A stretch of DNA of 64,000 nucleotides, taken from Acidobacteriota bacterium. GTDB lineage: Bacteria; Acidobacteriota; Thermoanaerobaculia; Multivoradales; Multivoraceae. Of this stretch, positions 1 through 64,000 are shown piece by piece; position 1 is the first letter of the stretch; every line of letters starts with the position of its first letter. The translations under genes were made by a program, and so were the position numbers. Under the pieces are notes generated by a model. That model saw only the letters and a program-made list of their open reading frames with translations, was not told where the DNA came from and did no database searches. Location of the stretch: positions 310,001-374,000 of the forward strand of contig JAJCXN010000051.1 of the NCBI GenBank assembly GCA_029263415.1. The letters are read 5' to 3'.

Positions 1-1101
1 GATGAGGTTCACCGGCTCTCTCGCCAGGCGTTCGACGCACTTTTAAAGATCGTCGAAGAGCCGCCCTCGCACCTAACCTTCATCTTCGCGACCACCGAGA
101 TCGAAGCGGTGCCCGCCACCATTCTCTCTCGCTGCCAGGAATTTCATTTCCGCCGCGTCCCGGCCAAGGAGCTGGTCGACTACTTGGCGACCATCGCAAA
201 AGCTGAAGACATCACAGCGTCAGACACCGCTCTGCGCTTGATCGCGCGAGCAGGCGAAGGCAGCGTTCGCGATTCGGTCGCGCTCTTGGACCAACTTGCT
301 ACATTCGGCGGCGGTGCGGTTCCCGAAGAAGATGCTGCGCGCCTCCTTGGCGGCCTCGACACCGCTCTTTTTGAGCGCGCCTTGCTCGCCATCTTGGCGG
401 GCGACGGCATCACCCTCTCGGGACTCGTCGCTCAGATCGAAGACCGCGGCTACGACCCGCGCAGCGCCTTTGCCCAGTTCCTGGATTACCTGCGTGACGC
501 CCTACACCTATCAATGGGCGGACAAGATGCGGCCGAGCGGGTCGACCTTCCTGCAGACGAGTGTCGACGCCTAGAGAAGATCGCGGCCGAGGCCGGTTCA
601 GAGAATCTGTTACGGCTCCTACATCTCCTGCTCTCGAGCGAGCCGCTCTTGCGACGGGTAGAAGCGCCGGCGCTCGCGCTCGAGGTGTGCTGGCTACGCG
701 CTGCGGAGTTGCCCAAGCTGGTCGCACTTGAGCGCGCCATCGCGGGCGGCTCAGACGGCTCGACCCCCATTGAAGTCCAAGGCCTCGGTGATCGCGAGGC
801 CGGAAACAATAGCGCCGCCGCACCGGCCCGCGATGCCGACGTCAAAGCGGCGGCTGGCGCACGCGTGCCAACAACAGATCTGGCACCTTCCACTGCGCCC
901 ACAAAGGCTGTCGCCGCCCCCCCGGAAGCGAGAGCAGAGGCCGCACCCGAGGCCAAAGCCACAACCAAGCCTGTGCCAGCACCCGCAGAGGCGACCGACC
1001 CTGGCGTTCTGGCAAAAGCCGCTGAGCATCCGAGTGTGCAGGCGGTGCTAACAGTGTTCGGCGGCAACGTCGAGGCGGTTGAAGACATCGACCAACCTTA
1101 G
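1..1101 (+). CDS. dnaX: DNA polymerase III subunit gamma/tau (partial, 5' end missing)
   Basis: Clamp-loader ATPase subunit that opens the sliding clamp during replication. The frame is open from base 1, so the N-terminus lies outside the window. The first residues are DEVHRLS (Walker B and following), then a sensor-1 segment FIFATTE and the LSRCQEF motif, all diagnostic of DnaX. Lid and collar domains follow to about base 750. The last ~110 codons are an Ala/Pro-rich linker with a short C-terminal tail, so a long tau-specific domain V is not evident. I saw no A6G-type slippery heptamer in the visible part. It heads a dnaX-ybaB-recR cluster, a very common gene order. The family assignment is firm; only the Walker A region is missing. 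Confidence 0.96.
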   Translation, partial: DEVHRLSRQAFDALLKIVEEPPSHLTFIFATTEIEAVPATILSRCQEFHFRRVPAKELVDYLATIAKAEDITASDTALRLIARAGEGSVRDSVALLDQLATFGGGAVPEEDAARLLGGLDTALFERALLAILAGDGITLSGLVAQIEDRGYDPRSAFAQFLDYLRDALHLSMGGQDAAERVDLPADECRRLEKIAAEAGSENLLRLLHLLLSSEPLLRRVEAPALALEVCWLRAAELPKLVALERAIAGGSDGSTPIEVQGLGDREAGNNSAAAPARDADVKAAAGARVPTTDLAPSTAPTKAVAAPPEARAEAAPEAKATTKPVPAPAEATDPGVLAKAAEHPSVQAVLTVFGGNVEAVEDIDQP

Positions 1102-1163
1102 GCCTTCGGTATCTACACTGCCGCCTCCCTATCCAACCACAAACTCATAGAAGACTATTAGCA

Positions 1164-1469
1164 ATGAACATTGCCAAGCTAATGCAGCAAGCGCAGGAAA
1201 TGCAGTCGCGCATGCAAGACACGGTCAAGGACATTTGCGTCGAGCAGAGTGTTGCTGGCGGCATGGTCACCGTGCGCATGTCGGGCGACAAGACCCTGAC
1301 CGCCATCACCATCGACCCCGAACTGCTCGACCCTCAAGACCCAGCGATGGTCCAAGACTTGGTCCTCTCCGCGGTGAACGAAGCGGCATCGAAGGTCGAC
1401 GAGCAACTCAAGGGCGCCATGGGCGGCATGGCGGCGGGCATGGGCATACCTGGGCTGCCCGGCCTCTAG
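1164..1469 (+). CDS. YbaB/EbfC family nucleoid-associated protein
   Basis: Small (101 aa) DNA-binding, nucleoid-associated protein of the YbaB/EbfC family. It starts MNIAKLMQQAQEMQSRMQ, the usual N-terminal helix, followed by the GGMVTVRMSGDKTL beta core and the conserved DPELLDPQDPAMVQDLVLSA stretch, ending in the Gly/Met-rich tail GGMAAGMGIPGLPGL. It sits 62 bp after dnaX and 10 bp before recR, the order seen in most bacteria, so it is probably cotranscribed with both. Length is normal for the family. Confidence 0.96.
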   Translation: MNIAKLMQQAQEMQSRMQDTVKDICVEQSVAGGMVTVRMSGDKTLTAITIDPELLDPQDPAMVQDLVLSAVNEAASKVDEQLKGAMGGMAAGMGIPGLPGL

Positions 1470-1479
1470 TAGGCGTTCG

Positions 1480-2094
1480 ATGTCGTTTCACGAAGCTTCT
1501 TCGGACGCCACAAAAGGACCGCTAGCGACGCTCGTCGGCGAACTCTCGCGGTTGCCCGGCGTCGGCAAGAAGACCGCGGGCCGACTCGCTCACCACCTGC
1601 TCAAGGTCGAGCGCTCAGAAGCTGCGGCGCTGGCCGATGCCATCATCGACATCAAAGACAAGCTGTTTCACTGCTCGGTGTGCAACGCCATCACCGATGT
1701 TGAACCGTGCTCCTTGTGTACAGACCCGACGCGGGACCGCACGCGCATCTGCGTAGTGGAAGAGCCGTTCAACATTGCCCCGATCGAACGCACCGCTGAG
1801 TTCCACGGCCTCTACCATGTACTGCTCGGCGCGCTGGCGCCGCAACGCGGCATTGGCCCGGACCAGATCGCCACTGCGGCACTGCTCGGGCGGCTTGAAG
1901 GCGTCAAAGAGGTGGTGCTCGCGACGAACCCAAACGTCGAAGGCGAAGCAACCGCACTCTACCTCGCGCGGATTCTCGCGCCCTATGGAGTCAAGACCAC
2001 ACGCTTGGCCTTTGGCTTGCCGGTCGGCGGCGATCTCGAATTCATCGACGAGGTCACGCTCGCGCGCTCCTTTCTCGGCCGACAAGACTTGTGA
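1480..2094 (+). CDS. recR: Recombination protein RecR
   Basis: RecR acts with RecF/RecO to load RecA at single-strand gaps. The 204-aa product has the N-terminal helix-hairpin-helix (LSRLPGVGKKTAGRLAHHLL), a four-Cys zinc finger (CSVCN...CSLC, about residues 67-82) and a Toprim domain starting ICVVEEP and including ATNPNVEGEATALYLA. Length is normal. It starts at ATG 10 bp after ybaB, and its TGA overlaps the GTG of the following aminotransferase gene, which suggests translational coupling. recF lies 10 kb downstream in the same window, so both pathway members are present. Confidence 0.96.
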   Translation: MSFHEASSDATKGPLATLVGELSRLPGVGKKTAGRLAHHLLKVERSEAAALADAIIDIKDKLFHCSVCNAITDVEPCSLCTDPTRDRTRICVVEEPFNIAPIERTAEFHGLYHVLLGALAPQRGIGPDQIATAALLGRLEGVKEVVLATNPNVEGEATALYLARILAPYGVKTTRLAFGLPVGGDLEFIDEVTLARSFLGRQDL

Positions 2095-3449
2095 CCAGGA
2101 GCAGGCTCGGTGCTGGCGACTTGCTGCCCCAGTGGTCGAGTGGCGATGGGGAGCTGGCGGCCGGTGGCCCGGCTTCAAGAGAAGGCTTCGCTCGCGATCT
2201 TGCCCGCTTTGAAGCGCCAGGTATCAACACCTTGATCGCGGGCGCCACCAACATGGTGCTCGCAGAAGCTCGCGGCGCCAACCTGCTCGACACCGACGGC
2301 AAAGTCACCATCGACCTGATCTCGGGCTTCGGCGCGGCGTTGTTGGGACACCGTAACCCCCGGGTGGTCGAGGCGATCAAACAACAAGCCGATCTGCTTG
2401 TGCATGGCCTCGGCGACGTTTATGCGAACCCTGCACGCATCGAACTCGCGCGCGCCCTCAGCAGGCGAGCACCCGGGCCCAACACGCAGGTGTACTTCGC
2501 GGTCTCGGGGTCCGACGCGGTCGAGATCGCGCTCAAGACAGCCGTCCTTCATACCGGCCGCGACCGGGTGATCGCGTTTGACCCGGGCTACCACGGCTTG
2601 ACCCTGGGCGCGCTCCAGGCCACCTCCAGGCCCGCGTTTCGCGAACCGTTCACTGCCCACGCTGGCCAACACATCACGCGCTTGCCCTTCGGCTGTGACC
2701 CTGGGCGCATCGCGCAAGAACTCAGCAGCAACGACGTTGCGGCGATCCTCTTCGAGCCGATCGTCGGCCGCGAGGGGGTACTCTTTCCTCCCGATGGTTG
2801 GATCGCGGCGTTGCTGAAAAGCGCACGCGAAACCAACACTGTCTCGATTGCCGATGAGATCTTTACCGGCATGAGGCGCTGCGGCCCTTGGTTCGCGCAC
2901 TCCCCAGACGAAAACTCAGACGGCGCTCCCGCCACAGACCACGTAGCTCGAGATTGCGCAGATCTCATCTGCTGTGGCAAGGCGCTGGGCGGCGGCATGC
3001 CGATCGGCGCTGTGCTCGGTCCCACGGAGTTCTTCGAGCGCTGGGACACAGGTGGTGAGGCTCTGCACACCGGCACGTTTGTGGGCCACCCTCTGGCTTG
3101 CGCTGCAGCCCTCGCTGTTCTAGCGGAACTGGAACAACCGTGGGTCGACGAGCGCCTCGGCGCCGTCGAAGCAGCGTTTGATGAACTGGCGTCAGCTGCG
3201 CAGAACTACGGCTCGCTGAGCGTGCGGGGGCAAGGAGCGCTGTGGGCGATCCAGTGCGCCACCCGCGCTCAGGCGCGCGATCTGGTCGACGGCGCGCGAG
3301 CAGGCGGCCTCGTGCTCCTCGCTGGTGGGCCGGACGCACAGGTGGTCCAGGTGGTCCCGCCCCTGGCGATCACCGACCAACAGTTGGGCTACGTCGTCGA
3401 CACCTTGACGGGGTTGTTCCCCTCGCTCTCGACCTGTCCGAACTCCTAG
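2091..3449 (+). CDS. Class III PLP-dependent aminotransferase
   Basis: Fold-type I aminotransferase of subgroup III (the family containing ornithine, acetylornithine, 4-aminobutyrate and glutamate-1-semialdehyde enzymes). Visible motifs: the N-terminal DTDGKVTIDLISGFGAALLG segment, AVSGSDAVEIALK for cofactor phosphate binding, the IADEIFTGMRR motif with the Asp that contacts the pyridine nitrogen, and CCGKALGGGMPIGAV with the Schiff-base Lys. It starts at GTG overlapping the recR stop by four bases. The substrate cannot be deduced from sequence or context. Its 3' end overlaps the convergent DegT gene by four bases. Length (452 aa) is normal. Confidence 0.9.
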   Translation: MTRSRLGAGDLLPQWSSGDGELAAGGPASREGFARDLARFEAPGINTLIAGATNMVLAEARGANLLDTDGKVTIDLISGFGAALLGHRNPRVVEAIKQQADLLVHGLGDVYANPARIELARALSRRAPGPNTQVYFAVSGSDAVEIALKTAVLHTGRDRVIAFDPGYHGLTLGALQATSRPAFREPFTAHAGQHITRLPFGCDPGRIAQELSSNDVAAILFEPIVGREGVLFPPDGWIAALLKSARETNTVSIADEIFTGMRRCGPWFAHSPDENSDGAPATDHVARDCADLICCGKALGGGMPIGAVLGPTEFFERWDTGGEALHTGTFVGHPLACAAALAVLAELEQPWVDERLGAVEAAFDELASAAQNYGSLSVRGQGALWAIQCATRAQARDLVDGARAGGLVLLAGGPDAQVVQVVPPLAITDQQLGYVVDTLTGLFPSLSTCPNS

Positions 3450-4702
3450 GAACTGGTTGCATCGCACACAGCGTCGATCACTTGCTGCGTGTGCGCGTCG
3501 GTTTGGTAGGGGTTCATCGGCAAGCTCAATACGCGTGTGCAGAGCTCCTCGCTCACCGGCAGAGAGCCGGCGCCTCGCCCGAACGCCGCGTACGCAGGCT
3601 GCAAGTGCATCGGCAGCGGGTAGTAGACAACAGATGGCACGCCGCACTCTTTGAGCCGTGACTGCACCGTATCGCGGTCGTCCACCTGAACGGTGTACTG
3701 AGCCCAGGCGCAGGCGGTTGCCTGGTTCTCCAACAAACCTGCGCGCTGGTCATCTGGGTCGCTGCCCAGAGGACATTGCACGCGATCACAGCCCGCAAGC
3801 CCCTTGGAGTAACTCCTAGCCAACACGTCTCGGGCGGCGAGCTCTTCGGAGAACACCACCAGCTTCTCGAGCAGGACCGCGGCTTGCAGGCTGTCGAGCC
3901 GACCGTTGAGGCCGAGCCGAACAATCTCGTAGCGTCGTTCTCCGTAGCCGTGTTGCCTCACCGACCGCAGCGCCTCCGCCTTGTGTTCATCGTCACAAAA
4001 GATGGCGCCACCATCGCCATACCCACCCAACGGTTTTGCTGGATAGAAGCTGGTGCCGGTGTACGGCGCGAGCCTGCCGACCGCGTCGTCCTTGGTTGGG
4101 CCAAGCGCCGCGCCGAAGCTCTGAGCCGCGTCATCGATCAACAAGAGGCCTTCACGATCGCACAGCCTCTTGAGCGCCTCATAGTCAGCCGGCAGGCCGA
4201 AGAGGTCGACCGCCAGGACCACGCGCGGCCTCAGCTTCCCGGCGCGCTTCACGTTGCAGATCTGCTCCTCGAGAGAGGCGGGCGAGATGTTGAAAGAGTC
4301 CCGCTCAACGTCGACAAAGACCGGCTCCGCGCCGCACAGCATCGCCACTTCAGCGGTCGCGGTGAACGTGAATGAGGGTACAAAGACGGCGTCACCGGCG
4401 CCAATCCCTTCGGCAATCATGGGCATCAACAATGCGTCCGTGCCCGACGAGCAGGCGATGACCGCGCCCGCGCCCACCCGCTCTGCCAGGGCCTGCTCGA
4501 GCTCGATCACTTCGGGGCCCATGACATACTTGCCGTGGTCAAGAATTGCTGCAAAGCGCTTGTCAATGGCCGAGCGCAATCGTCGCGCTTGGTGTTCAAG
4601 GCCTACAAACGGCACTGCGTCTGGCACTGGATGGCTCACTTCGTCCCTTTGTTGCGGCCCGCTCGGGGCCTCCTTCGAAAATCGTATCTTTGCGGACACC
4701 AT
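3446..4702 (-). CDS. DegT/DnrJ/EryC1/StrS family sugar aminotransferase
   Basis: PLP-dependent aminotransferase that typically converts a nucleotide-linked keto-sugar to an amino-sugar for LPS, capsule or glycoprotein glycans. Shown by the VMGPEVIELEQALAERVG start of the fold, the SSGTDALLMPM cofactor loop, VFVPSFTFTATAEV, IDDAAQSFGA and the Schiff-base Lys in TSFYPAKPLGGYGDGGA. The C-terminal half has the usual VVYYPLPMHLQPAYA motif. Length (418 aa) includes a ~25-residue N-terminal extension. It is divergent from the glycosyltransferase gene with only 32 bp between the starts, so the two probably share a control region and a role in surface glycan formation. The exact sugar is unknown. Confidence 0.92.
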   Translation of the reverse strand: MVSAKIRFSKEAPSGPQQRDEVSHPVPDAVPFVGLEHQARRLRSAIDKRFAAILDHGKYVMGPEVIELEQALAERVGAGAVIACSSGTDALLMPMIAEGIGAGDAVFVPSFTFTATAEVAMLCGAEPVFVDVERDSFNISPASLEEQICNVKRAGKLRPRVVLAVDLFGLPADYEALKRLCDREGLLLIDDAAQSFGAALGPTKDDAVGRLAPYTGTSFYPAKPLGGYGDGGAIFCDDEHKAEALRSVRQHGYGERRYEIVRLGLNGRLDSLQAAVLLEKLVVFSEELAARDVLARSYSKGLAGCDRVQCPLGSDPDDQRAGLLENQATACAWAQYTVQVDDRDTVQSRLKECGVPSVVYYPLPMHLQPAYAAFGRGAGSLPVSEELCTRVLSLPMNPYQTDAHTQQVIDAVCDATSS

Positions 4703-4734
4703 CGGTCGACCGCCGGGCTCAGATTACCACCGCA

Positions 4735-6000
4735 ATGAACAGCCCGGCCCCCGAGGCTCCGACCCCAGACCTCAGGCCCCCAGAGCCGCGCGTCCGGGTC
4801 TTGTGGGTCACTACAAAATGCCCGTGGCCCGCTATAGACGGCGGCCGGCTGTTGGTTGCTCAAACCCTTCAGGCGCTCGACCCAGAGGCGATCGATGTCA
4901 CCTTGGTTGGTCCTTGGGCGCCCGACGCCGCTCAAGAGCGGGTGTTGCGCGACATCTTCCCCGTGGTTTCGCGGATCGTCGCAGCGACCGCGCACCCGAC
5001 CAAGTTGGGCGAGCTGGCCCTGGGTGCCCGGATCGCGGCACACTGTGCGGCGTCGATGTTCACCGCTCGAGCGATGCCGGTTACAGCGCTCAAGCACCAG
5101 CACCCTGCCCTCAGCGCCCGGCTGGCCGAACTCCTCGATGCTTCCTGCTTTGACGTCATCCACGTCGAACAGCCGCACGCCATGGGTCCGCTCCCCGCCA
5201 CCAACATCCCGATCGTCCTGCGTGCCCAGAACGTCGAAACGGATCTTTGGCGTCGGTACGCTGCCGCTTTGCCCTGGCCCCAGCGGTTTTTGGTCAACCG
5301 CCAGGCACGGGCCGTTGCTCGTTGGGAGCAAGCGGTCGCCGTGCGCGCGCGGAGCGTGCTCGCGATCAGCGAAGAGGACCGACTTGGATTCGAACGGCTC
5401 GGGTTGGACCCCGAACAGCTGGAATGGCTACCGCCACCAGTGCCCCAGCACCTGGAGCGGCCGTCCGCTTCACAGACCGGGCTGTCGGGCGCTCCACCGC
5501 TGGTCCTGTTCGGCGGCTCGTCATGGAGGCCGAACCAGATCGGCGAACGCGCCTTCATCGACTTGGCCTGGCCCGCGATCTCTCAACGGCACCCGGGTGC
5601 CGTACTTAACACCTTTGGTTTGAGCGACCGCCGACCGCGTCCAAAAACCCTGCATCACAGCGCTCCCAACGACTCGAGCCAGGCGCTGGTGGAGGGGACC
5701 ATCTTGGTTGTTCCTGCGACCGTGACCTCAGGGGTTCGCATGAAGATTCTCGAGGCGTTCGCACGCGGTGTCTGCGTGATCACCTCCGATGCGGGAGCCC
5801 GAGGGCTGAGCACGACCGCGCGCCAAGCGATCGCTATCGCCCAAACGCCTGGACAGTGGGCCGACGCGGTAGCCGAGCTCGCCCCGCTCGAGGCTCGAAA
5901 GGAACGCGCCGAGGCTGGTCGTCTAGCGCTTGCGGTCGACCACGATCCCGTGATCGTCGGGGGCCTGCTGCTGAGTTGCTACCAAACCGCAAGAAACTAG
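4735..6000 (+). CDS. Glycosyltransferase (GT4/GT1-like, TIGR03087-type)
   Basis: Predicted GT-B fold glycosyltransferase, 421 aa from the ATG at 4735; the frame is open further upstream, but that would run into the divergent gene. The N-terminus (VLWVTTKCPWPAIDGGRLLV) has the Gly-rich loop of family 4 enzymes. The middle carries HVEQPHAMGP and RAQNVETDLWRR, typical of exopolysaccharide-linked sugar transferases of the PEP-CTERM/EpsH1 type. The C-terminal nucleotide-sugar region includes MKILEAFARGVCVITSDAGARGL. Divergent from a DegT-type aminotransferase, which supports a role in a surface polysaccharide. Donor and acceptor are unknown. Confidence 0.85.
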   Translation: MNSPAPEAPTPDLRPPEPRVRVLWVTTKCPWPAIDGGRLLVAQTLQALDPEAIDVTLVGPWAPDAAQERVLRDIFPVVSRIVAATAHPTKLGELALGARIAAHCAASMFTARAMPVTALKHQHPALSARLAELLDASCFDVIHVEQPHAMGPLPATNIPIVLRAQNVETDLWRRYAAALPWPQRFLVNRQARAVARWEQAVAVRARSVLAISEEDRLGFERLGLDPEQLEWLPPPVPQHLERPSASQTGLSGAPPLVLFGGSSWRPNQIGERAFIDLAWPAISQRHPGAVLNTFGLSDRRPRPKTLHHSAPNDSSQALVEGTILVVPATVTSGVRMKILEAFARGVCVITSDAGARGLSTTARQAIAIAQTPGQWADAVAELAPLEARKERAEAGRLALAVDHDPVIVGGLLLSCYQTARN

Positions 6001-6133
6001 TCCTTGGGCGCCCCGCAACTCCTCGCGCTATTGCCGAACTGGCGCCACGTCGGCCCGCGCTTGCCGCTGCTAGGATCGGCATTCTTGTTCTCTCATCCCT
6101 CCCAGGCCTTGCTCTGATGCAGAGCGACCGTCC

Positions 6134-7159
6134 GTGGGTCGCCCATCCCGAATCCCGAGACACTTTCTCTTGAACCTGCGTAGCTTTGACGCCTTTAGCC
6201 ACCTCTCCGAAGACCAGGAGAAGTTGCTGCTCGCGACCACCCGTCGGACCTCGGTCGATCCCGGGGGCTTGCTCATCGAGCACAACCAGCTTTCACAGGA
6301 GGCATATATCGTCGCCGAAGGCGAAGTGGTGCTCGAACGCACCACCGCCATGGGCCCATTGCGACTGGCGACACTGAAGGCGGGGGACATCTTCGGAGAG
6401 ATGAGTTTCTTGGAGGCCAAACCGCGCTCGGTGAACGCGAAGGCGCAGGGCGAAACAACCCTCCTGCTCATCGATCGGCGCGCGGTCGCCGCCACCATCG
6501 GAGCCAACCCATTGTTCGAGGTCTCCTTGTATTGGGCGTTCTGGCGCAGCCTGTCCACCAAGCTGCGCGATACCAACGAGCTCCTGTTGCGGTTCTTCGA
6601 TGCCACGACTGACGCGGCTCCACCGCAACCCTTGCGCAAGCCGAAGGACATTCTGGTCGATGTCGCCACCCGGCGCGAGGCCTTAAGGGCGCTGTCGCTC
6701 TCCAACATGGAGGTCAATTTCCTGGCGTCTCTGGCTGAAGCGAAGGAGCTCGAGCCCGAACAGCGATTGCTGCGGACCGGCGACCCCGCGACCGAAATGT
6801 ACGTGGTCGTCTCGGGTCGAGTGATGGTGTCTCAGCAAATCCCAGGCGCAGGCGAAGAAGCCCTCGCCTTCCTGGAACCAGGCGCGCTCTTCGGCGAGAT
6901 GGGACTGCTCGATCAGGCGCCACGCTGCGCAGATGCCGGAGCAACCGCCGAGGGCGCTGTGGTTCTCGCGTTGCGCGCTGAGGTCCTGACCAAAGTCCTT
7001 AACCCGCAAAAGGCGTCGTCCTTAAGGCTGCTCAAAACGCTGTGCTCCACTCTCTCGGGTCGAGTCCGCGACACCAACGAGAAACTCGTCGGTTGGTACC
7101 TACTCGCCGGCGGTCAGATCCCCGGCCTCGATGGCACCGGCAGCGAGAGCTCTTCGTAG
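6134..7159 (+). CDS. Protein with two cyclic nucleotide-binding-like domains
   Basis: 341-aa protein with two CNB (cNMP-binding, CRP-like) beta-roll domains, at about residues 20-140 and 200-315. Each has the Gly-turn and phosphate-binding-cassette-like segment: AGDIFGEMSFLEAKPRSVNA in the first and PGALFGEMGLLDQAPRCADA in the second. Each shows the GE but replaces or shifts the ribose-binding Arg context. No helix-turn-helix, kinase or membrane segment is visible, so it resembles a regulatory-subunit-only protein. GTG at 6134 was used; an in-frame TTG at 6170, just before NLRSFDAF, is an alternative. The 3' end overlaps the convergent mutY by 60 bp. Partner and ligand are unknown. Confidence 0.85.
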   Translation: MGRPSRIPRHFLLNLRSFDAFSHLSEDQEKLLLATTRRTSVDPGGLLIEHNQLSQEAYIVAEGEVVLERTTAMGPLRLATLKAGDIFGEMSFLEAKPRSVNAKAQGETTLLLIDRRAVAATIGANPLFEVSLYWAFWRSLSTKLRDTNELLLRFFDATTDAAPPQPLRKPKDILVDVATRREALRALSLSNMEVNFLASLAEAKELEPEQRLLRTGDPATEMYVVVSGRVMVSQQIPGAGEEALAFLEPGALFGEMGLLDQAPRCADAGATAEGAVVLALRAEVLTKVLNPQKASSLRLLKTLCSTLSGRVRDTNEKLVGWYLLAGGQIPGLDGTGSESSS

Positions 7160-8326
7160 CTCAACCACCGCCTTGTGCATCATCGACGACGTTGGCAAGG
7201 GCTCTTGGCCGCGCCATCGGCCGTGATCGTCGAAGTCGTCGAGCGACACCCAGCGGAGCGCCGTACCGGACCCTCGCTGGCCGGTCGGCAAGGTCGCAGG
7301 CCTTCCTTGAGGGTGTCGTTGAAGCAGCACCACCGTGTAGTCGGTCCTGGTGATGGAATGCTTGAACCGGCCCAGCTCGGTGGATTCTTGGTGCGATTCG
7401 CGCTCGTCTTGTTCGGCGAACGGCGGCGGAAGCCAACGGCCACCGAGAACGGTCGCATCCTCGGCGCGGCGCCGAAGCAAGAGTTCTGGGCCGCCCAGCG
7501 TTGACGACGGCGCTCTGAGTTCGATCGCGCATCGCCACCATCGTTTCCGGCGATCCCGTCTTGCCACCGCCTGAGGGAACGCATGCTCAAGACCCACCGC
7601 GGACGCGCCGCAGTCCCTTTGCAGCGGGCACTCGCTGCAACTCGGCTTCTGCTTGCGACAGACCAAGGCGCCGAGCTCCATCAGGGCCTGGTTCGAGGTT
7701 CCCGGCCGATCGTGGTCTAGCAGTTGGTCCGCCGCCGCCTGCAAGAGCCGGCGCGGGGCGCGGAGCTTGAGGTTGCCCTCGACCATTCGCACTCGAGCAA
7801 GCACGCGCTCTACATTGCCGTCGAGGACCGCAACCGCTTCCGTGAACGCAATGCTGGCGATCGCGGCTGCGGTGTACTCGCCAACCCCGGGCAACTGGCG
7901 CAAGCCGTGTACGCACTGTGGAAACCCCCCTCGTTCGACGATTGCCCGCGCCGCCCCTTGCAGCGCCTCGGCGCGGCGGTAGTAGCCAAGGCCACTCCAC
8001 TGCTCGCGAACCCTCTCTGGGGCAGCGGCGGCAAGGCTTGCTACGTCTGGAAAAGCCTGTAGAAAGTCGAGATAGCGCGGAAGTACCACATCGACCTGCG
8101 TCTGCTGCAGCATGATCTCAGAAACCAGGACGCGGTACGGGTCGGGCTTGGCCGCGCCAGTAACCCGCCACGGAAGGCGGCGCTGGTGCTCTTGGTACCA
8201 GTTCAAGACGCGAGCACGAGCCTCCGCGCCAAGCTCACCCGTGCCGCTCGCTTGGGGACGCCGCGGTTCGCTTTGGAGAGCGTCTTCCGCCTGGCCTTCT
8301 TTTGTTACCCTAACTCCTTGTGCCAT
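7100..8326 (-). CDS. mutY: A/G-specific adenine DNA glycosylase
   Basis: Removes adenine mispaired with 8-oxoguanine. The 408-aa product has LPWR, the EIMLQQTQV helix containing the catalytic Glu, the helix-hairpin-helix LRQLPGVGEYTAAAIASIAF with the following catalytic Asp in VAVLDGNVERVLARV, and a 4Fe-4S loop with spacing C-X6-C-X2-C-X5-C (CRKQKPSCSECPLQRDC). The C-terminal third is the NUDIX-like 8-oxoG recognition domain. It is transcribed away from the origin. Its 3' end overlaps the cyclic-nucleotide-binding gene. Confidence 0.96.
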   Translation of the reverse strand: MAQGVRVTKEGQAEDALQSEPRRPQASGTGELGAEARARVLNWYQEHQRRLPWRVTGAAKPDPYRVLVSEIMLQQTQVDVVLPRYLDFLQAFPDVASLAAAAPERVREQWSGLGYYRRAEALQGAARAIVERGGFPQCVHGLRQLPGVGEYTAAAIASIAFTEAVAVLDGNVERVLARVRMVEGNLKLRAPRRLLQAAADQLLDHDRPGTSNQALMELGALVCRKQKPSCSECPLQRDCGASAVGLEHAFPQAVARRDRRKRWWRCAIELRAPSSTLGGPELLLRRRAEDATVLGGRWLPPPFAEQDERESHQESTELGRFKHSITRTDYTVVLLQRHPQGRPATLPTGQRGSGTALRWVSLDDFDDHGRWRGQEPLPTSSMMHKAVVELRRALAAGAIEAGDLTAGE

Positions 8327-9174
8327 CGATTCTTAACCGCCCGCTTCCTGGGTTGCGCCGCAAACTCAAACACCTTCGGCCTTGCCGGAACTGAGCGCCA
8401 TTGCTATCATCTCCTCTTCGCCTAAGAGCCCATCCCTTCCCACTCATTGCCCGACCTCATTGATATCGAGCTGGCGTTCTCTCCAGACAAGAGGCCGTTA
8501 CCAGCCAACCCAGTGAGTACACTTTCCACAGGCTGCGGAATTCTTGTGGAACGCACTAGCGGAGCTGTGTCTTCTACCACCCTTGTGGAGCGCTTCTTCG
8601 CGTTCCTCGCACTGGTCCGAAATCCCATATCCCCCTTGAATTTGCTTGGTTTTCTTCCGCCTCCGTCAACGGATCACATCGTTCTTCGAGAGACTGTGGA
8701 AAGCGTGCCTGATTGACTCCCTATTCAAGTGACTTTTGTCTTTGTTCCTGCAAATCTTCCCAACCTTAGCCTCCTACAATAGCCGCGCACAGTTGCCTCG
8801 ACATTCATCAGTGGTCAGCGACCGATCCCTTCGGCTTGGCCCAGTTATTCGATCGGCCCTCTCTCGTGAACACTTCGCTCCTTCGACGCTTCGTACTACT
8901 TTGAAGCGTTCCAAAAACGGCCCGAGGAGGAGCCTCCCTATTTGTGGGTTTCTTTCACTTGATTGGTTTCGTTGAACCTTCCTTTCTTTCTCCGTTTTCT
9001 TTATGTTTGGCGGATCTCTTTCGCCGAGCGCTACCGTGTCTGCCCGCCTCTAGCGCGCTCTGTTGTGTCAATGACCACGCTGGAACGCTACCGTGTCGGT
9101 CTTCGTACTAGAGTCCATGCGTCTGCTCGCTTGTGGAGCTCATCCAAAAACCCCTTTGCTTCTTTGGGTTCCCT
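8327..9174. other. Intergenic region upstream of dnaA, left part of candidate oriC
   Basis: An 848-bp stretch without a credible gene between mutY and dnaA. It holds five copies of the core TGTGGA/TCCACA: CTTTCCACA at 8522-8530, TGTGGA at 8545-8550 and 8584-8589, TGTGGAAAG at 8695-8703 (exact inverse of the first) and TGTGGA at 9132-9137. They resemble degenerate DnaA boxes (consensus TTATCCACA) with two mismatches. A pyrimidine-rich, relatively AT-rich tract lies at about 8940-9015. The 12-mer CGCTACCGTGTC occurs twice, near 9029 and 9086. Position next to dnaA and the box density support origin or dnaA autoregulatory function. Confidence 0.6.
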
Positions 9175-10797
9175 ATGAATCAAACCTTCTCCTGGCAAGC
9201 ATTACAGCGGATTCTTCGCCAGCAACTCCCAGCCGAGGACTTCCGCGCCTGGATTCTCCCCCTTCGGCTGGTGGTCAACGAGCAACGGCGCATCGTATTG
9301 GACGCGCCAAACGACCGCTTTGTACGCATCCTTGAGGAGAGCTACCGGCTGACCATTGATGCTGCAATTCAAGAACAGTTCGGTCCCGGTTACAGCGTCG
9401 AAATATCAGCTGCGCAGTTGTCTCTGGGGGGCGTGCCCTTGGCCATGAAGACGCCTAGCAGGGCTCACGGCTCGGCAGAGGCAAAGCTTCGTCAGAGGCG
9501 GAATCACACTGCGGCAGCTACCGCAGGGGACCGGGTAGAGGTCCGGCGTAGCCGGGTGGCTGAGGCTGCATTGGTGGCAACCGCATCACTCGAGGTGCCG
9601 TCAGGCGACGTTCTCGAGGATCTGCCGCGCCGAGACACTTCCCCAGGCGATGGCAGCCGCCAAGACCCTCAATCAGAAACCACCGAGTCGACCAATGGCC
9701 CCGCAACTAACAGATCTGGTGCCTGGGGACGCGGAGATCCGGTGAACCAAGAACCCCGCAACCACACTCAGCGCCCAGGGGCGCCGCGCTTCAATCCGAA
9801 GTACCGCTTCTCGAACTTCGTCGTGGGGGACTCCAACCAGTTCGCCTGCGCTGCCGCACGCGCGGTCGCTGAGAGCCCCGGCCAAAGCTACAACCCGCTG
9901 TTCCTATATGGCGGAGTGGGCTTGGGCAAGACCCATCTGTTGCACGCAATCGCACAAGAAATCCTTCATGAGCAGCCCGCTTTGCAGGTGCACTACATCT
10001 CCGCCGAGCAGTTTCTCAACGAATTGATCAACTCCATTCGATTTGATCGGATGCCGTTGTTCCGCGAGCGTTATCGCAGTATCGACGTCTTGCTGATAGA
10101 CGACATCCAATTCTTGGCGAACAAAGAGCGCACTCAAGAAGAGTTCTTCCACACCTTCAACGCGCTCTACACTGCCGAGAAGCAGATCATCTTGTCGTCG
10201 GATGCCTCGCCTAAGGACATCCCCACCCTGGAAGAACGCCTGCGGAGTCGTTTTGAGTGGGGACTCATCACCGACATCCAACCGCCCGACCTTGAGACCA
10301 AGGTCGCGATCTTGCGACGCAAAGCGGCTCTACGCCGCTGTGATCTCGACGACGAAGTGGCGCTCTTCATTGCCAGCCAGGTCCGTTCCAACGTCCGCGA
10401 ACTCGAAGGCCTTCTCAATCGAGCCATCGCGTTCTCGTCAATGACCGGCCGACCACTGGACATCGACCTTGCGACCGAGACGCTCAAAGAGATCCTGCCT
10501 CAGACGGATTCGAGGAGGAACGCTGCGGAAATCGTTCGGGCGGTGGCCAAGGCCTATGGGCTCAAGGTGTCTGAGATCAAGAGCCGTAACAAAGCACATC
10601 AGATTTCCTTTCCTCGCCAGGTCGCTATGTACTTGTGCAAACAGCTCACGGACCTGTCTTTTCCTGAGATCGGCAAGCAGTTCGCCAACAAACACCATTC
10701 GACGGTGATGCACTCGGTTGAGAAGATCACGAAGTTGCGCAAAGAGGACGCGGAACTCGACCGCCTGATCGAGCGCCTTGTTCTTCAACTGCGCTAG
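9175..10797 (+). CDS. dnaA: Chromosomal replication initiator protein DnaA
   Basis: Binds DnaA boxes and opens the origin. ATG 9175 gives 540 aa beginning with the domain I signature (FSWQALQRILRQQLPAEDF...WILPLRL). A long low-conservation linker (about residues 85-195) precedes domain III, which has FNPKYRFSNFVVG, Walker A GGVGLGKTHL (Lys252), Walker B VLLIDDIQFL, and sensor motifs. Domain IV has the helix-turn-helix QVAMYLCKQLTDLSFPEIGK. The DNA-contact signature, usually GGRDHTTV, is here ANKHHSTV (His-His-Ser-Thr about 507-510), so the usual Asp is His and the first Thr is Ser. Flanked on both sides by box-rich intergenic DNA. Confidence 0.97.
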   Translation: MNQTFSWQALQRILRQQLPAEDFRAWILPLRLVVNEQRRIVLDAPNDRFVRILEESYRLTIDAAIQEQFGPGYSVEISAAQLSLGGVPLAMKTPSRAHGSAEAKLRQRRNHTAAATAGDRVEVRRSRVAEAALVATASLEVPSGDVLEDLPRRDTSPGDGSRQDPQSETTESTNGPATNRSGAWGRGDPVNQEPRNHTQRPGAPRFNPKYRFSNFVVGDSNQFACAAARAVAESPGQSYNPLFLYGGVGLGKTHLLHAIAQEILHEQPALQVHYISAEQFLNELINSIRFDRMPLFRERYRSIDVLLIDDIQFLANKERTQEEFFHTFNALYTAEKQIILSSDASPKDIPTLEERLRSRFEWGLITDIQPPDLETKVAILRRKAALRRCDLDDEVALFIASQVRSNVRELEGLLNRAIAFSSMTGRPLDIDLATETLKEILPQTDSRRNAAEIVRAVAKAYGLKVSEIKSRNKAHQISFPRQVAMYLCKQLTDLSFPEIGKQFANKHHSTVMHSVEKITKLRKEDAELDRLIERLVLQLR

Positions 10798-11297
10798 ACC
10801 GGTCCCGGGCTTCCCTGCTGGCGTTAGCCCCTTCGGTCCTAAACCTCTCTCGGTCCTTCATCCCCGTTCTTTTCAGGGCGGCGGCCTTTGGTTGCCAAAT
10901 AAGTGGGCGTGGCCGGTTGTTGGGAGAGTGGCCCCACCCTGCCACCGCGTAGTACGGCCCACCTGCCTGCATTCCTGTCTTGAGAGGACCCCGGTTGTCG
11001 ATCGCAAAAGGTGCCTAGATGCCCCCAGGACCCTTGTGGAGTTCTGTTCGGTTTTCCTGTTACCCGTACTGTGGAACCACTGCTGAGCAAGCTGCGGATT
11101 GGGGGACCACTCGCGTGAAGCCGGCTTTTCCACCGTCAACCCGCAGCCCTCCAACAGCCCGAATGCCGAACCTGGCGGATACGCCAAGTGACCGTCTTTT
11201 AAGGGGTTTGGGACGATTTCCACATTTTCCTCAGGGCACTACGACTACGACTACTGTTTGCTATATTGAATCTCTCTCTAATAGAGGAAGGGTAAGC
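10798..11297. other. dnaA-dnaN intergenic region, right part of candidate oriC with DnaA-trio-like tract
   Basis: A 500-bp gap without a credible gene. TGTGGA cores occur at 11035-11040, 11070-11075 and, inverted, 11219-11224 (TTTCCACA 11217-11224); a related TTTTCCACC is at 11126-11134. A box-like TTTTCCTCA (11225-11233) is followed by GGGCA, then the trinucleotide run CTACGACTACGACTACTG (11239-11256) and an AT-rich stretch TTTGCTATATTGAAT (11257-11271). That order (boxes, short GC-rich spacer, trinucleotide repeats, AT-rich DNA) is the layout of the basal unwinding element described for Bacillus subtilis oriC. TATATT here could also serve as the dnaN -10 hexamer. The dnaN ribosome-binding site is AGAGGAAGG at about 11283. 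Confidence 0.55.
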
Positions 11298-12395
11298 ATG
11301 AAACTGCGCATCGACCGGGCCGAACTACTGACTGAACTCGTGCCCATGCAAGGGGTGGTGGAACGGAAGTCCACTATTCCGGTCTTGTCACACTTGTTGC
11401 TGAGAGTGCGCGACGGCAAGCTCCATCTCGCTGCGACTGATCTCGACGTGTCGCTGACCTCGTGGTGCGAGGCCGATATCTCAGACGAGGGCGCACTCGC
11501 GGTCCAAGCGCGCAAGTTCATGGAAATTGTCCGAGCGGTTGGCGGCCCAACCCTCGAGCTCAGCTCCGATGACTCCCACGCTCTAACGATTGAGTCGGGC
11601 AAGTCCCGCTTCAAGATCCATGGTCTTTCCGCCGAAGACTTTCCAACCCTGCCTGATGTTGGCGAAGCTGGCGACCTGGCCATCGGATATGCCGATTTCA
11701 AGCAGATGGTCTCCAAGGTGTTCTTTGCAGTTTCGGCCGAAGAGTCGCGCTTCCAGCTCAACGGCGCCCTGCTCAAGTCCAAAGACGATGGGCTCGAGAT
11801 CGTTGCCACCGATGGCCACCGGTTGGCCTTGGTTGAACGACCCATTGACGGCCTCAAAGAGGCGGATGGCGTCCTCATCCCCCGCAAAGCGCTACAAGAA
11901 CTGCAGCGCTTCGACAGCGACGATGACCTGATTTTCCGGCGCGGCGAACACCACCTATCGTTCCGCTTAGGTCGGCGAGAGTTGATCTGTCGCATTCTCG
12001 AAGGCACATTCCCGGATTACGAGAAAGTCATCTCGAAGGACAACGATCAACGCGCAACCTTCGAGCGCAAGCCTCTGGCTGAGGTGGTGCATCGTGTGGC
12101 CCTGCTGACTGGCGATCGTTCAAGAGCAGTTCGATTGCGCATGGAGCCAGGTCAGATGACGTTGTCCGCAGCTAACCCCGACTTGGGCGAGGCAGTTGAA
12201 GAATTGGCCTGTGAGTATGAGGGTGATGCGATGGAGATCGGTATCAACCCCGACTACATGGCGCAGTTTCTCTCAGCCGTAAGTACTGACACGGTTGCCT
12301 TCGATCTGAAGGATGAGAACAGCCAATGCATAGGCCTGCCGGTGGATGGTGACGACACCCGCTACCTGTGCGTGATCATGCCGATGCGCCTGTGA
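11298..12395 (+). CDS. dnaN: DNA polymerase III subunit beta (sliding clamp)
   Basis: Ring-shaped processivity clamp. The ATG at 11298 (MKLRIDRAELLTELVPMQGV) is preceded by AGAGGAAGG and gives 365 aa, the usual length. Three clamp repeats are visible: VVERKSTIPVLSHLLLRV in the first, FFAVSAEESRFQLNGALL and ATDGHRLALVERP in the second, and ending SQCIGLPVDGDDTRYLCVIMPMRL, a near-canonical C-terminus (MPMRL). The frame is open further upstream, but that part lies in the origin-like intergenic region and is not coding. It follows dnaA and precedes recF. Confidence 0.97.
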   Translation: MKLRIDRAELLTELVPMQGVVERKSTIPVLSHLLLRVRDGKLHLAATDLDVSLTSWCEADISDEGALAVQARKFMEIVRAVGGPTLELSSDDSHALTIESGKSRFKIHGLSAEDFPTLPDVGEAGDLAIGYADFKQMVSKVFFAVSAEESRFQLNGALLKSKDDGLEIVATDGHRLALVERPIDGLKEADGVLIPRKALQELQRFDSDDDLIFRRGEHHLSFRLGRRELICRILEGTFPDYEKVISKDNDQRATFERKPLAEVVHRVALLTGDRSRAVRLRMEPGQMTLSAANPDLGEAVEELACEYEGDAMEIGINPDYMAQFLSAVSTDTVAFDLKDENSQCIGLPVDGDDTRYLCVIMPMRL

Positions 12396-12522
12396 TTCTT
12401 AGTCTCGGTCTGCTGCAGTTTGGCGCTCAGATGACGGCTCACACTCAGGATCCTCGCAGCCTCTTGAATACCCTTAAAGTGGGGACTTCTTGAGTCCCGT
12501 AGGCCGGGCCTAGAAGGCTGCG

Positions 12523-13647
12523 GTGATTCGCTCACTGGAGTGTCGCAATCTACGCGCGTTAGACGACACGTATTGGGAACTCGACGACGGCGCTCACCTG
12601 TTGCTAGGCGGGACGGGAGAGGGTAAGACCAGCCTCTTGGAGGCGATCTACCTTGCGACCACCACACGCAGCTTCAAGACCAGTCGGTTGAGCGACTGCG
12701 TCAAGCGCACCATCGATCCGGAGGCGAGTAACGACCCGGCCGCGCTGGCCTCGACCGACGGCTTCTTCACTGGTGTTGAGGCAGAGAACGCAGCCCGAGC
12801 GCGATTGGAGGTGGCCTGGAGCGGTGCCGAGGGCGCCTCACGTCGCTTGAACGGCGACCGGTCGACCCTAGAGGAGCACCTGAGCCAACAACCGATCCTG
12901 GCCTTCTCAGTGGCTGATATTGAGGTCTTGGTTGGCGCTCCTGACCTGCGGCGTCGATTGGTGGATCGCATATCGGTCGCTCTGCATCCGGCTTCGCTGT
13001 CGATCCTGACCCGCTATCGCCGAACGCTCGACCACAAACGCGCATTGTTGGCCCAAAGGACTGGCCCCAATCGCGGCGCATTGCGAAGCTTTAATGAACT
13101 TCTAGCGGATGCCTCCGCCGCGCTGATTGCTCGGCGCCGGCTCAGCATCGACGCACTCAGAACGGCGCTGCTCGCGGTCAACGCGGAGTTTCCGAAGACG
13201 AGGTTCTCGGTCGACGTCGCTTACCGGAGTTCACCCGACTTTGGCGATGAAGAGCCAGACGCAGCCGGAGTGCTTAACAAGCTCGAGCAAAGCTTGACTC
13301 ATGAGCTGCGTACCCGTCGCCCGCAGGCGGGTCCCCATCGAGATCGAATCAATGTTCTCTTCAACGGTCGGCCGGTCGCCGAGACGGCTTCTGCGGGAGA
13401 GCTGAAAGCGATTGGACTGCTCCTTCTCGCCGCCCAAGCACGACTACTCCAACAAGCGAAGCGGGCGTGCGTTCTGCTGGTTGACGATGTGGATACGGAG
13501 ATGGACCAAGCCACGCTAGAGGCGGTTTGGCCGCTCCTCAACACGGGACCTCAGACCTTGTTTTCCAGCAATAGAGAAGCGGTTTTTGAAGGTCTGAATG
13601 TGGGTTGTGTGTGGGATGTGCATCAAGGTGCAGTCAAGAGGCGCTAA
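12523..13647 (+). CDS. recF: DNA replication and repair protein RecF
   Basis: SMC-like ATPase that works with RecR (encoded at 1480-2094) in gap repair. GTG 12523 gives 374 aa starting VIRSLECRNLRALDD. Walker A is GGTGEGKTSLLEAIY (Lys35), where most RecF proteins have GxNGxGKTN. The signature region near HRDRINVLFNGRPVAETASAGELKAIG and Walker B LLVDDVDTEMD follow. Divergence from typical RecF is moderate, but position after dnaN and the ordered motifs make the call secure. The gap before the start is 127 bp. Confidence 0.92.
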   Translation: MIRSLECRNLRALDDTYWELDDGAHLLLGGTGEGKTSLLEAIYLATTTRSFKTSRLSDCVKRTIDPEASNDPAALASTDGFFTGVEAENAARARLEVAWSGAEGASRRLNGDRSTLEEHLSQQPILAFSVADIEVLVGAPDLRRRLVDRISVALHPASLSILTRYRRTLDHKRALLAQRTGPNRGALRSFNELLADASAALIARRRLSIDALRTALLAVNAEFPKTRFSVDVAYRSSPDFGDEEPDAAGVLNKLEQSLTHELRTRRPQAGPHRDRINVLFNGRPVAETASAGELKAIGLLLLAAQARLLQQAKRACVLLVDDVDTEMDQATLEAVWPLLNTGPQTLFSSNREAVFEGLNVGCVWDVHQGAVKRR

Positions 13648-13648
13648 A

Positions 13649-13665
13649 CCCTTTGTTTTAAAGGG
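13649..13665 (+). terminator. Possible hairpin terminator after recF
   Basis: Six-base-pair perfect inverted repeat CCCTTT-GTTTT-AAAGGG directly after the recF stop codon. There is no T-run after the stem, so a classic intrinsic terminator is not proven; it may only be a 3'-end-protecting hairpin. Confidence 0.3.
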
Positions 13666-16500
<2,835 letters not shown>

Positions 16501-16503
16501 GCG

Positions 16504-19044
16504 ATGAGCGAAGAACAAACCACGCCCCACTCTTCGATCGAGCCGGTTGAGCTCGAAGAGGAGATGCGCCGTAGCTATCTCGACTATGCGATGAGCGTCA
16601 TCGTTGGGCGCGCCCTGCCCGACGTCCGCGACGGACTCAAACCGGTCCATCGCCGTGTCCTCTATGGCATGTGGGAATCCGGCAATCTCGCCAACCGCGC
16701 GTACAAGAAATCGGCCCGTATTGTCGGTGACGTCATGGGTAAGTACCACCCGCACGGCGACAGCGCTATCTACGACACGGTCGTGCGCATGGCGCAAGAC
16801 TTCTCCTTGCGCTATCCGCTGGTTGACGGCCAAGGTAACTTTGGCTCGGTCGACGGCGACAACCCAGCGGCCATGCGCTACACCGAAGTCCGCATGACCC
16901 GCCTCGCCCACGAACTGCTGCGCGAAGACATCGACAAAGAAACCGTCGACTGGCTGCCCAACTACGACGGTTCAGAACTCGAGCCGACGGTCTTGCCCGC
17001 TCGATTTCCTAACCTTTTAGTCAACGGTTCAACAGGCATCGCCGTGGGTATGGCGACCAACATCCCGCCTCACAACCTGAGCGAAGTGATCGACGCGCTC
17101 AAACTAATGATCGACAATCCGGCGGTCACCCTCGCCGAGCTGATGGAAGTGCTGCCCGGCCCCGATTTCCCGACCGGCGCCACCATCCACGGCAACGCAG
17201 GCATTCACTCCGGATACGCCACCGGCCGCGGTTCAGTCCAAGTGCGCGCAAAAACCGAAGTTGAAGACCGCAAGGGCGACCGACAGGCGGTCATCGTCAC
17301 CGAGATCCCGTACCAGGTCAACAAGGCGCGGCTTATCGAACGCATTGCCGAGCTGGTGCGCGAGAAGAAGATTGAAGGCATCACCGACCTGCGTGACGAG
17401 TCGGATCGAGACGGTATGCGCATCGTCATCGAACTGCGTCGCGGCGAGATCGCCGAAGTCCTCATCAATCAGCTCTACAAGATGACGCAGATGCAGACCA
17501 CCTTCGGCATGAACATGCTGGCGATCGTCGACAATCAGCCGAAGCTCTTGGCACTGCCTGAGATCCTGCGTCACTTCTTGGATCATCGTCGCACGATCAT
17601 CATCCGACGCTCCCGCTTTGACCTGCGCAAGGCCGAAGAACGCGCCCACATTCTCGAGGGCTTGCTCAAAGCGCTCGACCTAATCGACGAGATCATCACG
17701 ACCATTCGTGCGTCGGCGTCTCCACCTGCCGCGAAGCAGAACTTGGTCGATCAGTTCGGGTTCTCCGACCCGCAGGCCCAGGCCATTCTCGACATGCGCC
17801 TGCAACGCCTGACCGGTCTCGAGCGCGACAAGCTCCTTGCCGAGTTCGAAGAACTCATGGCGCTGATCGAACGGCTGCGTTCTTTGTTGTCGTCCGATTC
17901 GTTGTTGCTCGAAGAGATCCGAGCCGAGCTCGAGGAGATCCAAGAGAGCTACGGCGACGACCGCCGCACCAACATTGTCGAATCCACAGGCGACCTGAGC
18001 GTCGAGGACTTGATCGCGGATGAGGACATGGTGGTCACGGTCACTCGATCGGGCTACGTCAAGCGCACAGCGCTGTCTGAGTATCGAGCGCAAGGCCGTG
18101 GCGGTAAGGGTCGCCGTGGCATGGTCACGAAAGATGAAGATTTCGTCGAGCGCTTGTTCGTCGCGTCGGCGCACAGTTACATCTTGGTGATCACCAAGAA
18201 GGGCAACCTGCACTGGCTCAAGGTCCACCAGGTTCCAGAGCTCGGGCCGGCCTCACGAGGCAAAGCGGTGATCAATCTGTTGCGTCTCGGAGATGGCGAC
18301 GAACTCGCGGCGGTGGTCTCAGTCAAGGAGTTTCCCGAGGACCGGTTCTTGATGTTCGCTACGGTGGGCGGCACCATCAAGAAGACCAGCCTTGCGGCTT
18401 ACTCACGTCCGCGACCGTCAGGCATTCGCGCAATCAAGATCGACGATGACGACGAGCTGTTGTCGGTGCGTGTCGCAGAGCCAGAGCAAGACGTTTTCTT
18501 GGCCACCCGGCGGGGCTACTCGGTGCGCTTCCCCGAGTCCGACGCACGGCCGATGGGCCGCGTGGCTCGAGGCGTGCGCGGGATCAGGCTGCGCAGCGGC
18601 GATCGCGCCGTTTCCATGGAAGTCCTCGATCGGGATGGCGACCTGCTGACCGTTGCAGAGAATGGTTATGGCAAGCGCACCGCCTTAGAGGAGTACCGGC
18701 GTCAAGGCCGCGGCGGCATGGGTATCATCAACCTCAAGGTTTCCGACAAGACCGGCGCCGTCATCGGCGTGCGCCAGGTGTCCGAGGAACAAGGCGTGAT
18801 GCTGATCACTCAAGCCGGCAAAATCATTCGCATCAATGCTGCTGACGTCTCGCGCATCGGCCGGTCCACCCAGGGCGTCCGGGTGATGGATCTCGGTGAG
18901 GGCGACGGGCTGGTGGCAATGGCCAAGATTGAGGAGGCCGACGAGATAGACGAGGCCGAGAACGAGGGTGCCGTCGCAGACGGCGTTGTTGACAAGGAAG
19001 CTGAGGGCGGCACAGCGTCGGCTCAAACGAACGAGGAGGAGTAG
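16504..19044 (+). CDS. gyrA: DNA gyrase subunit A
   Basis: DNA breakage-reunion subunit of gyrase, 846 aa. The winged-helix and tower region begins [20 protein letters not shown]. The quinolone-resistance region [17 protein letters not shown] keeps the Ser and Asp of the sensitive type. The catalytic tyrosine is Tyr126 in [10 protein letters not shown]. The C-terminal beta-pinwheel contains a GyrA-box-like [11 protein letters not shown], which distinguishes it from ParC. The last ~35 residues are an acidic tail. Directly after gyrB (3-bp gap). Confidence 0.97.
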
Positions 19045-19174
19045 GCTACCGATGAGCAGGAGTCACAGCGCACCGGTGCCTCAAAGCGGCCCCGTGCGCC
19101 GGGGTTTCGGCGCGCCCCGGTTCGCCGTGCGAACAAGGCCTGCTGTGACCCCCAGCTCGGTGAGCCGCTAAACC

Positions 19175-19768
19175 GTGCGCCCCAACGACCCGCGCCCGAC
19201 GGGCGAGCAACTCGAGCAACTCGAGCATGTCGACATCGCCCACACCTTGGCTCCGGTTTACGCGGAGGATCTGAAAGGGAACAAGGTCCGCTTTGGAACC
19301 CTCTGGGAAGAACGTCCTGCGGTGCTGGTCTTCCTGCGGCACTTTGGCTGAATTTTCTGCAGGGAACAGGTCGCGCAGTTGCGCAACTTCACTAGCAGAA
19401 TTCGCGAGCACGGCGCCGACCTGGTTCTGATTGGCAACGGCAGTACGGTGGAGGGTTCGCGCTTCCTCGAAGACACCGGTACCAAGCTCAGGCTTCTGGT
19501 AGATCCAGGGCTCGAGTGCTATCGGGCTGCGTGCTTAGAGCGTAGCCTTCTGGCCCCGCTCTCGCCGCAAGGCTGGGTACGCAGCGTTGGCTCGTTCTTG
19601 CGCGGGCACCGAGCCAGCCGCGTCTCAGGCGATGCATACCAGCTGGGCGGAATGTTCGTCATCACACCTGAGCAGCGCACCGAGTACGCGTTTGTTAACA
19701 ACAACGTGTATGAGCAGGCACCCATCGAGGCGGCCATCGACACCCTGAGAAGGCTCGGTCGCGAATAG
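19175..19768 (+). CDS. Peroxiredoxin-like (AhpC-TSA_2/PRXL2 type) protein, probable selenoprotein with UGA-encoded Sec59
   Basis: Read through the in-frame TGA at 19349-19351, this frame gives a 197-residue thioredoxin-fold protein of the AhpC-TSA_2/PRXL2 kind. Upstream of the TGA it encodes GNKVRFGTLWEERPAVLVFL then RHFG; downstream IFCREQVAQLRNFTSRI, VLIGNGS, LLVDPGLECYRA, and the family-typical QLGGMFVITPEQRTEYAFVN. Family members have FLRHFGCxxCRE, so the TGA replaces the first Cys of the CxxC, giving UxxC (Sec59, Cys62). No other stop interrupts the frame. GTG 19175 is the only sensible start after the preceding TAA at 19169. Known UxxC peroxiredoxin-like selenoproteins make this reading likely. 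Alternatives: a sequencing error (TGC or TGT to TGA) or a recent nonsense mutation. Confidence 0.75.
19349..19380 (+). promoter_or_regulatory. Candidate bacterial SECIS element directly after the UGA
   Basis: Seventeen bases after the TGA is GGTC (19369-19372), framed by the complementary tetramers CTGC (19357-19360) and GCAG (19375-19378). In Escherichia coli fdhF the SelB-binding GGUC apical loop lies 18 bases after its UGA, so the spacing agrees within one base. The stem here is weak and its inner part does not pair well, so the structure needs folding and covariation support. Confidence 0.45.
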
Positions 19769-19896
19769 AGCGGCGCAACGGAGTGCGCCGCCGAACCGTC
19801 TGTCCCGAGCCCCCAAACAGACGGCAGGAACTGTGCCGGCTGATAGCCTGCGTGCCCAAGCGACCTTCCGAAACCGTGCATTGAAGGAGTCAGGCT

Positions 19897-20553
19897 GTGC
19901 AGTTCTTCTTAGATACCGCAGACATCGATGAGATTCGCCAGGGCCTAGATTGGGGCGTGGTGGACGGAGTCACCACCAACCCAAGCCTGATCGCCAAACA
20001 AGGCAAGCCCTACCTGCCGACGGTCAAGGAAATCGCTGAGCTGTGCCCCGGACCGGTGAGCGGCGAAGTGTTGGCAACAGACGTTGAAGGCATGCTCGAG
20101 CAGGGGCGCCGCCTGGCTGGTCTGGCCGACAACGTAGTGGTCAAGATTCCGCTGCTCCCTGCCGGGCTCCAAGCGGTCAGGACGCTGACCGAAGAGGGCA
20201 TCAAGACCAACGTTACCTTGTGCTTTTCAGCCAACCAGGCGCTGGTCGCTGCCAAGGCGGGAGCAACGTACATCTCGCCGTTCGTTGGCCGCCTCGATGA
20301 CGTTGGTCAAGACGGCATGGAGTTGATCGAGGACATCGTCGAGATCTACCGCAACTACCTGTTCGAAACCGAGGTCTTGGTGGCCTCTGTGCGCCATCCC
20401 ATGCATGTGCACCAGTCAGCCATCATCGGCGCGGACGTGGTCACGCTGCCGCTCAAGGCGCTCTCGCAGCTCTATCGACATCAGCTCACCGACATCGGCC
20501 TGGCCAACTTCCTGGCGGACTGGGAAACGACCGGCAAGACCTTCGACGACTAG
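19897..20553 (+). CDS. Transaldolase (TalC / fructose-6-phosphate aldolase type)
   Basis: Short transaldolase-family enzyme, 218 aa, of the non-oxidative pentose phosphate pathway or fructose-6-phosphate aldolase type. It starts at GTG with [19 protein letters not shown] and has [13 protein letters not shown], the Schiff-base Lys83 in [32 protein letters not shown] and [18 protein letters not shown]. Length fits the small bacterial class. It lies 128 bp after the selenoprotein gene and may have its own promoter. Whether it is a transaldolase or an aldolase cannot be told here. Confidence 0.93.
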
Positions 20554-20585
20554 CCAGTTCGCCCCTACAAGGCGCAGGGCAGTAG

Positions 20586-21242
20586 ATGGAAGAGAACCAG
20601 GGCTCGCCCGACGAGCAGGGCCGAAGCAGCCGCGATCCCAACGCCGAAGGACCGGAGCTTGCTCCGGGTCTCTATCGCGTGGCTTGGATCGTCTATCTGG
20701 TGCTCGCGACCATTGCCTTGGTGTGGATCGGCATCCGCGAGCAGGGCATTGGCCTTGACCTCTTGTGGAGCGAAGGCCTCGCGGGCCAAGCGATCGCTCG
20801 TTCGCTGGCGACCGACTGTCTCCTCGGTTTGGCTTCGGCCGCCGTCATTGTGCTCGGCTGGGAGCTTGCCGAACGGCGCAGTGCAGCGGCAGCTAAGGTC
20901 GGCAGCCAACTGCGGTCGATGCTTTCTGGGCTGACGCCTTCAGAGGCGGTAGGGCTCGCCCTGCTCTCTGGGGTCAGCGAGGAACTATTCTTTCGCGGCG
21001 CTGTTCAAGGATCGTGGCAAGGCGTTTGGGGGCTGCTCGGAGCCACGGGATTGTTTGCGGTTCTGCACGGCGGTCCGGGCAAACACTTTCGGTGGTGGAC
21101 ACTGTTCGCCGCCTTCGCGGGGGCGCTGATGGGAACGTGGTTCTTGGTACGCGGCAATCTGACCGCGCCGCTGGTCACCCACGTCCTGGTGAACGGCTTC
21201 CAGCTCTTGCGAACGGCGCGAAAGAGCAGCAACGGTGCCTGA
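20586..21242 (+). CDS. CPBP family intramembrane glutamic endopeptidase
   Basis: Membrane protease of the CPBP/Abi (Rce1-like) family, 218 aa. After a soluble ~28-residue N-terminus come hydrophobic helices at about 32-49, 78-93, 121-130, 146-160 and 167-185. Motif 1 is SGVSEELFFRG (Glu132, Glu133, Arg137), motif 2 is the His of FAVLHGG, and motif 3 is THVLVN near the C-terminus, so all catalytic elements are present. The substrate is unknown; relatives include bacteriocin self-immunity proteins and CAAX proteases. It starts 32 bp after the transaldolase stop. Confidence 0.88.
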   Translation: MEENQGSPDEQGRSSRDPNAEGPELAPGLYRVAWIVYLVLATIALVWIGIREQGIGLDLLWSEGLAGQAIARSLATDCLLGLASAAVIVLGWELAERRSAAAAKVGSQLRSMLSGLTPSEAVGLALLSGVSEELFFRGAVQGSWQGVWGLLGATGLFAVLHGGPGKHFRWWTLFAAFAGALMGTWFLVRGNLTAPLVTHVLVNGFQLLRTARKSSNGA

Positions 21243-21418
21243 GACCGGCCGCCCCGATCTGCACGCTGCTTCTCAGCAAAAGCCAACGAGAGCTGTTCCG
21301 GGCGGCCTGTTGAAATAGAGTCGGAAGCCCACACACGTGACGCCCCGCTTCGTGCAGCCGCGCACGAGGGCCTAGGGGCGCGCCGCAATCGCACCCTCGC
21401 AAACAGACAAGGACAGCA

Positions 21419-22852
21419 ATGACCGATACCCAAGACGTCTTCGCAGCGATCGAGGAGCGCCGCGCCGCTATCCTCAGTGAGTTGTTCGACTACCTCCGTA
21501 TCCCATCGATTTCGACGGATCCCGACTACGGCGCCGAGGTGAGACGCTGCGCGCAGTTCGTACTCCAGAAAATGAAGGACAGTGGGCTCGATGCGCGCAT
21601 CATCGATAGCGAGCGCGGCGGCCACCCCATGGTCTACGCCGAGTGGCTTGAGGCCGAAGGCGCACCGACCCTCCTGTTCTACGGCCACTACGACGTTCAA
21701 CCGCCCGACCCGCTTGAGGAGTGGCGCAACCCGCCGTTCGAACCGACCCTCGAAGACGGCCTTCATGGCGGACAGCAAATTGTCGCCCGCGGTGCCACCG
21801 ACGACAAGGGTCAGTCCTACGCGCACCTGGCTGCCGTGGCAGCAACGCTGGCCGAGCGCGGCGCGCTACCGGTCAACGTGAAGTTCTTGATCGAAGGCGA
21901 GGAGGAATCGGGCGGCGAGACCATCGAGGACTACGTGCGCGCCGCCGCCAGTGACAGGGCGCGCAAGGCTCTCTTGGAGTGCGACGCGGTGGTGGTCTCA
22001 GACAGCTCGATGTACGCACCGGGCCAGCCCTCGCTGCTCTATGGTCTCAAGGGGCTGCTCTATACAGAGATCAAGGTCACGGGCCCCAACCGCGACCTCC
22101 ACTCAGGCACCTTCGGTGGCGCGGTCACGAATCCGCTGAACGCCCTTTCGCAGATCGTGGCCCAGCTCCGCGACGCTGAAACCGGCATGGTCCAAATCCC
22201 CGGGTTCTATGATGATGTGAGGCCCCTAGAAGCCTGGGAGCGCGAAGGCTTCGCCGCCCTGCCCTTCAACGAACAAGCCTATTGCGACGCGATCGGCATC
22301 AGCGAAACCTTCGGTGAGCAGGGCTACACGACCCTTGAGCGGTCCTGGGCTCGACCCACATGCGACGTCAACGGCATCTGGGGCGGCTACCAAGGCGCGG
22401 GGGCCAAGACCGTCATCGCTGCGGCAGGCGGAGCCAAGGTTTCGATGCGCCTGGTGCCCGACCAAGATCCGGCCAAGATTGCCGCCGCGCTTCAGGCATA
22501 CGTCGACGAGATCGCGCCCGTGGGGGCCACAGCCGAGGTCACGGTCCTGAGCGAAGCAGACCCCGTTCTGGTCGACGTGGAGGTGCCGCTCGCCGAGGCC
22601 GCGCTGGATGCAATGGAAGACATTTGGGGCAAGCGGCCCGTCAAGATTCGAGAAGGCGGGTCGATTCCGATCGTTACCACCTTCGCGCAGGTACTCGATG
22701 TTCCAGTCCTGTTGCTTGGATTCGGGCTATCAGACGATCGCCTGCACTCACCCAACGAGAAACTCGACGTGGACTATTTCTTTGGCGGCGTCCGATTCAC
22801 TGCGAGGCTCTTGGACCGGGTGGCCTCCGCGCACGCAGCGGGCCTAAGCTGA
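21419..22852 (+). CDS. M20 family metallopeptidase (dipeptidase)
   Basis: Cytosolic dinuclear zinc dipeptidase of family M20 (carnosinase/CNDP-like), 477 aa. Metal ligands are seen in FYGHYDVQPPDP (His-x-Asp), RGATDDKGQ (bridging Asp), IEGEEESGG (base Glu and ligand Glu), and LHSPNEKLDVDYF near the C-terminus. The dimerisation lid holds DLHSGTFGGAVTNPLNAL. The TGA stop overlaps the presumed CTG start of the CYTH gene, so the two are probably coupled. Substrate specificity is not determinable here. Confidence 0.93.
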   Translation: MTDTQDVFAAIEERRAAILSELFDYLRIPSISTDPDYGAEVRRCAQFVLQKMKDSGLDARIIDSERGGHPMVYAEWLEAEGAPTLLFYGHYDVQPPDPLEEWRNPPFEPTLEDGLHGGQQIVARGATDDKGQSYAHLAAVAATLAERGALPVNVKFLIEGEEESGGETIEDYVRAAASDRARKALLECDAVVVSDSSMYAPGQPSLLYGLKGLLYTEIKVTGPNRDLHSGTFGGAVTNPLNALSQIVAQLRDAETGMVQIPGFYDDVRPLEAWEREGFAALPFNEQAYCDAIGISETFGEQGYTTLERSWARPTCDVNGIWGGYQGAGAKTVIAAAGGAKVSMRLVPDQDPAKIAAALQAYVDEIAPVGATAEVTVLSEADPVLVDVEVPLAEAALDAMEDIWGKRPVKIREGGSIPIVTTFAQVLDVPVLLLGFGLSDDRLHSPNEKLDVDYFFGGVRFTARLLDRVASAHAAGLS

Positions 22853-23514
22853 GCACTCAATCCCATCCGCGAGCACTGTCGAACAGCGGTGGTGTTGAAC
22901 GAGAGATCAAGATTGCCGGCGCAGATCTTGACTCGGTCGAGCAAACGTTGCGGGCAAAAGGCGCCCAAGAGACAAGTGCCGCCCACTGGGAGCGGAACTG
23001 GGTGCTCGATCGAGGTGGCGAGCTCAAAGATGCGCTCAAGATGCTCCGTGTTCGCGAGCAACGTGCCCCCGACGGTGCGGTCCTGGGCTCGCGTCTCACC
23101 GCCAAGGCGCCAGTCGCAGCCCACGAGCAGGTTCTTGCTGAGAGCGCAGGGCTCAAGGAACGGGTCGAGCGCGAAACCGAGGTAGAGGGGGCAGGAACCG
23201 TGCTCGCGCTGCTGGGCATACTCGGCTATGAGCCCGTACGCCGCTACGACAAGGTGCGCCGCAGCTTCTGCTTTCTAGACCATGAGGTAGTCCTAGACCA
23301 CACTCCGATGGGCGACTTCGTGGAGGTCGAAGGCGTTGACCCCAGAGCCGTTGCAACCGCGCTTCAGCTCGACTTGAAGCGGGCCCAACTCACAAGCTAC
23401 CTCGAGCTCTATGACGAGTACCGCGAGCAGAACCCTGAGGCGCCGTCCGACATGGTCTTTCCGCAAGAGGCCACGCCTAAGGGCTTTCGCCCGGTCGACC
23501 CGGACAATGGCTAA
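22849..23514 (+). CDS. CYTH domain protein (class IV adenylate cyclase / CyaB-like)
   Basis: CYTH-fold protein of about 221 aa. The ExExK signature appears as VEREIKIAG, followed by LKMLRVREQ, SRLTAKAP, ERETEVEG and YEPVRRYDKVRRSF, the alternating charged strands of a triphosphate tunnel. The C-terminal part has VVLDHTPMGDFVEVEG. Relatives include class IV adenylate cyclases and thiamine-triphosphatase-like enzymes. There is no ATG, GTG or TTG between the frame's approach to the M20 stop and the domain; the likeliest start is CTG 22849, overlapping the M20 TGA. The 3' end overlaps the next gene by eight bases. Confidence 0.8.
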   Translation: MSTQSHPRALSNSGGVEREIKIAGADLDSVEQTLRAKGAQETSAAHWERNWVLDRGGELKDALKMLRVREQRAPDGAVLGSRLTAKAPVAAHEQVLAESAGLKERVERETEVEGAGTVLALLGILGYEPVRRYDKVRRSFCFLDHEVVLDHTPMGDFVEVEGVDPRAVATALQLDLKRAQLTSYLELYDEYREQNPEAPSDMVFPQEATPKGFRPVDPDNG

Positions 23515-24571
23515 ACGGGCCTGTATCAAGGCGCTGGTGCTCTCTGCCGGACTTGGTCAACGCTTGCGACCGATGACAACACGCTTGCCGAAACCGCTCT
23601 TGCCTGCGGCCGGCCAGTCGGTCGCTGCGCACACCCTCAATCAACTTGCGCTGATTGGTTGCGATGCGGTGGCGATGAACCTGCACCACCGAGGAGACCA
23701 AATCCGCGCAGCCTTCAAGGACCAATGGGGCGGCTTGAGCATGCACTACTCGGAGGAGCCGGAGCTGCTCGGCACGCTTGGTGCTTTGAGGCCGCTGCGG
23801 GAATTCTTCAGCGACTGTGACCTTGCCCTCGTGATCAACGGCGACTCCTTGTGCCGCTGGCCTCTCAAACAGATGATCCGCCGTCACACCAAGACCGGCG
23901 CAGCAGCGACCATCCTGCTCAGCGCCACCGCAGAACCCGAGCACTATGGCGGCGGCGTTGGACTCAACGAGAGCCTGCGGGTCACGCAGTTTCGCCGTTC
24001 CGGACCCATCCGAGGCATCGTCAAGGAGCGAGCGGTGTTCGCCGGTGCGCACGTCTTGTCTCGCTCGCTGCTCGATTGCATACCTGACGGTTCGGGCCCA
24101 GCCGACATCGTCGGCGATCTGTATCAGCCGTTGCTCGAGAGCGGCACCGACTTCCAAGCGGTCAAGACGCGCCGGGCCTGGCACGACCTGGGCACCCCTG
24201 ATCGCTACCTCGATGGCGTTTGCGACTGGGCTCGCGGTCGCGCCCCGGTGCGCTGGCTACGCAGCAACTGGGTCGCTTCAGGGGCGCGCGTCGGCGCTCG
24301 AGTTCGTTTACGCCGTACGGCGCTGGAGGCCGGCGCGCAGGTAGAGTCTCACTCGCGTTTGGACCAGGTGGTGGTCCTGCCGGGCGGCCGCGTGGGACCG
24401 CACTGCAAGTTGCACCGAGTGATCGTGGCCCCCAACGCCACCCTGCCGGAGGGCAGCGACGTCGAGCATCGCCTGGTCACCCCGTTGAGCTCCGGGCGGT
24501 CTCCCGGCGAGAACGACTCGGTACTAGGCCAGCTGGTGTTCACTCCGATCGACCCGGCGCGCGGCGAGTAG
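23507..24571 (+). CDS. Sugar-phosphate nucleotidyltransferase
   Basis: NDP-sugar pyrophosphorylase of the mannose-1-phosphate guanylyltransferase / glucose-1-phosphate thymidylyltransferase superfamily, 354 aa. The signature ALVLSAGLGQRLRPMTTRLP then KPLLPAAGQ is complete. LVINGDSLCRW contains the metal Asp. The C-terminal ~110 residues contain imperfect left-handed beta-helix hexapeptide-like repeats (GARVGARVRLRRTALEAGAQ, VVVLPGGRVGPHC). ATG 23507 overlaps the CYTH stop. A similar gene beside a kinase is often amgK-murU cell-wall recycling, but no kinase is adjacent here, so the sugar is unassigned. Confidence 0.88.
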   Translation: MAKRACIKALVLSAGLGQRLRPMTTRLPKPLLPAAGQSVAAHTLNQLALIGCDAVAMNLHHRGDQIRAAFKDQWGGLSMHYSEEPELLGTLGALRPLREFFSDCDLALVINGDSLCRWPLKQMIRRHTKTGAAATILLSATAEPEHYGGGVGLNESLRVTQFRRSGPIRGIVKERAVFAGAHVLSRSLLDCIPDGSGPADIVGDLYQPLLESGTDFQAVKTRRAWHDLGTPDRYLDGVCDWARGRAPVRWLRSNWVASGARVGARVRLRRTALEAGAQVESHSRLDQVVVLPGGRVGPHCKLHRVIVAPNATLPEGSDVEHRLVTPLSSGRSPGENDSVLGQLVFTPIDPARGE

Positions 24572-24595
24572 ACTAAAGCGGGCCGCTTCGGGTGG

Positions 24596-25492
24596 CTACT
24601 CGCCCGCCGCTTGGTCTTGGTCGCTGCGACGCCAACGTCGGTGATGCCAAAAATACTGATCTGGATGGCGCCGTACGGCCTCGCCGATCGCCTCGTTGCA
24701 GAGCGTGGTGATGATCCGCGCCCGCTCAGCGAGGTCGCAATCACAAAGATCAGGCAGCGAAATCGGGCTTAAGTCGACCAGGTGATGCCCGCCTTCGACG
24801 TGGAACCCCTCGAGCAAGAAGAGAGGACGCTGCTTCTTGGCAAGGATGGCTCCGGGCAGGGCCAAGGTCTTACACACATGGCCAAGAAATGGCACCTCAA
24901 TGCCGACCCTGCTGTGCTGATCGGCCACCATCAGCACACACCGGCCTGCGGCGAGCCCGCGCAGGACTCCTCTTGGGGCGAGCGGCCCCTTACCGATCAG
25001 TTCAACGGCCTCGCCAGGCAGGTCATGAATGAACTGGTCAACCCGCGCATTGCTCTGTTTGCCTACCAAAAGGCTGGTGGGCTGGCCTTGCGCCGCAAGC
25101 GCGGTGACGTACAGCGCCCAAGCCCCGAGGTGTCCCGTGACCACGACAGCGCCGGGGGCCCGTTCACACTCTGCACGCAAGAGCTCCAAACCCCGCACTT
25201 CGACCAAGTTCTTGACCTCGGGCCGATCGGTGCCAAAGCGCGCGAACTCGGTCGCAGAGCGAGCGAAGTTGCGGCAAGATGCGCGCCCCAGAGCGGTCTT
25301 TTCTTGGTGGGTCGCTGTGGGAAAAACCCGCTCCAAGTTCTCGAGCACAACGTTGCGTCGCAACCGGAGCAGCCAGCCGAGATCGCCGACACCGCGCCCA
25401 AGAGCGAGCGCCCAGGTGCGAGGCAGGGCGCCTGCAAAGGCGGAGTATGCGGCGAGGCCCGAGTACTCGAGGGCGTGGCGAACAGCGCGCAT
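24596..25492 (-). CDS. LpxL/HtrB-like lipid A acyltransferase homologue lacking the catalytic acid
   Basis: 298-aa member of the lysophospholipid/KDO2-lipid A acyltransferase family, which adds secondary acyl chains to lipid A at the inner membrane. Family features: LRLRRNVVLENLERVFP, GAVVVTGHLGAWALYV, RCVLMVADQHSRVGIEVPFLG and RRHPDQYFWHHRRW. The catalytic H-X4-D/E reads H-L-G-A-W-A: the acidic residue, usually Glu in HFGNWE, is Ala (GCG; GAG would restore it). The protein may be inactive, use another residue, or have a changed role. Convergent with the nucleotidyltransferase gene. Confidence 0.85.
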   Translation of the reverse strand: MRAVRHALEYSGLAAYSAFAGALPRTWALALGRGVGDLGWLLRLRRNVVLENLERVFPTATHQEKTALGRASCRNFARSATEFARFGTDRPEVKNLVEVRGLELLRAECERAPGAVVVTGHLGAWALYVTALAAQGQPTSLLVGKQSNARVDQFIHDLPGEAVELIGKGPLAPRGVLRGLAAGRCVLMVADQHSRVGIEVPFLGHVCKTLALPGAILAKKQRPLFLLEGFHVEGGHHLVDLSPISLPDLCDCDLAERARIITTLCNEAIGEAVRRHPDQYFWHHRRWRRSDQDQAAGE

Positions 25493-25589
25493 GGAACCTA
25501 GACCGCGCCTGCGTTGGCTGGCTCAGCGGCGCTTTGACAGTTGGGTACTAGCAAAGGGCTAAGGGGGCGGTGACTGCGTGCCACGGGAC

Positions 25590-25811
25590 TTAAGGGCTCA
25601 AAGCGGCGGTGATGGACGGGCTCGGCCGGCGAAGCAAGGTGGGTTCGAGGTCTCTCGCGGCCTCTCGCTCAGAGGCGGGCGACGTCTGCTCAGCAGGCGC
25701 CAGCCAAAGCCAGGCCAACGCCGCGAGCACGACCATCAACGCGCCCAGAACGGTGGCAGCGAAAGAGATCTTGGGAGGCCGTTCATCGGGGACAGGTGTC
25801 AATGGAATCAA
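25590..25811 (-). CDS. Small single-pass membrane protein (hypothetical)
   Basis: A 73-residue reading frame from TTG 25811 with one strong transmembrane helix (SFAATVLGALMVVLAALAWL) preceded by a proline-rich stretch and followed by a charged tail. The frame is open further upstream to a possible start near 25955, but that part looks like non-coding sequence. It precedes the LpxL-like gene in the same direction by about 100 bp. No family recognised; existence is uncertain. The rest of 25493-26125 holds nothing else I can support. Confidence 0.35.
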   Translation of the reverse strand: MIPLTPVPDERPPKISFAATVLGALMVVLAALAWLWLAPAEQTSPASEREAARDLEPTLLRRPSPSITAALSP

Positions 25812-26125
25812 ACCCTTGCGCGTAGTAGCAGGCCACAGGCTAGCACGCCGGAGCGGCACCAGATTCAGCGCACCCGACCGCGGGTGACGGCCGCGTTCAG
25901 GGCAAATTCGGTCCCGAGAGTCGATGTGCTCCTGTTGTGTTCTAAGGTTGCGCAAAGGCCAGGCTGCGTCCGTGCCTATGGACTCATGGCGGCCGGACAG
26001 CCGAGTTCAGTCGCTAATGACGAGGCTCTGTGAAAGTCCGCTGCACCAAGGGCAACACCCTCGCCGCTCGCCACGAGCTTTGGCACATCCGAAGCGCCTC
26101 AGGCTCACTTACCGAGGACCCCGTC

Positions 26126-26815
26126 ATGAGCGACACCCAAACCTATTTCTCCCCGGCTCTCTTCAAGTACCTTCGGGAGCTCAAAGCGAACAATCAACGC
26201 GAGTGGTTTCAAGACAACAAGTCTCGTTATGAAGACCAGATCAAGGAGCCCGCGCTGCAGTTCATCGCCGCGTTTAGCCGTCCTTTGTCGCGCATCAGCT
26301 CCGAGTTTCAGGCTGTGCCCAAAGCGGTGGGAGGCTCACTCTTTCGGATCTACCGGGACGTTCGGTTCTCCAAAGATAAGACGCCCTACAAGACCCACGT
26401 TGGCATCCACTTTAGGCATCGCCAACACAAGGACGCTCACGCACCGGGCTTCTACTTGCACCTTGCAGACGAGGGCTGTTTTGTCGGTGCAGGAATCTGG
26501 CGACCGCAGCCGGCCGAGGCCAGGAAGATCCGCGCGGGGATCGCGGCGCGAGCGACCGAATGGAAGCGGTCTACAAGCGGCAACTTCAAAAACCACTTTG
26601 CGTTCAGCGGAGACAGTTTGGTCCGGCCGCCAAAGGGCTTTGACGCAGACCACGTGCTGATAGAAGACCTCAAACGCAAAGACTTCATCGGCATCGCTTC
26701 GGTTTCAAAGAAGCTGGTGACCTCAAAGACATTGCTCGAGGAATTCGCCCAACTGTGTGTGGCGGCAAAGCCGGTTGTGCGATCGCTGTGCCGCTCGCTT
26801 GACCTGCCGTTCTAG
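26126..26815 (+). CDS. DUF2461 / TIGR02453 family protein
   Basis: 229-aa protein of the DUF2461 (TIGR02453) family, widespread in bacteria and without an established function. Typical features are YFSPALFKYLRELKANNQRE then WFQDNK near the start, RIYRDVRFSKDKTPYKTHVG in the middle and PPKGFDADH then LIEDLKRKDF. Length is normal. The ATG at 26126 starts exactly at the conserved domain; the frame is open some 30 codons upstream. It lies 13 bp before the amidohydrolase gene and is probably cotranscribed. Confidence 0.9.
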   Translation: MSDTQTYFSPALFKYLRELKANNQREWFQDNKSRYEDQIKEPALQFIAAFSRPLSRISSEFQAVPKAVGGSLFRIYRDVRFSKDKTPYKTHVGIHFRHRQHKDAHAPGFYLHLADEGCFVGAGIWRPQPAEARKIRAGIAARATEWKRSTSGNFKNHFAFSGDSLVRPPKGFDADHVLIEDLKRKDFIGIASVSKKLVTSKTLLEEFAQLCVAAKPVVRSLCRSLDLPF

Positions 26816-26828
26816 CTGGCGGCGGGCA

Positions 26829-27875
26829 GTGCTTAGCCACCAGGAGCGGGCCGAGTGGCTTGCGCAGGTGATCGAAGAGCCGCTCGATCCTACGCTTCGC
26901 ATCTGCGACCCGCACCACCACCTCTGGCAACGCCCAGATTCTCGGTACATGGTGGAGGAGCTGTGTGATGACGCGGCAAACCTCAACATTGAAAGCAGCG
27001 TGTTCGTCGAGTGCGGTGCGAACTACCGCGCCGAGGGGCTCGAGCGCGAACGGTCGCTAGGCGAAACCGAATGGGTACGGGAACTCGCTGTTGCTAGCGC
27101 CGCCCGCCGTCGTAAGGTCGGTCAAGGCCCGGTGATCAAAGGGATCGTAGGGTACGTGGACTTGCGGCTCGGCGCGGCGGTCAAAACATTGGTGGAACAG
27201 CACCAGCGGCTTGCCGGCGGCCTGCTGCGCGGCATCAGACACTCAGCGTCGTGGGATCCACACCCCGAGGTGCCGAACTCGCATTCTGGTGCACCGCCCG
27301 ACCTTTACCTCGATCCGGCCTTCCGCGCAGGCGTGGCCCAGCTCGCAGAGCTGGGGTTGGTGTGCGAGACCTGGCAATACCACCATCAGCTGACGCGCTG
27401 CGCAACGGCAGAAGCTGAGCCAGCCGCCGGCCTCAGTGGTCTCGCTCGAGCGCTCCCGGAAGTAACGTTCGTGATGGATCATTGCGGTGGCCCGGTGCTC
27501 TCGGGTCCGTATGCTGACCGCAAAGACGGCGTGTTCGATGACTGGCGGCGCGCGGTCGATGAGGTGGCTGCGTGTGAGAACGTTGTGGTCAAGCTCGGTG
27601 GTATCGCCATGCCCCGCAACGGGTTCGGCTGGCATCTGCGCGACAGCCCGCCCGACTCCTTGGGTCTCGCCAGCGCTCAAGCCCCCTGGATCAAGCACTG
27701 CCTCGCGAGCTTTGGCGAAGACCGCGCGATGTTCGCCAGCAACTTCCCGGTCGACAAGATCTCGTGTTCCTACACGGTGTTGTGGAACTCGTTTCTGCGA
27801 ACCGTCGAGGACCGACCCACGAGCGTCCACCGCAAGCTGTTTCAGGGCAACGCGAGTCGCATCTATTCGCTCTAA
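26829..27875 (+). CDS. Amidohydrolase family 2 (COG3618-type TIM-barrel hydrolase)
   Basis: 348-aa TIM-barrel metal-dependent hydrolase related to 2-pyrone-4,6-dicarboxylate lactonase and L-fuconolactonase. The metal-binding ICDPHHHLWQRP opens the barrel; GIRHSASWDP, VCETWQYHHQ, FVMDHCGGP and the C-terminal FASNFPVDK follow in family order. GTG 26829 was chosen because it lies just before the domain; the longer frame overlaps the previous gene. The substrate is unknown. A short inverted repeat CGCTCTAAAGAGCG spans its stop codon. Confidence 0.88.
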   Translation: MLSHQERAEWLAQVIEEPLDPTLRICDPHHHLWQRPDSRYMVEELCDDAANLNIESSVFVECGANYRAEGLERERSLGETEWVRELAVASAARRRKVGQGPVIKGIVGYVDLRLGAAVKTLVEQHQRLAGGLLRGIRHSASWDPHPEVPNSHSGAPPDLYLDPAFRAGVAQLAELGLVCETWQYHHQLTRCATAEAEPAAGLSGLARALPEVTFVMDHCGGPVLSGPYADRKDGVFDDWRRAVDEVAACENVVVKLGGIAMPRNGFGWHLRDSPPDSLGLASAQAPWIKHCLASFGEDRAMFASNFPVDKISCSYTVLWNSFLRTVEDRPTSVHRKLFQGNASRIYSL

Positions 27876-27899
27876 AGAGCGCCCTAACCAGCGATGCCA

Positions 27900-28761
27900 T
27901 CAGAACTGGAAGTAGAGAAAGGGATTGGGCGAGGAGCTCGAGAACGCGAGGCTCGACAAGACGAGAAACAACAGTGTCCCGTCGCCTGCCCAGTGGCCGC
28001 GCAGCACCCACCGCCACAGGCTCGGCCCCCATCGTCCACCGCTGTGGCGACGATCGTGAGCAGGAGTGATCCGGCGGCCTCAGGGAAAGTGCCACACGAT
28101 GCCCGCCTGGGGGCAGAGCGTGGCGCGGTACACCTGCTGCGCGGTCTGCAGGTCGGGGGCGCAAAACAGGACCCACCCTGCGAGCACCGTCATCAGGGTC
28201 GCCGCGACCGTTAGCAGCGGCACCCGACGCACCAGCGCCAAGAGCACTCCGCGAGCCAGCGCGCGCTGCGCCACCAGGCCAGCACCGTGGGGCGCCCCAC
28301 AAGACCAAGCCCCAAGCGGCCTGTGCCAGAGCCCGCCGAGCAGCATCGTCAAGGACAGGTTTCGTAGCGTGTGGAACGTGCCGTTACGGTTCCCTCCCAG
28401 CGGGATGTAGAAGTCGTCGCGTTTGAAACGTGTAGAAGGAGATTCCCACCGGCAACAAGAGCGCCAGGGTCACGCGGTAGAGCCAATCGAGGTGGAAGCG
28501 CCGCAACGAGCGGAGCACGCGCTGCGCTGCTCGCCCCGGCCGCGGCTCAGAAGACGGTAGGGGAATCCCGGCGACGGCTTCAGCCGAAGTGTTGAGGAAA
28601 TCCATTTGGGGCACAACCACCGCCACGTGATCGACGGCCGGCAACAGCTTTTCGAACGGGTGGCGAGCTTGATCGCAGTCACCACCCCGGTGCCATCGCG
28701 ACCCACGCTGAACGCAGTGTGTGTACCCCCCGGACCCGGGCCCCTTGGCTCCGGGTAGCAT
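27900..28761 (-). pseudogene. Remnant of an MBOAT (AlgI-like) O-acyltransferase
   Basis: Three reading frames of the minus strand carry consecutive pieces of one MBOAT protein. From about 28490: [20 protein letters not shown]; then after a frame change at about 28420 [15 protein letters not shown] and [13 protein letters not shown]; then [20 protein letters not shown]; then after another shift near 28085 [15 protein letters not shown]; and finally SPNPFLYFQF followed by TGA at 27900-27902, the typical AlgI C-terminus. In intact relatives more than 100 residues separate SFYTFQ from the YIPLGGNR motif; here they are almost adjacent, so there is an internal deletion as well as frameshifts. It is surely inactive. 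No partner O-acetylation genes remain nearby. Confidence 0.85.
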
Positions 28762-28804
28762 GGGCGCACACTACCGAACCATGACGACATCAGAGGGACA
28801 GACA

Positions 28805-31081
28805 ATGCGAACACGGCCATCTCGCGGGCTCCGGCGACTCCGGCTCGGAAGATTCTGCACCGGCGCAGTCATTACAGCGGCGCTCTTGGCCTTGGGGCCG
28901 CTTTCCGTCAACGCGCAAGATTCAGCTCTCTCCCTGCCCGAGGTCACGGTCGCAGATGTACTGAGCGCGCCGCATCCGTCTGGGCTCAGTGCTGCTCCAA
29001 CCGGCGAGCACATGGCCTGGGTTTTCAACGATCGCGGAACCCGCGATGTATGGGTGGCCTCAGCCCCTGAATACCTAGGCCAACGCGTCACCGACTTCGC
29101 CGGGACCGGCTTGCGACCGGGAGCCAGCGCAGACGATGGCCAAGAGATCGGCTCAATCGCTTGGAGTCCGAACGGCGAGAGCTTGGCGTTCGTTCGTGGC
29201 GGTCCGCCCAACGCCGCGGGCGAGTTGCCCAACCCGCTGAGCCTGCCCGACGGTGTCGAGCGCGCGGTATGGCGGTATGACCTGGGTACCGGAAGCGCCA
29301 CCAAAGTGGGCGTCGGTCGATCTCCGCTGTGGCTCGATCACAACACCCTCTTGATTCAGCGCAAGGGCAAGGTGGTGCGCATCGACTTCGGTAAAGCTCC
29401 TAAGAAGCGCGGTCAACGGCGCAAGCAGACCGAGGCCGACCTCTTGGCTGTGCGAGGGGGGATCAACAACTTGCGCTTGTCGCCAGACCGGTCGAGGCTT
29501 GCGTTCGTGTCGCGGCGCGGTTCCCATAGCTTCATCGGCGTACTTGAGTTCGAGAGCAACCGTGTTGCCTTTCTAGATGCGGCTGTTGATCAGGACGGCT
29601 CGCCGGTGTTCTCGCCGGATGGCCGCAGCCTCGCGTTCGTGCGTCAGCCGCCGGTGCTAAAGCCAGAGATCTTTGCGCCGATGCGCGCTGGGGCGCCGTG
29701 GTCGATTCGGGTGGTAGACCTTGCTTCAGGTGCCGCCCGCGAAGTCTTTCGTGCCAAGCCGGGTGTGGGCTCGGTGTACCGCGACGTGGTTGCCGACGAT
29801 CAACTGATCTGGACCGACGACGGCTTTCTGGTGTTCCCCTCAGAGGCTGATGGCTGGACGCATCTTTATGGCCTCCCGGTCCTGCGGCCTTCGTTGACCA
29901 GCGCGGGTTCTCGACGGCCCTCGGCACAGCTCCTAACGCCGGGGCAATTCGAAGTCGAGTACGTCGCGGCCGCTAGGGATGGCAAGAGCGTGCTGTTCTC
30001 GTCGAATCAAGACGACATCGACCGTCGCCATCTTTGGCGAGTGGCCGCGGCCGGTGGAGCGGTGCAAGCGGTGACCCAAGGCAAAGGCGTCGAGAACACG
30101 CCGACCCCGCTCGCGGATGGTGCAATCGCGTATGTCGCCGCCAGCGGCACGCGTCCGCTCGAACCCATGGTGCGGTTCGCTGACGGCAGCGCGCGCAGCC
30201 TCGCACCGGGTTCGCTACCGGCGAGCTTTCCGCTTGAAGCCATGGTTGAGCCCGAGCAGGTGGTGTTCGCTGCCAGCGACGGCATGAAGATCCACGGCCA
30301 GCTGTTCAAGCCAAAGACAAGCACCGAGACAAAGCGGCCCGCGGTGATCTTCTTTCACGGTGGCTCGCGACGCCACATGATGCTGGGTTGGCACTACAGC
30401 AGCTATTACCACAACTGCTATGCCTTCCATCAATACCTGGTGAACCAGGGTTATGTGGTGTTGTCAGTGAACTATCGCAGCGGCATTGGCTACGGCATGG
30501 AGTTCCGCGAGGCGCTCGACTATGGCGCGACCGGCGGTTCAGAGCTACGCGACGTGTTAGGCGCGGGGCTCTACTTGCGTAGCCGCGACGACGTTGATGG
30601 TTCTCGCGTCGGTTTGTGGGGTGGCTCCTATGGCGGCTACCTGACGGCGATGGGGCTCTCTCGGGCCTCCGACCTGTTCGCCGCGGGGGTTGATATTCAC
30701 GGCGTGCACGATTGGAACCGCACAATCAAGAATTTCATCCCTAGCTATGAGCCGCTGGAGGATCCTGATCGCGCACGCTTAGCATTCGAGTCGTCGCCTA
30801 TGGCGCAGGTGGAGGACTGGCGTTCGCCGGTGCTCTTGGTGCACGGCGACGATGATCGCAACGTGCCGTTTTTAGAAACCGTAGTGCTGGTCGAGAAACT
30901 GCGCGAGCTCGGCGTTGAGCACGAACTTCTGGTCTATCCGGACGAGGTGCACTCGTTCCTCCGCTACCAGCACTGGGTGGAGATCTTCGAGCGTGCGGGC
31001 GCCTTCTTCAATCAGCATCTCGGCGTGGCCGCAGCCGCCCAGGAGTTCGATTCGCCTGCGAGAAGCGTCGGAAGCAACTGA
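28805..31081 (+). CDS. Secreted S9 family peptidase (prolyl oligopeptidase / DPP-type)
   Basis: 758 aa from ATG 28805, which starts a clear signal peptide (Arg-rich n-region, hydrophobic VITAALLALGPL, cleavage near VNAQ-D). An N-terminal beta-propeller with TolB/PD40-like repeats (IAWSPNGESLAFVRG, VFSPDGRSLAFVRQ) is followed by an alpha/beta-hydrolase domain from about residue 470. The catalytic triad is visible: Ser608 in GLWGGSYGGYL, Asp in LVHGDDDRNVPF and His in YPDEVHSF. It probably acts in the periplasm or outside the cell on peptides. Upstream is the MBOAT remnant on the opposite strand. Confidence 0.92.
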   Translation: MRTRPSRGLRRLRLGRFCTGAVITAALLALGPLSVNAQDSALSLPEVTVADVLSAPHPSGLSAAPTGEHMAWVFNDRGTRDVWVASAPEYLGQRVTDFAGTGLRPGASADDGQEIGSIAWSPNGESLAFVRGGPPNAAGELPNPLSLPDGVERAVWRYDLGTGSATKVGVGRSPLWLDHNTLLIQRKGKVVRIDFGKAPKKRGQRRKQTEADLLAVRGGINNLRLSPDRSRLAFVSRRGSHSFIGVLEFESNRVAFLDAAVDQDGSPVFSPDGRSLAFVRQPPVLKPEIFAPMRAGAPWSIRVVDLASGAAREVFRAKPGVGSVYRDVVADDQLIWTDDGFLVFPSEADGWTHLYGLPVLRPSLTSAGSRRPSAQLLTPGQFEVEYVAAARDGKSVLFSSNQDDIDRRHLWRVAAAGGAVQAVTQGKGVENTPTPLADGAIAYVAASGTRPLEPMVRFADGSARSLAPGSLPASFPLEAMVEPEQVVFAASDGMKIHGQLFKPKTSTETKRPAVIFFHGGSRRHMMLGWHYSSYYHNCYAFHQYLVNQGYVVLSVNYRSGIGYGMEFREALDYGATGGSELRDVLGAGLYLRSRDDVDGSRVGLWGGSYGGYLTAMGLSRASDLFAAGVDIHGVHDWNRTIKNFIPSYEPLEDPDRARLAFESSPMAQVEDWRSPVLLVHGDDDRNVPFLETVVLVEKLRELGVEHELLVYPDEVHSFLRYQHWVEIFERAGAFFNQHLGVAAAAQEFDSPARSVGSN

Positions 31082-31115
31082 AGGTGGTTCGCGCGTTCTT
31101 GGCGTTGCCGGCGGC

Positions 31116-32417
31116 CTAGGCCGGTGTCGCTGCGTGCAGATCGTTGCGTTTGAGGCACAGGATCGCGAGCAGGCCAACGGCCAATGCGCACGCGACCCAA
31201 CTCAATCGGGCAAAGCCAATCGTTGCGAACAGCAGGCTCGATGAGAGGCTCGACGTTGCCGCGGCGGTCCACACCGCTGCGTCGGCGAAACCGCGGCCAC
31301 GCAGTCGCCGCTCGGGCGCTAAGGACTCGTTGAGCAAGGTGCTGCCGGCGACGAAACCGCAGTTCCAACCAAGGCCCAGCAGAAAGAGCGGTAGCGACAT
31401 CGGCACGGCCGCGCTCAGCACGGTACCGTCTACGTTCGAAGTGAGCGCGGCCAACAGTGCCGCAACCGCCATCAACAGACTGCCGGTCACCAGAACCGGC
31501 CCGGGCCCCGAGCGACCGCAGAGCCAGCCCACCACCGGCGCGCACAAGAACATGCCCGCCATGTGCGCGCTGATCACGGTGCCGACCTCACCCAGCCCGT
31601 GACCGTGCTGGGTGAGGTGAATGGGAGTCATGGTCATCACGAACACCATGATCACGTGTCCTGTGACCATGGCGAACAGAGCGAGCCGTGCGCTCAAAGG
31701 CCAAGTTCCACCACGCCTGTCGTGGTTCACGGCAGATGACCTGGCGGGTGGGACCGCGGGTGAAACAACGGGTGAGATCGCCACCTCTGGTGTCGCGCCA
31801 GGGCCGGCGATTACTGGGTTCGCAAACAACCCTCTGGGGACCAGCGCCAAGTAGAACACGGCTCCTGCTGCAAACGCGGCGATGACGGCGAAGTAGGGGC
31901 CGGCGACTTCGGGCAGGCCGCGGGAGGTGGCCCAGTGGCCCGCGGGAGCGAGCAGGCGCGGGCCGAGCACCGAACCCAGGCCTGCGGTCCACACCACCCA
32001 GCTGAGTATCTGCGCCTTGCGTTCAGGTGCGAACAAGTCTGCAGCGAGATAGCGCACGTACTGCGTGGCACCGTGGCCGAGCCCCAACAAGGCTAGCCCC
32101 AGCGCCAGCAGCAGGAGCTGCCCGTACACAACGCCCAAAAGAGCGACACCCCCACCTAGGAGACCGATGCCGTACTGGCCGGCCAAGGCAAAGCGCAACT
32201 CCGTACGTTCGAGCCGTCGGCCGAGAAGCTGGCTGCCGAAGGCGGTCCCGAGAATCGAGGCGGCCATCGGTAGGCCGGTCCAGGTTGGGCTGCCGAGCAT
32301 GCGCTCTGCGGCGATCGAACTGATGGTGATTGCGGCCACCATGCCGGTGGCGGCCAGCGCGCTGGTCGCGAGGTATTGAGCAAACAATGGACGACCGTCG
32401 GCGCGAGGGTTCAGCAC
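31116..32417 (-). CDS. MFS transporter
   Basis: 433-aa integral membrane protein with about 12 predicted helices and a central hydrophilic loop (around VSPAVPPARSSAVNHDRRGG). The ER-R-P/GxL region between helices 2 and 3 (LLGRRLERTELRF) and the repeated GLGHG segments fit the major facilitator superfamily. Substrate is unknown. It ends a leftward set of closely spaced genes (DoxX-like, GIY-YIG, methyltransferase, MFS) with 20 bp to the preceding gene, so cotranscription is likely. Confidence 0.85.
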   Translation of the reverse strand: MLNPRADGRPLFAQYLATSALAATGMVAAITISSIAAERMLGSPTWTGLPMAASILGTAFGSQLLGRRLERTELRFALAGQYGIGLLGGGVALLGVVYGQLLLLALGLALLGLGHGATQYVRYLAADLFAPERKAQILSWVVWTAGLGSVLGPRLLAPAGHWATSRGLPEVAGPYFAVIAAFAAGAVFYLALVPRGLFANPVIAGPGATPEVAISPVVSPAVPPARSSAVNHDRRGGTWPLSARLALFAMVTGHVIMVFVMTMTPIHLTQHGHGLGEVGTVISAHMAGMFLCAPVVGWLCGRSGPGPVLVTGSLLMAVAALLAALTSNVDGTVLSAAVPMSLPLFLLGLGWNCGFVAGSTLLNESLAPERRLRGRGFADAAVWTAAATSSLSSSLLFATIGFARLSWVACALAVGLLAILCLKRNDLHAATPA

Positions 32418-32437
32418 GCACGGATTCTATGGTTGGT

Positions 32438-32926
32438 TCAGAACCAGCGTCGAGTGTGACGGAGATAGTCGAGGTATGCGTCGCCGAACGTCTGCTTGAG
32501 GTAGCGCTCTTCGGGACGGATCGCGATCAAGTAGACCGCGACCAAAGACAGCGGGAGAAGAGCGAAAAACCAAGGCGACCGGAGAAGGAACCCTGACCCG
32601 GCTTGGATCAACCCCATGGCAAGGTACATCGGATTGCGTGTGAACCGGTAGACCCCGTCAACGATGAGTTCAGGAGTCATCAGCCACGGACGCACGTCTT
32701 GGCCGGTCCTGCGAAACAGGCCGCTTGCCCAGGCCATCAATCCGACCGCACCCACAATCAACACGCAACCCAGGCCGACGCCCACGGACCGACCAATGGG
32801 AACCGCGCCGCCGACGAATCGCTGCAGCGCCGCGCTTGTAATAAGCGCGATGAGAAACACAAGCGGCGGCGGGAAGCGCACGTCGGCACCTTTGCTCTTA
32901 CGGTCACCGCTTTGGGTTGTGTTCAT
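32438..32926 (-). CDS. Isoprenylcysteine carboxyl methyltransferase / PEMT-like membrane methyltransferase
   Basis: 162-aa membrane protein with about four helices and the C-terminal signature of the ICMT/PEMT methyltransferase group: GVYRFTRNPMYLAMGLIQAG and RPEERYLKQTFGDAYLDYLR. These residues bind SAM at the membrane face; the methyl acceptor is unknown. ATG at 32926 is preceded by AGGAG (about 10 bases upstream). The stop of the GIY-YIG gene lies two bases upstream of the start, indicating an operon. Confidence 0.88.
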   Translation of the reverse strand: MNTTQSGDRKSKGADVRFPPPLVFLIALITSAALQRFVGGAVPIGRSVGVGLGCVLIVGAVGLMAWASGLFRRTGQDVRPWLMTPELIVDGVYRFTRNPMYLAMGLIQAGSGFLLRSPWFFALLPLSLVAVYLIAIRPEERYLKQTFGDAYLDYLRHTRRWF

Positions 32927-32928
32927 CG

Positions 32929-33303
32929 CTAGCGCTCCTGCGGGCGGTTGTAGCCTGCCTCGCCAAAGGGCTGAACCTTTTCTAGCCACAGTTCGAGCAG
33001 GGCTTCGCGATCGTCTTCGGAGTTCCAACTGGGGGTATCAGGTGGTTCGAGCTCTTCGAGCACCGTGAAGGCGAATTGATCGCTGCCGAAAGCCTTCCAG
33101 TCGCTCTGGAGCTTGGGGTGCATGACGTAAGTGCCGGTGTCCAACTGCATGCGCATGCGATTGAACCTTGCCGGAAGATTCGGGCTCGAGTCCAGCAGCA
33201 CGCGCCCGGTGGGCAAGTGGCGCAACTCGAACACGCCGGCCGGCTGCACAGTCTCTTTGTACCGACGTCGCGCTTCTCGCCGCCAAGCATCCTTCTTGCT
33301 CAT
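32929..33303 (-). CDS. GIY-YIG-like small nuclease family protein
   Basis: 124-aa protein resembling the small stand-alone GIY-YIG proteins found in Firmicutes and others: a basic N-terminus (MSKKDAWRREARRRYKE), then AGVFELRHLPTGRVLLDSSP in the position of the G-Y-x(10)-Y-I/V-G core, followed by NLPARFNRMRMQL, a Lys/Trp-rich helix (LQSDWKAFGSDQFAFTVLEE) and a terminal GYNRP. Both signature tyrosines are altered (F and L), so nuclease activity is doubtful. Embedded in a leftward operon with membrane proteins; function unknown. Confidence 0.7.
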   Translation of the reverse strand: MSKKDAWRREARRRYKETVQPAGVFELRHLPTGRVLLDSSPNLPARFNRMRMQLDTGTYVMHPKLQSDWKAFGSDQFAFTVLEELEPPDTPSWNSEDDREALLELWLEKVQPFGEAGYNRPQER

Positions 33304-33340
33304 CGGTGAAGCGTACAGCAGTCCACCGGCTCCGCGTGGT

Positions 33341-34033
33341 CTAGGTGCGTGCCTGTTGTGCGCTGGGCTTCAGCAGAAGCGCGGCCGACTCCAGTGCCGC
33401 AGCAAGGCATAGCGGCAAGAGCATGGCGCCCACAACCAGCAGCAGCGCACCCGCTTGCTGTCCGGGACCCTGCGCCAAGAGAGCGGCGACGCCGAGTCCG
33501 GCGAGCCCGAAAGCAACCGTCGCGCCGATAGCGGTCCGTAGCCGCACCCGTCGCGCGGGCGGCGGGAGTGGTTGAGCGACCGCCTTTGCCGAGAGTAACG
33601 GCGCTAGGCGATGTGCGTCCCAGAGCAAGAGGTAGAGCGTCCCCATCAAGAGCGCAACGGTGACAAACACAGTGCCTGGAAACTGGAGCGACCAGGTGAT
33701 CATCACGATGTTGCTGATGATCGGAAGAAACAGTAGTGCGCCCAAGAGTGCGGTGCGTGGCCACAGCAGCAAGAGCGCGGCCAAGACCTGGGCGAGACCT
33801 ACAAAGACGTAGTACTCCTGCGCTTGAAAGAACGCCTCAAAGAAGCTGCCAATCGGCACGTCAACCGAGATCTGGGTGAAACGGTGCCCCATCACCTTCT
33901 TGGCGCCCGAGGGCAAGAACGCCGCCGCCAGCAGCAACCGCACCAAGGTGGTGAACCGAGCCGCGACAGTCCACTGTCGAGCTAGGCGCACGGCGCCGAG
34001 CAGGTTGCGAGAGGTTTCGAACGGTTCGCTCAT
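33341..34033 (-). CDS. DoxX-like membrane protein
   Basis: 230-aa membrane protein, about six hydrophobic segments. The N-terminal half (LVRLLLAAAFLPSGAKKVMG, VFVGLAQVLAALLLLWPRTA) follows the DoxX/DoxD-like pattern; the C-terminal half adds two more helix pairs. ATG at 34033 was used; the frame is open 150 codons upstream but that region runs antisense to the GST gene. It is divergent from the GST and 37 bp upstream of the GIY-YIG gene. DoxX proteins are linked to thiol and redox homeostasis in some bacteria; here the role is inference only. Confidence 0.72.
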   Translation of the reverse strand: MSEPFETSRNLLGAVRLARQWTVAARFTTLVRLLLAAAFLPSGAKKVMGHRFTQISVDVPIGSFFEAFFQAQEYYVFVGLAQVLAALLLLWPRTALLGALLFLPIISNIVMITWSLQFPGTVFVTVALLMGTLYLLLWDAHRLAPLLSAKAVAQPLPPPARRVRLRTAIGATVAFGLAGLGVAALLAQGPGQQAGALLLVVGAMLLPLCLAAALESAALLLKPSAQQART

Positions 34034-34189
34034 CAAGAAGGGAACGTGTCGCGAGCCGTTCGAATTAACGGGCCCCGTGGCCAAAACGGAGCAAAGGCAT
34101 TGAGCGAGATGGCCAAAGCCGGTACCTTGTGCCCGAACGAAAGCTCGACGATCCATTTGCCCACCAACGACCAACAGAGGTTTCAACCG

Positions 34190-34864
34190 ATGACCTACAC
34201 CCTCTACGGAACCAGTGTTTCCCCGTATGTCCGCAAAGTCCGCGTGGCACTGGACGAAAAAGGCCTGCCGTACACCTTGGTTCCGATCAACCCAGCCAAC
34301 CCGCCTGAAGAGTTTGTCGCCCGCTCGCCGTTGCGCAAGATGCCGGTACTCAGCGATAGCTCGGGCGCAGAAGAAGTTGTGGTGCCGGACTCCTCCATCA
34401 TCTGCGACTACCTGGAGAATCGACACCCGGAGCCGTCGCTGGTGCCTGCCGACCCGGTACTTCGTGCGCGCACCTTGTGGCTTGAGGAGCACGCCGACGC
34501 AGGCTTCGTCGCAAAGACCGGGCCCGCGATCTTCCGGTCCATTGTGATCAACCCGCTACTCGGGCGCGAGGCCGATCTTGAAGCGGCACAAACCTGTATG
34601 CGCGACGACCTGCCCGGCTTTCTCGACTACTACGAGAGCGAGCTCGGCACGAACGAGTTCTTCGTCGGCTCGCGGTTGACCCTCGCCGACATTTCGATCG
34701 CGTCGCCGTTCGTCAACCTGGGCCACGCAGGATGCGTGGTTCCGGCCGATCGCTGGCCGAACGTTGCGGCCTTCGTGGAGCGCATGCACGCGCGGCCGTC
34801 GTTCAAGAAGAGCATCGACGATGAGACCACATTCCATCGCCCGGTGGACTTGGCCTGGATCTAA
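34190..34864 (+). CDS. Glutathione S-transferase family protein
   Basis: 224-aa GST: a thioredoxin-like N-terminal domain (YTLYGTSVSPYVRKVRVALD, then RSPLRKMPVL with the cis-Pro, and VVVPDSSIICDYLEN with the glutathione-contacting Glu/Asp-Ser replaced by DSS) and an all-helical C-terminal domain (FFVGSRLTLADISIASPFVN, the N-capping box). The Ser in TSVSPYV is the likely active-site residue. ATG 34190 follows an AGAGG ribosome-binding site. It precedes a DoxX gene by 19 bp, so the two are probably cotranscribed. Confidence 0.93.
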   Translation: MTYTLYGTSVSPYVRKVRVALDEKGLPYTLVPINPANPPEEFVARSPLRKMPVLSDSSGAEEVVVPDSSIICDYLENRHPEPSLVPADPVLRARTLWLEEHADAGFVAKTGPAIFRSIVINPLLGREADLEAAQTCMRDDLPGFLDYYESELGTNEFFVGSRLTLADISIASPFVNLGHAGCVVPADRWPNVAAFVERMHARPSFKKSIDDETTFHRPVDLAWI

Positions 34865-34883
34865 CTATGGGAACACAACTCAA

Positions 34884-35288
34884 ATGAAAAAGAACACCGA
34901 CTTGGGTCTCCTCCTTTTGCGCGCTGCCACTGGTGGTCTTATGCTTTTCCATGGCGTTGCCAAGCTTCAGCACGGCATCTCAGGCATTACCGGGCTGCTG
35001 CAGCAACATGGCCTTCCCGGTGTCCTTGCCTACGGGGTCTACCTCGGCGAGGTGATCGCCCCGCTGCTGGTCATTGTGGGGCTCGCCACCCGACCCGCAG
35101 CGGCAGTGGTCGCGATCAACATGGCCGTCGCGGTGCTCTTGGTGCACTCGGGCGATTTCCTGCGCCTGGGCGAGAATGGGGAGTGGGCGCTGGAGCTGCA
35201 CGCCTTCTACTTCGTCTGCTCCATCGCCATCGCGCTCATGGGCGCCGGCAAGCTCTCTTGGAGCAAAGGCAAGGGGAAGTGGGACTAG
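34884..35288 (+). CDS. DoxX family membrane protein
   Basis: 134-aa, four-helix DoxX family protein: LLLLRAATGGLMLFHGVAKL, GVYLGEVIAPLLVIVGLATR, AAVVAINMAVAVLLVHSGDF and a last helix YFVCSIAIALMGAG. This is the classic domain length and motif set. It follows the GST gene directly. Members are reported in sulfur and thiol metabolism and oxidative-stress tolerance; the role here is not shown. Confidence 0.9.
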   Translation: MKKNTDLGLLLLRAATGGLMLFHGVAKLQHGISGITGLLQQHGLPGVLAYGVYLGEVIAPLLVIVGLATRPAAAVVAINMAVAVLLVHSGDFLRLGENGEWALELHAFYFVCSIAIALMGAGKLSWSKGKGKWD

Positions 35289-35506
35289 GAATGCGTTGGC
35301 CGGCTCGAGGGAGCTTGCGGCAAATGGGTGTTCGGTGTCCCACGGGAGGCAACGGCGCAGATTGACCCCCGATTGCGCAGTCGAGGAGAGGTCCTGCGGT
35401 ATGGGCAGGCGTGAGGGCAGAACCTCTTTGTCGCTCCCCTGCTGAAGCTCCAGAGACTCAGTCAGGGGTGGAGCCCTAAGGGGGGCCTAGGTCTCTCGGG
35501 AGGGGC

Positions 35507-35522
35507 GAGAGAGAGAGAGAGA
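35507..35522. repeat. (GA)8 dinucleotide repeat
   Basis: Eight uninterrupted GA units in the gap between the DoxX gene and the tRNA gene. The rest of 35289-35529 holds nothing I can name. Confidence 0.9.
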
Positions 35523-35529
35523 ACGAGTT

Positions 35530-35614
35530 TGGTGCCGAAGGTCGGACTCGAACCGACACGGGTTGCCCCACACGGCCCTCAACCGTGCGCGTCTACCAAT
35601 TCCGCCACTTCGGC
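35530..35614 (-). tRNA. tRNA-Leu (anticodon GAG)
   Basis: 85-nt class II tRNA on the minus strand with the CCA end encoded (TGG at 35530-35532). The acceptor stem GCCGAAG pairs with CTTCGGC. The D-arm has GGTAGACGC, the anticodon stem CACGG/CCGTG encloses TTGAGGG (anticodon GAG, reading CTC/CTT), the long variable arm is TGGGGCAACCCG and the T-arm has GGTTCGAGTCC. It lies 63 bp downstream of secG, a very common gene order. Confidence 0.97.
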
Positions 35615-35677
35615 TTAACTCAAATCGTTCTGTCTGAAAACCTCACTCTGCGAACCGTTGTCCCGATTGCGACTGCT

Positions 35678-36127
35678 CTAGCTGTTGCTGCCGTCTTCTG
35701 TTGTGCCATCTTCAGCGGCACCATCTTCAGCTGGCAGCGCGCCGCCCGCAGGACCGTCGGTTTCGGTGGCCGCGTCGGATGTGGAGCCGGCGGCATCGTC
35801 TGTGGCACCGTCTAGCTCGTCTAGCGAGCCGCCGGCGGGCGCGGTCAAGCCGTCATCTACAGGCTCGTCAGCCACTACGTCGCTCATCACCGAGGGCGCG
35901 CTACGCGCGCTCATGATGCCCAGGGTGAGTGTGGTCACCAAGAACAGAACGAAGCAAGTGACAGTGATCTTGTGCAGCATGGTTGCAGCGGTACGAGCGC
36001 CAAAGGCAACCTGGGTGCCGCCACCGCCGAACACGGAAAGGTCAGCGCCCTTACCCTGCTGCAGAAGCACGACCAGGATCAGGAAGATCGAGATCAGGAT
36101 GTGGATGAAATACAGTGCGTATATCAA
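35678..36127 (-). CDS. secG: Preprotein translocase subunit SecG
   Basis: 149-aa inner-membrane SecG of the SecYEG translocon. Helix 1 is ALYFIHILISIFLILVVLLQ, the conserved cytoplasmic loop reads QQGKGADLSVFGGGGTQVAF, and helix 2 is ITVTCFVLFLVTTLTLGIM. The last ~75 residues are an acidic, Gly/Ala/Thr-rich, probably disordered tail. Such tails are variable in the family. It lies 236 bp downstream of tpiA, in the widespread pgk-tpiA-secG-tRNA-Leu order. Confidence 0.95.
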   Translation of the reverse strand: MIYALYFIHILISIFLILVVLLQQGKGADLSVFGGGGTQVAFGARTAATMLHKITVTCFVLFLVTTLTLGIMSARSAPSVMSDVVADEPVDDGLTAPAGGSLDELDGATDDAAGSTSDAATETDGPAGGALPAEDGAAEDGTTEDGSNS

Positions 36128-36363
36128 TGCGGTTTCTCCTCAAGGACACCCGTTGGGTCCAAGGAGTCAATAGTTGTGCGGTAATTCTTAGCCGCCCTAA
36201 AGCCGAGCAGTAAGAAGTCTGGATCGCTCGCGTCAAAGGGCCCCGAAGGGAGTCTACGGCCTGAGCGGCCTATGTTCAGGCGGCTCAGAGACTTAGGCGA
36301 TCCTGGTCTGCGGCTCAGGTGTAGCCACCAGTGCTGTTCCTTGAACGTGCAACATGGGAGCCT

Positions 36364-37155
36364 CTACGATCCGCAGCGGCGAATCATATCGAGAAAACTG
36401 ACGGAATCAAGGCTTGCACCGCCAATGAGTAGGCCATCGACGTCAGCTTGCGCGATGAGGCTCTCGCAGTTGCTGGGTTTGGCCGAACCCCCATAGAGCA
36501 GAGGCAGGGCTCGAGCGGCGCCTTCGCCGAGCGTGGCGGCAATCTGTTGTCGCAAGAACCCGTGCGCCTGTTGGGCGATCTCCGGGGTCGCGGTGAGCCC
36601 CGTGCCAATCGCCCAAACCGGTTCATAGGCGAGCGCCCACGTCAGGCCGCCATCGGCGGCGGGCTCTGCGCTCAAGCCGGCGCAAGCGCCCAGCATAGCC
36701 GAGACCTGCTCGGCCAGCACCGATTCGGTGGCCTCTGCTTCGCGCTGCTCCAGAGTCTCGCCGACGCATACCATGGGCAGCAGTCCGCTTGCCAAGGCTG
36801 CGTTCACCTTGGCCGCAACCAACTCGCAACTTTCGTTGTGATCGTGTCGTCGCTCGCTGTGGCCGCACAGTGCCCAGGTGGCGCCAGCAGACTTGAGCTG
36901 TTCGGCGGAGACGTCGCCAGTGTGCGCTCCGGAGCTCTCTGGATGCAGGTCTTGAGCGCCCACGAGCACCTCGGTGTGACGCAGTTGGTCGGACAGCGAA
37001 CTGATAAACGGCGCAGAGGGAAACAACATCACCATGGGCGCGCCTTGAGCCGCTTTGGGGCCGAGTGCGCGCAGCTGGTCGGCGAAAGCCGAGGCGTCGG
37101 CGCGACGCAGGTTCATCTTCCAGTTGCCGGCCAAGATGGTCGGGCGAGAGTTCAT
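36364..37155 (-). CDS. tpiA: Triosephosphate isomerase
   Basis: Interconverts dihydroxyacetone phosphate and glyceraldehyde 3-phosphate. 263 aa from ATG at 37155. Catalytic Lys13 in AGNWKMN, the electrophilic His in ALCGHSERR, the base Glu in AYEPVWAIGTG and the phosphate loop LLYGGSAKPSN with LIGGASLD are all present. The ATG overlaps the pgk TGA by four bases, so the two glycolytic genes are translationally coupled. Confidence 0.97.
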   Translation of the reverse strand: MNSRPTILAGNWKMNLRRADASAFADQLRALGPKAAQGAPMVMLFPSAPFISSLSDQLRHTEVLVGAQDLHPESSGAHTGDVSAEQLKSAGATWALCGHSERRHDHNESCELVAAKVNAALASGLLPMVCVGETLEQREAEATESVLAEQVSAMLGACAGLSAEPAADGGLTWALAYEPVWAIGTGLTATPEIAQQAHGFLRQQIAATLGEGAARALPLLYGGSAKPSNCESLIAQADVDGLLIGGASLDSVSFLDMIRRCGS

Positions 37156-38390
37156 GAGGCAGCTCCTTTGCGTAGCGCTTCGACGCCCGGGAGGGGCTTG
37201 GCCGCCAGCAGTTCGAGCGACGCGCCACCGCCCGTTGAAATGTGGTTGATCGAACTGGCGCCGCCAGCGGCATTGACCGCGGCCACCGTTTCGCCACCGC
37301 CCACGGCGGTAAATCCTTCGCAAGCGGAGAGCGCTTCAGCGATCGCAACCGAGCCGGCGTCGAATGGCGGCACTTCGAATACTCCGAGCGGGCCATTCCA
37401 AAACACCGTCGCGGAACTTGCAATGGCTTGCGCGATCGCCTGCTGGCTCAGAGGACCGATATCGACGGCCATTTCGCCCGAGGCAAGCGACGCTTGACTC
37501 AAGGTGCGCACCGTAGGCGGCGAAGCCTGCTCTTCGCTCAGACTCTCGGTCACCACCAGGTCGGCCGGCAAGATCAGCTCGACCGAGCGCTCCTTGCAGC
37601 GGTTGATGATGTTGCGGGCCGTGTCCAGCAGGTCGACCTCCACCAGCGAGGCCGCCATCGCGTGTCCTGATGCGGCGAGCAGCGTGTTGGCCATGCCGCC
37701 ACCGACGGCGAGTCGGTCGGCGGTTTCAACCAAACTCTGCATGGTCTCCAGTTTGCCGCTGATTTTTGCCCCACCGAGGATCGCTAAGAACGGCCTCTTG
37801 GGAGACGCGAGGAGGCCGCCCAGAATGCCGACTTCGCGCTCGAGTAGAGCGCCGGCCGCCTTGTGCTTTGATGCTGCGGCCAGGCCAACCGTGCTCGCGT
37901 GGGCGCGGTGCGCAGTGCCAAACGCGTCGTTGACGTAGCAATCGGCAAGCTTGCTCAACTCAGCAACGAACTCGGGATCGTTCGCCTTCTCACCCGCATG
38001 AAAACGTAAGTTCTCGAGTAGCAGAACACCAGAACCACGCTGCTTGTTGGTGAGGGCTCGAACCGCACCAAGCGCCTGCTCGCCGATGGCGTTCCTGCAG
38101 AACGCGACCGGCGCCCCCAAGCGGTGCTCAAGTTCTTTGGCCACAGGCAGCAATGACAACGCCGGATCGAAGTGGCCCTTGGGTCGGCCACGGTGCGAAC
38201 CAAGTACCGGGAAAGCACCCCGTTCGAGCAAGGTTCGAATGGTTGGCAAGGCGCCCACTATGCGGGTGGCGTCGAGCACTTTTTGGTCTTTGATCGGCAC
38301 GTTGAAGTCAACCCGTACAAACACGGCGCGTCCCTCGACCGCCTCAGCAGGCAGATCGTCGAGCGTCAGAATCGGTTGCGTCTCGGCCAT
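37152..38390 (-). CDS. pgk: Phosphoglycerate kinase
   Basis: 412 aa from ATG at 38390; a longer frame upstream lacks domain similarity. Substrate-binding motifs RVDFNVPI, GSHRGRPKG and YVNDAFGTAHRAHAS lie in the N-domain, AILGGAKISGKLE in the hinge region and FWNGPLGVFE plus AVGGGETVAAV in the nucleotide domain. The usual GGGDT/S loop reads GGGET, a conservative Asp-to-Glu change. Coupled to tpiA downstream; divergent from tsaD with 159 bp between the starts. gapA is not in the window. Confidence 0.96.
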   Translation of the reverse strand: MAETQPILTLDDLPAEAVEGRAVFVRVDFNVPIKDQKVLDATRIVGALPTIRTLLERGAFPVLGSHRGRPKGHFDPALSLLPVAKELEHRLGAPVAFCRNAIGEQALGAVRALTNKQRGSGVLLLENLRFHAGEKANDPEFVAELSKLADCYVNDAFGTAHRAHASTVGLAAASKHKAAGALLEREVGILGGLLASPKRPFLAILGGAKISGKLETMQSLVETADRLAVGGGMANTLLAASGHAMAASLVEVDLLDTARNIINRCKERSVELILPADLVVTESLSEEQASPPTVRTLSQASLASGEMAVDIGPLSQQAIAQAIASSATVFWNGPLGVFEVPPFDAGSVAIAEALSACEGFTAVGGGETVAAVNAAGGASSINHISTGGGASLELLAAKPLPGVEALRKGAAS

Positions 38391-38549
38391 CGGTGTTTCT
38401 CGAAGGGGGAAGTGAACGGGGTGGATGCCTGCGGCAGGTTGCGCGTGTGGCAGGTTGCGCCTTAGGTTCGGTAGGTCGATCCTAGTTGGCGTATCGTTCG
38501 AAGTCTCGTCGCGCTGCTCACTCATCTGCAAAAACGCCGCACAAACTAC

Positions 38550-39938
38550 ATGACCACTGCCCGGCCCACCCTTCCCTCCGACGAACTTTCGCTCGAAGCC
38601 TCTTCTTCGAATGCGCTGTCTAGGCCGCTGGTGCTCGGCATCGAGAGTTCGTGCGACGACACCGCCTGCGCGGTTCTAGACGGTGAAGGCCGCGTGCTCT
38701 CCTCGGTGGTCTCCTCTCAACTCGCTGCTCATCTCGAGTATGGCGGCGTGGTCCCTGAGATCGCGTCGCGCGAACACTTGCGCAATTGGCCGGCGGTTAG
38801 GGCGCAAGCGCTGTCGCTCGCAGGAGTTGCTCTCGCCGAGATCGACGTCGTGGCAGCCACCCGGGGGCCGGGGTTGGTGGGTTCGTTGCTGGTCGGGCTC
38901 AGCGTTGGCAAGGCGATCGCTTATGGGCTGGGCAAACCGTTCTTTGGTGTGCACCACCTTGAGGGACACCTCTATTCGCCGTTCTTGGTTCCAGCGCCCA
39001 GCACGAGTCCTTCCGCTGCCCCAGCAAGCGCCAGCGCGCGCGCCGCACTGCCTGATCCCGCACACGCGGTCCCTGAGCGCTTCATCGGGCTGGTGGTCTC
39101 GGGCGGCCACACCGCGCTCTACTCGGTGCTCTCCCCTAAGGCCGGCGCCAGTGCCGTCGACACCCTCTGCGAAACGCGCGATGACGCCATGGGCGAGTGC
39201 TTCGACAAGGTAGGCAAGCGACTCGGGCTGCCCTTTCCGGGCGGGCCTGTAGTCGACCGCTTGGCTGAGCTGGGCGAGCACAAACGGGGCCACGCACCGT
39301 TGCCGGCAAGACCAAAAGCGCCCGAACCGCGCACCCTGTTCTTTCGCACTTCGCGCTGCGGCGACACCCTCGACTTCTCCTACTCGGGCCTCAAGACCCA
39401 GGCAATTGTCGAGGTCGAACGTCTTGAACGGGAAGGGTTCGTCGTGGATCCTGGAGAGCTGATGCGGTTGTCCGGGCTTGAACCGTCCGCACTGGCCCAA
39501 AGCGATGCGCGAGCCTCAAGTCAGTTCGCTGCGATCCAGCTACTCGCCGCCTTTCGCGACGCCGCGGTGCGCCAAGTGATCGACCGGCTCGATCGCTACC
39601 GTCGTTCGGTCGCCTGTTCGAGACCGGCCGATCCAGGCCCCACCGGTCCAAGCCCCACCGATCCAAGCCGGCCCAAAGCAAGGCTGGCCCATGCACCACG
39701 CACCCCACAGCCGATCCGGGAGCTAGGGGTCTCGGGTGGCGTCGCCGCGAATCGCGCGCTTAGGCGAGCGCTTGTGCAATGGGGCGAGCGCGAGCGAATC
39801 CAGGTTCACTTGGTGGCGCTCGCCTTCTGCGGTGATAACGCCGCGATGATCGCTCACGCCGCGCTCAGGCGGCATCACCAGGGCGAAACCGGTGACCCGC
39901 TTGCAACCGACGCGAAGAGCCGCCTTCGCGTCGGTTAG
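38550..39938 (+). CDS. tsaD: tRNA N6-adenosine threonylcarbamoyltransferase
   Basis: TsaD (Kae1/YgjD) transfers the threonylcarbamoyl group to A37 of ANN-decoding tRNAs. Motifs: VLGIESSCDDTACAVLD, GGVVPEIASREHL, ATRGPGLVGSLLVGLSVGKA, the metal-binding VHHLEGHLYS, VVSGGHTALYSV, and near the end VSGGVAANRALR and FCGDNAAMIAHAA. At 462 aa it is some 110 residues longer than usual, because of two low-complexity Pro/Ala/Ser-rich insertions: after the HLEGHLYS motif (about 145-170) and before the VSGG motif (about 350-385, with PTGPSPTDPSRP). The active-site motifs are intact. Confidence 0.95.
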   Translation: MTTARPTLPSDELSLEASSSNALSRPLVLGIESSCDDTACAVLDGEGRVLSSVVSSQLAAHLEYGGVVPEIASREHLRNWPAVRAQALSLAGVALAEIDVVAATRGPGLVGSLLVGLSVGKAIAYGLGKPFFGVHHLEGHLYSPFLVPAPSTSPSAAPASASARAALPDPAHAVPERFIGLVVSGGHTALYSVLSPKAGASAVDTLCETRDDAMGECFDKVGKRLGLPFPGGPVVDRLAELGEHKRGHAPLPARPKAPEPRTLFFRTSRCGDTLDFSYSGLKTQAIVEVERLEREGFVVDPGELMRLSGLEPSALAQSDARASSQFAAIQLLAAFRDAAVRQVIDRLDRYRRSVACSRPADPGPTGPSPTDPSRPKARLAHAPRTPQPIRELGVSGGVAANRALRRALVQWGERERIQVHLVALAFCGDNAAMIAHAALRRHHQGETGDPLATDAKSRLRVG

Positions 39939-39954
39939 TTCAAGGCCCGACCGC

Positions 39955-41241
39955 TTAAGCGGCGCGCCAGCCGACGATGACGAAGGTCTGGGTTCGAGGA
40001 TCCTTCTGCAGCACAATGCGGCCCCGGCGTTCGGCCTCGCGCAGGAGCGCCTCAAAGTTCTCGTATCCGTTCTCGGTTTCGTTGAACAGCGGGTCAAGCG
40101 ACGACATCTCTTGGCGCGCCTTGGTGGCCCACACCAACTGGCTCTCGCCCTGCATCAACTTGCCGATGGCTGAGGTCAAGAGCGTGAGCGGGTCAGACGT
40201 CGACTTGCGAGCCGGCGCTCGCGCCGGTTTTGCCTGCGGCGGAGCATCGGCTGATACAGGTTCGGAGTCAGTCGCGCTGTCGCCACCCTTTGAATCGCGA
40301 TCGGCACCGCGACCACGGCGACCGCTCCTGCGCCTGCGCCGGCCGGTGGGCGATTCGTTGTCACCAGCCTCTGCGTCCGGAGCGCCAGCCTCGCCGTCGC
40401 CATTGTCCTCGGCCCGGTCAGGGCCGGCATCAGCCTTGTTGGCATCGTCTCGGCTCCTTGCCTTCTCGCCGATTGACAGGGTCTCGGTGAGCGAGAAGTA
40501 GGTGACTTCTGCGCCATGATGGCGGAGCCGCTCAGCGAGTACCGCGTTCTCTTGGGGGCCTGCTGAGGCTGCCTCGCCCTCTGAGGCTGGGTCGGCCACT
40601 GTGCCGTCGAACAAATAGATCTTTGCGCCGCGGTGAGCGAGTGCCAGCTCCATGGCGTCGAGCGCCAGCCGCAAGCGCGCTGCTTCAGCGCCGGCACCGT
40701 TCACCTGCTCGACATCGAAGCCCGCGCCCTTAAGAGCGCTCCGCACCTTCTGCTTGCGGGTGGCACACGCCACCGCGCGGCGCGCTACACCTTCTCCGAC
40801 ATTGGCGAAGATGTCGGCCGCATCCTCGGGCTTGCGTCCGCTGGCCTTGAGGCTCGAGTGCAACGCCTCGACGTCCACTAAGAGCGCGATCGTCGTGTTG
40901 GTGCCGCGCCGCCCGCGACCGCCGCGTCGTCTGCCGCCGCGCCTCGAGGAACCGCCCTCGTTCGACCGCTGAGAACCGCCGCGACTTCCTCGGCCACGAC
41001 CGCCGCCGCGTGCGCTGTTGTCGCGCGGGGCGCTCTCGCTTCGCGCGGGCGAAGCGTTCTCGGCGCGGCGCGGCTTGTCGCCGTCTGCTGCGCCTCGTCG
41101 GCCGCCTCTGCGGCGTCCACCGCGCCCGCGGCTGTTGCCGTCGCTAGAGCCTGAGTCTTGGTCGGGTTGAGTGCGGCGGTCGGCTTCACGGGATGCTGTC
41201 GAAGAGGATTCTGAACTGGGACGTTTCCACCAGGGATTCAT
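39955..41241 (-). CDS. RGG-rich protein with NYN-like nuclease domain and C-terminal OST-HTH/LOTUS domain
   Basis: 428 aa in three parts. Residues 1-115 are an Arg/Gly-rich, Ser-rich low-complexity region with many RGG and GRR repeats, typical of RNA binding. Residues about 117-245 resemble a NYN (LabA/DUF88) PIN-like domain: NTTIALLVDVEALHSSLKAS with the first acidic residue, GFDVEQVNGAGAEAARLRLA and DAMELA then RGAKIYLFDG in the order expected. After a charged linker with another RRRRSGRRGRG patch, residues about 350-428 form an OST-HTH domain (LTLLTSAIGKLMQGES, LDPLFNETENGYENFEALLR, TQTFVIVGW). NYN-LOTUS proteins are thought to act on RNA; the target is unknown. Convergent with tsaD. Confidence 0.75.
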   Translation of the reverse strand: MNPWWKRPSSESSSTASREADRRTQPDQDSGSSDGNSRGRGGRRRGGRRGAADGDKPRRAENASPARSESAPRDNSARGGGRGRGSRGGSQRSNEGGSSRRGGRRRGGRGRRGTNTTIALLVDVEALHSSLKASGRKPEDAADIFANVGEGVARRAVACATRKQKVRSALKGAGFDVEQVNGAGAEAARLRLALDAMELALAHRGAKIYLFDGTVADPASEGEAASAGPQENAVLAERLRHHGAEVTYFSLTETLSIGEKARSRDDANKADAGPDRAEDNGDGEAGAPDAEAGDNESPTGRRRRRSGRRGRGADRDSKGGDSATDSEPVSADAPPQAKPARAPARKSTSDPLTLLTSAIGKLMQGESQLVWATKARQEMSSLDPLFNETENGYENFEALLREAERRGRIVLQKDPRTQTFVIVGWRAA

Positions 41242-41948
41242 GAGGCGATACTCCTAAGAATCGAGACCGGTTGCGGCGCAACGGAATCGCGCGACGTGTT
41301 TCGCGCAAGTCAGCGTTGGCTCAGAAATGAGGTCAGAGTGGCCGCGGCCCTCGTCCGCCGTTGCGCCGCAAAAAGGCGATGTGATGGCGAAGAGCGCGCT
41401 GTTGAGGCCTCTGCCGACGTGTGCCGGACAACCGTTGCGTCTCGAGAGGTTTGTGTGTTCGACGTGGTGCGTTTGGGGGCTCAGTTGCCGCGGAAGCTCT
41501 CTCTCCTGTTCCCTAGAGGCCTGTTCCCTAGAGGCCTGCGCCCTAAGAGACCTGTGGCCTAAAGACGCGGGAGAAGTGATGAGCCGCGCGAGCGGTTGGC
41601 AGTGGCGACACCGGTGGTATCGGGGCCGAGCCGTGCCGTTTGAGCCTGAAAAAGATCTCTCCTGTGTTCGGAACGGCTAGCACGCGTGGGTTTTTGAAAG
41701 TGAGGGTCGGCGGGTCATTGTTGGACACCGCCGTGCACGGGCCGTTGCGCCCTAAGATATAGCAAAAAGGGCACTTGTGCGGCCCCGGACTCCAAGTCGT
41801 TGACTGCTCAACCGGCAACCGAGTGGCCAGCTCAGCGCGGCGTGGGAAGCGCCCTGAGAGGAACGCGATTCTCCAGCCGCAGCTCGAGCCACAACTCGAG
41901 CCACAAGAGGTCTCGCTCGAGGGCGAATCGCTGCGCTATAGTCGCGCC
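41242..41948. other. Intergenic region with a 15-bp tandem repeat
   Basis: About 700 bp before the deoxynucleoside kinase with no gene I can support; open frames here lack recognisable domains. CTGTTCCCTAGAGGC occurs twice in tandem (41506-41535), followed by a related CCCTAAGAGACCTG. A second small direct repeat, CTCGAGCCACAA, lies near 41883-41908. Confidence 0.5.
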
Positions 41949-42593
41949 GTGGCACCCGACCCTTTTCCCTTCCGTTACCTCGCGGTCGACGGCCCAATAG
42001 GCGTCGGTAAGACGACCCTCGTCGACATGCTTAGCTCACGCTATGAAGGCGTGAAGATGCTTGAGGATGCTGAGAACCCTTTTCTGCAGGCGTTCTACGA
42101 CGATCGTCCTGGGGTGGCGTTCCAGACCGAGATGTACTTCCTGCTGACGCGTTACAAGCAGCAGCTGGACACGCAACAGCAAGACATCTTCCAGCGCCTG
42201 CTGTTGGCCGACTACACGTTCCCCAAGAACAGAATCTTCGCGTATCTAAATCTTGCGGACGACGAACTCGCGTTGTTCGACAAGCTGTTCCAGCTGCTCG
42301 AACCGCAAGTGCCCACGCCCGACCTCGTGCTCTACCTCACCGCCGATGTCGACACCTGCATGGCGCGCATCAAGAAGCGGCAGCGCTCCTACGAGAAGCA
42401 GATGGCGGACGAGTACATCGCGCAACTGATTGACGCGTACAACCACTACTTCTACCACTACAACGACACGCCGCTGCTGGTCATCGACACCCGCTACCTC
42501 GACTTTGCAAGCAAAGAAGAAGATTTCGAGGAGCTCATTCATCAACTCGAGCGACCGATCAAGGGCACCGAGTACTACGTACCCACTCGATAG
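41949..42593 (+). CDS. Deoxynucleoside kinase
   Basis: 214-aa P-loop kinase of the deoxynucleoside (deoxyadenosine/deoxyguanosine) kinase family used in nucleotide salvage. The P-loop is AVDGPIGVGKTTLVDML; the substrate region has ENPFLQAFYDD and FQTEMYFLLTRYKQ; the DR(S/Y)-like segment reads LLADYTFPKNRIFA; and the lid has MARIKKRQRSYEKQM. GTG 41949 sits just before the conserved domain. The longer frame upstream to 41775 has a repetitive LEPQLEPQ segment and is not favoured. Nucleoside preference is not clear. Confidence 0.92.
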   Translation: MAPDPFPFRYLAVDGPIGVGKTTLVDMLSSRYEGVKMLEDAENPFLQAFYDDRPGVAFQTEMYFLLTRYKQQLDTQQQDIFQRLLLADYTFPKNRIFAYLNLADDELALFDKLFQLLEPQVPTPDLVLYLTADVDTCMARIKKRQRSYEKQMADEYIAQLIDAYNHYFYHYNDTPLLVIDTRYLDFASKEEDFEELIHQLERPIKGTEYYVPTR

Positions 42594-42740
42594 GCCCCAG
42601 AGCGAGAGCGCTCGGGCATAACATGGCCAACCACAGCCCTAAAGACTAGCGCCTGACGGCTTGTCCAAGGGCAACCCCGCTCGAACCGCGTCTACCGGCG
42701 AAAGCACTCATCCTTGATCCAAGAACAGCGCGACCATCCA

Positions 42741-43550
42741 ATGACAGACCCAACAGCAAACCCAAGCCCCGGCGCAGAACGCCGGGTTGAACCCTTCGAA
42801 CTCGGCGGTGCAACGCTCTCTTCTCGGCTCATCCTCGGCACCGGCAAGTACCAGAGTGCAGCCACCATGAATCACGCGCTAGAAGCGTCTGGTTGCGAGA
42901 TGGTCACTGTCGCCTTGCGCAGAGTGGATCTTGAAGAGAAAGGCAACCTGCTCGAATCTGTGGACTGGTCGCACTACCGCATGCTGCCCAACACGGCCGG
43001 CTGCTACACCGCCGAAGAGGCGGTTCGCACCGCCCGCCTGGCGCGGGAACTCGGCGGTTGGAACTGGGTCAAGCTGGAAGTCATCGGTGACGAACAGACC
43101 CTCTTCCCAGACAACGAGCAACTCTTGCGAGCCACCGAGACGCTGGTTGCAGAAGGCTTCGTCGTGCTCCCCTATTGCATTGACGACCCCATCATCTGCC
43201 GAAAACTCGCCCAGGCTGGTGCTGCCGCAGTCATGCCATTGGGCGCCCCGATCGGCTCGGGCCTTGGCATTCGCAATCCGGCAAACCTGCGCATCATCAT
43301 CGAACAATCCACTATTCCGGTCATCGTTGATGCAGGCGTCGGCACCGCAAGCGATGCCGCCATCGCCATGGAGTTGGGAGCAGATGCGGTGTTGATGAAC
43401 ACCGCCATCGCCGGAGCCGGAGATCCCGTGGCCATGGCCCGCGCGATGCGCCTGGCCGTGGAGGCAGGCTGGTTGGCGCGCAACGCTGGTCGCATAGGTC
43501 GGAAGCTGTATGCCAACGCCTCGTCGCCGTTGGAAGGCTTGATCGGCTAA
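42741..43550 (+). CDS. thiG: Thiazole synthase ThiG
   Basis: Forms the thiazole phosphate moiety of thiamin from 1-deoxy-D-xylulose 5-phosphate, dehydroglycine/iminoglycine and ThiS thiocarboxylate. 269 aa: [36 protein letters not shown], the Schiff-base Lys111 in [17 protein letters not shown], and [20 protein letters not shown] then [13 protein letters not shown] 42741 was chosen; a TTG nine codons upstream is possible. No ThiS, ThiF, ThiH or ThiO is adjacent and no TPP-riboswitch core was seen upstream, so the rest of the pathway must lie elsewhere. Confidence 0.96.
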
Positions 43551-43675
43551 CGAGTCGAGAGGCTAACTCTCCAGACTGCTCGGCCTCAACGGCCTGGACC
43601 CCAACGGCGCCAGGGCCCCTCGACCGGGCGTGCGCTGGAGGAATGAAGGGCCGTCCAGAAGCGTAGAATCTAACC

Positions 43676-43861
43676 ATGAGCGACACAAACAAAAACGAGA
43701 GCCCGCCCGCCAGCTCAACGGACGGTTCCGGGTTGGCCCTCGGAATAGGCCTCGGCGTGGCCTTTGGTGTCGCCTTCGGCAACCTTGCGCTAGGGGTCGC
43801 TCTGGGCACGGCCTTCGGCATTATCTTCGACGCCAACCGCAAGAAATCGAACTCGGCGTAG
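43676..43861 (+). CDS. Small glycine-zipper-like membrane protein (hypothetical)
   Basis: 61-aa product: a polar Ser/Asn-rich N-terminus, then a Gly/Ala-rich hydrophobic stretch with regular GxxxG spacing (LALGIGLGVAFGVAFGN, LALGVALGTAFGIIFD), and a basic end DANRKKSNSA. It resembles small glycine-zipper membrane proteins of unknown function. The compact layout and good ATG suggest a real gene. It lies 125 bp after thiG. Confidence 0.6.
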   Translation: MSDTNKNESPPASSTDGSGLALGIGLGVAFGVAFGNLALGVALGTAFGIIFDANRKKSNSA

Positions 43862-43870
43862 AGCCGGGTC

Positions 43871-43909
43871 GCCGGTTCCGGCCGCCGGTTCCGGCCGCCG
43901 GTTCCGGCA
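43871..43909. repeat. Three tandem 13-bp palindromic units
   Basis: GCCGGTTCCGGCC repeated three times head to tail (last base A in the third copy). Each unit contains the imperfect palindrome GCCGG-TT-CCGGC, so the transcript could form alternative hairpins, possibly acting as a terminator for the small gene immediately upstream. No T-tract follows. Confidence 0.8.
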
Positions 43910-44054
43910 GAGAGCAGCCGGCAGAGTGCGCGCGGATTGTTGCTAGCGATCCCGTAGGAGTGACCGCCAGCCGCCGAGGGTTGTCCGCAGCTCGGTCTTA
44001 TCGACTACGATGTTGGAACACCTCCCAACAATTCGTAGTTCAAGGACTGTGCCC

Positions 44055-45512
44055 ATGACCACGTCAGAACCTGACCTCGCTGTGCAAGCCCCGCCGACCT
44101 GTCACGGCGGCCTCGAGAACCTCGACGAAGAGCACAACTACTGGATCGACGAGATTGAAGGCGCCTTGCCCGCCGATCTTGAAGGCACCTTCTTTCGCAA
44201 TGGCCCTGGCCGCCAACGCATCGGCGGCAAACCTTATGGCCACTGGTTCGATGGCGATGGCATGATCTCGTGCTTCACCTTCAAAGAGGGTCGCGCTCAC
44301 TTCAAGAATGCCTACGTCCGGACGCCAAAGTACATCGACGAAACCGAAGCACAAGAGGTGTGCTACCGCGGTTTTGGAACCCAGATCCCGGGCGGCTTGC
44401 GGGCCAACTTCTTGAAGCGGACAGCAAACCCGGCCAACACCAACACCATCTTCCACGGCGGCCACTTACTGGCCCTGAATGAGGGCGGCCAACCTTGGGA
44501 GGTGGATCCCGGAACGCTCGAAACCGTGGGCCCGTTCGACTATCACGGCGCCTTGAGCCGCACCCAAGTCTTCAGCGCTCACGGCAAGGTTCACCCCTCT
44601 ACCGGCGACTACTTCAACTTCGGCGCCGGCATCTCGGGCATGGGCCTGCGAGGGCCCAAGGCCTGCCTGTTCCTCTACCGGATCAGCCCCGAGGGCAAGA
44701 TGGTCAAGCAAAGCCACTTGCCGCTCGACGCCTTTCCGTTCTGCCATGATTTCGTCATCACCGAAAGATACGCTGTCTTCTTCATCAACTCGATCATCTT
44801 TGATGGCATGGGCAGCTTCCTGCTCGGCCGCCGCACCATCTCGGATGTGGTGCGCTTTGATGAGAACCGAGCCATGCGCATTGCCGTGATCGACCTAGAC
44901 ACGCTGGAAACAGTTCGTAACTTCGAGTGCCCGCCCGGCGCCATCATCCACTTCGGAAACGCTTTCGAGGAGGGCGACGAGGTAGTGCTAGACGGCATGT
45001 ACGCAAGCGATTTCGACGCCAACGCGGTATTGAAAGATGTCTTCAACCCCAACGGCCGCTTCTCGGGTGGCACCTACAACCGCTATCGCCTCAACCTGGC
45101 AACCGGCGCGATCAGTGTCGACACACTGTGCGGGCAAGAGTCGGAGTTCCCCACTTTCAACCCTGCCGTCACCGGCTCGAAACACAAGGTTTGTTACACC
45201 GCGTGCTCGGTTGATAACGGCGCCAATAGTTTCTTTAACGCCTTTCAAAGCGTGAGCTACGACGGCGACTCAACCCTGGTCACCCTGCCCCCGGGCACCT
45301 ACGGCTCAGAACCTTTGTTTGCTCCGGCGAAGAACCCTAAGTCCGAAGACGATGGCTACCTGCTCGAAGTGGTCTACGACGGCTACACGCACAAGAGCGA
45401 GCTACAGATCTATCGCGCTGACAACGTCAACGACCTGGCCTGCACGCTGCGTCTGCGGCACCACCTGCCGCATCAGTTCCACGGTCATTTCTCGACCGAG
45501 GTGTTCATGTAG
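44055..45512 (+). CDS. Carotenoid cleavage oxygenase family protein
   Basis: 485-aa non-haem iron dioxygenase of the carotenoid/lignostilbene oxygenase (RPE65) family. The four iron-binding histidines are seen in the expected order: His176 in SAHGKVHP, His231 in FCHDFVIT, His299 in AIIHFGNAFE and His476 in HQFHGHF near the C-terminus. The N-terminus has LEGTFFRNGPGRQRIGG and HWFDGDGMISCF, typical of the family. No signal peptide. ATG 44055 was used. Substrate (apocarotenoid, stilbene or other) is unknown and no carotenoid synthesis gene lies in the window. Confidence 0.93.
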   Translation: MTTSEPDLAVQAPPTCHGGLENLDEEHNYWIDEIEGALPADLEGTFFRNGPGRQRIGGKPYGHWFDGDGMISCFTFKEGRAHFKNAYVRTPKYIDETEAQEVCYRGFGTQIPGGLRANFLKRTANPANTNTIFHGGHLLALNEGGQPWEVDPGTLETVGPFDYHGALSRTQVFSAHGKVHPSTGDYFNFGAGISGMGLRGPKACLFLYRISPEGKMVKQSHLPLDAFPFCHDFVITERYAVFFINSIIFDGMGSFLLGRRTISDVVRFDENRAMRIAVIDLDTLETVRNFECPPGAIIHFGNAFEEGDEVVLDGMYASDFDANAVLKDVFNPNGRFSGGTYNRYRLNLATGAISVDTLCGQESEFPTFNPAVTGSKHKVCYTACSVDNGANSFFNAFQSVSYDGDSTLVTLPPGTYGSEPLFAPAKNPKSEDDGYLLEVVYDGYTHKSELQIYRADNVNDLACTLRLRHHLPHQFHGHFSTEVFM

Positions 45513-45694
45513 CGCGAGGTGCGCTCATAGGCCAAGGGCGGACTCGCGAGCGTTTCGGCTTGAGACAGAAATCTGGCCCAACCCTGCTGCTTGCGATCGG
45601 GGCGAGCCGGCGCTTTCTGTGACAGAACAGGAATGGCAAGAACCCTCGCGCTCCGGAGCGTCTCCGAAAAGGTTGGCCGTTGGTGGCAGGACAT

Positions 45695-46387
45695 ATGCGC
45701 AGAACAACAGTTGGAGTGCTCATAGCTGGCGCGGTGGTTGGGGGCGTTTGGGCAGCCCTGTCTGGTGACGCGAGGCTGTTGCCAGTGCAGACTCAGGACT
45801 CCTCTGGGTGGATCGCTCTTGAAGAACTGGGGCGCGAAGTGCCACGCCGTGTCGAAAGGCTAGTCCAGCTGAAACGAGAGCGCCGCGAAAAACACGGTCG
45901 CAGAGCAACCCCGCCGGTCTCGGGGCTGTATTTGGATATGGAGTCCTGTGACAGCACCCAGGTTCCTCAGGGCGGGTGGGACTTGATCCCTCCCGCTCCA
46001 AGGCAGTACGTGATCGCTAGGGTTGTGGCCGTTGAGTTCGGCCACTTCTATGACTCGCCTGCGGTTCGCATCGCGATCGGCTCTCAGAGTGGCACGCGGA
46101 TCTTGCCCGAGGCCGCAGTGATCCTCAACGGAGTAGCCATACGGCTTGAGGGGGTTGTTGAGTGCTCAGGGCCACGGCTTGAGAGACTTCCTACGGCAGG
46201 AGACATTGTGGCGGTGCCGATCTACGGTGATCTCGAGTTTGCCGTAGACAATCCGGCCTTCGCTTGGCACGTCTATACCAAGATAGACGGACGGGCGGTG
46301 CCGTTGAGCGAGGTCGGGCGAAGTGCGACAGAAGTGACTCGGCCTGGATGGAACAAGATCGTTGATGGCGCGCAGTTATATGAGTGA
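45695..46387 (+). CDS. Hypothetical protein with N-terminal membrane/signal segment
   Basis: 230 aa from ATG 45695, preceded by GGCAGG. The first ~25 residues (MRRTTVGVLIAGAVVGGVWA) form a signal peptide or anchor. The remainder is soluble: a basic helix around residues 50-70 (RRVERLVQLKRERREKHGRR) and a beta-rich part (QYVIARVVAVEFGHF, GDIVAVPIYGDLEFAVD). I recognise no family. Nothing in its neighbours suggests a function. Confidence 0.65.
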   Translation: MRRTTVGVLIAGAVVGGVWAALSGDARLLPVQTQDSSGWIALEELGREVPRRVERLVQLKRERREKHGRRATPPVSGLYLDMESCDSTQVPQGGWDLIPPAPRQYVIARVVAVEFGHFYDSPAVRIAIGSQSGTRILPEAAVILNGVAIRLEGVVECSGPRLERLPTAGDIVAVPIYGDLEFAVDNPAFAWHVYTKIDGRAVPLSEVGRSATEVTRPGWNKIVDGAQLYE

Positions 46388-46545
46388 GGGCCAACTGAGC
46401 GGAACCATTTCGTACAGTGTTCCTTGCAGCTGGTGGTCGGTAACCACGTGTGGCCGGGGCCCGAGACCGAAAGTTTCTTAAGGTTCCAACCGCTTCTGTC
46501 CGGTGCGGCTTGCGAATGTCGATCGCGCTGTGGACCAGCAGCGTT

Positions 46546-48315
46546 TCAGTATCGGGCCCCTTCGGGTGCAAGCTCAAGGATGCGCCCGGTCACAAGAGCA
46601 GCAACCAACGACGGGATGCCGGGAAGCGCTTGAACCCGAATGATGACGGTTGGGGGCAGTACATTCTCGCGAGCGAGGACTGCCTCAATGCCCGACAGAA
46701 CTTCGGCCGCGTCGGCTTGCTCGTCGGCTGCGAGCTGGGCGCCGAAAGTGCCGAGGATCGGGCCGAGCAGTTGGCCTCCAGTGTTCACCGGATGGAGCCG
46801 CTGGTCGCTGCGCGCGCAGGCAGGTTGATCGCGTTCGATTCGCAAGCCGTGTTCGGGTTGAGCCCACGAGCGATCCACTGCACTTGCTAGGCATTGCCCA
46901 AAACGAGCGGCTAGGTCGGCAGGGGCCTGAGCGCCAGTGGGCTCGAGCATCACGATGCTCCCTCGGCGGCGGAGCATGAGAGCTAGCGCGGCGATCTTTC
47001 GGATCGGTAGCCCCGCGGGTCTCGAGATGACGAGCGTAGCGCTGCCCGCTCGGACGATCGCAAGGAGCGCTTTGACTCCCATTGGCATTAGCTTTGGGAA
47101 GCTCTGCACCAGACCGTCTGCTAGTTCCCGGGGCCCGCCCAGCCAGATCATTGGCGCGTCATGGGCGCCTGTTTCGGCCTCGCGCAATGCCGAGAGCAAC
47201 CACGGTTTGGCCCCAGCGAAAGCCGACTCGGCGCTCCGGGTCAACGCTCGCGCTACAGCGGTCGAGTGCTCCCGTGCGTTGGTTGGCGGCCCAGAGTTGG
47301 TTGGCGGCGTAGAGCGCGTGGGAAGGTCGCGAGATGGGGCGAGTCGCTTTGGTCTGCACGCCTCGATCGCGGGCTCGGCCTCAGCGCCTCGCGCTTGGCA
47401 GATGTAGAAACGATAGTCAGAAGGCAGGTTGGCAGACACTACGAGGGTCTCTTCCAGCAGGCAGATCCATTCGAGCAGGCTGCGGTCAAGCGCACAGTCC
47501 TCTCGAAAATTGTTCACCATGTCCCAGAGCAGAAGCTGCAAGACGGTACCGCCGATATCGGTCTCATAAGCGACCGAGAACCATTGCCGAATGAAGCCGT
47601 CCAGCTCTGGAGCTCTAACGCCCTCAGACGGATCGTCAGCGATCGCCTGCTCCAGACCGGGGCGATGCTTGAGGTCGTAGACAGCTTTGTCAAAAAGAGC
47701 CGAACATCTTAGGCGCGCGGGCAGGGCGCTCATTAGCTCGCTGATGGCGGCCATCGCTCGGTCCGAGTACTGCAGGTGTGCTGGCCCGACGAATTCGTTG
47801 ATCGCGATCCAGCCGTCCGGCTTCAGGCTCGCCGAAATGGTGGCGAACGCGTGCTCCAGGTTCTCGATGTGATGCAGCACCGAATGGGCGATCACCACAT
47901 CGTAGGCCCGCTCTGGGAGCGTCGCATGATTGAGATCAAGCACGCCATAGTGGATGTTTGTGATGCCTGCGTGCTCGGCCGCTTTGCGTGCCCGCTCAAC
48001 GGCGTCGCCTGCGATATCGACCGCGTCTATTTTGTCCACGAAGTGGCGCCCGGCGATCGCACGCTCCAACCAGCCATCGCCGCACCCGAGGACAAGCACG
48101 CGCAGTGGCTTGTCGGTTGGCAGCCAATCATTGGCGAGCCAGGTGAGCCAGTCGCAAGCGGCGCTGCCTGTTGCCAGGCGGTTCTGGTAGCCGCGCACAA
48201 CCGAGTGGTTCATCCAAAAAGCGTGGTCGAGTTGCTCAGGGAAGTTTGTGCCGCCCCAGCGTTCTTGCACGGCTTGATTCTTGAGGGAGGTACTGCTGTT
48301 TGCTTCGAGCGTCAT
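46546..48315 (-). CDS. SAM-dependent methyltransferase with long uncharacterised C-terminal region
   Basis: 589 aa. The N-terminal ~310 residues are a class I methyltransferase: motif I VLVLGCGDGWLERAIAG, KIDAVDIAGDAVERARKAAE, YDVVIAHSVLHHIENLEHAF and a typical post-core (PDGWIAINEFVGPAHLQYSD). The C-terminal ~270 residues, after a Pro/Thr-rich linker, form a second region with PMIWLGGPRELADGL, LAIVRAGSATLVISRPAGLP and SIVMLEPTGAQAPADLAARF; I recognise no family there. Position among unrelated genes gives no substrate clue; methyltransferases of the first type often modify glycans or small molecules. Confidence 0.8.
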   Translation of the reverse strand: MTLEANSSTSLKNQAVQERWGGTNFPEQLDHAFWMNHSVVRGYQNRLATGSAACDWLTWLANDWLPTDKPLRVLVLGCGDGWLERAIAGRHFVDKIDAVDIAGDAVERARKAAEHAGITNIHYGVLDLNHATLPERAYDVVIAHSVLHHIENLEHAFATISASLKPDGWIAINEFVGPAHLQYSDRAMAAISELMSALPARLRCSALFDKAVYDLKHRPGLEQAIADDPSEGVRAPELDGFIRQWFSVAYETDIGGTVLQLLLWDMVNNFREDCALDRSLLEWICLLEETLVVSANLPSDYRFYICQARGAEAEPAIEACRPKRLAPSRDLPTRSTPPTNSGPPTNAREHSTAVARALTRSAESAFAGAKPWLLSALREAETGAHDAPMIWLGGPRELADGLVQSFPKLMPMGVKALLAIVRAGSATLVISRPAGLPIRKIAALALMLRRRGSIVMLEPTGAQAPADLAARFGQCLASAVDRSWAQPEHGLRIERDQPACARSDQRLHPVNTGGQLLGPILGTFGAQLAADEQADAAEVLSGIEAVLARENVLPPTVIIRVQALPGIPSLVAALVTGRILELAPEGARY

Positions 48316-48619
48316 CGGATGCTTGCTTGGGGTGGAACGGCATCGCCGAACGGCGGCGCGAGGTGTGCACTGACCGGCCGCGAGCGTCGCTCAACGCTAC
48401 CAGCCTGGCGCTCTCAGGAGGCGGGCTGAGTGGAGCAGCAGAGGCTGTGGGCGGCAGCTGGAGCCGGGCAGTTAGAGCCGGGCAGTGGGGGCCAGGCGGT
48501 GCTCCTTCTGCTTCGCAGTATCAGCGCCAGCCTCAGGACCGTTCTGATCTCGGCAACATGGGGTGCGGATGCCCTGGCGTCAGCATCGCGCAGGGGCCGC
48601 ACTGGGTTGGCCGTTGCTG
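48316..48619. other. Intergenic gap with no recognised feature
   Basis: 304 bp between two leftward genes. Only a short direct repeat (GAGCCGGGCAGT, about 48461-48486) is visible. Confidence 0.5.
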
Positions 48620-51600
48620 CTACGGAGCTTGCCCAGGGGCTACACGAGGCGGCTCCGCACTCGGGTCCTCGGCCATGATCACTCGGTTCCGTCCCTCGGA
48701 CTTGGCCTGGTAGAGGCTACGGTCTGCGAGCTCCAAGAACTCCTTGGCAGACATGTCGGCAGTGGGGACTGCCACCGCCACCCCCAGACTCGCTGTCAAG
48801 AAACCCTCGTCATCGCCTCCAGAGGGTATCTTGAGGTCACTAATCGTTAGTCTCAGCAGTTGTGCGATGCGAAGAGCAGCGCTCCGCTCGATGCTCGGAA
48901 GCAGGAGACACAGTTCGTCTCCACCGATACGCGCGGCAAGATCGTCGACGCGTCGCGCAAACGTGCTGATGGTTGCCGCAACCGCCCGAAGCGCTTCATC
49001 TCCTGCTCCGTGTCCAAGGCTGTCGTTGAGTTCCTTGAACCGATCAATGTCAATCAGGACTAGGGCGAGAGAGCTGCCGCGCCGATTGCCTCGTCGCCAC
49101 TCGCCGTCTAGCGCGGCGCTAAAACGGCGCCGATTCGCCAGGCCGGTCAGCGGGTCGGACAAGGAGAGTTCGAGGAGTTGCTTGTTGGCACCTTCCAGCT
49201 CCAGGTTGGCCAGGTTCAACCGATCCGTGCGCTCAGCAACCTCTGTGCGCAACCGGCGCTCTCGGTCTGCGGCCTGCCACAACCGGAGTCGGAGCACGGC
49301 CGGAACGACGATCAGCAGGAGGATGAAGCCGAGGATGCGAACCGAGAGACGCTCATACCAGTGAGGCTCGATGAGCATACGGTGCTGGCCGGCGTCGAGC
49401 CATCGCATCCCGTCGCGGCTGGTGCTGAGTTCGAGTTGGCACTTGCAAGGAGGAATGTTGGTGTAGGTGAGCTGGCGAAGCTCTCCCACCGTTTCCCACT
49501 GATCAGAGAACCCCAGTAGACGGGCTCTCATCTGAACCTGGCGGGGCGAGACCTGCGTTGGGATGCCGAACTGCAGATCGATGCGACGACTGCCAGCTGG
49601 GACTCGAATCTGTTCACCCAGCTTCTGATTCTGGCCGTCGATCGTCACGCTTAGCACGTGCGCGGCTGGCGGTGCGCTGTCGGTGACCAGCGCAGGCTCG
49701 TCAATGAACGCGACTCCCGCCACGGTTGCAAACGCTAGCTGGTTCTCCGCGGTGACCACGCCGGCCGAAAGAAACCCGCCAACACAATCAGGGTTCAACA
49801 AGCCTTCCGAGGGGCCGTATCGAACGGAATGAATCGACGAACTCCTGCCAGCGTAGAAGTGTTCGAGTTCTTCCTTGGCAATCCGGGCGATTCCCCGGTT
49901 GCTGCTGAGCCAAAAACTGCCGAGTTGATCTTCCAGAATGGCCCACACAGTTGCATCAGAAAGACCGTGTTGTTCGGACACCGCTTGAAAGACACCATCG
50001 CGATAGCGAACTAGACCGTAGCTAACAGTACCGATGTAGAGGCTGCCGTCCGCGCTTGCGTGCAGCGCAACGATCAGCGCTTCGTCCAGTCCGTCAGCAG
50101 GTCCGTAGGTGGTCAGCGAAGCCTGTTCGAACTGTTCGGTCTGTTGCAGCCGAACCAGGCCGTTGCGGGTGCCGACCCAAAGGTCTCCGGCGACATCTTG
50201 GGCGATGGTGTAAATACCAGGGCCGGGGAGTCCCGTTGCCGTTGTCCAGTGATGCCATGTTTTGCCTTGGGTATTGCTTGCAAACAGTCCTCCGTTTGCC
50301 GTGCCGACCCAGAGCCGGTCGTCTCGATCCTGAAAGATGGCGCTGATCGTCCGCCCCTTCAGGGAATGAGATTCAGGCACTAACCGCCCGTCGCTTAGGC
50401 GGTAGAGGCCATGCCGCGTGCCGAGCCACAGCACTCCTGCACGGTCTTCAAACACCCTACGCAGGGAAGCGTCTGGAAGCTGCGGCGAGAAGGGCACCGG
50501 CTCATAGCGGCCGTTTCGAAACCGGTTCAGGCCTCCCTCGGCGGTGATCACCCACGTTCCTTCGTGACCTGGGCTCAGGCCGACGACCGTATGTCCCGTG
50601 AGGCCGACCATTTCGCCTCGTTGCGAGATGAGGCCGTGGGCTACCCTCGCCAACCCTGACCTTGTGCCTACCCAAAGATTGGCCTCATCGTCCAATTGGA
50701 GGGAGAGCACCGAGTCCGAGGGCAGTCCCTCGGCCTCGGTGATCCACCCGACTCGGGCACCGTCCCACCGAGCAAGTCCCCGATTGCCTGTCCCAGCCCA
50801 GAGCACCCCGTCGTCTTGCACGGCGAGTGTTCCCACAACGACGGACTCTCCAAGTTCAAGCACCGGCTCGAATCCCTGCTCGCTGAGTCGACCGACTTGG
50901 CCTTTGTTTGTGCCGCTCCACAGGGTGCCATCGCTGTCGACCAGAAGAGCTACCGGTCGGCCGTTGTCCAGCGCCACCGCTGTGAACGTGATGTTCGGAT
51001 CGGAATCGGAGGTGACGAAAGCCCCGTCGGGGGTTGCTACCCACACCTGACCGTCGGGCTCGATGGCGACCGCCTGCACGCCGGGCGCGCTTAGAGTGCC
51101 GCCGATCCATTCGTTCTGCAGGCCGTCGTCTTCATCGAAACATTGGGCTCGAGACGCGTAGACCCGGCACAAAGCGCCGCGAAAACCGACCCATAGCGCA
51201 CCCGACGGCGCGAGGTGAAGAGAGCTGACTTCAGTGTGCGATAGCTCGATGCCGGTAACCGATTCGATCTGTCCGCGCACGAAACGCTGAATACCGCCGC
51301 CACCAGTTCCGATCCACAGAGAACCATCTACGTCCTCGGCGATTGCACTGACGTTGTGGCTGCGAAACGCCGGCGTGTTGCGCCGATCGAAGGTGGTAAA
51401 CGTGTCCCCGTTCGAGCGAGTCAATCCCTCAGGGGTACCTAGCCAAAGGAAACCGAGCCCGTCCTGCAAGATGGCAGGCACGTAGTTGGAGGGGATCCCA
51501 TCGCGCTGCCCGAAGGGCTGCACGAAGTAAGAAGCCAGCGGATTGTCCTGGACGGTGGGCGAAGCTTGGCCGTCCGCCCGGCCGGCTGGAAGCGCGATCA

Positions 51601-51643
51601 ACAGGGTCAGGCCCAGGCAGAGTCGTTTCACCATTGCCGCCAT
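48620..51643 (-). CDS. Periplasmic two-component-regulator propeller protein with cytoplasmic GGDEF domain
   Basis: 1007 aa. A signal peptide (LCLGLTLLIALPAGRADGQA) precedes about 600 residues of Reg_prop propeller repeats (DGLGFLWLGTPEGLTR, DVDGSLWIGTGGGGIQRF, DQLGSFWLSSNRGIARI), a Y_Y_Y domain (about 690-770), a transmembrane helix (SVRILGFILLLIVVPAVLRL), a coiled coil and a diguanylate cyclase domain beginning LSDPLTGLANRRRF. The active loop is RIGGDEL (907-911) with Leu for the usual Phe, and an RxxD inhibitory site (RVDD) lies nine residues upstream, so c-di-GMP synthesis with product inhibition is plausible. No histidine kinase domain. Divergent from the chemosensory operon (188 bp). 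Confidence 0.9.
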   Translation of the reverse strand: MAAMVKRLCLGLTLLIALPAGRADGQASPTVQDNPLASYFVQPFGQRDGIPSNYVPAILQDGLGFLWLGTPEGLTRSNGDTFTTFDRRNTPAFRSHNVSAIAEDVDGSLWIGTGGGGIQRFVRGQIESVTGIELSHTEVSSLHLAPSGALWVGFRGALCRVYASRAQCFDEDDGLQNEWIGGTLSAPGVQAVAIEPDGQVWVATPDGAFVTSDSDPNITFTAVALDNGRPVALLVDSDGTLWSGTNKGQVGRLSEQGFEPVLELGESVVVGTLAVQDDGVLWAGTGNRGLARWDGARVGWITEAEGLPSDSVLSLQLDDEANLWVGTRSGLARVAHGLISQRGEMVGLTGHTVVGLSPGHEGTWVITAEGGLNRFRNGRYEPVPFSPQLPDASLRRVFEDRAGVLWLGTRHGLYRLSDGRLVPESHSLKGRTISAIFQDRDDRLWVGTANGGLFASNTQGKTWHHWTTATGLPGPGIYTIAQDVAGDLWVGTRNGLVRLQQTEQFEQASLTTYGPADGLDEALIVALHASADGSLYIGTVSYGLVRYRDGVFQAVSEQHGLSDATVWAILEDQLGSFWLSSNRGIARIAKEELEHFYAGRSSSIHSVRYGPSEGLLNPDCVGGFLSAGVVTAENQLAFATVAGVAFIDEPALVTDSAPPAAHVLSVTIDGQNQKLGEQIRVPAGSRRIDLQFGIPTQVSPRQVQMRARLLGFSDQWETVGELRQLTYTNIPPCKCQLELSTSRDGMRWLDAGQHRMLIEPHWYERLSVRILGFILLLIVVPAVLRLRLWQAADRERRLRTEVAERTDRLNLANLELEGANKQLLELSLSDPLTGLANRRRFSAALDGEWRRGNRRGSSLALVLIDIDRFKELNDSLGHGAGDEALRAVAATISTFARRVDDLAARIGGDELCLLLPSIERSAALRIAQLLRLTISDLKIPSGGDDEGFLTASLGVAVAVPTADMSAKEFLELADRSLYQAKSEGRNRVIMAEDPSAEPPRVAPGQAP

Positions 51644-51754
51644 ATTAGCGTCAGCGTTGCGCGAGCCTCATTGAGGGGTTGTTCGAGAATCTAGAGCCAT
51701 GAGTGGCTGGTCCGACGACGCCGGCCGGAGTCAATCGTGGTAAATCACAATAAT

Positions 51755-51831
51755 CGCCGCATTGACTCGAAGCGGCGAATATACTGATCGGGCGAGCTGT
51801 GGCTCACCTGACGAACCTATTGGAGTGATAG
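51755..51831 (+). promoter_or_regulatory. Putative control region of the chemosensory operon
   Basis: An inverted repeat CGCCGC-N11-GCGGCG (51755-51760 / 51772-51777) overlaps TTGACT (51763-51767) and abuts a -10-like TATACT (51780-51785). The 12-bp spacing is too short for a standard sigma-70 promoter, so the repeat may be an operator or the true -35 lies elsewhere. A good ribosome-binding site, GGAG (51822-51825), precedes the ATG at 51832. Confidence 0.35.
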
Positions 51832-52191
51832 ATGGCAAAGATTGTGGTTGTGGATGATGCAAAGGAAGTCGTCGAGCACATCGATCATATTCTGAGAAGC
51901 GCGGGCCACGAAGTTGCGAGCTTCCTGGAGGGCTCGGACGTCGAGAGCCGGATCGCGGACTTTGGTGCCGACCTGGTCTTGCTCGACATCGTCATGCCTG
52001 ATCGCGACGGCTTTCAGATCCTGCGCTCGCTGCGCCGGTCAGAGCAGACTCGTGACCTGCCGATCGTGTTGGTGAGCAGCAAGAGTGAGCCCACCGATGT
52101 TGAGTGGGGCAAGATGCAGGGGGCCACCGACTACCTGACCAAGCCCTTCGCCGGCGCGGACCTGCTCAGCGTGGTGGAGCGCCACCTGTGA
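51832..52191 (+). CDS. Single-domain response regulator (PilH/CheY-like)
   Basis: 119-aa receiver domain alone: acidic pocket VVVDDAKEV, phosphoacceptor Asp52 in LVLLDIVMPDRDG, the Ser switch in IVLVSSKSEPTD and Lys in YLTKPFAG. The WGKMQGATDYLTKPF ending is typical of PilG/PilH-type regulators of Pil-Chp systems. First gene of a tight nine-gene operon; its TGA overlaps the GTG of the CheW gene. It is the likely output or phosphate sink of the CheA encoded downstream. Confidence 0.92.
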   Translation: MAKIVVVDDAKEVVEHIDHILRSAGHEVASFLEGSDVESRIADFGADLVLLDIVMPDRDGFQILRSLRRSEQTRDLPIVLVSSKSEPTDVEWGKMQGATDYLTKPFAGADLLSVVERHL

Positions 52192-52703
52192 CCACCGCGA
52201 CGAGCGGGCAGGCGGCCGCTCCAGATCTAACAGCCGTGCACGGGGCCCCCGCGCTCGCCTTCCGTCTCGGAGGACGTGATCTCGCGGCTTTCACGGCTTC
52301 CGGCTGCGGCGTGGTCGAGATCGACTCATGGACGCGAGTTCCCACCGCGCCAAAGTGCGTTCTGGGCATCGCCAACGCGCAAGGAAGAATGCTGACCGTG
52401 CTCGACCTTCGAGCGGAGCTAGGGCTCCCGCAACAGGCGTGGCGGATGCCCCTGCAAGCGTTGGCGCTCGGCGATAGTGAGCCGCGCGTTGCGGTTGCCA
52501 TCGATCGAGCACTCGGGTTCGGCAGTCACGTCCCGGTGGAAGCGCAGGGCGAGCAGGCGGCGACGGAGGGTCTCGCTGGATACGGGCTGGGAAGCATCGA
52601 TATCGCCGGCCGGCGCGCAACGCTGGTCGATTTCTCTGCGCTGCTCGATACGCTGCGAGCCTCTGCGCGGAACCGGACACAACTAGAAGGGCAGACGACA
52701 TGA
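52188..52703 (+). CDS. CheW-like coupling protein (PilI-like)
   Basis: 171 aa from GTG 52188, overlapping the previous stop by four bases. CheW beta-barrel pattern: [40 protein letters not shown] then LGLP, and a C-terminal [20 protein letters not shown]. It would couple the MCP to CheA, as PilI does in Pil-Chp systems. The sequence is divergent, but position directly before the MCP supports the call. Confidence 0.8.
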
Positions 52704-54619
52704 CAGTTTCGCCAACTCCCCCTCAAGATCCCGATCAGCCGTTGGTGACGCCGCTGACCGTTGCCGACGATCCCTGGAGATCCCTGGAATCGCCGGTCGC
52801 GGAATCACCCGACCCAGCCAGTCTGGAGGGTCCGGATCCGGAGGTCGCTACCGCTCGACGGTCGAAGGTGCGCGGGCCCGGTCTTCAAGCGAAGATCATT
52901 CTTCTCATGGTGATTTCACTGGCGCTGCTGGCCCTGATCTCCTCCTTTGCAACCACTTTGGCGCTCCGTTCACGCATGGTGAACGAAATTGAGGCCCGCG
53001 CAGACGCCATCGCTCAAGGCGTTTTGAGTTCCACTCGGCTGGCGGCAGCCGACACCGCTGGCCAGACGGTGCGGGGATTGCTCGACGAGTTCCGCAACAT
53101 CGAAGGCGTGGTTTACCTAATCCTCTATGATCGCTCGGGTCGCCTGGTGGCGAGTTCGCTTGACGGACCCATGACAGACGCGCTTGCCATTCCCGCCGAA
53201 GATGGAGGCGCCGCAGCCCGGCTGGTGATTGCTCCGCCTGGGCAGGATGGGGTCCGAACCACCGCGCTCGATGTCTCGCGGTCGCAGCCCAACGGGGGAA
53301 CCGTGCGTGTCGGAATGAATTTCGACGCGGTCGCCGCCGAAATCCAAGCGATTAACTTGAACCTGCTCGTGGTCCAGGCTGTGGTCGCCCTGGTCGCGGT
53401 GCTCTTCGCGATCCTCTTCAGCGCGCGCCTGGTCCGACCGATCCGGGCCTTGGTGAGGCTCGCTCAGGCGGTCGGCCTCGGTGACCTCTCGCGAACTCTC
53501 CGAGTGCGGTCGACCGACGAGGTCGGCCTGCTGTCGCTTACTTTCAACGACACGATTCGCCGTCTCCGTGGCCTGGTGGTCACCGAGAGTGAACGTGACG
53601 AGGAGCGCGCCCAGCGCGAGTTGTTGCAGGCAAACATTCGTAACTTCCTTCAGGTTAGCCGCCAAGTCAGCCAGGGCGATTTACGCCTCCGTGGTGCGGT
53701 GACCGAGGATGTGCTCGGAAGCGTGGTCGACTCGATCAACCTGATGATCGAGGAGATCGGCGACACCCTGGCCGGCGTTCGACAGGCCACCGACGAGGTT
53801 CACGGAGGCGCCGACGCGGTGCTCCGGTCGAGCGACGAGGTTGCACAGAGGGTGCGCGAGCAACTCGAGGCTGCCCGCACGGTGGATCAGAACGTCACCG
53901 AGGTCACTCACGCGATGCGCGCGGTAACGCTGCGTGCCGAAGCTGCTTCCGGCACCGCTCGACAAACACGGGAGGCGGCGCAGTCCGGTCGCCTGGTCGT
54001 GGGAGAAACACTCGAAAGCATGCAGAGGATCCGTACCGAGGTTCAGGGAATCTCGCGGCGGATCAAGGCTCTCGGCGATCGCTCGCTGGAGATTTCTGAG
54101 ATCGTCGACACCATCACGAACCTCTCCTCGCAAACCAACCTTCTGGCCCTCAACGCGGCCATCGAGGCATCCGGTGCTGGCGAGTATGGAGTTCGTTTCG
54201 CGGTGGTCGCCGAAGAGGTTCGGAAGCTGGCCGAGGAGTCGTCTACGTCGTCTAAGCGGATTTCTGGACTGATCAGCGCGGTGCAATCTGAGGTCCTCGA
54301 TGCGGTCCGCGCGATGGAAGACGGAACAGAGGAGGTCGAGACCGGGTTTCAATTGGCCCAACAGGCCGGTGAGCGACTGTCGGAAATTGCGGTCATTTCT
54401 GAGGCCTCGGCCGATGTTGCAACTGAGATTTCCGAGCGGACCGCAAGCCAGGCCGAGGGTATTGACCGAGTGGCCGACACCGTTCGTGTGATCTCCGGGC
54501 TGGCACAGAGGTCCGACGAGAGCGTGACCGAAGGGCGCCAGACAGCGGAGCAGATGAGACGAGTTGCCGACCAGCTCGCCCAGCGACTGGCGCGGTTCCG
54601 CCTCCCCGAGACAGAGTAA
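52700..54619 (+). CDS. Methyl-accepting chemotaxis protein (PilJ-like)
   Basis: 639 aa. A 60-residue Pro-rich cytoplasmic N-terminus, TM1 (about 65-88, [18 protein letters not shown]), a ~130-residue periplasmic domain, TM2 ([20 protein letters not shown]), a HAMP domain ([20 protein letters not shown]), a second HAMP-like segment ([18 protein letters not shown]), then a long coiled coil with the signalling tip [18 protein letters not shown] then [23 protein letters not shown]. The double HAMP and tip match PilJ-type receptors. ATG overlaps the CheW stop. No CheR/CheB genes accompany it, so adaptation by methylation is uncertain. Confidence 0.93.
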
Positions 54620-54634
54620 GGCCCGGGCCGCATA

Positions 54635-57532
54635 ATGAACCGGGAGAACGGCGACTGGGGGCCCTCGACGGGCGGTGAGATCGAACTTGAGCCATTCCTG
54701 CGTGAGGCTCCTGAGATCGTGCGTGGACTTGAGCGCGCCGTCGAGGGGCTCAGCCAAGGCCAAAGCGACCCTGGGAGGGACAACAGGTACGATGCGTCGC
54801 GGGCGAGTCTCGCCTTGCTCAGCCATCGACTGTACGGCTCCGCCTCGCTCTATGGCTTGGTAGAGATCGCCGACCTCGCTGCCGCACTGGAGGCTGCTTT
54901 GAAGAGTGTGCCAGCGCAGAGGCCTGACGAGGGTCGGGTCCCGGAGGCGACTCGCAGAGTTCTTGCCGAGGCTGTAGGAGCGGTGGACGCCGCTGTCTGC
55001 GCGGCGCAGCGAAGTAGCACGGCGCGGCCTGTGGAACACCATTCCCGTGATCGCCTGGGTGAATTGGCCGAAGCTAGAACGGCGGAGGAAGGCGATTCCC
55101 TCGTCAGTCGCTTGCGCCATCAAGCGCTCAGTGACCCGGATGTTCTGGAGTTCTTCGAGCCGGAGGCACGCGAGCACCTCGACGGCTTGGCAGCGGCTTT
55201 CACCACTCTGGCCGCCGGCGATGACAAGTCAGCCGTCGACACCGCCTTCCGGCTTATCCATACGTTGAAGGGCGCTGCACTCATGTTCGAGTGCGAGCCG
55301 ATCGGAGAACTTGCCCATGTGATGGAGGACCTGCTGGAGCTGGCGCGGACGGATCAGCTGGTGCTCTCCGCGAAGCCCTTAGCGGCGCTCGAAGACGCCC
55401 ACGACGTGTTAGTCGCCATGGTTTCTGCGCTCGGCGGCCGTCGGACGCCGCTTGCAGCCATGAACCAAAAGGCCCACGATCGGCTAGCGGACATCGCAGT
55501 GCCCGAGGCGCCCGCAGTGCCCGAGGCGCCCGAAGTGCTCGAGGCGGTCGAGGCCGAGCCGATAGGCGTCGTATCGAACGAGGAAGAGGAGAGCACCGGC
55601 GGCGAGAGTGCTCAACGCCAGATCCGAGTGGGTCTCGAGCGAATCGAAGCCTTGAGCGAGCTTGCCGGCCAGGCGAGGAGCGCACGGGCGCGCCTCGCTC
55701 ACCGAGTCAAGCGGCTGGAAGAAGTGGGGCAGCAATACGCCGTCAGTCGCACACGCCTCCTCGAGACTGTTCAGGCATTCGACCGCGGGCGCCACGATCC
55801 GCGGCCCGGTGGGTTAGGGGTGGATGGCGGCGAACAGCAAGCGCCGAGCGGAGCCGCAACCGGAGACCAGGACTGGGCGGAGGCCGCCGAGCTGTCCCTC
55901 GACGGATTCTCCGAACTCGAACTCGATCGCTTTGATGAGATCGACGTCCTGACGCGACAGATCGCCGAGATTTCCTTCGATCTGGGCGAGACCCATAACT
56001 TGATGAGTAGTCTCCAGCGCGAGATCACGATCGAGATCGAACGGTCCACGCGGTTGGACCGCGAGCTGGAGAACTCGATCCGTAGGATGCGCATGTTGCC
56101 GCTAGGTCGCTTGTTCGAGCGCTTCCGCCGCCGCGTCGAGAGAGCCGCGGCCGAGGCCGACAAGGAAGTGTTTCTGGATATTTCTGGCGGCGACGTAGAG
56201 GTGGATGCGGCGATCGTCGAGCGCTTGGCCGACCCGCTGCTCCACCTGGTCAACAACGCCGTGTTTCATGGTGTCGAAAAAGTTGCCGAGCGCAGTGCCG
56301 CCGGCAAACCGCGGCATGGCACCATCGCTCTTCAGGCCAGGATGCGTGGAGCCTTTGTCGAGGTCGAGGTCGAAGACAACGGCCGTGGCCTCGACCTCGA
56401 TGCGCTCCGCCGCCGAGCGATCGAGGACGGGCTGTGGAGCGAGGACGGGGCCAAAGCGCGCTCCGAGCAGGAAGTTAGAGAACTCATCTTCCAGCGTGGG
56501 ATCAGCACCGCAACTCGGGTCAGTGACAGCGCCGGCCGCGGTGTCGGGATGGACGTCGTGCGTTCGACCCTGCTCGACCTCAATGGCGAAATCATCACGG
56601 AGAGTCTCGCCGGGGTGGGTACACGCTTCACGCTGCGCCTGCCGGTGATGATGATGACGTCGACCGCACTCGAATTGCGTGTCGGTGTAGAGAAGTTCGC
56701 CCTGCCCTCAATCAACGTGCGACAGGTGCTTCACGCAGAAAGGCAACGCGTTGCTAGTCGTGGCGACCAAGACTGGATTGTCCTGGACGGCGAGGAACTG
56801 CAAGTGGTCCGCCTCGCCGAACGCCTAGGGATAGCCGCTGATGATCCACCGACTCCCAACTTGGCCTTAGTAGTGGTTCAAGCCACCGGGCACTCCTCGT
56901 CCGCGGTTGCCCTGGAGGTCGACGAAATGCTCGGTATCGAGGAAATGGTCATGCAGCCCCTGTGCGGGTTCCTCGCCGGCATGGGCGACTTCGCCGGTGT
57001 CACCCTCACGCCCGAAGGTAGCGCTGTGCTGGTGCTCGACCCGGCAGACTTGTTCGCTCTGGCGCCGAAAGTGACGCGTCCGAGCGACCATGCATCGGAG
57101 CAAGCAATCGCAACGCAACCGCGCTTGTTGCTCGCCGACGACTCCATCAGCGTGCGCAAAGTTCTGGCGCGGCAGCTCAGAGCGGCTGGCTACGAGGTGG
57201 TCACCGCACAGGACGGTGAGCAAGCGCTTTTTGAGCTGCGCGAAGGCCGCTTCGACGCTGTCATCACGGACATCGAGATGCCGCGGCTCAACGGCTTTGA
57301 GTTGCTGGAGCGCATTCGTCGCAGCCCGGTCGGATCCGACTTGCCGGTGATCGTCGTCACCACCCGCATCGGCTCCAGGCATCGCGACTTGGCAGACCGG
57401 CTGGGCGCCACTGCCTACTTCAGCAAACCGATCAACCGCGAGTCACTCCTTGAAATCGTCGCCACGGTGACCTCCCCGCGGAATCGCCAACGCGTTGACT
57501 TTCACGTCGGTTCCGGAGCGGATGCACGATGA
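54635..57532 (+). CDS. Hybrid CheA-type histidine kinase with two HPt regions and a C-terminal receiver (ChpA/PilL-like)
   Basis: 965 aa. HPt-1 is degenerate: HRLYGSASLYG (His64), with Tyr for the usual Lys. HPt-2 is canonical: RLIHTLKGAALMF (His209). Then dimerisation helices, HATPase (N-box LVNNAVFHGVE, G1 EDNGRGLDLDALRR, G2 SAGRGVGMDVVRSTLLDLNG), a CheW-like regulatory domain (ELRVGVEKFALPSINVRQVL) and a receiver with ADDSISVRKVL, Asp879 in VITDIEMPRLNG and Lys in AYFSKPIN. Domain order matches ChpA/PilL kinases that control type IV pili, with fewer HPt domains. It probably phosphorylates the regulators encoded beside it. Confidence 0.93.
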   Translation: MNRENGDWGPSTGGEIELEPFLREAPEIVRGLERAVEGLSQGQSDPGRDNRYDASRASLALLSHRLYGSASLYGLVEIADLAAALEAALKSVPAQRPDEGRVPEATRRVLAEAVGAVDAAVCAAQRSSTARPVEHHSRDRLGELAEARTAEEGDSLVSRLRHQALSDPDVLEFFEPEAREHLDGLAAAFTTLAAGDDKSAVDTAFRLIHTLKGAALMFECEPIGELAHVMEDLLELARTDQLVLSAKPLAALEDAHDVLVAMVSALGGRRTPLAAMNQKAHDRLADIAVPEAPAVPEAPEVLEAVEAEPIGVVSNEEEESTGGESAQRQIRVGLERIEALSELAGQARSARARLAHRVKRLEEVGQQYAVSRTRLLETVQAFDRGRHDPRPGGLGVDGGEQQAPSGAATGDQDWAEAAELSLDGFSELELDRFDEIDVLTRQIAEISFDLGETHNLMSSLQREITIEIERSTRLDRELENSIRRMRMLPLGRLFERFRRRVERAAAEADKEVFLDISGGDVEVDAAIVERLADPLLHLVNNAVFHGVEKVAERSAAGKPRHGTIALQARMRGAFVEVEVEDNGRGLDLDALRRRAIEDGLWSEDGAKARSEQEVRELIFQRGISTATRVSDSAGRGVGMDVVRSTLLDLNGEIITESLAGVGTRFTLRLPVMMMTSTALELRVGVEKFALPSINVRQVLHAERQRVASRGDQDWIVLDGEELQVVRLAERLGIAADDPPTPNLALVVVQATGHSSSAVALEVDEMLGIEEMVMQPLCGFLAGMGDFAGVTLTPEGSAVLVLDPADLFALAPKVTRPSDHASEQAIATQPRLLLADDSISVRKVLARQLRAAGYEVVTAQDGEQALFELREGRFDAVITDIEMPRLNGFELLERIRRSPVGSDLPVIVVTTRIGSRHRDLADRLGATAYFSKPINRESLLEIVATVTSPRNRQRVDFHVGSGADAR

Positions 57533-57993
57533 CAGCGCAAACTTCAACCGACGCGGGAAACCGCTCGAAGCTGCTCGTGGTGTCCGTCGGCACCTTGGAG
57601 GTCGCGGTCGCGGGCCGAGTGCTGGGGTCGTCGACCCTGGCGGGCCCCCTGCAACCGGCGGTCTTCTACGAAGAGCAAGAGTATCCGGTGCTCGACCTTC
57701 CGCGGCTGTTTGGGACGCGAGAGAGCGCTGAAGGCGATCTGCTGCTGCTGCTCGTTGAGCAGGGCGAGCTGCGCCGAGCATTAGTGGTTGATCAACTGGT
57801 CGGCTACTGTGCGTTCACGCCCGGCCAACTACTGCCGGTTCCCCAGATTTACCCCCAGGCCGAACGCGACCGCTGGCACGGTCTGCTGCCGCTCCCGGGT
57901 GGCCGGATCATCGCCGTCCCCTGCCTAGCGGGTCTGCCGAACGTTTCGGTTGTCAACGATGGCGACTCGAACGACAAGAGGCGAGCGTCTTGA
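57529..57993 (+). CDS. CheW-like domain protein (second)
   Basis: 154 aa, ATG overlapping the CheA stop. A divergent CheW-type beta-barrel: KLLVVSVGTLEVAVAGRVLG, YEEQEYPVLDLPRLFG, LLLLLVEQGELRRALVVDQL then VGYC, and HGLLPLPGGRIIAVPCLAGL. It may be an extra scaffold protein or a competitor for CheA. The following gene starts at TTG overlapping its stop. Confidence 0.7.
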   Translation: MTAQTSTDAGNRSKLLVVSVGTLEVAVAGRVLGSSTLAGPLQPAVFYEEQEYPVLDLPRLFGTRESAEGDLLLLLVEQGELRRALVVDQLVGYCAFTPGQLLPVPQIYPQAERDRWHGLLPLPGGRIIAVPCLAGLPNVSVVNDGDSNDKRRAS

Positions 57994-58400
57994 TCCCCCG
58001 CGCGACACGAGGGCAAGCGGCGCCGACCCGGCGGCGGTATGTCGCGTTTGTGCTCGATGGTCGGCGCTTGGTCCTGCCCGCCGAGGATGTCGATTCGGTT
58101 GCGGAGCCGGCCTCGATCATTCCCCTGCCGACCGCCGACCCGCGACGTTTGGGTGTGTTCTTGCACCGCGCTCAGCTAGTCGCGGCGGTTTCTTCAGGCG
58201 CACACGTTGACCAGCGCCGGCCGACCCACTGTGTCGTGCTGCGCGAGGAGGGCTTCGCAATCCCAGTGGATGAACTGGTCGGTCTCGAAGTGGGGCACGA
58301 TGATCAGATCCCCGAAGGCTTCGAACTCTTCGATCGCGCCTCCTTCACTCAAGCGCTCGCGAGACCCAACCTCGCGTGCTCATCCAAGGATGTGTCGTGA
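57990..58400 (+). CDS. CheW-like domain protein (third)
   Basis: 136 aa from TTG 57990. RRYVAFVLDGRRLVLPAEDV, SIIPLPTADPRRLGVFLHRA and HCVVLREEGFAIPVDELVGL then EVG follow the CheW pattern of alternating strands, but the C-terminal strand pair is short, so it may be a partial CheW fold. Its stop overlaps the GTG of the PATAN gene. With the two other CheW-like genes this makes three in one operon. Confidence 0.62.
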   Translation: MIPRATRGQAAPTRRRYVAFVLDGRRLVLPAEDVDSVAEPASIIPLPTADPRRLGVFLHRAQLVAAVSSGAHVDQRRPTHCVVLREEGFAIPVDELVGLEVGHDDQIPEGFELFDRASFTQALARPNLACSSKDVS

Positions 58401-59182
58401 AGGGGGAAGTCCTGATCGTCAGCGACGACGAGCGCTTGTGGGTTCTGCGGCGGAGCCTGCTCGCAGCCGGTCTCAAGGTCGAGACGGCACCCGACGGCTT
58501 TTACGCCACGCTGTCTCTTGAGCGGCGGCGCCCCACCGCGATCCTCATGCCGTCGCGCCTAAGCGACATGACGGCGATCGAGTTGAGCAACATTCTCGCG
58601 GACGACCCTGCACTGGCGGATGTCCGCCGGGTTCTGCTCCTATTCATTGGCGACCAAGGCGTTGATCCCGCGGCCGGCGGGGCGTCCAGGAAAGAGCTGG
58701 CTGCTAGCTTCGACCTCGTGATTCCGGACGGCCTTCCCGAGGAACTCATTGCGGAAAGAGTGGTCGCACTGATCGGCTCCGGGAGCGCCTTTTCCGGTAA
58801 CGGGCTCAGCGGCAATCTGGGAACGGTCGACTTCGCCCAGCTCATCCAGCTCCTAGGAGGCTCTCGTGAACCCGGCGTGCTGCACCTCGAACTCGGCCAC
58901 GGTGCGCCGATAGAAGCGCGGATCTACTTTGATAGGGGCGAGATCGTCCACTGCGCCTGGGGCGACGAGGACGGCGAAGAAGCATTCAGAACCATCCTCA
59001 GGATGGCCTTGGTCGAACCCGCACGCTTCCGCTACCAGCAGCTGCCAAGGGCCGGATTGTTCAAGGTGCCCAAAACATTGAACAGTCCGGCGCACCGTCT
59101 GTTGCTCACCGCGGCTGCCCAGATCGACGAAGAGGACCGAGAGTCCGCGTCGACCCCAGGCGAGGAGGGTTTCTGTGCCTGA
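58397..59182 (+). CDS. Pseudo-receiver with C-terminal PATAN (DUF4388) domain
   Basis: 261 aa from GTG 58397. Residues 1-115 follow the receiver fold (GEVLIVSDDERLWVLRRSLL) but the phosphoacceptor position is lost: PTAILMPSRLSDM has Pro where LLD should stand. Residues about 140-240 form a PATAN/DUF4388 domain: LSGNLGTVDFAQLIQLLGGS, GVLHLELGHGAPIEARIYFD then RGEIVHCAWGDEDGEEAF. PATAN response regulators govern pilus-based motility in cyanobacteria, so a motility output is inferred. The next gene overlaps by eight bases. Confidence 0.82.
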   Translation: MKGEVLIVSDDERLWVLRRSLLAAGLKVETAPDGFYATLSLERRRPTAILMPSRLSDMTAIELSNILADDPALADVRRVLLLFIGDQGVDPAAGGASRKELAASFDLVIPDGLPEELIAERVVALIGSGSAFSGNGLSGNLGTVDFAQLIQLLGGSREPGVLHLELGHGAPIEARIYFDRGEIVHCAWGDEDGEEAFRTILRMALVEPARFRYQQLPRAGLFKVPKTLNSPAHRLLLTAAAQIDEEDRESASTPGEEGFCA

Positions 59183-60185
59183 GGTTACAGGCCCGCAGCC
59201 GTTGGCGGCGCAGCATCATCCACGGATTGTGGTTGTCGATGACAGCGTGAGCGTTTGCCGAGCGGTCGAACGGATGGTCGCGATGCGTGGTGCACAGGTG
59301 GTTTCCATCCACACTGGTGAGGAGGCCCTGGTACGGCTTGAGCAGGAAGCGCCGGACCTAGTGATCTGCGATCTGGTTCTGCCCGACGTAGAGGGCTTCG
59401 ATGTCTGTCGCTTCGTGCGCGGGAGTGCCCTGCTGAACAAGGTTCCGGTTCTTGCCATCACTGGTCTCGCGAGCGACGACGCGAGGCGCCGGGCACTCGA
59501 GGCCGGTGCCGACAAGGTGCTGCAAAAGCCGTTTCGAAGCGAAGTGCTGCTCGCCGACATCGACGCCCTGCTGCGGACTGCTCGGGAACTCGCGCGGGAG
59601 CCGGTGGCCGCGGAACTGCCGCAGCCTGCGGAACTTCTGCAGCCTGCAGAACCTCCGCAGCTTGCTGGACCTCCGCAGCCTGCAGAAATGCCGCAGCCGA
59701 CGAAACTCCCGCAGCCGCCAGAACTCCCGCAGTCGCCAGAACTCCCGAAACTCCCGGTTCCCTCGGAGCTGCCGGGAGCAGCGCAGCTGATCCTCAACCA
59801 CTTGAACGCGCTGGATGGACTCGCTTCCTGTGTGTGGCGCCTGGCCAACGGCGCTCAAGGCGAGTGGGCCCTTGCAACTGCGCCAGCCGGTGACCCGGCC
59901 GCCATGCTCGAGGGGCTGCGCGCCTACGCTGCGTCGCTGGGCATCGCTCAGCCGGCGATGGCGGTGCTGGAGGACGAGGGCTGCGTGGTCCTGCTGGCCC
60001 GCCGCGAACGCTGCGGCTTCATCTGTCTCCGACTGGAGAATCCGGCCGTGCTGGGCAAGGCCCGCCTCCTCGTCCGTCGATTCCTCAGTCATCTCGACCG
60101 CTTCGATCCCCCCACGTCGATGCCCTCGGAGAACGGGCCAACGCCCAGTTTCGACCGGGCACCGAGAACAAACCAAAGGAGCTAA
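59175..60185 (+). CDS. Response regulator with Pro-rich repeat linker and Roadblock/LC7-like C-terminal domain
   Basis: 336 aa from GTG 59175. The receiver domain (about 15-135) is intact: VVVDDSVSVCRAVERMV, Asp66 in LVICDLVLPDVEGF, Thr in LAITGLAS and Lys in VLQKPFRS. Residues about 147-197 are degenerate six-residue repeats built on L/P-P-Q-P-A/P-E. The last ~130 residues resemble a Roadblock/LC7 (MglB-like) domain: ILNHLNALDGLASCVWRLAN and CGFICLRLENPAVLGKARLL then VRRF. Roadblock proteins partner small GTPases in polarity control; no MglA-like GTPase is in the window. The Roadblock call is an inference from pattern. Confidence 0.72.
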   Translation: MPEVTGPQPLAAQHHPRIVVVDDSVSVCRAVERMVAMRGAQVVSIHTGEEALVRLEQEAPDLVICDLVLPDVEGFDVCRFVRGSALLNKVPVLAITGLASDDARRRALEAGADKVLQKPFRSEVLLADIDALLRTARELAREPVAAELPQPAELLQPAEPPQLAGPPQPAEMPQPTKLPQPPELPQSPELPKLPVPSELPGAAQLILNHLNALDGLASCVWRLANGAQGEWALATAPAGDPAAMLEGLRAYAASLGIAQPAMAVLEDEGCVVLLARRERCGFICLRLENPAVLGKARLLVRRFLSHLDRFDPPTSMPSENGPTPSFDRAPRTNQRS

Positions 60186-60190
60186 GCCTC

Positions 60191-60928
60191 ATGGACTCAG
60201 TCACTGGCAGTTACGATCTTGTTCTTGTTTCTCTTTCCTTCGTCATCTCAGTGATTGGCTCGTTCGCGGCCCTTCGCCTCTCCACCGTGATCCCCGAGCA
60301 AGAGCCGGAGGACCGCCTGCCGTGGGTGCTCGCGGCTGCGTTCGCGCTCGGCGCAGGCGGCATCTGGTCGATGCATTTCATCGGCATGCTCGCGTTCGAC
60401 ATGGGAATGCCGGTCAGTTACAACGTGCCGCTCACCGGCGTCTCGTTGGTGCTTGCCTGGCTGGTGTCGGCGGCTGGTTTCTACATCGCAAGCCAAGGCG
60501 AGCCGACGATCCCTAGGATTGTCCTGGCCGGCGTGGTCATGGGTAGTGGAGTCACGGCCATGCACTACACCGGCATGGTTGCCATGCGCATGCCCGCAGC
60601 GATGACCTTCAACACCGGTCTTGTGGCACTGTCGGTTGTCATTGCGGTGGTGGCTTCGTCCGCAGCGCTGTGGTTGGCAATGCACGTGACTGTCGCCTGG
60701 CAGATGGCGGCGGCCAGTGTGGTGATGGGTATTGCTGTCTGTGGAATGCACTACACCGGCATGGCCGCGGCCCGCTTCACTCCCGAGGGCGGCGATGCAG
60801 TGACGCAACTGTCTGCGGTTTCGACCGACTTCCTGGCCTACACCGTGTTCTTGGTCAGTCTGGTGATCATGGTGCTCGGCGTTGCTTTCGGTCGGGTGGA
60901 CACCGGAGACGAGCTGGTTCTCGAATAG
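60191..60928 (+). CDS. Stand-alone MHYT domain membrane protein
   Basis: 245 aa, seven predicted helices, with three MHYT repeats: SMHFIGM, AMHYTGM and GMHYTGM, each at the outer end of a helix and proposed to bind a metal (copper) and sense O2, CO or NO. Most MHYT domains are fused to GGDEF/EAL or kinase domains; here nothing follows but a short polar tail. A strong AAAGGAG site (60176-60182) precedes ATG 60191, five bases after the previous stop, so it ends the chemosensory operon and may supply a ligand signal. Confidence 0.9.
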   Translation: MDSVTGSYDLVLVSLSFVISVIGSFAALRLSTVIPEQEPEDRLPWVLAAAFALGAGGIWSMHFIGMLAFDMGMPVSYNVPLTGVSLVLAWLVSAAGFYIASQGEPTIPRIVLAGVVMGSGVTAMHYTGMVAMRMPAAMTFNTGLVALSVVIAVVASSAALWLAMHVTVAWQMAAASVVMGIAVCGMHYTGMAAARFTPEGGDAVTQLSAVSTDFLAYTVFLVSLVIMVLGVAFGRVDTGDELVLE

Positions 60929-61313
60929 TCCGAATAGTAGGGCTGCGTTCGACAGGCGCGTGGCCCCGGCATGGACCGGCTGCCGGATACCCCACTGCGG
61001 GATATGCCCCACATCGTGCACACATCTAAGGATCCGGTCGTGTTGTCACGGCACTCTGGCAGTGTGGGGCCCTCTGGCAGTGTGGGGCCCTGCGGTTCTG
61101 CGGCCCTGCGATACCTGCGACGTGGATGCGGAAGGGCAACGAGCGTCGTGCCGCCGATGGAGGCCTTGGTTTGGTTTGGGGAAGCGCCGTTCGGGCCCTG
61201 CTGCCGGCGGGCCGGCTCTTCTTGGGCCCTTGGGTGACGTCTGCCACGAGTGCCACTTTCAAGGCCAAGGCCGTAGAGAGACGGCGGGACGTGGGTTGCG
61301 GCGCCGCAGCAAC
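60929..61313. repeat. Intergenic region with an 18-bp perfect tandem repeat
   Basis: 385 bp between the MHYT gene and the convergent methyltransferase, no credible gene. CTCTGGCAGTGTGGGGCC occurs twice in direct succession (61054-61071, 61072-61089). No clear terminator hairpin with a T-run. Confidence 0.6.
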
Positions 61314-62732
61314 CTAGCGCGGCCTCAGCCGTCGCAATGCCGCTCGTGCGAACCGCAGCGGCAGGCCTCCCTTGCGCTCCAAGACCGCCTTCAACATGCG
61401 CTGTTCGACTTCGAGGTCGTAGATCTGCATTGCGGTGCGGAGCCGCTGGTCAGCTTTGTCGAGCAGGCTGAAATGGGCTGGCCACCCATCGATCGACAAG
61501 CACAGCACCTCGAGACCATTGAAGGGTTCGGGCAGTTCCAGAGTGACCGCCCAGTCGCCGCCTGTGTAGTCCTCTCCATAGCGTGACCTAAGATCGGTGC
61601 GCGAGATCGTCGTCGGGTGCTCCACTTCAGCGCTCGCAAGAGGTGTGTGTGAGACGGGATGGCTAACGATCTCGGGCAGCGAGAGCGCCTCGATGGTGGT
61701 CTTGGGCTGGATGTCCTTGGTGGCATCGAGCTCCGCTACGCCCCAGCCAGAGACAGTCACCGTACGGTTGTCGAGCAGCTCAATTCGATCGAGATAGCCC
61801 ACAGGTAGGCGAAGAAGCCGAGTGGATTGCTGCTGAGCAAGCTCCGTTGCCTCGCCCTTCCCTGCCTTGCTCACGACCCACAGATCTTGCGCGTCCCACA
61901 GCCCCTGAGGAACGAACTCGATCGAGTCAAGCGCAGAGCCCGCAGCGCGGCCGATCGCGGCCCTGATCCAAGCGTCGCTCACCCAGGTCGTGCCATACAC
62001 CTCATGGTCTAAGTGTTCGCTTTCACTGTGCCGCTCGAAGACGAAGCCCGTTTCTGTTTGACCGTCATCGACCTGCTCAGGTTTGTGATCGAGGTTGTGC
62101 GTTGAAAGGCACAGGACGCCACCTGGCGCGACCTCTTGCCACAGCCGTTTGAGCCAGGCCTCAAAGCTCGCCTGGGGAAGGTGAGTGAAAACCGATTGCA
62201 CGGTGACCAAGGAGTGACCGCCTTCGCCCGCGAACTGCTCAGGACGATGACTCGACTGCAGCCCGGTAACGCCGAACTGCCTTTCGACAAAAGCAACCGC
62301 CGCAGGGTCGATCTCACAACCGGTGATGGCGAGGTCTGGATTGTTGGCCACGCCGAATCGCAACATCCGCCCGTAGCCACAGCCGAAATCTAGCCAGCTC
62401 TGATGTTCACATCTGGACCGATCGAGCAGCTGCTGTGCCATGCGCCAGGCCCAGGCGCCACACCGGTGGTAGAGCACTAGCGCATCGTTCCAAGAGCTCT
62501 GACATTCACTCATCGCGGAGGCGAACATCTCGTCACTACGATGCACGGTTGTATCGAGGCTGCTCGGTGCTCCCAAGCGATCTAGATAAGCTGCCAAGAG
62601 TCGGTTGTGGGTTGGAGTGCCGTGGGCGACTTCGAAGTGATCGGTGGGTCCGTCCAAGCGGGCGTCGCCACTCGACTTCGCCGAGGAGACGGGGCTCAAG
62701 ACGCCTTCACCGTGCACCAACGAGCGTCGCAC
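61314..62732 (-). CDS. SAM-dependent class I methyltransferase
   Basis: Up to 472 aa. The methyltransferase core is at about residues 90-290: WLDFGCGYGRMLRFG (motif I), ITGCEIDPAAVAFVERQFGV, VQSVFTHLPQASFEAWLKRL and APGGVLCLSTHNLDH. The C-terminal ~170 residues (after VGYLDRIELL) form an extra beta-rich region with WGVAELDAT and WAVTLELPEPFNGLEVLCLS. GTG at 62732 overlaps the radical SAM gene by 37 bases; a TTG at 62699, overlapping its stop by four bases, is an equally good start. It may act on the same substrate as the radical SAM protein. Confidence 0.85.
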   Translation of the reverse strand: MRRSLVHGEGVLSPVSSAKSSGDARLDGPTDHFEVAHGTPTHNRLLAAYLDRLGAPSSLDTTVHRSDEMFASAMSECQSSWNDALVLYHRCGAWAWRMAQQLLDRSRCEHQSWLDFGCGYGRMLRFGVANNPDLAITGCEIDPAAVAFVERQFGVTGLQSSHRPEQFAGEGGHSLVTVQSVFTHLPQASFEAWLKRLWQEVAPGGVLCLSTHNLDHKPEQVDDGQTETGFVFERHSESEHLDHEVYGTTWVSDAWIRAAIGRAAGSALDSIEFVPQGLWDAQDLWVVSKAGKGEATELAQQQSTRLLRLPVGYLDRIELLDNRTVTVSGWGVAELDATKDIQPKTTIEALSLPEIVSHPVSHTPLASAEVEHPTTISRTDLRSRYGEDYTGGDWAVTLELPEPFNGLEVLCLSIDGWPAHFSLLDKADQRLRTAMQIYDLEVEQRMLKAVLERKGGLPLRFARAALRRLRPR

Positions 62733-63820
62733 TCTTCGCAGTGGTTGGAGCGACCCGGCCCCGCATGAGAAGCGTCAGTGACATATCTGCGCAGCGTCTG
62801 CATGGCCTCGCCATTGCGGATCGAGTCCAGTGATTCAGTGAGCAGGTTGCCGACCGCTTGCTCGCTCTTGTAGATCAAGCAGCATGGCAAGACGTCGCCG
62901 TTGGCGTTGACCACGACCGTGTCCCATAGCTGCCGACAGAACGTTGACATTACACCTTCGGAGCTCTCACCGAGCGCCATCATCGGCTCATGTTCAGGAC
63001 GATCCTCAACAGCCGTTGCGTTCCACTCTGCACGGTGCTCGTCAGGGCACCAAAACTTGTCGTCCAGCAAGAACTCAACCCCGCACTCTGCGGCGAGTCG
63101 GCGCGCATCGTCGACCTCGTGCTCGTTGTATCGATGGAGCAACATTTTGTACAAGATTTGAGGTTGATCGAGTCCCAATCGGGCTTTGGCATCGGCGAGC
63201 CCCGTCATGTTTTTCAGCACCCGTGCCAGATTGCCGCCAACACGATACTTCTCGTAGCTCGCTTGAGTAGCGCCGTCGATCGAGACGATGATGCGCCCGA
63301 TTCCGGACGCAACGATGCGCTCGTTGAACGCATCATCGTAGTCTTTGGTGGACAGGTTGACGCTGATCTCGGTGTGTACGTTGTGCTTGCTAAAGAACTC
63401 GATGTACTCCGGTAGATGTCGGTTCAAGAAGGGCTCGCCCCAGTTGTAGAGCAAGACCTCGTCTAGTAGTTCTACATCGAACCGGTCGGCGATGGTCTGG
63501 AAGTTCTCGGGGGTTAGCTGCTCCTTGGCTAAGCCGGAATACCCGCCGCCGGTGGGACAGAAGGGGCACTTGAGATTGCACGCCGTGGCTGGTTCCAAGA
63601 TCAGGGTAGTGGGCTGACTTCGGAGCGCAATCGACTCAAGCCGCACCTCCTCATCGAGCGTTCTTCGGTTCTCGAAACGCCGTCGATCGATTCTGCCTGG
63701 AGGCGTAGCAGGAGGCCCCTGCCGGCCGCGAATGGCCTTTGCCGAAAGCGTGCGCAGCCAAGACCACACCGAAGCCGGAGTACGTTGCTCTTCCTTCTGG
63801 AGGATTGGAAGCTCGGTCAT
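62696..63820 (-). CDS. Radical SAM protein with SPASM-type C-terminal cluster
   Basis: 374 aa. The [4Fe-4S] motif CX3CX2C is CNLKCPFC in LEPATACNLKCPFCPTGGG. LLYNWGEPFLNRHL (GGEP-like) and VSIDGATQASYEKYRVGGN follow. The C-terminus carries extra cysteines (MSTFCRQLWDTVVVNANGDV then LPCCLIYKSEQAVGNLL, and HCEECDARWC), as in SPASM/twitch proteins with auxiliary clusters. Such enzymes modify peptides, glycans or cofactors. The ATG overlaps the stop of the partial upstream frame by four bases, and the methyltransferase gene follows, so this is part of an operon. Substrate unknown. Confidence 0.92.
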   Translation of the reverse strand: MTELPILQKEEQRTPASVWSWLRTLSAKAIRGRQGPPATPPGRIDRRRFENRRTLDEEVRLESIALRSQPTTLILEPATACNLKCPFCPTGGGYSGLAKEQLTPENFQTIADRFDVELLDEVLLYNWGEPFLNRHLPEYIEFFSKHNVHTEISVNLSTKDYDDAFNERIVASGIGRIIVSIDGATQASYEKYRVGGNLARVLKNMTGLADAKARLGLDQPQILYKMLLHRYNEHEVDDARRLAAECGVEFLLDDKFWCPDEHRAEWNATAVEDRPEHEPMMALGESSEGVMSTFCRQLWDTVVVNANGDVLPCCLIYKSEQAVGNLLTESLDSIRNGEAMQTLRRYVTDASHAGPGRSNHCEECDARWCTVKAS

Positions 63821-64000
63821 TGAGGGATGCCGTTCATGAGGCGCAGTATGACGCCATCGGCGCGTCGGCGAAACTCCTCGTGCGTTCCCCGGCCGGGCCT
63901 GGTTGAAGTGTGCCTTGCCCCCAACCGGAATTCCTGAACGGCATGCCGAGGCGGGGGAGGAACTATTCGAGCGAGGGCCGCTTGGAAAGAACTGAGAAGC
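63817..64000 (-). CDS. C-terminal end of an unidentified gene (runs off the window)
   Basis: An open frame of 60 codons from the window edge to a TGA that overlaps the radical SAM start codon in an ATGA arrangement. It reads SSFQAALARIVPPPRHAVQE then FRLGARHTSTRPG and FRRRADGVILRLMNGIPQ. I recognise no family. The overlap and the absence of stops suggest a real upstream operon member, but a chance frame in GC-rich DNA is not excluded. Confidence 0.45.
   Translation of the reverse strand, partial: LLSSFQAALARIVPPPPRHAVQEFRLGARHTSTRPGRGTHEEFRRRADGVILRLMNGIPQ

Follow-up and report, generated by a model that had tools for sequence, protein, structure and literature searches.

The described proteins closest to the gene analyzed here are SelL and the SelL-related redox proteins (NF040769), and the SelL motif is UxxU, with two selenocysteine (Sec) residues. 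SelL appears among the selenoprotein families found in both prokaryotes and eukaryotes in PMC2398784. An AhpC/TSA family selenoprotein with a UxxS motif (pfam13911/cd02970) is listed in PMC9312934 and PMC13188914, and a Prx-like thiol:disulfide oxidoreductase with UxxC or UxxU motifs (PF00578) in PMC1088965, PMC1794560, and PMC13188914; the original prediction for this gene had stated that UxxC peroxiredoxin-like selenoproteins are known in bacteria, and the first two of these sources (PMC1088965, PMC1794560) bear this out. Table 1 of the 2026 inventory of 119 selenoprotein families (PMC13188914) holds no entry for NF040769 or for a UxxC form of PF13911/cd02970, and a literature search covering the titles and abstract beginnings of open-licence papers returned no description of a UxxC AhpC-TSA_2 form. 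The protein described below is of a recognized kind, and its UxxC AhpC-TSA_2 form is little catalogued.

The gene lies in a 64,000-nucleotide stretch of DNA that we analyzed as a whole (the window). It is flanked by gyrB-gyrA upstream and a transaldolase-type gene downstream, and the features discussed in the text are as follows.

16504..19044, + strand: gyrA, upstream neighbor (context only)
19175..19768, + strand: predicted selenoprotein gene, 197 aa with Sec59, UxxC, SelL-related/PRXL2 (AhpC-TSA_2); from frame, profiles, and alignment
19349..19351, + strand: in-frame TGA at residue 59, first position of UxxC, predicted to be read as selenocysteine; from homologue codons and alignment
19370..19376, + strand: 5' arm of the predicted SECIS hairpin; from alignment, covariation, and folding
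19377..19380, + strand: predicted apical loop of the SECIS (AGUU), 25 nt 3' of the UGA
19381..19387, + strand: 3' arm of the predicted SECIS hairpin; from alignment and covariation
19897..20553, + strand: transaldolase/fructose-6-phosphate aldolase family gene, downstream neighbor (context only)

The frame runs for 197 codons from GTG 19175 to the TAG at 19766-19768 and contains exactly one internal stop, the TGA at 19349-19351 (codon 59); translation thus reconfirmed that a single TGA occupies the position of the first Cys of the CxxC motif. In the read-through protein the context of this codon is FLRHFG-U-IFCREQ, with Cys62 of the UxxC motif encoded by TGC 19358-19360. Since a TAA is in frame at 19169-19171, the frame opens just 5' of GTG 19175, which is likely to be the start codon. 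Codon-position composition is gene-like on either side of the TGA, with G+C at positions 1/2/3 of 0.76/0.38/0.76 before it and 0.63/0.47/0.73 after it.

With Cys in place of Sec, the read-through protein matched AhpC-TSA_2 (PF13911) at 51.8 bits (gathering cut-off 27) in the part that follows the TGA (residues 68-175), and AhpC-TSA at 32.1 bits (cut-off 26) over residues 30-117, spanning the TGA. These profile matches, together with an unbroken alignment, agree with the claim that both sides of the TGA are one AhpC-TSA_2/PRXL2-type protein, for which SelL-related/PRXL2 is the better family name. Against the NCBIfam model NF040769 (SelL-related redox protein) the window protein scored 113.7 bits, below the curated cut-off of 120, so that it ranks as a close relative of this family without being filed in it; every one of the 26 sequences in alignment A2 matched NF040769 at E <= 1e-5. 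The 26 aligned sequences all share R55, H56, G58, F61, C62, G89, G144, Q156, and G159, and the placement of these residues on both sides of residue 59 indicates constraint on either flank of the UGA.

An AlphaFold model of the window protein (pLDDT 91.6, pTM 0.87) has a thioredoxin-like fold with a predicted helix at residues 60-70, directly after residue 59, which places the UxxC motif at the start of the helix. The top structural match in the PDB was human prostamide/prostaglandin F synthase (9usa, a mutant at C44 and C47; TM 0.87 by target length), and the only PDB sequence matches at E <= 1 were 9us9 and 9usa, the wild type and mutant of this same enzyme (PRXL2B). Its FGCxxC aligned with the FGUxxC of the window protein; it differs in having Cys for Sec, in its 20-22% identity, and in its animal lipid substrates. 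The window protein is a thioredoxin-fold redox protein of the SelL-related, PRXL2/AhpC-TSA_2 kind, with a UxxC site.

Compared with the described selenoproteins, the window protein belongs by profile to the same family as the SelL-related proteins and carries Sec at the same motif, whereas it differs from SelL sensu stricto in having one Sec (UxxC), the second position being Cys62. Like the UxxS selenoprotein, which the 2022 list assigns to pfam13911 (AhpC-TSA_2), it has Sec in the first motif position; the UxxS form has Ser where the window protein has a possible resolving Cys. The PF00578 entry describes a Prx-like protein with a thioredoxin-like UxxC, as in the window, and may or may not cover the window's family; a second Prx-like family found in relatives, with the motif RGxWUPFC, is presumably the better match to it. 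The classical Sec-peroxiredoxin (TxxU) has the broad AhpC-TSA fold in common with the window protein, in which a TxxC/TxxU peroxidatic motif is absent, the motif being RHFGUIFC with a thioredoxin-like UxxC.

Alternation of UGA and Cys at column 59 had been proposed as a check on the selenocysteine reading, and it was seen in homologues. In a first set of 60 genomes (the window's own included), the protein was matched in 17, and the codon at column 59 was readable in 20 of the 24 loci taken (4 gave no alignment), with TGA in 18 and TGC in 2. The 18 TGA loci comprise 14 close homologues and 4 members of the separate Prx-like family with RGxWUPFC. Of 102 named loci found elsewhere, 80 were kept, and 77 of these 80 have TGC or TGT at column 59; the 3 with TGA are all from Chloroflexota. 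Searching 72 genomes of the window's order (own included) with a profile gave 19 matches, spread over 18 genomes. All 16 strong matches (>=205 bits, own included) have TGA at column 59, while the 3 weak matches divide into 2 with Cys and 1 with TGA. A draw of 396 genomes from the phylum yielded matches in 38, and the codon was read in at most 30 of the 41 matches; these added further UxxC genes (L137-L140, L142-L149, and others) as well as Cys genes (L141, L154, L155, L157, and L158).

Some of the loci recovered were of other types. Three genes from the window's phylum (L150, L151, and L152) have two in-frame TGA codons and are therefore UxxU, SelL-like forms, with an AGTT loop at the same register as described below. 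The RGxWUPFC family (L031, L032, L034, and L038) has its TGA within that motif and a strong hairpin of its own; with the window protein as query, no match of this type was found in the window's genome. Lastly, L174 is a GyrA/ParC-like frame (37% identity) in a Polyangia bin whose internal TGA is perhaps an error or the mark of a broken gene. GyrA of the window itself has 58% identity to that of a Myxococcota bin and 56% to that of an Acidobacteria bin, values that do not settle the phylum.

We then compared the nucleotides 3' of the TGA. Over 17 distinct genes, columns 22-28 after the TGA pair with columns 33-39 around an AGTT loop. Pairing holds in 99.2% of the 119 cells, 10 cells are changed on both sides, and the covariation score is 0.422 (shuffled mean 0.181); none of these three values was reached in 500 shuffles, and when the pairing partners were slid by 1-3 columns the covariation was at most 0.064. 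Three pairs have a change on both sides, a number that 73 of 500 shuffles reached, and there are 8 further pair types, which 50 of 500 reached. The three Chloroflexota genes account for nine of the 10 double-changed cells, and in them much of the stem has been replaced around the same AGTT loop; because these genes are related to one another, the double changes are nearer one large event than nine, and independent events are few. RNAalifold recovered the same helix unprompted.

This hairpin distinguished UGA genes from Cys genes. Of 37 UGA genes, 27 combine an AG loop at this register with 6 or more of the 7 pairs; none of 84 Cys genes does, and 3 of these have 6 or 7 pairs with other loops. 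The remaining 10 UGA genes do not form the hairpin at precisely this register, and several of them fold hairpins elsewhere. Left out of this comparison and of the tree described below were L031, L032, and L034-L039 (other Prx-like family or no clear match) and 15 duplicates (L120-L132, L134, and L136), while the UxxU genes L150 and L152, which the motif pattern missed, stand outside the 37 UGA genes and were read separately. Measured against random synonymous codons, hairpin energies had z-scores of -1.2 to -3.3 in the 17 UGA genes (-2.3 in the window), and most of the 44 Cys genes lay nearer zero, with L048 (-2.9) and L062 (-2.8) as low as UGA genes; this test took 44 of the 79 Cys loci then known and assumed a third-position G+C of 0.85, compared with about 0.75 in the window gene.

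The window's own hairpin forms 6 of the 7 pairs, with one C.A mismatch (19372 with 19385); the stem has 4 bp adjoining the loop, then the C.A, then 3 more pairs. Taken alone it is not exceptional, and 11% of random synonymous versions of the window stretch reached 6 pairs. Its loop of 4 nt with G at position 2 followed by U, its spacing of 25 nt, and its energy of -8.9 kcal/mol fall within the published bSECIS limits (loop of 3-9 nt, stem of 4-16 bp, a G at loop position 1 or 2, spacing of 16-37 nt, and energy <= -7.5 kcal/mol; PMC13188914). However, our own version of a generic bSECIS model accepts 632 (37%) of the window's 1702 TGA triplets (both strands, all frames), so a generic match alone proves nothing. 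The AGTT loop at that register with at least 6 of 7 stem pairs, in contrast, was found at only this TGA of the 1702. Because the bSECIS limits are loose, we place weight instead on the conserved register and loop, on the covariation, and on the contrast with Cys genes. An Rfam search around the gene and over the whole window returned no SECIS or other relevant family.

A hairpin check after the UGA, as put forward in the original prediction, thus found a covarying SECIS-like element, at a different place from the one suggested there. The prediction had pointed to a GGTC 17 nt after the TGA; this tetranucleotide is indeed present at 19369-19372, but it forms the foot and part of the 5' arm of the hairpin rather than its loop. 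We therefore rejected GGTC as the marker of the SECIS: it lies in a stem arm and is shared by only 3 of 16 aligned relatives, the others having AGTC, CGTC, TGTC, TGTT, CATC, or GCTG at this position. The loop with the conserved GU is AGUU (AGTT 19377-19380), some 7 nt beyond the position of the GU in E. coli fdhF.

Genes for the Sec machinery, namely selA, selB, selC (tRNA-Sec), and selD, were all found in the window's genome (6.89 Mb in 60 contigs), each on a separate contig. SelB matched at 329 bits on C44 (cut-off 242), SelA at 458 bits on C4 (cut-off 268), and SelD at 249 bits summed over one frame on C23 (cut-off 125), while tRNA-Sec scored 71.1 bits on C28 (gathering 47), where ARAGORN called a tRNA-SeC with anticodon tca. 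The SelD sequence is the C-terminal part of an 829-aa ORF (L011:220-2709) whose N-terminal part resembles an NAD(P)H dehydrogenase, and its catalytic position looks to be Cys (ACGGCAAK). Ndh-SelD fusions are mentioned in PMC2398784.

SelB was above the cut-off in 55 of 60 relatives irrespective of whether the gene was present, so the presence of SelB does not discriminate. In the 23 other genomes of the window's family (G001-G023), all 23 match SelB above the cut-off and none has a close copy of the gene; since these genomes keep SelB without it, other selenoproteins presumably sustain their use of Sec. In the window, TGA is the terminating stop of 12 of 37 long ORFs, which gives no sign of a global code change.

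From the computed frame, homology, machinery genes, UGA/Cys pairing, hairpin, and fold, we infer that the gene very probably encodes a 197-residue thioredoxin-fold redox protein with a Sec-x-x-Cys active site, in which UGA 59 is decoded as Sec via SelB and the AGUU hairpin. The machinery genes, the UGA/Cys pairing, and the covarying hairpin all favor the selenocysteine translation originally proposed.

The rival that survives best is a pseudogene, in which a formerly Cys-containing PRXL2-type gene was broken by a nonsense mutation. Its 197 codons hold no second stop, however, and the frame aligns with relatives without a break; moreover, the only stop lies at a catalytic Cys, is a codon that the genome is equipped to decode, and is followed by a covarying hairpin. 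The same TGA also occurs in 15 other genomes of the order, which are all those with a close homologue. Although the long branch of the window gene (1.53 changes per column), its solitary occurrence in the family, and the mismatch in its hairpin would suit a decaying gene, we consider this reading very unlikely. It appears slightly less likely still that the UGA specifies Cys or Trp, whether through a suppressor or allo-tRNA or because of a global code change. Cys-carrying tRNAs with anticodon UCA have been described in some bacteria, which counts in its favor, whereas TGA ends long ORFs in the window, the genome has a canonical tRNA-Sec with selA, selB, and selD, and a SelB-type hairpin would have no evident use absent Sec insertion. 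A sequencing or assembly error that turned TGC or TGT into TGA is the least likely of all, since the same codon is found in 15 other assemblies of the order and in the three Chloroflexota records, and the hairpin is present here while Cys genes lack it.

If UGA 59 is decoded as Sec, it would be read by tRNA-Sec(UCA) delivered by SelB bound to the AGUU-loop hairpin that starts 18 nt 3' of the UGA, with Sec made by SelA using selenophosphate from SelD. Sec59 would then sit at the N-terminus of the active-site helix. Homology with PRXL2-type enzymes, together with the model, suggests that Sec59 may act as the nucleophile on a peroxide or disulfide, with Cys62 as the resolving residue, and the resulting Sec59-Cys62 selenenylsulfide would afterwards be reduced by a thioredoxin-like partner. 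The genes on either side are housekeeping genes with no evident link to the selenoprotein gene. When we compared 18 regions of relatives (3 to 13 kb, several ending at contig ends) with 13 kb of the window (ORFs >=90 aa, blastp 1e-8), only one group of neighbors was present in at least 3 loci once the gene itself and ORFs overlapping it on either strand were excluded, a large protein in 3 loci that is receptor-like by eye. As the neighborhood has no informative shared genes, neither reductant nor substrate can be inferred from context.

These genes may make up a SelL/PRXL2 selenoprotein subfamily that is so far uncatalogued. Of its members read here from one phylum, most would be UxxC, a few UxxU, and some CxxC, and a single SECIS type (~7 bp of stem closing an AGUU loop, with 25 nt between it and the UGA) would be common to most of its UGA genes and preserved from that phylum to Chloroflexota despite replacement of the stem sequence; we put the chances of this at about even. 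Standard annotation tends to lose such genes, and would here probably call a fragment or pseudogene. The three motif forms of one enzyme type within one phylum offer a natural series on the retention and loss of Sec, and the AGUU hairpin provides a concrete search model for more members.

We also built a quick tree from 91 domains, masking columns 59 and 62; several of its branches, the window's included, are long, and it kept 8 of the loci L080-L119, the UGA gene L092 being among those omitted. The state of residue 59 changes at least 8 times on the tree as drawn, of which well-supported branches force only 2. Sec and Cys have thus been exchanged more than once, in a number and direction that are unsure. 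The long branch of the window gene and its solitary occurrence in the family suggest acquisition or loss, with a small chance that the window copy is drifting. L141, a Cys homologue on a 3.1 kb contig of the same phylum, scores among the UGA genes (about 200 bits) without having the hairpin, and in the tree it grouped at weak support with another Cys gene, L051.
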